From a virus: 23,401 nucleotides of DNA. The stretch's first letter is position 1; each line of letters opens with the position of its first letter. A program made the position numbers and the translations under genes. Below, one piece after another: positions 1 to 23,401 of the stretch. The stretch covers positions 1 through 23,401 of the IMG/VR virus record IMGVR_UViG_3300025652_000573; one strand, written 5' to 3'. Below the pieces are notes generated by a model. It was not told where the DNA came from. It ran no database searches and worked only from the letters and a program-made list of their open reading frames with translations.

Positions 1-1
1 T

Positions 2-1900
2 TCTACTAGAAGACAAACAAGTGCCACTTTAGCAACAACAGATGAATCTACTTCTATTACAATTACAACTTCAAGTGCTCATGGTGCAAGTGTTGGAGAT
101 ATTCTACAATTAGATTCAGTAACTCTACCTAGTGGTACAGGACTTAGTGCTAGTAATTTTGAAGACAAAGTTTTTATGGTTAACACTGTTCCTAGTACAA
201 CCACTTTTACAATCACTTCTTCTGCAGCAGCAACAGGAACTGTAAGTACAGGTGGATCTACAACAATAGATTTTTATTTTGTAGTTGGCCCACAAAAACA
301 AACTTATGGATATGGTTGGGGTGTTAGTACATGGGGTGGTACAATATCTGATGCAGCGTCAACAACTGTCAACGAAGCACTAGACAATAGTGAAACAACC
401 ATAACACTTACTAGTGCTGCTTCTTTTCCGACAGCAGGTACAATATTAATTGAATCAGAATTAATTACATATACAGGAAAGTCTACTAATGACTTGACAG
501 GATGTACACGAGGAGCTCTAGGCACGACTGCTGTGACTCATGATAACGGAACAGCCGTAGTCAACGCAACAGATTATAATGCTTGGGGTGATGCAGTCAA
601 AGCTGGTCAAGTAAACTTAGAACCCGGTCTTTGGTCCTTAGATAATTTTGGTGAAGTATTGGTTGCAACGGTTGCTAATAGTAAAACTTTTACATGGAAC
701 CCTTCAGCTACAACACCTTTAACAACTAGAGCAGCTTTAGATACAACAAATTTTGCAACAGGAAATAATCCTACAGCATCAAGATTAACTTTGATATCAC
801 CTACCACAAGACACTTAATACATTTTGGTACAGAAACAACCGTGGGTACAACAACAACTCAAGATGATATGTTTATAAGATTTTCAGAAAGAGAAAATAT
901 TAATAGCTATACACCTAGTGTCACAAATACAGCAGGTTCTCAAAGACTTCAAGACGGAACAAAAATCATAGGTGCTTTAAAAGCAAAAGAAAATATTTTG
1001 ATATGGACTGATACAGCTTTATATACAATGAAGTTTGTCGGATCTCCTTTTATATTTGGTTTTGAACAAGTAGGTACTAACTGTGGTTTGATTGGTAAGA
1101 ATGCTGCTATAGAAGTAGATGGTGTTGCTTATTGGATGGGTACAAAAGGTTTCTTTTTATTTGACGGTACAGTTAAAACTCTACCTTGTTCTGTAGAAGA
1201 CGAAGTATTTAATAGTTTAGATACAACCAAGGGACAACAAGTTGTTGCAGGATTAAATAATTTATTCTCAGAAGTTACTTGGTGGTATACAGAATCACCT
1301 TCTCCTACTGCAGGTGGTGACTTTAACAACAAAGCAGTAACATATAATTATGCTGAATCATCACAAGTTCCCGGTGGTGTATGGTACACGAATAGCGAAG
1401 CGAGGACTTCTTGGATTGATGCAAACTTATATCCGAAACCTCATGCAACAAAGTTTGATGATACCGGCACAGGAACGTTTCCTGTTATTTTAGGAGAAGA
1501 TGGATTAGGTAAAACAATATATTTTGAACATGAAATAGGAACGGATCAAGTGAATGAAGATGGAAGCGTTACTACCATAGAATCCAACATACAGTCTTAT
1601 GATTTTGATTTACAAAGCCAAACAGGTGCTGGAGAGAACTTTGTATCGGTTAGTCGTTTTATACCTGATTTCAAAGACTTGGAAGGTAACGCCACAGTGA
1701 CACTAGCTGTTAAAAGATACCCTTCAGAAACAGGCCTTAGTTCTACACATAGTCCTTTTATTATAAACTCAAGTACAGATAAAGTTGATACAAGAGCAAG
1801 AGGAAGATATGTTAGTGTTAAAGTTGCAAACACAGATATTAATCAAGAGTGGAGATATGGAACACTAACTCTTGATGTTAAACCAGATGGAATGAGATAA
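2..1900 (+). CDS. Tail hub/nozzle protein (T7 gp12 / P22 gp10-like), 5' end missing
   Basis: The reading frame is open from the first complete codon at base 2, so the gene starts upstream and 632 residues are visible. ATG 176 is an internal Met. The protein is beta-rich and Thr/Ser/Gly-rich. It contains a propeller-like stretch (FIRFSERENINSYTP, LIWTDTALYTMKFVG, AYWMGTKGFFLFDG) and ends in a WRYGTL...KPDGMR tail. These features resemble podovirus tail hub or DNA-stabilisation proteins that cap the portal and form the tail tube. Two small beta modules sit before the propeller: one with AHGASVGD (about 50-262) and one with ELITYTG...LTGCTRG (383-562). The stop overlaps the next start (TAATG). 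Family assignment rests on remembered sequence patterns, so the exact T7 or P22 equivalence is inferred. Confidence 0.7.
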   Translation, partial: STRRQTSATLATTDESTSITITTSSAHGASVGDILQLDSVTLPSGTGLSASNFEDKVFMVNTVPSTTTFTITSSAAATGTVSTGGSTTIDFYFVVGPQKQTYGYGWGVSTWGGTISDAASTTVNEALDNSETTITLTSAASFPTAGTILIESELITYTGKSTNDLTGCTRGALGTTAVTHDNGTAVVNATDYNAWGDAVKAGQVNLEPGLWSLDNFGEVLVATVANSKTFTWNPSATTPLTTRAALDTTNFATGNNPTASRLTLISPTTRHLIHFGTETTVGTTTTQDDMFIRFSERENINSYTPSVTNTAGSQRLQDGTKIIGALKAKENILIWTDTALYTMKFVGSPFIFGFEQVGTNCGLIGKNAAIEVDGVAYWMGTKGFFLFDGTVKTLPCSVEDEVFNSLDTTKGQQVVAGLNNLFSEVTWWYTESPSPTAGGDFNNKAVTYNYAESSQVPGGVWYTNSEARTSWIDANLYPKPHATKFDDTGTGTFPVILGEDGLGKTIYFEHEIGTDQVNEDGSVTTIESNIQSYDFDLQSQTGAGENFVSVSRFIPDFKDLEGNATVTLAVKRYPSETGLSSTHSPFIINSSTDKVDTRARGRYVSVKVANTDINQEWRYGTLTLDVKPDGMR

Positions 1901-2064
1901 TGGCAAGAATAGTAGTAAGAATACCAGAACCTAAAAATGATTATGAAGTATCTAATCAAAGACAAATTAACAGAGGTATTGCAGCATTGATTGAAGAGCT
2001 CAATACAACATATCAACAAAATTTAAGAGAGGAAGAAGAACGTTTTGCTTTCTTCTTTGCTTAA
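1900..2064 (+). CDS. Small conserved virion-module protein, 54 aa
   Basis: This short gene starts at ATG 1900 inside the TAATG left by the tail hub gene and ends in another TAATG that starts the next gene, so it is translationally coupled on both sides. The product begins MARIVVRIPEP, has a charged helical middle (RQINRGIAALIEELNTTYQQ) and ends in an Arg/Glu-rich stretch followed by AFFFA. Small proteins of this form follow the hub gene in marine podoviruses, where they may be tail or connector accessory proteins. No catalytic motif is visible. The gene is supported by its perfect packing between neighbours; the function is unknown. Confidence 0.7.
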   Translation: MARIVVRIPEPKNDYEVSNQRQINRGIAALIEELNTTYQQNLREEEERFAFFFA

Positions 2065-2393
2065 TGGCTAATAATTATTTAAATAAAAAAGTAGATCTTA
2101 GTACTACTGATATAACAACTCTTTATACAGTGCCCTCTGAAACCACAGGTATTATAAAATCAATTATTGTATCAAATGATTCTGCTAGTGCGGATACTCT
2201 TACAGTTACTATAACTAATGGTAGTAGTGTTTTTAGTGTTTATAAAGAAGAAGCAGTTGGTGCAAAAGCTACTAAAGAACTTCTTTCACAACCTTTGGTT
2301 GTAGAAGAAACAGAAATAATCAAAGTCACGGCAGCTACAGCTAATAGACTTCATGTCATATTATCTGTGTTAGAAATGACTAGGACAACATAG
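2064..2393 (+). CDS. Small beta-sandwich-like structural protein, 109 aa
   Basis: The start ATG overlaps the preceding stop by one base. The product is Thr/Ser/Val-rich with alternating hydrophobic strands (TTLYTVPSETTGIIKSIIVS, DTLTVTITNGSSVFSVYKEE, ANRLHVILSVLEM). This is the look of a compact all-beta virion protein such as a head decoration or tail accessory protein. There is no signal peptide or transmembrane segment. It lies between tail genes and the internal virion genes, which supports a structural role. The family is not recognised with certainty, so the beta-sandwich call is inference from strand periodicity. Confidence 0.6.
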   Translation: MANNYLNKKVDLSTTDITTLYTVPSETTGIIKSIIVSNDSASADTLTVTITNGSSVFSVYKEEAVGAKATKELLSQPLVVEETEIIKVTAATANRLHVILSVLEMTRTT

Positions 2394-2402
2394 GAGGTAA
2401 AA

Positions 2403-2651
2403 ATGGTATCATTTGTAGAAAAAGGTAAAGTAGATACAATAGTCAATGGTAAAGTTATAGAAAAAATTGACATTGAAACAGAAGTAACAGTTAAAAACCT
2501 TAAAACTAACAAAGAATATTCATCAGATAAAGAAGCAGAAGACGATGTAAATGACTCTAATACAGATACAAAACAAGAAGATATATCTAGAAGTGTCAAT
2601 ATAAAAGTCGCTAAAATGCCAGATGTTCTATCAGAATCTGAGGATGAATAG
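2403..2651 (+). CDS. Acidic 82-aa protein of unknown function
   Basis: This gene has one of the best ribosome binding sites in the window: AGGAGG at 2392-2397, overlapping the previous stop codon, 5 nt before ATG. The N-terminal half looks like short beta strands (FVEKGKVDTIVNGKVIEKID). The C-terminal half is strongly acidic and low in complexity, with DKEAEDDVNDSNTDTKQED and an ESEDE end. It directly precedes the HlyC-like acyltransferase gene with no gap. Its strong translation signal suggests an abundant product, perhaps a small structural or scaffold-like protein or a partner of the acyltransferase. Both roles are conjecture. Confidence 0.6.
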   Translation: MVSFVEKGKVDTIVNGKVIEKIDIETEVTVKNLKTNKEYSSDKEAEDDVNDSNTDTKQEDISRSVNIKVAKMPDVLSESEDE

Positions 2652-3116
2652 TTGATTTTTGAAACAAAAAAAAGTAATGTGTTTATGATAGATGCAGATA
2701 AAATAAGGGATATGGCCATGATATGTGGTCTATATAAATCTTTTCCTCGCTATCAAGACCACACGTACGAGGACGTGCTCCAACATATTTTACCATCCAT
2801 TAGATTAGGACAATACAAAGTGCATTATGAGAATAATTTACCAATTGCTTTTACCAATTGGGCTTTTTTAAATGAAGAAACAGAACAAAAATTTATGAAA
2901 ACAGCAGATTTACACCCTGAAGATTATAACAGTGGAACGATAGCTTGGCATATAGATACTATATGTTGTGGTAATATTAAGAAGGTGATGAAGTGGAGTA
3001 AAGAATACTTTACTAAATTATTAGGATATAATAAACCTGTGAAATGGTTAAGAATGTCAGATAATGAAACAATTAAAAGAATGGCTATTCGCTACACAAA
3101 AGGACACTACGCCTAA
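2652..3116 (+). CDS. HlyC-like toxin-activating lysine acyltransferase family protein
   Basis: The 154-residue product matches the HlyC/RTX-activating acyltransferase pattern over most of its length. LPSIRLGQY (47-55) matches HlyC LPAIQANQY, FTNWAFLNEETE (67-78) matches its CSWANLSLENE region, and EDYNSG...WHID (90-102) matches EDWTSG...WFID. D102 therefore lies at the catalytic Asp (HlyC Asp92). The catalytic His (HlyC His23) is less clear: Tyr34 sits at the expected spacing and His37 three residues later. HlyC transfers a fatty acyl group from acyl-carrier protein to a target lysine. The start is TTG with AGG at 2641-2643, 8 nt upstream; ATG 2685 is an alternative. The stop overlaps the next start. 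The target is unknown, with neighbouring virion proteins as candidates. Confidence 0.75.
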   Translation: MIFETKKSNVFMIDADKIRDMAMICGLYKSFPRYQDHTYEDVLQHILPSIRLGQYKVHYENNLPIAFTNWAFLNEETEQKFMKTADLHPEDYNSGTIAWHIDTICCGNIKKVMKWSKEYFTKLLGYNKPVKWLRMSDNETIKRMAIRYTKGHYA

Positions 3117-4372
3117 TGGGTAAAGTATTTAAAAAAGCAGAAGACGTAGTATCAGACGTATTTAAACCTGTTAACAAAGTTATTTCAAGAATTGTACCTA
3201 ATGAAATTAAACCTTTTATAGGACCCCTAGCATCTGTTTTAGTTCCCGGTGGTGCAGGAATTATGAGTAATTTTGCTAGAGGATATTTTGCTAATCTATT
3301 AGCAGACAGTGCTGTTAATGACGGTAAAACAGATTTAAGAAAAGCTGCATTATCTGGAATATTTAAAACTCTTCCAACTTCTGCAGATATTCGACAAGAT
3401 GTTCCAGCACCAGATAAAACATTTTTACAAAAAGTAGGTACAGAAGGTAAAGAAGTTGCAGCTAAAGTTGGAGACTTTTTAAATCCAAGTGTTTCCGGTG
3501 AAGAGGGTAAAATACTTTCATCAATAGCTAATGTGGGTAAAGCTGCAGGAACACAAGCAGCAGCGGGAGCGGGATTTGATATTTACGATGCTGCTAAAGC
3601 TGCACAAGACGCTTATCAAAATTCAGAAGATGGATATAATACATCTGAGTACTTAGGTTATTTAAAAAGTTATCTCGCCAACGCAGGATATTCACAACAA
3701 CAAATTGATGATTACATAGCCAATAGACCAAGTTACAATAAAGGTGGTCGTGTAGGATTAGCTCTTGGTGGTGATCCTACTAGTCAATCTATAATTGATA
3801 TGTTGACACAAGAATCTATAGAAGAACAAATACCTCCTAGATTACTTATGTCTATACTTGACCCTAAACCTACGGAGTCTGGAAATCCTGCTGATACCTT
3901 AATAGATTTACCGGGTGAATTAGAAGATGTGGACGATAGAAGTTTCGCAGGTGGACCTAAAAGTTTATTAGACCCTAGTGAAATGATAGCAGACAATGCC
4001 GGTGGCGGTTTAGGTAAAATGCAACAACAATTAATACAAATGGGAGTTAATACTTCTCAAATGTCACCAACTGAAATTATGGAAATATATAACAGAATGA
4101 TGGGTGGAGAATCAGGACAATATTTTGGTGCTAAAAAAGGTGGACTTGCAACTTTAAAAATGGGTGGTATGCCTTCTATGGAAATGGACTATAGAGGCGG
4201 TGGCTTTATACCTGTGGGGTCTAAAGAGAAAGCTGATGATGTCCCCGCAAGATTGTCAAAAAATGAATTTGTTATGACGGCTGATGCCGTTAGAGCTGCT
4301 GGTGGTGGTAGTGTTAATAAAGGAGCACAAAGAATGTATCAATTAATGAATCAATTAGAGAGTAAAGTATAA
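3116..4372 (+). CDS. Virion structural/internal protein with Gly-rich motifs, 418 aa
   Basis: The start ATG overlaps the preceding stop. A helical N-terminus (KKAEDVVSDVFKPVNKVISR) is followed by a hydrophobic Gly-rich segment at about 33-64 that could interact with membrane. A KGGRVGLALGG motif lies at 209-219. The C-terminal 50 residues follow the pattern KADDVPARLSKNEFVMTADA then Gly-rich then a helix, which recurs in structural proteins of many marine phages. No enzyme motif is visible. Together with the next three genes it probably forms the internal core or ejection proteins. The assignment is inferred from position and composition; the exact role is not known. Confidence 0.6.
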   Translation: MGKVFKKAEDVVSDVFKPVNKVISRIVPNEIKPFIGPLASVLVPGGAGIMSNFARGYFANLLADSAVNDGKTDLRKAALSGIFKTLPTSADIRQDVPAPDKTFLQKVGTEGKEVAAKVGDFLNPSVSGEEGKILSSIANVGKAAGTQAAAGAGFDIYDAAKAAQDAYQNSEDGYNTSEYLGYLKSYLANAGYSQQQIDDYIANRPSYNKGGRVGLALGGDPTSQSIIDMLTQESIEEQIPPRLLMSILDPKPTESGNPADTLIDLPGELEDVDDRSFAGGPKSLLDPSEMIADNAGGGLGKMQQQLIQMGVNTSQMSPTEIMEIYNRMMGGESGQYFGAKKGGLATLKMGGMPSMEMDYRGGGFIPVGSKEKADDVPARLSKNEFVMTADAVRAAGGGSVNKGAQRMYQLMNQLESKV

Positions 4373-5214
4373 TGGTAGATACAACAATAACAAGACCTGC
4401 TCCTTTTATAGAAGCTGGTGGCGAGGTACTTGTAGATAAATTAACTAAACAATTAGGAACACCTATTGATACACGTTCTTATCAACCTACTGTAGCAGGC
4501 GAAACAGCTTTACAACAACAAGCTAGAACTTTAGCAGGTGGTTTAGGTTCTTTTGAACCGTTCTTAAATCAAGCAGGTACTGATGCTACTGCTGCTCAAA
4601 GTTTAACAGGGCCTCAAGCCTATCAAGATTTTATGTCACCCTATCAACAAGAAGTTATTGATGCTTCTCTTGCTGCTTTGGAACGAGAAAGAGCAGCACA
4701 AAGATCAGCAATTGGTGATCAAGCATTTCAGTTTGGTGCCTTTGGTGGTGGTAGACAGGGTGCTCAAGAAGGTGAGTTTGATGCGGTTACTGCTTTTAAT
4801 AAAGCACAACTAGAAGCACAATTAAGACAACAAGGTTTTCAACAATCACAGCAAGCAGCACAACAAGCTTTTGCTAATCAACAAGCATTATCTACACAAC
4901 AACAAGGACTAGCTCAACTAGCTCCACAATTAGCACAACAACAAATTTCTGGTGTTGGTCAATTAGGTCAACAGCAACAAGCACAGGCACAAGCTATTAT
5001 CGATGCACAAGCCGCAGCAGATAGAGAAGCAGCATTTGCCGATCAACAAAACTTAGGATTTGTTGGTCAACAATTAACAGGATTAATAGGTGGATATCCA
5101 GCACAAGCAGGTTACTCTACAACATCAACACCTCCTCCTAGCCCACTATCTCAAATTCTTGGAATGGGTGCGGGTCTTGCAGGTATTGGTGGTCAGTTAG
5201 GATTGTTCGGTTAA
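4372..5214 (+). CDS. Gln/Ala-rich internal virion protein, 280 aa
   Basis: It starts in a TAATG overlap with the gene before it and ends in one with the gene after. The middle (about 105-220) is extremely rich in Gln and Ala (for example QQGFQQSQQAAQQAFANQQA), predicting a long helix or coiled coil. The N-terminal third contains SPYQQEVIDASLAALERERA and a Gly-rich GAFGGGRQGAQEGEF. The C-terminus is Pro/Gly-rich and hydrophobic (LSQILGMGAGLAGIGGQ). Gln/Ala-rich helical proteins next to large internal proteins are typical of podovirus core or ejection assemblies. No enzymatic motif is seen. The role is inferred from composition and context. Confidence 0.6.
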   Translation: MVDTTITRPAPFIEAGGEVLVDKLTKQLGTPIDTRSYQPTVAGETALQQQARTLAGGLGSFEPFLNQAGTDATAAQSLTGPQAYQDFMSPYQQEVIDASLAALERERAAQRSAIGDQAFQFGAFGGGRQGAQEGEFDAVTAFNKAQLEAQLRQQGFQQSQQAAQQAFANQQALSTQQQGLAQLAPQLAQQQISGVGQLGQQQQAQAQAIIDAQAAADREAAFADQQNLGFVGQQLTGLIGGYPAQAGYSTTSTPPPSPLSQILGMGAGLAGIGGQLGLFG

Positions 5215-6407
5215 TGAGTAAAACTTTAAGTAGACCTATGTTTAGACGTGGTGGTAAAGTCGATAGCCGTGGAACAGGGATCACGTCTGGATTAATTCCT
5301 AAAAGAGGTCTTGTGGATGAACCTGGTGGTTATGCAGGGAAAAAAAGTACAATAGATTATAATGTAATGGGTATAGAACAACCTGAAACAGAAACAATTA
5401 ATGCAGGAGGAGGTGTAGGTTTTGAAAGATCTCCTTTTAAAAAATACATAGAAAATCCTGTTCAATATTTATCTAATACTGCTATATCTCCTATTGGAAA
5501 TACTATTTCAAATTTAGTTAATTATTCAAAACTTCTTTTTGGTGGAGAACCAACAGCAGATTATTTTAGTCCTATATACGGTCAACAAACTTATGATCAA
5601 TACAAATCTATTAATAAAGATGAAAAAGGACCCACAATTTTAGAAAAAATAGCACCCACATATACAACTACAGATGTTCCTAACGTTGAAATAAAAGAAG
5701 ATGTAAATGTTTCAATGGATCCTAAACCTGAACCAACTGTTAAAGATACAAATCAAGAAGTTATTAAAGTTGATGATGTTAATTCTTTAGAAGAAGAAAT
5801 ATCTAGTCAAGCCGATATGTATGAAAATTTATTAAGAAGCGATAAAAAAGATGATATTTTTAAAGCATTAACTGCAAGTTCTAAATTTTTATTAGATGAA
5901 GATTATGGTGGCGCTATTGATGCTGCAGGTAAAGAATTAGATAGATCAGATACAAAACAAAAAGCTAAAGAGTTAGCTATAAAAGAATATTTAGATGGTA
6001 AAGATGAAGGAGAGATAGGTAAAACCATTAAAGCAATTCAACGTTTAGATCCTGATTTATCATCACAAGATATTTTATCTAGATTATTTGATAAAACTGC
6101 TCCCTCACAACCTATTGAAAATGTAAGAGCAGGAATTCTTCAAGATTTTGAAGCAAATACAGATCATGAAGATAAGTACAAGACTGGATATGCTGAATTT
6201 TATGCTCAATCTACTAAATATCCTAATTTACAATTAGTTAGATACGAATCTGTACAACCAGGTAAACCTGAAAAAGGATTTAAACAACCTAAACTTGTAC
6301 CTGGAGCAGTTAATTTTGATCCACAAACTAAAAAATATATAGTTTTTGATGGTACAAACACAATAGAATATACAAACCCAGAAGAAGCTTTTAATAGTTT
6401 AAAATAA
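5214..6407 (+). CDS. Virion-module protein with RRGGKV N-terminus, 397 aa
   Basis: The start ATG overlaps the preceding stop. The first 45 residues hold a Gly/Arg motif (RPMFRRGGKVDSRGTGITSG), also seen in shortened form in the 418-aa protein two genes upstream. The remainder is charged and Lys/Asp/Glu-rich, mostly helical from about 180 to 300 (EEEISSQADMYENLLRSDKK). The C-terminal part looks beta-rich (KYPNLQLVRYES, KKYIVFDGTNTIEYTNPEEA). There is no signal peptide or transmembrane helix. It is probably a structural or core protein packaged with its neighbours. I do not recognise a named family. Confidence 0.55.
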   Translation: MSKTLSRPMFRRGGKVDSRGTGITSGLIPKRGLVDEPGGYAGKKSTIDYNVMGIEQPETETINAGGGVGFERSPFKKYIENPVQYLSNTAISPIGNTISNLVNYSKLLFGGEPTADYFSPIYGQQTYDQYKSINKDEKGPTILEKIAPTYTTTDVPNVEIKEDVNVSMDPKPEPTVKDTNQEVIKVDDVNSLEEEISSQADMYENLLRSDKKDDIFKALTASSKFLLDEDYGGAIDAAGKELDRSDTKQKAKELAIKEYLDGKDEGEIGKTIKAIQRLDPDLSSQDILSRLFDKTAPSQPIENVRAGILQDFEANTDHEDKYKTGYAEFYAQSTKYPNLQLVRYESVQPGKPEKGFKQPKLVPGAVNFDPQTKKYIVFDGTNTIEYTNPEEAFNSLK

Positions 6408-6422
6408 ATTAAAGGAGTCTAA

Positions 6423-9400
6423 ATGGCCGATAACGAAAGATATATTGTAAAGGGCTACGAAGAACCTGAAAACGAAGTTGGTACAATAACTTCTATTCTT
6501 GCAGGTATAGGTTCTGGATTAATTAAAATACCTGAAGGATTATTTTCATTAGGAGCGACTCTTATAGATTTAGGTGCAGGCACCAATAGTGCTGCTAAAG
6601 TAGAAGCTTTCTTTGATAAAATAAATCCTTTAGATGAATTAGCTGAATCAACAGCAGCAGGAAAAATAACAGAAACATTAGTTAATCTTGGTGTACCAGC
6701 AATAGGAGCAGCCTCTAGAGCAGCGAAGATAGCCGAAAGAGCATTAACTGCAAAAGGAGCAGGAACTTATTTTACATTAAATAATACAGCTTTATCTAAA
6801 GCTGGAAAACAAGCAGCTCAATTAAATGCTAAAGGTAAAACTGCTAAATTTGCAGCAGGTGCATTGGGGGCAGGTATTGCTGATGGGGTATTTATAGCAG
6901 ATGTTTCTGAAGTAGGATCAATTGGAGACTTAATTGGTGGCCCAACAAAAATTAATAGAGAAGGTAAGGACTTTGATCCGGGTAGAGATCTTTTAAACAG
7001 ATTAAAGTTTGGTACTGAAAGTGTTTTATTTTCTGGAGTAATAGGTGGAGTAGGTGCCTCTATTAAAAAAATGGCGAACTCAAACAAAATGCTTTCTAGA
7101 AGCACTAAAAAAATAGATAAGTTTTTTGATAAGTTTGCAGGAAAATTTAGATCTAGAGGTGATTTAGATGAAGTAGCTTTTTTAGAAGGAAAAAGATTAG
7201 AAGGTTTTAGAGAAAGAGATATTAACAGAGCTACAGAAATATCTAGAAACATAACCAAAGAAGTTAATAGTTGGTTTCCTAGTTTTAAAGGAAAATTATA
7301 TAGAACTCCAAAAGGTCAATTAACTGACAATCAAAAAAAGAAAAAAATTTTTAAAGAAATTAATGACATTTTAACAGACTCTTCAGGTGTAACTACTAAA
7401 GGTGTAGATCAAGTAACGTTTGATGCTCAAACAAAAGCAAGACAATTTGCTAAAGATCAATTTGAAGAATCTGTGAATAAAAAACTTGGAATACCATTAC
7501 CTAAAAAAAGAGAAGATTTATTTGAATTTAAATTTGGTGAATTAGGTAATGCACAAAAAGAAAAACTTAAAAAAATTCTTAAGTCACCTGAATATGGTTT
7601 GTCTAAAGTAGAAGTAGATAAAATTTTTGACAGTATGAATTCTATAAGAAAAGAATGGGATGGTGCGTTTACTTCTCTTGGAAGAAACATGAATCCAACA
7701 GAATTAAAAGAATTTAAAGAAGTAATATCTGAAAAAGTTACTGACATATTGACTTCAAATTTTGAAATATTTGGTAATAAATCTGTTGTTCCTTTATTTA
7801 ACTATAAACCTACCGCACAATTAGCTAATAAATTTAAACAAACTTTAATAGATAATAATGGTTTAACTTCAGAACAAGCAGAAACAGCTATGAACACTAT
7901 TTTAGAAACAGCTAGATTACCTAATAAAAAATCTTTAGCTGTTCTTAAAGGTAGATCTCCTAGTGCTCTTTTTGATCTTCCAGAAGAACTTGTAAATAAA
8001 AGTATTCTTAATGATAGTGCTTATAACTCTTTTATTAAAAAACCAAATCGAACAGTGGTTTCTTTTAATGATTTAACTCCTCAATTTAAAAAATCCGTAG
8101 AAGAGTTATATGGTAAACAAAATAATGCTGCTATTACTATATTGGGTGCAACAGAAAGATTATCTATATTAGCAAGAGAAAATCAATATTTTAAAGATAT
8201 ATTTAATGCTTCTAACAAATTAGTTAGGGATTCACAAAAACTTTCTAAAGAACAAATGATTATAAAAGCACAACAATCCATTGCTAATGGTGGTGAAGGG
8301 CTTACACAAAAACAAGCTTTTGAAAAATATGTTGATTACAGAGGTGGTGAAGGTCTTACTAAAGAACAAGCAACTAAAAAATACAAAATATTTTTTGATC
8401 CTGATGAATATCAAAATATTAATCCTGAAACAGGATTAAGAGAAGGAGGTGGTAAAAGAATAGCTTTAAATGAAGCTAGAAAAATTTGGGGAAAAGATGT
8501 GAAACGAATTCAATTTAATATGCCAGATGAATCTTTAGTGGGTGGAACTAACCCTCTTAGAGACGTTTACACATCCACAGCCATAGCTGATGCTGTAACA
8601 GGGGCTAGTAATGATATAATAAGTAACTCTAATGCGTTTGGTTATATATGGAACAATTTTGTTCTTTTACCTAAAGCAACTTCTCAAATTGCAAAAACAA
8701 TTTTATCACCTATTACACACGTTCGTAACTTTGTAAGTGGACTTAACTTTGTTACAGCAAATGGAAACATACCTAGTGGAAAAGCTTTTAAAAGAGCTTA
8801 TCAATCTTTACAAATACCTATGAAAGGTGCGAGAACACCAGAAGGTAATGATTTTTATAGAATGCTACAAGAAAAGAAAGTTGTTAGTAGTAATGTACGA
8901 TATGGAGATACTCAAGAATTATTAAAAAAAATGACATTTTTGGGAGATAATATTAATCCAAACAATCTTGTTTCTTCTTTATTTAATAAAGCAAAAACAA
9001 TAACAAAAATTGGTGAAGAATTTTACACAGCAGGGGATGATGTTTGGAAAATGACTAGTTTTATAATGGAACATCAAAAAATTTTAGATGATTATGCTAA
9101 ATATGGAATAAAAATAAGTAGTGAAGAAGCAATAGACAAAGCTGCTAATATTGTAAAAAACACAGTTCCTAATTATAATTATGTTGGTAGTTTTGTAAAA
9201 TCAACAAGAAAGTTTCCTGTAGGAAACTTTGTATCTTTTCCTGCTGAAATGATTAGAGTAAGTACAAACATTGTTGAACAAGGTCTTAAAGATATTAATG
9301 AATCATTTCGTTTGGCAAACGGACAAATTGTATACCCTAGAAGAAAAAGTGGTTATAGAAGATTATTTGGTTTTGGTGTAACGGCCACTGCTGTTCCTTA

Positions 9401-10595
9401 TGCTGTCGTTGAAGGAGCAAAGGCTTTATATAATGTTACTGAAGAAGAAATGGAAGCTTTAAGAAGATATGTTCCTAGTTGGTCTAAAAATTCTACTTTA
9501 ATTCCAATTAGAAATAAAGAAACAGGTGACTTAAAATACATAGATTTTTCTCGCACTAATGTTTTTGATACAATAACAAGACCTGTTCAAACAGTTCTTA
9601 ACGCTGTTCAAGAAGGTAGAACAGATGAAGACGGTATCATGAATGATTTTATGAGAGGTATGTTTGAATCAACAAAAGAAGTAGCTAGTCCTTTTATTAG
9701 TGAATCTATTTGGACTGAAGCTTCTATGGATATTATAGCTAGGGGAGGTAGAACTAGAGAAGGTAAAGTTCTTTATACTGATCAAACTCCTTTTGGAGAA
9801 AAAGCCTCTATTATAATAAAACATTTGGTTGAATCACAAACACCGGGTTCTGCTGCTGCTTTTAATAGATTAGGTTTAACTATTAAAGGTGAAACAGATG
9901 ATTATGGTAGAAGTTTTGAATTAGGTGATGAGTTAGCAGGACTTGCTGGTTTTAGAGTAATACCGGTAGATACAGAAAAAGCAATTAATTTTAAAATAGC
10001 TAAATATCAAACAGGAATTAGAAATTCTAGAAGAGAATTTACATCTAAGTTATTAAAAGGTGGTGACATAACCCCTGGTGATATTGTTGAAAGGTATCAA
10101 ATAGCAAATAAAGCTGCTTATAAAGTTAAACAAGAAATGATGAAAGATTATTTTGCAGCTTTAAAATTAGGTGCTTCTCCTTTTAGTGTTAAAAAATCTT
10201 TTGAGGAAAGAGGAGTCAAAACAGATTTAAGATTTCTACAAAGAGGAAGATTTAAACCTCTTGAAATAAGTGATAGCGTTAAAGATAAGTTTGCAGAAAA
10301 TGCTAGAAACATAGGTAAAGCTAATCCTTATATTGCAGCTAATAGTTATATAAATAGTATGCTTAGAGTATATAAAAATACTCCGTTAGGTTTACCTGAA
10401 TTAACAACCTTACCTAATCCGTTTAAAGAAGTAGAATTACCTGCTAACGATACTTCTTATTTTCAACAAATTAGTAGTGATCCTTCAACAATAACTCAAG
10501 TAGCAGGATCGACTATTCCTATTGAAAATCAAAATAAACTTGGTACAACTAATAATGCTACAATCAACAGCTTTGGTCAAATAGTATCAAAATGA
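6423..10595 (+). CDS. Large internal virion / DNA-ejection protein, 1390 aa
   Basis: This is the longest gene in the window. Its ribosome binding site is AAAGGAG at 6411-6417, 5 nt before ATG. The size, Lys-rich helical character and place just before the lysis genes match the giant internal core proteins of podoviruses (T7 gp16-like role), which are injected with the DNA. Hydrophobic Gly/Ala-rich stretches lie near residues 21-55, 142-160 and 200-213 and could insert into membrane. I found no lytic transglycosylase signature. Residues 623-640 and 641-658 are an imperfect tandem duplication. The C-terminal part has conserved-looking segments such as TPFGEKASIIIKHLVESQTP. The role is inferred from size and position. 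Confidence 0.65.
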   Translation: MADNERYIVKGYEEPENEVGTITSILAGIGSGLIKIPEGLFSLGATLIDLGAGTNSAAKVEAFFDKINPLDELAESTAAGKITETLVNLGVPAIGAASRAAKIAERALTAKGAGTYFTLNNTALSKAGKQAAQLNAKGKTAKFAAGALGAGIADGVFIADVSEVGSIGDLIGGPTKINREGKDFDPGRDLLNRLKFGTESVLFSGVIGGVGASIKKMANSNKMLSRSTKKIDKFFDKFAGKFRSRGDLDEVAFLEGKRLEGFRERDINRATEISRNITKEVNSWFPSFKGKLYRTPKGQLTDNQKKKKIFKEINDILTDSSGVTTKGVDQVTFDAQTKARQFAKDQFEESVNKKLGIPLPKKREDLFEFKFGELGNAQKEKLKKILKSPEYGLSKVEVDKIFDSMNSIRKEWDGAFTSLGRNMNPTELKEFKEVISEKVTDILTSNFEIFGNKSVVPLFNYKPTAQLANKFKQTLIDNNGLTSEQAETAMNTILETARLPNKKSLAVLKGRSPSALFDLPEELVNKSILNDSAYNSFIKKPNRTVVSFNDLTPQFKKSVEELYGKQNNAAITILGATERLSILARENQYFKDIFNASNKLVRDSQKLSKEQMIIKAQQSIANGGEGLTQKQAFEKYVDYRGGEGLTKEQATKKYKIFFDPDEYQNINPETGLREGGGKRIALNEARKIWGKDVKRIQFNMPDESLVGGTNPLRDVYTSTAIADAVTGASNDIISNSNAFGYIWNNFVLLPKATSQIAKTILSPITHVRNFVSGLNFVTANGNIPSGKAFKRAYQSLQIPMKGARTPEGNDFYRMLQEKKVVSSNVRYGDTQELLKKMTFLGDNINPNNLVSSLFNKAKTITKIGEEFYTAGDDVWKMTSFIMEHQKILDDYAKYGIKISSEEAIDKAANIVKNTVPNYNYVGSFVKSTRKFPVGNFVSFPAEMIRVSTNIVEQGLKDINESFRLANGQIVYPRRKSGYRRLFGFGVTATAVPYAVVEGAKALYNVTEEEMEALRRYVPSWSKNSTLIPIRNKETGDLKYIDFSRTNVFDTITRPVQTVLNAVQEGRTDEDGIMNDFMRGMFESTKEVASPFISESIWTEASMDIIARGGRTREGKVLYTDQTPFGEKASIIIKHLVESQTPGSAAAFNRLGLTIKGETDDYGRSFELGDELAGLAGFRVIPVDTEKAINFKIAKYQTGIRNSRREFTSKLLKGGDITPGDIVERYQIANKAAYKVKQEMMKDYFAALKLGASPFSVKKSFEERGVKTDLRFLQRGRFKPLEISDSVKDKFAENARNIGKANPYIAANSYINSMLRVYKNTPLGLPELTTLPNPFKEVELPANDTSYFQQISSDPSTITQVAGSTIPIENQNKLGTTNNATINSFGQIVSK
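8289..8396 (+). repeat. Tandem 54-bp imperfect duplication inside the internal virion protein
   Basis: Two adjacent in-frame 54-base units encode GGEGLTQKQAFEKYVDYR and GGEGLTKEQATKKYKIFF. Both share the GGEGLT(Q/K)(K/E)QA..KY core, and the DNA matches best at the start of each unit (ggtggtgaagg). This looks like a local duplication that has since diverged, adding one helical repeat to the protein. Confidence 0.7.
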
Positions 10596-10816
10596 CAATA
10601 GAACCTAGAACACAAAGGGAGCATATTATTTCATTACACGGACATATTACAGGAGTTAAAAAGGAGATTAACGAGATTAAAAATAATCACCTTAAACATA
10701 TGCATGAAGATATTGATAAGTTGGGTGGTAAGATAGACAAAATCTATTGGGTTGTATTATCTACAGTGGGGGCTGTAGGATTAATGTTTATAGAAACTTT
10801 ATTGGGGATGTTATGA
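10592..10816 (+). CDS. XhlA-like membrane-anchored lysis protein, 74 aa
   Basis: The start overlaps the internal virion gene stop (ATGA). The N-terminal 50 residues form a charged coiled-coil-like helix (HITGVKKEINEIKNNHLKHM, then DKLGGKIDK). A single transmembrane helix follows at about 51-72 (YWVVLSTVGAVGLMFIETLL). This layout matches the hemolysin XhlA/holin-associated family. The next gene, a peptidoglycan peptidase, begins within its stop codon, so the two form a lysis pair. The protein may be the holin or a holin partner. The layout is visible in the sequence; family membership is inferred. Confidence 0.65.
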   Translation: MTIEPRTQREHIISLHGHITGVKKEINEIKNNHLKHMHEDIDKLGGKIDKIYWVVLSTVGAVGLMFIETLLGML

Positions 10817-11274
10817 AACTATCAGAAAACTTTACACTATCAGAGATGACTAAATCTCAAACAGCTATTAGAAAAAATATAGATAATACACCGACAGACG
10901 AACACATAGAAAATTTAAAACATGTAGCTGAAACTTTATTACAACCTATCAGAAATCATTTTGGTAAGCCTGTGACTGTGTCATCTGGATATCGAAGCGT
11001 GGATCTTTGTGAAGCCATTGGTTCTTCTTCTAGATCTCAGCATGCTAAAGGAGAAGCTGCTGACTTTGAAATAGGTGGAGTAGATAATCAAGAGCTTGGT
11101 TTGTGGATTCGAGATAACATCGAATACGATCAATTAATTTTAGAATTTTATAATGACGGTGATCCTAGTTCCGGGTGGATACATTGTTCAATGGTCAAGG
11201 ACCGTGAACCGAGGAAGAGTACTTTAAAAGCTATTAAGAATAACGGACAAACTCAATACGTCCCTTGGTCTTAA
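10813..11274 (+). CDS. Endolysin, peptidase M15 family (zinc carboxy/endopeptidase), 153 aa
   Basis: The product is a peptidase M15_3-type domain. The zinc ligands are visible as His77 and Asp84 in SQHAKGEAADFE and His124 in GWIHCS. The upstream SSGYRS (58-62 region) is also typical of the family. These enzymes cut peptide cross-links of peptidoglycan and release phage progeny. ATG 10813 overlaps the previous stop (ATGA) and gives the normal N-terminus LSENFTLSEMTKS. An in-frame ATG at 10747 would add 22 residues lying inside the previous gene and is unlikely. There is no signal peptide, so export would need the membrane protein just upstream or another holin. The stop shares bases with the converging gene stop. 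Confidence 0.9.
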   Translation: MKLSENFTLSEMTKSQTAIRKNIDNTPTDEHIENLKHVAETLLQPIRNHFGKPVTVSSGYRSVDLCEAIGSSSRSQHAKGEAADFEIGGVDNQELGLWIRDNIEYDQLILEFYNDGDPSSGWIHCSMVKDREPRKSTLKAIKNNGQTQYVPWS

Positions 11275-11783
11275 GTTAATTTTCCAAGATTAAGTTCGAT
11301 AGGAGCACCTTCACCTTCCGGTGATCCAAAGTATGTGCCTACTGCCCTTAACTTTCTGTAAGCGCCTTTTTCTCCAAAAATATCTACAAGAGCATTTTTC
11401 AAATCATTAAGGCTGTTAACATCTTTAGCATCATTAAAATTAAATTGATCAGTTAGGATAACATCTCCTTCATCATTTATTTTAATATTTGCTGAACCTA
11501 TTGTTGTTCTCATTTGAAAGTTTGGGTCTTTCATTTTATCTAAAAAATTTTGACTGTAGTTCATTTCACCTTCAGGATAATCACCATAGCTCAAATAATT
11601 TTTTCCTTCTCCTATAGCTTTTGCTGCTGCTTCTTTCATAATATCTAATTGAGTATCTGTAAAATTTTTATTGGTCACTAACTCATCTTTACCCATTAGA
11701 TCTGAAACAAATAACCTCATGTTAGGAGGTATCTTATTAAAGAGAGTTCTAAGTACGTTTTGTTTTTCTTCCGTAGTGGCCAT
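11271..11783 (-). CDS. Conserved phage protein of unknown function, 170 aa
   Basis: This is the last gene of the minus-strand block. I chose ATG 11783 (MATTEEKQNVL); GTG 11798 would add five residues, and neither start has a clear ribosome binding site. Both overlap the end of the upstream small membrane gene, so translation is probably coupled. The product has a helical N-terminal half and a C-terminal part with DQFNFNDAKD and the ending GSPEGEGAPIELNLG. I recall that tail as recurring in marine phage proteins, including ends of large virion proteins. It may therefore be a virion-associated module carried as a separate gene. No catalytic motif is evident. Confidence 0.6.
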   Translation of the reverse strand: MATTEEKQNVLRTLFNKIPPNMRLFVSDLMGKDELVTNKNFTDTQLDIMKEAAAKAIGEGKNYLSYGDYPEGEMNYSQNFLDKMKDPNFQMRTTIGSANIKINDEGDVILTDQFNFNDAKDVNSLNDLKNALVDIFGEKGAYRKLRAVGTYFGSPEGEGAPIELNLGKLT

Positions 11784-11949
11784 TAAGTATTTTAACACGA
11801 ATCCAAAGACAAAAAAAGAGTAAAATCAAACCTGGTTGTACTATTACAAATATAATAATATTAGCTAATTCGTAACCCCAACCTGTAAAATCTCCTATAA
11901 CAACTAACACTTGACAGCACCAATTAAAGAATTGATTTACTATATCCAA
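11749..11949 (-). CDS. Small membrane protein, possible holin, 66 aa
   Basis: The gene starts at TTG 11949 with a strong GAGGAG site (11958-11963) 8 nt upstream, overlapping the end of the SNF2 helicase gene. The product has a weaker hydrophobic segment at 6-20 (QFFNWCCQVLVVIGD) and a strong membrane helix at about 30-52 (NIIIFVIVQPGLILLFFCLW). A basic tail follows (GHYGRKTKRT). The size, two hydrophobic stretches and basic C-terminus fit a class II-like holin. Its position on the strand opposite the endolysin is unusual for that role. It could equally be a small inner-membrane protein that alters the host. Confidence 0.6.
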   Translation of the reverse strand: MDIVNQFFNWCCQVLVVIGDFTGWGYELANIIIFVIVQPGLILLFFCLWIRVKILNGHYGRKTKRT

Positions 11950-13385
11950 TCTTTTAACTCCTCACCCATGATTTCATTAGCTATACTAATTTTATTTCGT
12001 AAAGCTTTTACTATTTTTTCGTCTACAGTTTTTTCTGTCATCAAGTCTATGTAAGTGACAACATTTTTTTGACCAATTCTGTGAGCTCTATCTTCTGATT
12101 GTAGTCTTTTTTCTAAGTCATAATTGTTAGAATAGTAAATTACTGTGTTTGCAGCGGTTAAAGTGATTCCATAGCCCCCGGTTTGAGTGTTTCCAACAAA
12201 AAACCTTGTAGGACTGTTTTCAGACTGATACAGAGCAATGTTTTTTTGGCGTGTGTTTGTATCAATTGCACCATAGTATGCTACTGTAGAGTCCTCTCCG
12301 TAGGTTTTTTTTAAGGCTTCAACTATCTTTTCTATATCATAGATGTAATTTGCCCAAATAATCGCTTTTCCGTCCACTTCTTCTAAAACTGACATCAATT
12401 CATTTATACGATTACTTTTTACCTCAACCATGGACCCATCATCCATCTTCACGTGGCCACAAACTATTTGCTGCATCCTCATTAATTGTGTCATGGCATT
12501 TGTAGTACTTGTAATTTTACCTCTAGACTCAGCTAAGGCTGTTTGTTTCATCATTGTATACATTTTGATTTGCTCATCAGTCAAATCTACAATTCTTTTA
12601 GTGTAAGTTTTTTCTGGTAAGTCAAGACAATCTTTTTTAAGAACTCGATAAGAAAATTTATCTATAATACCTGTTAGTTCGTCTAGTCTTCTATAACTAG
12701 ATATCAATTGAACTCTACGTCCACCAAAATTTCTTTCAATCATATTGGCGTATCGAGATCTAAAAGAATAATAAGAACCATAACCTAAATGATACTCATC
12801 TAAAAATTTACATTGAGAATACAAGTCAAGTGGTGACTTGGTAACTGGAGACCCTGTTAAGATTCTACGGTATTTCGCTAACTCCCCTATTTTTAAAATG
12901 TTTTTTGTTCGCTTAGCTGTGGGATTTTTGATTGTCGTAGACTCATCAATTCCTATTAGGCTAGGTCCTACAGTATTATTCAGAAATTTTTCTGCAAAAG
13001 CAACACCTTTTAATGTAGAAAAAGATTCTACGTTCATAATTAATATTTTTAATTTGCCATCGTTTTCAAATAAAGTATCTAACTCATTTTGTTTTCTCTT
13101 AGTGATGTTTGCTTCCCATAAAACCATTGTATTTTCAACGTGTTCAGCTAAATGAACAGGTATTTCTATGTCATGCCAATTTTTGTAGACACCTTTAGGA
13201 GCTACAATCAAAGCAGTTTTAATACCACCCTTGTCGTATAAAATAGATATGTTATCTACTAATACTTTAGATTTACCGGTGCCCATTTCCATAAAAAGAG
13301 CAAATGTTTTTTTATTCCAAGATGCTTGTAATGCATCTAATTGGTGACTATATGGCTTAGTCTTAAACTTATAGTGTTCTATCAT
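11940..13385 (-). CDS. SNF2-family DEAD/DEAH-type helicase/ATPase, 481 aa
   Basis: All main SF2/SNF2 motifs are visible: PYSHQLDAL (Q-like, 11-19), Walker A MGTGKSK (34-40), Walker B DEST (147-150), motif III LTGSP (176-180), GGYGITLTAA (403-412) and motif VI QSEDRAHRIGQ (429-439) with its Arg residues. The domain fills the protein, with no extra DNA-binding or nuclease domain. SNF2 enzymes translocate on double-stranded DNA and remodel bound proteins or recombination intermediates. Phage versions are thought to act in replication or repair. It is the first gene of the minus-strand block and has a good upstream promoter (13415-13442). The ribosome binding site is weak (AGAAG). Confidence 0.92.
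   Translation of the reverse strand: MIEHYKFKTKPYSHQLDALQASWNKKTFALFMEMGTGKSKVLVDNISILYDKGGIKTALIVAPKGVYKNWHDIEIPVHLAEHVENTMVLWEANITKRKQNELDTLFENDGKLKILIMNVESFSTLKGVAFAEKFLNNTVGPSLIGIDESTTIKNPTAKRTKNILKIGELAKYRRILTGSPVTKSPLDLYSQCKFLDEYHLGYGSYYSFRSRYANMIERNFGGRRVQLISSYRRLDELTGIIDKFSYRVLKKDCLDLPEKTYTKRIVDLTDEQIKMYTMMKQTALAESRGKITSTTNAMTQLMRMQQIVCGHVKMDDGSMVEVKSNRINELMSVLEEVDGKAIIWANYIYDIEKIVEALKKTYGEDSTVAYYGAIDTNTRQKNIALYQSENSPTRFFVGNTQTGGYGITLTAANTVIYYSNNYDLEKRLQSEDRAHRIGQKNVVTYIDLMTEKTVDEKIVKALRNKISIANEIMGEELKDWI
11958..11963 (-). promoter_or_regulatory. Ribosome binding site setting a TTG start
   Basis: GAGGAG on the minus strand lies 8 nt before TTG 11949 and inside the last codons of the helicase gene. 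It is the main reason for accepting the TTG start of the small membrane protein. Confidence 0.65.
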
Positions 13386-13406
13386 AACTTTTATCTTCTT
13401 TCTTAC

Positions 13407-13434
13407 TTGTAATTTATATAGGAATAATTATATT
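13407..13434 (+). promoter_or_regulatory. Candidate divergent plus-strand promoter
   Basis: TTGTAA (13407-13412), 16-nt spacing, TATATT (13429-13434). Each box is an imperfect match to the sigma70 consensus. The predicted start is near 13441, just ahead of the gene at 13455. The two boxes interleave with the stronger minus-strand promoter, so the two could not be occupied together. This call is tentative because AT-rich DNA gives chance matches. Confidence 0.35.
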
Positions 13435-13442
13435 TATGTCAA
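13415..13442 (-). promoter_or_regulatory. Sigma70-type promoter for the minus-strand block
   Basis: Read on the minus strand, TTGACA (13442-13437, a perfect consensus -35) is followed 16 nt later by TATATA (13420-13415). TATAAA at 18-nt spacing is an alternative -10. Transcription would start near 13408, about 20 nt before the SNF2 helicase ATG. It suggests use of host RNA polymerase. Confidence 0.65.
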
Positions 13443-13454
13443 GAAAGAAAACAA

Positions 13455-13871
13455 ATGAGAAAAGAAGTATTTGAATTATACAAAAAAGATAGTTTAGGAA
13501 AATTCTTAGATACGTTAAAGAATGAACCTGAACAAAAGTTTGTGTATGTTTTACAGCATCCACCAACTAATATGAATATATTAAGCGCTGGTGATTTCGG
13601 TCAACTAGTTATTTGCTTACCTATGTTATCTCAAATAGTTTTTAGTTCCTCACCTTTTATTTTTAAGATGAGAAAAAACTTAAGAGATTTTAGAAAGCAA
13701 GATTATATTCTATGTTTAGGTGACCCGGCAATTATTGGATTATCCACAGCCATAGTCAGCGAAACAACCAACGGTATGTTTAATTTATTGAAGTGGGATA
13801 AAAGAGAATATAAATATTATCCCTTATCAATTGATTTGTATCAGAAAGATGATAACATAGCCATAGACTAA
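13455..13871 (+). CDS. Conserved phage protein of unknown function, 138 aa
   Basis: This is the first plus-strand gene after the inverted block. The product carries segments that look strongly conserved: YVLQHPPTNMNILSAGDFGQ (31-50), DYILCLGDPAIIGLSTAIVS (83-102) and LLKWDKREYKYYPLSIDLY (111-129). I recall similar runs (DYIL..GDP, LLKWDR...Y.P..IDL) in hypothetical proteins of many tailed phages at the start of the early or replication genes. No enzyme class is suggested. The ribosome binding site is poor and the leader short. The gene is well supported by length and conservation; the function is unknown. Confidence 0.65.
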   Translation: MRKEVFELYKKDSLGKFLDTLKNEPEQKFVYVLQHPPTNMNILSAGDFGQLVICLPMLSQIVFSSSPFIFKMRKNLRDFRKQDYILCLGDPAIIGLSTAIVSETTNGMFNLLKWDKREYKYYPLSIDLYQKDDNIAID

Positions 13872-13902
13872 TAACCTAATAGAAAGAATACAGAGGTACA
13901 AA

Positions 13903-14466
13903 ATGAACGACAACAATACAATTAACTTTGAAGAAGACCAACAAGAGATAATTGAAAAAACTGATTTAGATATATTATCTCAACAGTGTTATAAACTTCA
14001 ATCTTTAGAAAACGAGATTGATAAACAAGAAAAGTTAATTAAAAAATTAAAAGAACAACATGATAATTTAAGTTCTGAAATAATTCCAGATATACTTGCA
14101 GAGCAAGGTATTACATCTATAAAATTATCTGATGGATCAATGATTGAAATCAGAAAAGTATTTAGCTGCACCCTACCCAAAGACGTAAATAAAAGGGAAG
14201 CATGCTATCAATGGCTTCGCCAAAACGATCTAGGTGATATTGTTAAAAACAGTGTTAGTGTAGATTTCGGTAAAGGTGAGGATAACAGAGCTAAGGATTT
14301 CTTTGGCTCTGCAGTGGATCAAGGTTTGGAACCTTCTCAATCTAGTAAGGTTGAGAGTTCTACTTTGAGAGCACTATATAGAGAGCGTGTTGAGGCCGGC
14401 CTCGACATGCCCTCTGATCTTTTTCATACATATGTTAAAGATCAAACTAAAATCAGTCGGAAATAA
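13903..14466 (+). CDS. Conserved phage protein with N-terminal coiled coil, 187 aa
   Basis: AGAGG lies shortly before ATG. The N-terminal third is a charged helix (QSLENEIDKQEKLIKKLKEQ) predicting a coiled coil. Next comes a compact domain with EIIPDILAEQGITSIKLSDG, a DVNKREACYQWLRQNDLGD helix, and SVDFGKGEDNRA. The C-terminus has SSTLRALYRERVEAGLDMP and DLFHTYVKDQTKI. This layout (coiled coil, SxxLxDG beta strand, a helix ending in NxxGD, FGKGED, RALxRExxE) recurs in marine and T7-like phages next to the 262-residue protein encoded just downstream. The pairing suggests a joint role in DNA metabolism. The function is not established. Confidence 0.65.
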   Translation: MNDNNTINFEEDQQEIIEKTDLDILSQQCYKLQSLENEIDKQEKLIKKLKEQHDNLSSEIIPDILAEQGITSIKLSDGSMIEIRKVFSCTLPKDVNKREACYQWLRQNDLGDIVKNSVSVDFGKGEDNRAKDFFGSAVDQGLEPSQSSKVESSTLRALYRERVEAGLDMPSDLFHTYVKDQTKISRK

Positions 14467-14480
14467 TAGGAGAACGAAAA

Positions 14481-15269
14481 ATGAATGACGAAACGAAAAC
14501 AAAGATAGCTGAAAAAAGCAAGACGGAAGTAGTACCTGCTTCTCTTTTTGAAGAGGATGCTAAAGGAGGATTTGAGAATATGTCATCCGATGACTATGCT
14601 CTACCCTTCTTAAGAATATTGGGTCAATTATCACCACAGTGTAATAAACGTGACTCAAAATATGTAGACGGTGCCGAACCTGGTATGATCTACAACACTG
14701 TAACAAGTGAACTCTACGATGGTGAAAAGGGTATTAACTTAATACCTTGTTACTACAAAAGAGAGTTTGTTGAGTGGACCGATAGAGGTGAAGGTACAGC
14801 AGCACCTGTAGCAATACATCCTGTTAGTAGTCCGGTTGTAAGCACAGCCAAAAGAGATGCTACTTATAAGGATAGATTGCCAAGTGGTAATTACATTGAA
14901 AACACTGCGTCATACTTTGTAACTATAGTAAAAGACAATGGTTCAAGTGAAACTGCTTTAATTACCATGAAATCTACACAACTAAAAACTAGTAGAACAT
15001 GGAACTCTATGATGAATACTATAAAGTTAAAAGGTGCTAACGGACATTTTACACCACAACCTTATAGTCATGTTTACAATCTTAAAACAGTGCCACAATC
15101 AAATGACAAGGGAACTTGGTTTGGTTGGAGTATTTCTAAAGTAGGTCCTGTTCAAGATAAAGAACTATATGCTCAAGCAAAAGCTTTTAAAGAAAGTATT
15201 GCTAAAGGTGATGTTCAAACAAGTCATGGTGAAGAAGAAGACAAAGCTAAGTCAGCAGCTAACTATTAA
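14481..15269 (+). CDS. Conserved phage early protein, possible ssDNA-binding/replication accessory, 262 aa
   Basis: A clear AGGAG (14468-14472) lies 8 nt before ATG. The product contains MSSDDYALPFLRILGQLSPQ near residues 34-53, then a beta-rich region with YNTVTSELYDGEKGINLIPC and KREFVEWTDRGEG, and ends with a charged tail. Proteins of this form are widespread in marine phages beside replication genes. A single-stranded DNA-binding or recombination accessory role is a reasonable guess from position and size, but no diagnostic motif is visible. It is the last gene before a strong terminator, and so the end of a three-gene unit beginning at 13455. Confidence 0.65.
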   Translation: MNDETKTKIAEKSKTEVVPASLFEEDAKGGFENMSSDDYALPFLRILGQLSPQCNKRDSKYVDGAEPGMIYNTVTSELYDGEKGINLIPCYYKREFVEWTDRGEGTAAPVAIHPVSSPVVSTAKRDATYKDRLPSGNYIENTASYFVTIVKDNGSSETALITMKSTQLKTSRTWNSMMNTIKLKGANGHFTPQPYSHVYNLKTVPQSNDKGTWFGWSISKVGPVQDKELYAQAKAFKESIAKGDVQTSHGEEEDKAKSAANY

Positions 15270-15276
15270 TATATGA

Positions 15277-15299
15277 GGGGGCTTCGGCCCCCTTTTTTT
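15277..15299 (+). terminator. Rho-independent terminator with UUCG tetraloop
   Basis: A perfect 6-bp stem GGGGGC/GCCCCC closes a TTCG tetraloop and is followed directly by seven T residues. It lies 7 nt after the stop of the 262-residue protein gene. It is the clearest intrinsic terminator in the window and separates the 13455-15269 unit from the replication genes. Confidence 0.95.
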
Positions 15300-15312
15300 G
15301 CAAGGAAAAATT

Positions 15313-15519
15313 ATGTACAGAGTAAAAAGATTTTATAAAGGAAAACTAATTAGAGAAAATAAAACACCATTATATCCAGACGAACTAATAAATTTAGATG
15401 AAAAAGATAAATACAAAGCTTGGAATGTAACTAAGGATAATAAAGGTAGAACTATTGAAGCAACTTACACACCAACAATATGGAGAATAACGGTAGAAAA
15501 TATAGGCGATGAGAAATAA
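15313..15519 (+). CDS. Small basic protein of unknown function, 68 aa
   Basis: The gene starts at ATG 15313 with AAGGA at 15302-15306. A TTG at 15298 in the same frame would put the start inside the terminator and is rejected. The product begins MYRVKRFYKGKLIRENKTPL and looks beta-rich, ending in WRITVENIGDEK. It is the first gene after the terminator and so leads the replication module. The end overlaps the next tiny gene by 11 bases. No family is recognised. Confidence 0.6.
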   Translation: MYRVKRFYKGKLIRENKTPLYPDELINLDEKDKYKAWNVTKDNKGRTIEATYTPTIWRITVENIGDEK

Positions 15520-15610
15520 ACTTAGAAAGATTTTTTTTAAATACGAGTTTCAAATTTGGACAGTATGGTTTTGGGGACCTATACTTTTATTTTTTTGGAT
15601 AATAGCATGA
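15509..15610 (+). CDS. 33-aa single-span membrane miniprotein upstream of primase
   Basis: ATG 15509 lies inside the end of the preceding gene. The TGA stop at 15608-15610 overlaps the primase start as ATGA. The product starts with a basic, charged stretch (MRNKLRKIFFKYEF) and ends in an aromatic, hydrophobic segment (WTVWFWGPILLFFWIIA) long enough to span or enter the membrane. The overlaps on both sides, the positive-inside charge pattern and the lack of any other gene in this gap argue that it is real. It might be a small toxin-like or host-membrane protein, or simply a coupling peptide for primase translation. The ribosome binding site is weak. Confidence 0.55.
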   Translation: MRNKLRKIFFKYEFQIWTVWFWGPILLFFWIIA

Positions 15611-17121
15611 GATTTAAAGAAATATTTCAAGGCATGCAAAGTGCCTACGGTCAATATGTTATTGGTGAACAAGCTACTAACGGTAACAAACAAGACGGTA
15701 AAGCTTTTATAAAAAGAAAACAAGTAACAGATGATTTGTGGCAAGATCATTTAGACGGTAAAGATCCTGCACTAGGTATTATACCTATTAATGAAGAGAA
15801 CAAATGTAAATGGGGTTGTATTGATGTAGACAAATACAACCTAGACCATAAAAAAATAATTGAAACTATTAGAAAGAATAACTTACCTTTAATATTATTT
15901 AGATCAAAGTCCGGGGGAGCACATATATTTTTATTTTGTAATACATTTATCTCAGCAGCTCTCATGCAATCTAAATTAAAACAAATAGCTGAACTACTAG
16001 GTTATATGGATTGTGAAATCTTTCCTAAACAAACAGAGGTTCTTGTAGAACGTGGTGATACAGGAAACTTTTTAAATCTACCTTACCACAATCACATGAA
16101 GGGATTAAGATATGCTTTTAACGATAATGGCACCGCTGCTACACTTGAAGAATTTTTTGAGCTCTATGATATTTATGTTCAAGAAGAAATTGGTATTGAT
16201 GAAATTAAAGTTGAAAAACCAAAACAAGAAGAGGTCTTCAAAGACGGACCACCTTGTTTAAATAAATTAGCTAACGATGGATTTGGTGAGGGTGGTAGAA
16301 ACAATGCTTTGTTTAACATAGCTATGTTTTACAAACAGGCTGAACCAGATAAGTGGGAAGATTTAGTTGAAGACGCTAATATCAATTACATGAGTCCACC
16401 TTTAAGATCTAGTGAAGTTCAACAACTTCTTAAATCAATAGGTAAAAAAGGTTATGATAAGTATAGGTGTAAACAAGCGCCTATTAATTCTGTTTGTAAT
16501 TCTGGTTTATGTAGACTTAAAAAATTTGGTGTAGGTTTTGATGAAGAAGAAATGCCACCGTTAAATGATTTAACAAAGATTACTTCAGATCCTCCACAAT
16601 GGTTTTTAAATGTAGACGGAAAGAGATTAAAATTTACTACAGAACAATTACACAGTGCTCACATGTTTTCTATAGCATGTATGTCTCAAGCTAGTTTGAT
16701 TGTACCTATACCTAAATCAAATGATTGGAGAACTTTGTTAAAAGAATTAATGAAGTCTATTCAAGAAATAGAACCTATGGAATCTTTAAGTGCTGTCAAT
16801 CAATTAGAAAATTTATTGTATGAGTTTACAGTAAACAGGGCACAAGCAAGAACAAAAGAAGACATACTGAATAAAACACCGTGGACCGATGAGGGTTATA
16901 CTTATTTTAAAATGGATGACTTTTATAATTGGTCAAAGAAAAACAATTGGGAACTTGATAAAACAAAGACAGGAAATTTAATGATGGAATTATCTTGTTA
17001 CGAGGGTGAAGTAAGAAGTCTTAGTATCAAAGGCACTAATCCTAGAATAACTAAAATTAAATCTCTAAAAATTATTAAACCAAGTGTTAGTGATAGGCCT
17101 TACAAAGAAACGAATTACTAA
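15607..17121 (+). CDS. Archaeo-eukaryotic-type (AEP superfamily) primase, 504 aa
   Basis: The N-terminal domain shows AEP primase hallmarks: the metal-binding pair in CIDVDKYN (D73, D75), the nucleotide-binding SGGAHIFLF (His106), and CEIFPKQ (135-142), where the third acidic residue is expected. A conserved LNLPYHNH (156-163) follows. The middle carries a Cys set (C288, C297, C302, perhaps with C217) that may bind zinc, in the context YRCKQAPINSVCNSGLCRLKKFG. The C-terminal third is helical and may be a PriCT-like or helicase-contact region. It would make primers or act as a primase-polymerase for phage replication. I chose ATG 15607 (ATGA overlap). No helicase domain is fused; the next gene encodes one. 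Confidence 0.85.
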   Translation: MRFKEIFQGMQSAYGQYVIGEQATNGNKQDGKAFIKRKQVTDDLWQDHLDGKDPALGIIPINEENKCKWGCIDVDKYNLDHKKIIETIRKNNLPLILFRSKSGGAHIFLFCNTFISAALMQSKLKQIAELLGYMDCEIFPKQTEVLVERGDTGNFLNLPYHNHMKGLRYAFNDNGTAATLEEFFELYDIYVQEEIGIDEIKVEKPKQEEVFKDGPPCLNKLANDGFGEGGRNNALFNIAMFYKQAEPDKWEDLVEDANINYMSPPLRSSEVQQLLKSIGKKGYDKYRCKQAPINSVCNSGLCRLKKFGVGFDEEEMPPLNDLTKITSDPPQWFLNVDGKRLKFTTEQLHSAHMFSIACMSQASLIVPIPKSNDWRTLLKELMKSIQEIEPMESLSAVNQLENLLYEFTVNRAQARTKEDILNKTPWTDEGYTYFKMDDFYNWSKKNNWELDKTKTGNLMMELSCYEGEVRSLSIKGTNPRITKIKSLKIIKPSVSDRPYKETNY

Positions 17122-18629
17122 TGAAAACAATTATCCTTGGTCCTCCCGGTACAGGAAAGACAACTACTTTATTAGATTTAGTTGATCAGTTTATACAACA
17201 AGGTGTTCGACCAAAACAAATAGGATATTTTTCTTTTACAAAGAAGGCTGTTAATGAGGCTATCTCTAGAGCTTCAAACAAATTTAATTTAGACCCTAAA
17301 GAAGATTTAAAATTTTTTAGAACTCTTCATTCTTTTGCATTTAGATTACTAGGTACAAGTAAAGAACAAATGATGAGTAATAGAGATTACTTAGAGTTTG
17401 GTAAGAAAAATGGTTTGATTATTAAAGGTACATCTTATTCAGAAGATGACGGTATCTTTAATTCTGATTGTGAAGAATTAAAAATTATAGAACGAGCAAG
17501 GATTAAAGGTATTTCTTTGGAAGAAGAATACGACATGAATCAACATCTTACAGACGTGGAGCGAGGAACGCTGATCTTGTTAGATCAAGAATTAAAAAAA
17601 TATAAAAAAGAAAATGGTATGAAAGATTTTACAGATCTTATAGAAGATTTTATTGAACAAGGTAACACACCACCATTTAAAGTTTTGTTTATAGATGAGG
17701 CTCAAGATTTAAATAGACTACAATGGAAAATGGTTCAAAGCATATGGCAAAAATCAGAGAAAACTTATATTGCAGGAGATGATGATCAAGCAATATTTAA
17801 ATGGGCAGGGGCTGATATAGATCACTTTATTGCATTGAAAGATGAAGTAGATGAAATTAAAACATTAAAACAATCTTACAGAATACCTGGTGGACCTATA
17901 CATGAACTATCACAAAGAATAATTAAGAATGTAGAAAATAGATTTGATAAATCATACAAGTCAAAAGAAGAACAAGGTATTTTAAAATATTATTCTGATG
18001 TAACTCAAGTAGATATGTCTCAAGGTGAGTGGTTAGTTCTATCTACGGCTCATCATTTTTTAAGTGATGTTAAAGAGCTGTGTGAATTACAAGGTTGGTA
18101 CTATCAACATAAGAATAAAAATTCTGTAGACATAGGACTTTTACTTGCCATTAGTAATTGGGAAGCATGGAGAAAAGGTAGTGAATTCAATCACTTAGAG
18201 ATAAAAAATATGTACGCTTATTTAGGTGAGAACATCATGCCGGGATATAGAGACGCTAAAACTTTGTTGAGTGATAAAAAATATAGTTTGAAAGATTGTA
18301 TGAAAGATCACGGCCTACAAGTTGACAATGTTTGGTTTGAAGCTTTTGATAAATTAGATCCTGTCACAGAAAATTATATTAGAAACATGAGAGCTAATGG
18401 TGAAAAAATAAATAGAACACCTAGAATATTATTATCAACAATACATGGAGCCAAAGGTGGTGAAGCTGACAATGTTTTAATTATGTCGGACTTAACTATC
18501 AAAGCTGTAAAACATAAAGAGAAAAATCCAGACGACTTTCATAGATTGTTTTATGTTGCAGTGACTAGACCAAGAAAAGAATTACATATTGTAGATCCAA
18601 GAAATTATGAGAAGGCATATATATTATGA
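17121..18629 (+). CDS. UvrD/Rep-like superfamily 1 DNA helicase, 502 aa
   Basis: The start overlaps the primase stop by one base. SF1 motifs are complete: GPPGTGKT (7-14), motif Ia YFSFTKKAVNEA, Walker B DEAQD (192-196), motif III GDDDQAIFKWAGA (219-231), QSYRIP (251-256), motif V STIHGAKGGEADNV (439-452) and motif VI YVAVTRPRKELHIV (478-491). The protein is shorter than UvrD (about 720 aa), mainly through reduced 1B/2B insertions. It would unwind DNA 3'-5' at the phage fork or in repair. No DnaB-like helicase was found in the window, so this enzyme may be the replicative helicase paired with the AEP primase. Confidence 0.92.
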   Translation: MKTIILGPPGTGKTTTLLDLVDQFIQQGVRPKQIGYFSFTKKAVNEAISRASNKFNLDPKEDLKFFRTLHSFAFRLLGTSKEQMMSNRDYLEFGKKNGLIIKGTSYSEDDGIFNSDCEELKIIERARIKGISLEEEYDMNQHLTDVERGTLILLDQELKKYKKENGMKDFTDLIEDFIEQGNTPPFKVLFIDEAQDLNRLQWKMVQSIWQKSEKTYIAGDDDQAIFKWAGADIDHFIALKDEVDEIKTLKQSYRIPGGPIHELSQRIIKNVENRFDKSYKSKEEQGILKYYSDVTQVDMSQGEWLVLSTAHHFLSDVKELCELQGWYYQHKNKNSVDIGLLLAISNWEAWRKGSEFNHLEIKNMYAYLGENIMPGYRDAKTLLSDKKYSLKDCMKDHGLQVDNVWFEAFDKLDPVTENYIRNMRANGEKINRTPRILLSTIHGAKGGEADNVLIMSDLTIKAVKHKEKNPDDFHRLFYVAVTRPRKELHIVDPRNYEKAYIL

Positions 18630-18949
18630 GTTGTTTATCTTTTTTAATTGCTATGTCTTTACATGTAGGATTAGAAAATAATTATAACAGCATACATCCT
18701 CATGCACGTTGTACTTTAGATAATAATATTTTTGGTGCTTATTATAATAGTGAAAGTAATATTAGTATTTACACAGGAAAAAAATTTAATTTTTATAACA
18801 GTGATTTAGAAATAGGATTAGTTACAGGTTATTCAGGTTTGGATATAGCTCCGATGATTAGATTAAAAAAGAATTATTGGTTTATATCACCTGCTTATGA
18901 AACCACAGGAAACATAGGGTTTGTAATAGGAGTAGAATATAAACTATGA
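18626..18949 (+). CDS. Small outer-membrane-barrel-like protein, 107 aa
   Basis: The start overlaps the helicase stop (ATGA). The N-terminus (MSCLSFLIAMSLHVGLEN) is hydrophobic and could be a short signal segment. The body contains NNYNSIHPHAR, NIFGAYYNSESNISIYTG, DLEIGLVTGYSGLDIAPMIR and ends in GFVIGVEYKL. Amphipathic strands alternate with turns and the protein ends in an aromatic/hydrophobic strand, as in small outer-membrane beta barrels. I recall similar proteins in marine phages, annotated only as hypothetical. Its placement in the replication operon is odd. It may modify the host surface, for example to exclude superinfection, but this is conjecture. Confidence 0.6.
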   Translation: MSCLSFLIAMSLHVGLENNYNSIHPHARCTLDNNIFGAYYNSESNISIYTGKKFNFYNSDLEIGLVTGYSGLDIAPMIRLKKNYWFISPAYETTGNIGFVIGVEYKL

Positions 18950-19125
18950 GAATTATGTATCAAGACGGTAAATTATATTATAGTATAACTAGGGACGAAT
19001 ATAAGAATATCGAAGTTGGAAAACCGACCGAGATAGATGTTGCGTGGTTACCACATTTGGTAAAAGATATATCAGAAGCTAACTACCAACATTGGAAAAA
19101 AGAATTAGAAAAGAATAACAAGTAA
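18946..19125 (+). CDS. Small protein of unknown function, 59 aa
   Basis: The start overlaps the preceding stop (ATGA), and the stop lies one base before the DNA polymerase ATG. The product begins MRIMYQDGKLYYSITRDEYK and ends in a charged helix (ANYQHWKKELEKNNK). There are no Cys pairs, signal peptide or membrane segments. Tight packing between two overlapping neighbours supports a real gene. It could act as a small polymerase-operon accessory protein, but nothing in the sequence shows this. Confidence 0.6.
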   Translation: MRIMYQDGKLYYSITRDEYKNIEVGKPTEIDVAWLPHLVKDISEANYQHWKKELEKNNK

Positions 19126-19126
19126 T

Positions 19127-20977
19127 ATGCAAATACCTTTATTGTTTAAACCTCAAACAGAGTGGTTACCTCCAACTGAATTAAAAGATTTATCTAATGC
19201 TAAAGAAATAGCTATTGATTTAGAAACATGTGATCCTAGTTTAACAATACTTGGATCCGGTGCTATTACAGGTAAAGGATTTGTTGTTGGTATTGCTGTG
19301 GCTGTAGACGGTTGGTCTGGGTATTATCCTATTGCTCATGAGGGTGGTGGTAACTTAGATAAAAGAATAGTTTTAGATTGGTTCCAGGATATTCTTAACA
19401 CTAACGCTAACAAAATATTTCATAACGCTATGTATGATGTGACTTGGATAAAGGCCATGGGTTTAAATATCAATGGTCGTATCATTGATACAATGATTGC
19501 CGGGTCCTTAATTAATGAAAATAGATTTAGTTACACATTAGATTCTATGGGTAAAGAGTATGTAGGGTTTGGTAAGAATGAAACAAATTTAAAAGATGCA
19601 GCTAAAGATTGGAACATAGATCCTAAGAAAGATATGTGGAGATTACCTGCCATGGAAGTAGGAACTTATGCAGAAAAAGATGCAGAACTTACACTCAAAC
19701 TTTGGCAACGATTACAACAAGAACTTACATCACAAGATCTTTGGACTGTCTTTACATTGGAAACAGATTTGTTTCCTTGTTTGATTGATATGAAATTCAA
19801 AGGTGTTCGTGTTAATATGCAAAGAGCATCAGACATAAAAGAAGAATTAATTAAAAAAGAAAAGTTAGCACTACAAAATATTAAAAAACAAGTAGGGTTT
19901 GATGTAGAAATATGGGCAGCAGCAAGCTGTGCAAAAGCATTTGATAAAGTAAAATTACCTTATGACAAAACAGATAAAGGTAATCCTAGCTTTACAAAAA
20001 ACTTTTTAGCAACTCATCCTCATCCTTTGGCCAAAAGTATTACACAAGCAAGAGAACTTAATAAGGCTCATACGACATTTATAGATACAATTATTAGATA
20101 TGAACATCGAGGTAGAATTCATGCTGACATCAATCAAATACGTTCCGATCAAGGTGGTACAGTAACAGGAAGATTTAGTTACAGTAATCCAAACTTACAA
20201 CAAGTCCCAGCAAGGAACAAGGATCTTGGACCGATGATTCGATCTATCTTTATTCCAGAAGAAAAATGTGATTGGGGTTGCTTTGATTACTCACAACAAG
20301 AACCAAGAATATTAGTACACTACGCAAGCTTAGATAATTTTAGATCGGTTGATACTATCATAGAGAGTTATAAAAATGCAGACGCAGACTTTCACCAAGC
20401 TGTAGCTGATATGGCTAACATTGAAAGAAAACAAGCTAAGACAATTAACTTAGGTTTAATGTATGGTATGGGTAAGAATAAACTCATGGCTGAACTTGGA
20501 TTACAAGTAGAAGCTGCTGAAAGACTTATAAAAAAATATCATGAGAATGCTCCTTTTGTTAAACAACTTATGGATAGTGTATCGAGAAGAGCTCAAGATA
20601 GTGGACGTATAAGAACAATTGGAGGTCGTGTATGTCACTTTGATCTATGGGAACCTACAACGTTTGGTGTACATAAATCTTTACCACATGCACAAGCATT
20701 AAGGGAATACGGACCGGGGATTAAAAGAGCATTTACATACAAAGCATTAAATAAATTAATTCAAGGTAGTGCAGCAGACATGACAAAAACTTCTATGTTA
20801 GCTTTATATAAAGAGGGTATTGTGCCACACATACAGATACATGATGAGTTAGATATATCAGTACAAAATCCAGAGCAAGCGTCAAAAATTATTGAAATTA
20901 TGGAAGCAGCAGTTGACCTACAAGTACCCAATAAGGTAGACTACGAGAAAGGAAAAAATTGGGGCCAAATAAAATAA
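19127..20977 (+). CDS. polA: DNA polymerase A with 3'-5' exonuclease (Leu762 type), 616 aa
   Basis: The protein has a proofreading domain and a complete family A polymerase domain, without a 5'-3' exonuclease. Exo motifs are IDLET (D31, E33), FHNAMYD (N100, D104) and YAEKD (Y181, D185). Polymerase motif A is FDYSQQEPR (D387), motif B is RKQAKTINLGLMYG (R434, K438, Y446) and motif C is HDE (572-574). The residue aligned with E. coli Phe762 is Leu442. The size is close to T7-like polymerases (about 700 aa) but slightly shorter. It copies the phage genome together with the upstream primase and helicase. Processivity partners are not obvious in the window. Confidence 0.96.
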   Translation: MQIPLLFKPQTEWLPPTELKDLSNAKEIAIDLETCDPSLTILGSGAITGKGFVVGIAVAVDGWSGYYPIAHEGGGNLDKRIVLDWFQDILNTNANKIFHNAMYDVTWIKAMGLNINGRIIDTMIAGSLINENRFSYTLDSMGKEYVGFGKNETNLKDAAKDWNIDPKKDMWRLPAMEVGTYAEKDAELTLKLWQRLQQELTSQDLWTVFTLETDLFPCLIDMKFKGVRVNMQRASDIKEELIKKEKLALQNIKKQVGFDVEIWAAASCAKAFDKVKLPYDKTDKGNPSFTKNFLATHPHPLAKSITQARELNKAHTTFIDTIIRYEHRGRIHADINQIRSDQGGTVTGRFSYSNPNLQQVPARNKDLGPMIRSIFIPEEKCDWGCFDYSQQEPRILVHYASLDNFRSVDTIIESYKNADADFHQAVADMANIERKQAKTINLGLMYGMGKNKLMAELGLQVEAAERLIKKYHENAPFVKQLMDSVSRRAQDSGRIRTIGGRVCHFDLWEPTTFGVHKSLPHAQALREYGPGIKRAFTYKALNKLIQGSAADMTKTSMLALYKEGIVPHIQIHDELDISVQNPEQASKIIEIMEAAVDLQVPNKVDYEKGKNWGQIK

Positions 20978-21613
20978 ATGTCATTCTTAGTAGCAAACGT
21001 ACCACCTACCAAAGTATTTGTTAAGAAACAATATCTCTATGATCTACAAAAAGGTCATGGTGAATTTGTAGAAGGTTTATGGGTTACATGTAAATCCATA
21101 GAAGGTAGAGCTTTATATTTTGAAACATATCTACCAGAGTATGGAGCACTTTATGATAAGCTTCCTATCTCTGCTTTTGTATCAGAACCTACTCAGTTAG
21201 ATTTACCTTTAGAAGAATTAGAGTTATGGGACGCATTTAGCTATCACATGACTGTGATCAGCAAAGCAAGTATTGCAGGATGTAAAGCAAAATACTTAGC
21301 GCCTTCTAAAAATTGGCATACAGGTGAGTATTTATTTACTATAGATAATTGTCACTCAGATGTTAACACAATGAATAGTGGTTATTCTGAGATCCCGGAA
21401 GAACATAAATCCTTTAACATATTAGGATTAGATAATAAACACTTTGCAGCACAGCCAAACAATCGATGTTTATTTTTTGATAAATCATTAACACCAGCAA
21501 AATTAAAAGTTCCTGATTTCAAAGTATCTACCATTGAATACAATGTAGAGACAGAAAGTAAGTGGACCGCAGGAGATGACGATCATTATTTTTATGATCT
21601 TAAAGAACAATGA
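20978..21613 (+). CDS. Conserved phage protein downstream of polA, 211 aa
   Basis: The ATG directly abuts the polymerase stop. The product has a beta-rich N-terminus (MSFLVANVPPTKVFVKKQYL) and conserved-looking stretches such as ALYFETYLPEYGALYDKLPI, LELWDAFSYHMTVISKASI and CLFFDKSLTPAKLKVPDFKV. It ends in an acidic, aromatic tail (DDDHYFYDLKEQ). I recall such proteins next to DNA polymerase A in many marine phages, always unnamed. The linkage suggests a replication or nucleotide-related accessory role, or a polymerase-binding factor. No catalytic motif could be assigned. Confidence 0.65.
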   Translation: MSFLVANVPPTKVFVKKQYLYDLQKGHGEFVEGLWVTCKSIEGRALYFETYLPEYGALYDKLPISAFVSEPTQLDLPLEELELWDAFSYHMTVISKASIAGCKAKYLAPSKNWHTGEYLFTIDNCHSDVNTMNSGYSEIPEEHKSFNILGLDNKHFAAQPNNRCLFFDKSLTPAKLKVPDFKVSTIEYNVETESKWTAGDDDHYFYDLKEQ

Positions 21614-21858
21614 TAGTAGTATTAGGAATTTGTCATACATGTGCTGAATACACACCTTTAGTTAAACAAGATATCAGAGATAAATTAGTTTATAAGTGTT
21701 TTCATTGTCGTTCACGATATGAACAAATGATTAATGGTAAAATTTTATTTCAATTTATAGATGAACCTGAAGAACTAGAAAAAGAAGCTCAAAAAATAGT
21801 TAAAAAACTTAAAGAAAAAGAAGAAGAATTAGAAATAGACATAGAACTAGAAGATTAG
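21610..21858 (+). CDS. Small zinc-ribbon protein with acidic helical tail, 82 aa
   Basis: The start overlaps the previous stop (ATGA). Two CxxC pairs are visible, C8/C11 (CHTC) and C30/C33 (CFHC), a spacing typical of a zinc ribbon. From about residue 50 the protein is a Lys/Glu-rich helix (EELEKEAQKIVKKLKEKEEE) ending in IDIELED. Such proteins can bind DNA, RNA or RNA polymerase. It closes the polymerase transcription unit and is followed by a stable hairpin. The zinc site is visible; the role is unknown. Confidence 0.65.
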   Translation: MIVVLGICHTCAEYTPLVKQDIRDKLVYKCFHCRSRYEQMINGKILFQFIDEPEELEKEAQKIVKKLKEKEEELEIDIELED

Positions 21859-21860
21859 CT

Positions 21861-21894
21861 GCTCACCTGGCTTCAGAATAAAGCTCAGATGAGC
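21861..21894 (+). other. Stable RNA/DNA hairpin after the polymerase operon
   Basis: GCTCACCTG+GCTT pairs with AAGC+(T bulge)+CAGATGAGC around a 7-nt loop CAGAATA. This gives 13 stem positions with one mismatch and one bulged T. It begins 3 nt after the stop of the zinc-ribbon gene. There is no T-run behind it, so it is not a standard terminator. It could be an RNA end-protecting or processing stem, or a protein-binding palindrome ahead of the next promoter. TCACCT (21863-21868) can also pair with AGGTGA (21899-21904), giving an alternative fold. Confidence 0.6.
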
Positions 21895-21934
21895 ATAAAG
21901 GTGAAGATTTATTATATTATCCACAATTATTTTC

Positions 21935-21963
21935 TTGTCAATACCTTCTTGGCATGGTATAAA
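21935..21963 (+). promoter_or_regulatory. Sigma70-type promoter for the small-gene/methyltransferase unit
   Basis: TTGTCA (21935-21940), exact 17-nt spacing, TATAAA (21958-21963). Each box is one or two bases from consensus. A start near 21970 gives a short leader with AGGAG (21975-21979) before ATG 21989. This is the largest intergenic gap in the window, which supports a new transcription unit. Confidence 0.75.
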
Positions 21964-21988
21964 ATCCCATATAATAGGAGAAATAAAA

Positions 21989-22162
21989 ATGCCGAACACA
22001 AATAAATACAAATCAGTATCAGTTCATATAGATACACATAATATACTAAATAAAATTAGTAAGTCTTTATTAGACAATACTCAACTTAGTATATCGAAAA
22101 CAATAGAACTGTTAGCAAACGAGAAAGCAAAAAAACTTAATGGCAAACTCTCAGGACGATAA
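21989..22162 (+). CDS. Ribbon-helix-helix-like DNA-binding protein, 57 aa
   Basis: The gene starts at ATG 21989 with AGGAG 9 nt upstream; the in-frame ATG at 21935 lies inside the promoter and is rejected. The product reads as one beta strand (KYKSVSVHIDTH), then two helices (NILNKISKSLLD and SISKTIELLANEKAKKL). This is the Arc/MetJ ribbon-helix-helix layout. Such proteins bind DNA as dimers and usually repress their own promoter. As the first gene after a strong promoter with a hairpin nearby, it is a good candidate for an autoregulator of this unit. The fold is inferred from pattern only. Confidence 0.65.
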   Translation: MPNTNKYKSVSVHIDTHNILNKISKSLLDNTQLSISKTIELLANEKAKKLNGKLSGR

Positions 22163-22328
22163 AAATATTTGCCCTGTATGTATGGGTAATGGATTTTTAT
22201 TAGTAGACAGCAATTGGAATAATTTTTTTCAATGTGAGTTTTGTCTTAGTGAAGGTGAAGTTAGTTCTGAAGAATTAAAAAAGATAGAAGAAAGGAAAAA
22301 TAATGGAAAAGAAACCACACGCATTTAG
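22140..22328 (+). CDS. Small DnaJ-type half zinc-finger protein, 62 aa
   Basis: The gene starts at ATG 22140, inside the end of the previous gene. The product contains CPVCMGNG (a DnaJ-type CxxCxGxG) and, after a hydrophobic link, CEFCLSEGEV (a second CxxC followed by a CxGxG-like turn). This makes one zinc site of the DnaJ Cys-rich type; full DnaJ has two. The C-terminus is a charged helix (EELKKIEERKNNGKE). Small single-site DnaJ-like zinc proteins are common in phages and may bind single-stranded DNA or protein. The function is unknown. Confidence 0.65.
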   Translation: MANSQDDKNICPVCMGNGFLLVDSNWNNFFQCEFCLSEGEVSSEELKKIEERKNNGKETTRI

Positions 22329-22551
22329 AAATTATGTTACTGATTGGGTAGAATCTAAAGAGTTTAGAAAACAAGAAGAACAATACCCGGAACCATCCGA
22401 ACCTATGCAAATAGGATTACCTGGTGGTATAAAAATAAATGTAAACAAAGATCTTTTTGAAGCAACAAAAGAACTTTTAGAAGGAAAAGAAATAACTGTA
22501 CTACAGAGAAAGAAGAAAAATGGAAAAACTATTAGACCTAAAAAAACTTAA
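22303..22551 (+). CDS. Small protein of unknown function, 82 aa
   Basis: ATG 22303 lies within the end of the preceding gene, with AAGGA shortly upstream. The product starts MEKKPHAFRNYVTDWVESKE and has a compact central segment (MQIGLPGGIKINVNKDLFEA). It ends in a very basic tail (LQRKKKNGKTIRPKKT) that could bind nucleic acid. It overlaps the next gene by 32 bases. The gene is supported by the packing; no family is recognised. Confidence 0.55.
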   Translation: MEKKPHAFRNYVTDWVESKEFRKQEEQYPEPSEPMQIGLPGGIKINVNKDLFEATKELLEGKEITVLQRKKKNGKTIRPKKT

Positions 22552-22690
22552 AGAGATAACAAGTAAAATGCCAAGAGATAAAGTGGAAGAACTTCTCATG
22601 GCTAGTCTCGAAGAAGTAAAACGTTTACTCAAACTTCTAAAAGATCATGGTTATGAAGATGAAGACATTGATGATAGGACCATAAACTAA
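22520..22690 (+). CDS. Small helical protein of unknown function, 56 aa
   Basis: ATG 22520 lies 32 bases inside the previous gene, and the stop shares a base with the methyltransferase ATG (TAATG). The product is almost all charged helix (KVEELLMASLEEVKRLLKLL) with an acidic end (YEDEDIDDRTIN). The coupling to the methyltransferase start suggests it helps its translation, or encodes a small partner. Nothing more specific can be read from the sequence. Confidence 0.55.
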   Translation: MEKLLDLKKLKEITSKMPRDKVEELLMASLEEVKRLLKLLKDHGYEDEDIDDRTIN

Positions 22691-23401
22691 TGTATCAACA
22701 CTTAGATTTATTTAGTGGTATTGGTGGCTTTAGTCTAGGATTGGAAGCAACAGGAGAATTTGAAACTGTTGCTTTCTGTGACTACGATCCCTTTTGTCAA
22801 AAAGTATTAAGAAAACATTGGGAGAATGTTCCCATTTATGGAGATATAAAGGAGCTTACAAATGAAAAACTCAAAGCAAATGGAATTAATAACATCGACA
22901 TCATCACAGGAGGATACCCTTGCCAACCTTTCTCCGTTGCAGGTAACAAAAAAGGTGAGCAAGATCCGAGACACCTCTGGCCAGAGAATTTTAGACTTGT
23001 CAAAGAGTGTCGACCGACTTGGGTCATTGGAGAAAACGTTGGTGGACACATTAAACTCGGTCTTGACACCGTACTCAAGGACTTGGAGAGTGAAGGTTAC
23101 TCCGCAAGGACGTTTAGTATTTCAGCTGCTAGCATCGGTGCCAACCACAAAAGAGAAAGAGTCTGGATTGTGGCCCACTCCAACGACAGACTCAGCAAAC
23201 AATCGAACGAAGAAGTACGCACAGGGAGGGACACCTTTGACAATGGCAATTCAGACATGGCCAACTCCAGCAGCAAGAGATTGGAAAGACACAGGAGAGA
23301 ACACGAACTACGAGAAGATAGCGAAGAAGGGAAAGTTAGCAGGAGCAGTGAAGATGTGGCCGACTCCGAGGGCATCAAATCCTGGGAGCAGACCGAATGG
23401 G
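22690..23401 (+). CDS. C5-cytosine DNA methyltransferase, 3' end beyond the window
   Basis: The gene starts at ATG 22690 (TAATG) and stays open to the edge; 237 residues are visible. Motif I is DLFSGIGGFSLG (6-17), motif IV is GGYPCQPFSVAG (74-85, catalytic Cys78), motif VI is GENV (114-117) and motif VIII is NHKRERVWIVAHS (152-164). The enzyme methylates cytosine at C5 using S-adenosylmethionine. Motifs IX and X and the rest of the target-recognition region would lie downstream. After residue 164 the frame is very rich in Ser, Arg and Glu and repeats (V/M)A(H/N/D)S three times. A second frame is also open here, so the true C-terminal reading is uncertain. GC rises to about 49% from 22921. 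No partner restriction enzyme is visible. Confidence 0.9.
   Translation, partial: MYQHLDLFSGIGGFSLGLEATGEFETVAFCDYDPFCQKVLRKHWENVPIYGDIKELTNEKLKANGINNIDIITGGYPCQPFSVAGNKKGEQDPRHLWPENFRLVKECRPTWVIGENVGGHIKLGLDTVLKDLESEGYSARTFSISAASIGANHKRERVWIVAHSNDRLSKQSNEEVRTGRDTFDNGNSDMANSSSKRLERHRREHELREDSEEGKVSRSSEDVADSEGIKSWEQTEW
22848..22854 (+). promoter_or_regulatory. Internal Shine-Dalgarno for an overlapping +1 frame gene
   Basis: AAAGGAG lies inside the methyltransferase gene, 7 nt before ATG 22862 of the +1 frame. An in-frame TAA (22847-22849) of that same +1 frame overlaps it, so the overlapping frame opens just at this site. It is as good as the best ribosome binding sites of the ordinary genes here. 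Confidence 0.65.
22862..23401 (+). CDS. Overlapping +1-frame gene nested in the methyltransferase; WPTP-repeat protein (partial)
   Basis: This second plus-strand frame is open from ATG 22862 to the window edge (180 codons) wholly inside the cytosine methyltransferase gene. It has its own AAAGGAG site. The product starts MKNSKQMELITSTSSQEDTL. It contains KIRDTSGQRILDL (34-46) and a beta-like segment SRTWRVKVTPQGRLVFQL (72-89). WPTP follows three times at 104-107, 133-136 and 166-169, within LWPTPTTDSA, TWPTPAARDW and MWPTPRASNP. Its residue usage looks more protein-like than the Ser/Arg/Glu-rich tail of the methyltransferase frame. I recall WPTP-rich sequences in phage proteins linked to cytosine methyltransferases. 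It could be a separate overlapping gene, or the target-recognition part reached by frameshift. The stop is not in the window. Confidence 0.6.
   Translation, partial: MKNSKQMELITSTSSQEDTLANLSPLQVTKKVSKIRDTSGQRILDLSKSVDRLGSLEKTLVDTLNSVLTPYSRTWRVKVTPQGRLVFQLLASVPTTKEKESGLWPTPTTDSANNRTKKYAQGGTPLTMAIQTWPTPAARDWKDTGENTNYEKIAKKGKLAGAVKMWPTPRASNPGSRPNG
23171..23367 (+). repeat. Three copies of TGGCCNACTCC in the dual-frame region
   Basis: TGGCCCACTCC (23171-23181), TGGCCAACTCC (23258-23268) and TGGCCGACTCC (23357-23367) are spaced 87 and 99 bases apart, multiples of three. The only variable base is third-position in the +1 frame (WPTP kept) but first-position in the methyltransferase frame (His, Asn, Asp). 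The repeat is therefore conserved as protein in the +1 frame, not in the methyltransferase frame. Confidence 0.8.

Follow-up and report, generated by a model that had tools for sequence, protein, structure and literature searches.

The end of this marine phage record raises the question of whether one stretch of DNA encodes two proteins in two frames of the same strand, and what the second protein might do. The window is the whole virus record of 23,401 bases, and its end cuts both genes of the pair. The frame-0 gene (alpha) is a C5 cytosine DNA methyltransferase (MTase) that starts with ATG and stays open up to 23400, with its 3' end beyond the window. The +1-frame gene (beta) also starts with ATG and has 180 stop-free codons up to the window end. 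An earlier note had read MTase motifs IV, VI and VIII in the overlap and a +1 ORF whose ATG follows AAAGGAG at 7-nt spacing. The motif positions and the ORF listing bear out both readings (Table 1). Contig L006 shows 1 mismatch to the window in 712 shared nt and contains both genes complete. Its MTase has 348 aa and its +1 protein has 293 aa, with GGGTLNPTWVEWLMGYPTGWTDLSPSE close to the C-terminus.

Table 1. Features of the two overlapping genes in the window.
Feature	Position	Strand	Basis or remark
Alpha, frame-0 gene, C5 cytosine DNA methyltransferase	22690-23400	+	ORF, Pfam, PHROGs, L006 counterpart
MTase motif I DLFSGIGG, frame 0	22705-22728	+	sequence motif
Shine-Dalgarno (SD) AAAGGAG of beta	22848-22854	+	7-nt spacing to ATG 22862
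Beta, +1-frame gene, phrog_1008 family	22862-23401	+	ORF, phrog_1008, synonymous suppression, conservation in relatives
MTase motif IV GGYPCQPF (catalytic Cys), frame 0	22909-22932	+	sequence motif
MTase motif VI GENV, frame 0	23029-23040	+	sequence motif
Conserved predicted beta-hairpin of beta, TWRVKVTPQGRLVFQL	23081-23128	+	pLDDT about 82-87, best-predicted part of beta model
MTase motif VIII KRERVW, frame 0	23149-23166	+	last conserved catalytic element ahead of the unconstrained middle
WPTP repeat 1 of beta	23171-23182	+	over frame-0 VAHS
WPTP repeat 2 of beta	23258-23269	+	over frame-0 MANS
WPTP repeat 3 of beta	23357-23368	+	over frame-0 VADS

Elsewhere in the window, positions 20978-21613 give a strong match to phrog_3704 (1.2e-93), which has the label ferredoxin, and adjoin the DNA polymerase gene. 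This may possibly be an auxiliary metabolic gene, or the family may be wrongly labelled. The ORF at 10747-11274 belongs to an endolysin family (phrog_894). Counted from its first listed start, it overlaps the tail of the small ORF before it (10592-10816), which lies in another frame.

A +1 frame of this length had been considered unlikely by chance, and codon randomization agrees. When synonymous codons were resampled with the phage's own usage, the +1 frame acquired 13.4 stops on average, and not one of the 20,000 draws was free of them. A shuffle restricted to the synonymous codons of the overlap, so that its biased composition is retained, gave 3.6 stops and a P(0) of 0.0018 for the window locus. 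The same shuffle on 78 relatives gave a median P(0) of about 0.002 per locus. GC3 is 0.16 in the phage genes; in the MTase it is 0.23 upstream of the +1 start and 0.50 in the overlap. The SD of the +1 gene is written in the frame-0 Lys-Glu codons AAG GAG, against the preference of the phage (codon counts in the window phage of 369:55 for AAA:AAG and 279:56 for GAA:GAG). The +1 start codon is ATG, GTG or TTG and is located 44 or 50 nt upstream of the PCQ codons in most loci. An SD match of at least 5 nt precedes 79% of the +1 starts, compared with 6.2% of internal start codons. The conserved SD and start codon are an indirect sign that beta is made.

Since a search based on the +1 frame would bias the selection, viral MTases were chosen by frame-0 motifs only (GYPCQPF, RLKSLGN), and the tests were repeated on the loci chosen in this way. 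This resulted in 80 loci, 79 of which have a readable MTase. The earlier note had named frequent +1 stops in homologues as evidence against a gene pair; the long +1 ORF is kept in 79/79 of these MTases. Their +2 frame contains 7-33 stops each. The start and the SD, which the same note had proposed to follow in homologues, are conserved as well, and so is the C-terminal motif. The LNP...WLMG.P signature is found by a simple pattern in 73 of the 79, and the remainder end at a contig edge or vary the pattern. In a set of 18 host genomes, the +1 ORF occurs only in C5 MTases whose tails resemble VGRVADGVPxRVDRLxxLGNAV or the related form LAHGxxxRVGRLRAYGNAI; those that end differently show 4-40 stops in that frame.

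Loci selected through the +1 family lead to the same arrangement. All 80 such prokaryote loci have a C5 MTase lying over the +1 gene in the frame relation expected, and this overlap takes up 88% or more of the +1 open frame in 77 of them. In the remaining three (L229, L243, L245), the +1 open frame extends past the MTase overlap. The family is present in 22/295 Enterobacteriaceae genomes, where an MTase again lies over the +1 gene in the readable loci. No +1 family member standing alone, away from a C5 MTase, was found among the 80 prokaryote loci or in the enterobacterial genomes. The record titles name Bacillota, Pseudomonadota, Bacteroidota, Nitrospirota, Actinomycetota and Synergistota among other phyla, and many records are metagenome bins. 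The neighbours of the loci include phage replication genes, integrases and other MTases. In a PADLOC scan of these neighbours, the 25 families listed were mostly other MTases, with no nuclease family among them. Judging from the sequences compared, phages and prophages from many bacterial phyla have retained the pair.

Several loci differ from this general pattern or recur. The enterobacterial loci L310-L312 and L314/L321 are divergent pairs with short +1 proteins of 223-247 aa. The +1 protein of L314 starts with MSWLFSQALAEEYSAATCSDG, an N-terminus unlike the others, and its MTase has the tail DRIKALGNGQVPRVAAAAF. In L229 (a MAG contig, 2703-4002), the MTase frame stops early and the +1 frame continues into the MTase C-terminus (NAVVPQQFYPVFRAIAEIE). 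It is as if a frameshift had joined both frames, through either a sequencing error or a natural fusion. One Roseovarius MAG chromosome has five copies of the MTase locus (L197, L199-L202) with identical match statistics, all in one assembly.

The substitution rates separate the two frames. The overlap test proposed earlier compares synonymous rates inside and outside the +1 ORF. In 70 unique MTases, nearly all from viral-contig loci, four-fold-site differences drop from 0.57 upstream of the +1 start to 0.17 within the ORF and are 0.42 downstream of the +1 stop. The suppression is confined to the overlap, and this also holds in 32 independent pairs. These pairs were taken from the frame-0-selected set and compared by frame in a frame-blind DNA alignment. 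In the catalytic part, the amino-acid sequences differ by 0.134 in frame 0, 0.216 in +1 and 0.262 in +2. In the middle region the values are 0.391, 0.160 and 0.382, and in the IX/X region 0.198, 0.178 and 0.276, respectively. Outside the overlap, frame 0 differs by 0.15-0.18, +1 by 0.51 and +2 by 0.50. An earlier, larger set of non-independent pairs agrees with these results. The +1 frame also has codon periodicity, with its third positions varying most (0.326 vs 0.140 and 0.102). Taken at the level of sequence, these rates demonstrate that both frames are conserved coding sequence and that the middle region is constrained as beta and not as alpha, with frame 0 there drifting like the unused third frame. 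The overlap is almost certainly a real dual-coding gene pair, as the earlier note had proposed: the ORF, start, SD and C-terminal motif are kept, and the synonymous suppression lies only inside the +1 ORF.

Alpha belongs to the C5 MTases. It matches Pfam DNA_methylase (3.1e-44) and phrog_363 (2.1e-71), and it has motifs I, IV (PCQ), VI (ENV) and VIII in the window and motif X (LKSLGNS) in L006. The alignment of alpha to ordinary C5 MTases ends at motif VIII. Matrix scores for the classical motif IX are at shuffle level in 32/32 frame-0 proteins, and alpha has no evident motif IX. In the AlphaFold model, residues 1-171 are mostly folded and the motif X helix has a pLDDT of about 90-95. Residues 172-329 are below 50 except for one residue. 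A folded target-recognition domain is therefore absent from the model of this region, which was built from an alignment of only 32 rows that is weak in the middle.

Beta has an N-terminal part with the beta-hairpin, WPTP repeats in variable number, and the C-terminal LNPxWVEWLMGxPxGWTDL of the phrog_1008 family. A comparison of the +1 translation with phage proteins, as had been suggested, found this family (1.7e-28 for the window part and 7.2e-41 for the 293 aa of L006), which is matched by 95/95 aligned +1 relatives. The WPTP repeats pointed out earlier are present, three of them in the window, but they are not an isolated motif and belong to the phrog_1008 family. The repeats occur in both frames because WPTP overlies VAHS, MANS and VADS of frame 0. 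No relative of beta was detected in Pfam, NCBIfam or PDB. The AlphaFold model of beta is weak (mean pLDDT of 60.5) and poor except for the beta-hairpin around residues 72-92, and Foldseek of this model against PDB gave no match below E 0.27.

The possibility that beta is a displaced MTase half recognizable by homology was also considered, but an hhalign profile comparison with ordinary C5 MTases gave nothing. With a motif-IX matrix, the LNPxWVEWLMGxPxGW region is the best window in 40/95 +1 proteins, with scores that do not beat shuffles. This region typically falls in the LTPRExARLMGFPDxF register of motif IX, again not significantly compared with shuffled sequences. The top score of all is at the C-terminus of L312 (ECYLPDMARLLMGFPQGWSY). 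Across Pfam, NCBIfam, PDB and the profile comparison with C5 MTases, there is no sequence evidence that the +1 protein is itself a methyltransferase.

Taken together, the locus probably encodes a C5 MTase split into two polypeptides like M.EcoHK31I, with alpha in frame 0 and beta in frame +1. Frame 0 would provide alpha, with the catalytic large domain (motifs I-VIII), an unconstrained linker of ~155 residues, and motif X. Frame +1 would provide beta, translated separately from its own SD and from a start codon that shortly precedes motif IV. Beta may bind alpha and may supply the small domain that alpha is without, including target recognition and the role of motif IX; the two would therefore form one split enzyme. 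Such an enzyme could methylate the phage's own DNA against host restriction. Among the roles proposed earlier for the second product (partner, specificity or anti-restriction protein), that of a partner or specificity protein fits beta best, with M.EcoHK31I as the precedent. It is also possible, with the balance leaning somewhat against it, that the recognition half has moved to the other frame in a whole clade of phage C5 MTases, leaving frame 0 as a stop-free linker, and that the number of WPTP repeats may vary the target.

Beta could instead be a real gene product that is not a subunit, such as a separate anti-restriction, anti-MTase or host-takeover protein. The phage and prophage context is compatible with this, and so is the lack of detectable similarity of beta to MTase, Pfam, NCBIfam or PDB proteins. 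However, beta was not found apart from a C5 MTase in the loci surveyed, and the MTase that carries it is without a predicted recognition domain and motif IX. These two observations together point to mutual dependence, and a separate function is considered rather unlikely.

Programmed ribosomal frameshifting could also fuse the +1 middle to alpha and result in one MTase with a +1-read recognition domain. This would match a catalytic part conserved mainly in frame 0 and a middle conserved only in +1. It does not account for the conserved SD and start codon (ATG, GTG or TTG) that the +1 frame has for itself ahead of motif IV, nor for frame 0 staying open through to motif X. The +1 frame is also constrained over the catalytic part, where wobble differences are 0.18 vs 0.44 outside. 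Frameshifting is therefore improbable.

The +1 frame might be open merely from the amino-acid and codon constraints of the MTase, with no product. Some +1 residues are indeed forced by conserved frame-0 motifs, and WPTP lies over VADS, MANS and VAHS; yet about 13 stops would be expected, wobble sites are frozen only inside the ORF, it is the +1 reading of the middle that is conserved and not that of frame 0, and other C5 MTases are without the +1 ORF, which makes this very improbable. An RNA or DNA structural element in place of a protein is equally hard to credit: it could freeze wobble sites as well, but the constraint is periodic in +1 codons, has the same limits as the ORF and permits repeats to be gained or lost in phase.

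The split-enzyme interpretation and the second gene itself affect how these loci are annotated. The +1 protein is a member of phrog_1008, which has the label 'DNA methyltransferase' in PHROGs v4, but this label names the gene in the other frame. The families phrog_1008, phrog_31772 and phrog_10223 and PADLOC PDLC03718 all have the +1 family labelled or matched as a methyltransferase. These labels are apparently a carry-over from the overlapping gene, and they may lead automatic counts to overstate the number of phage MTases. A PADLOC orphan-MTase model matches 8/95 +1 proteins weakly (best 1.9e-5) and may contain frame-confused sequences. The +1 CDS is annotated in part of the records only, with no function given, and most records list the MTase alone. 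The 'Mte8-like protein' of coliphages K1ind2, K1ind1 and K1H is the same +1 ORF, given as its own CDS within the MTase gene. Paenibacillus larvae phages have it annotated as a second CDS inside the MTase gene, and gene 58 of N15 carries it without annotation. No paper on the overlap was found in the open-licence literature, where 'Mte8' has one unexplained mention.

It is rare for a long same-strand overlap to be conserved across phyla. In this case, a second gene, omitted or mislabelled in most annotations, lies concealed in a common phage accessory gene. Should beta prove to be the missing half, many phage 'DNA cytosine methyltransferases' would be expected to show no activity or an altered one when only frame 0 is expressed, and the annotated protein would not suffice to predict their specificities. 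The opposite constraint in the two parts of the gene, with frame 0 held in the catalytic part and +1 in the middle, also provides a clean natural system for the study of dual coding.

Compared with monomeric C5 MTases of the M.HhaI/M.HaeIII type, positions 2-166 of the frame-0 profile align to motifs I-VIII of M.HhaI (1.7e-30). The difference is that the recognition domain and motif IX are unaligned, and ordinary C5 MTases are without the +1 ORF. A Klebsiella aerogenes plasmid examined for an EaeI-like system was phage-like and uninformative.

The small polypeptide of M.EcoHK31I is encoded in another frame inside the gene of the large polypeptide, and the small polypeptide here is likewise encoded in another frame inside the gene of the large one. 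The two-polypeptide principle has precedent, and its clade-wide, frame-swapped form appears to be undescribed. M.EcoHK31I and M.AquI are both natural two-polypeptide C5 MTases (PMC3404938). M.AquI (CYCGRG) is split in the variable region after motif VIII, and its small subunit has motifs IX and X (PMC3404938). It would resemble the present pair in being a C5 MTase in two polypeptides. However, its small subunit continues the ordinary enzyme order, whereas here motif X stays in alpha and beta is without detectable MTase homology. The large polypeptide of M.EcoHK31I (YGGCCR) contains motifs I-VIII and X, and only motif IX is in the smaller polypeptide (PMC3404938). Alpha likewise has motifs I-VIII and X without IX. 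The present pairs differ in being phage orphans with WPTP repeats of variable number. They also seem to differ in the middle of alpha, which is unconstrained and predicted to be unfolded, with the substitution signal placing the functional sequence of this stretch in beta, whereas the predicted recognition domain of M.EcoHK31I is placed in the large polypeptide and not in its beta (PMC3404938).
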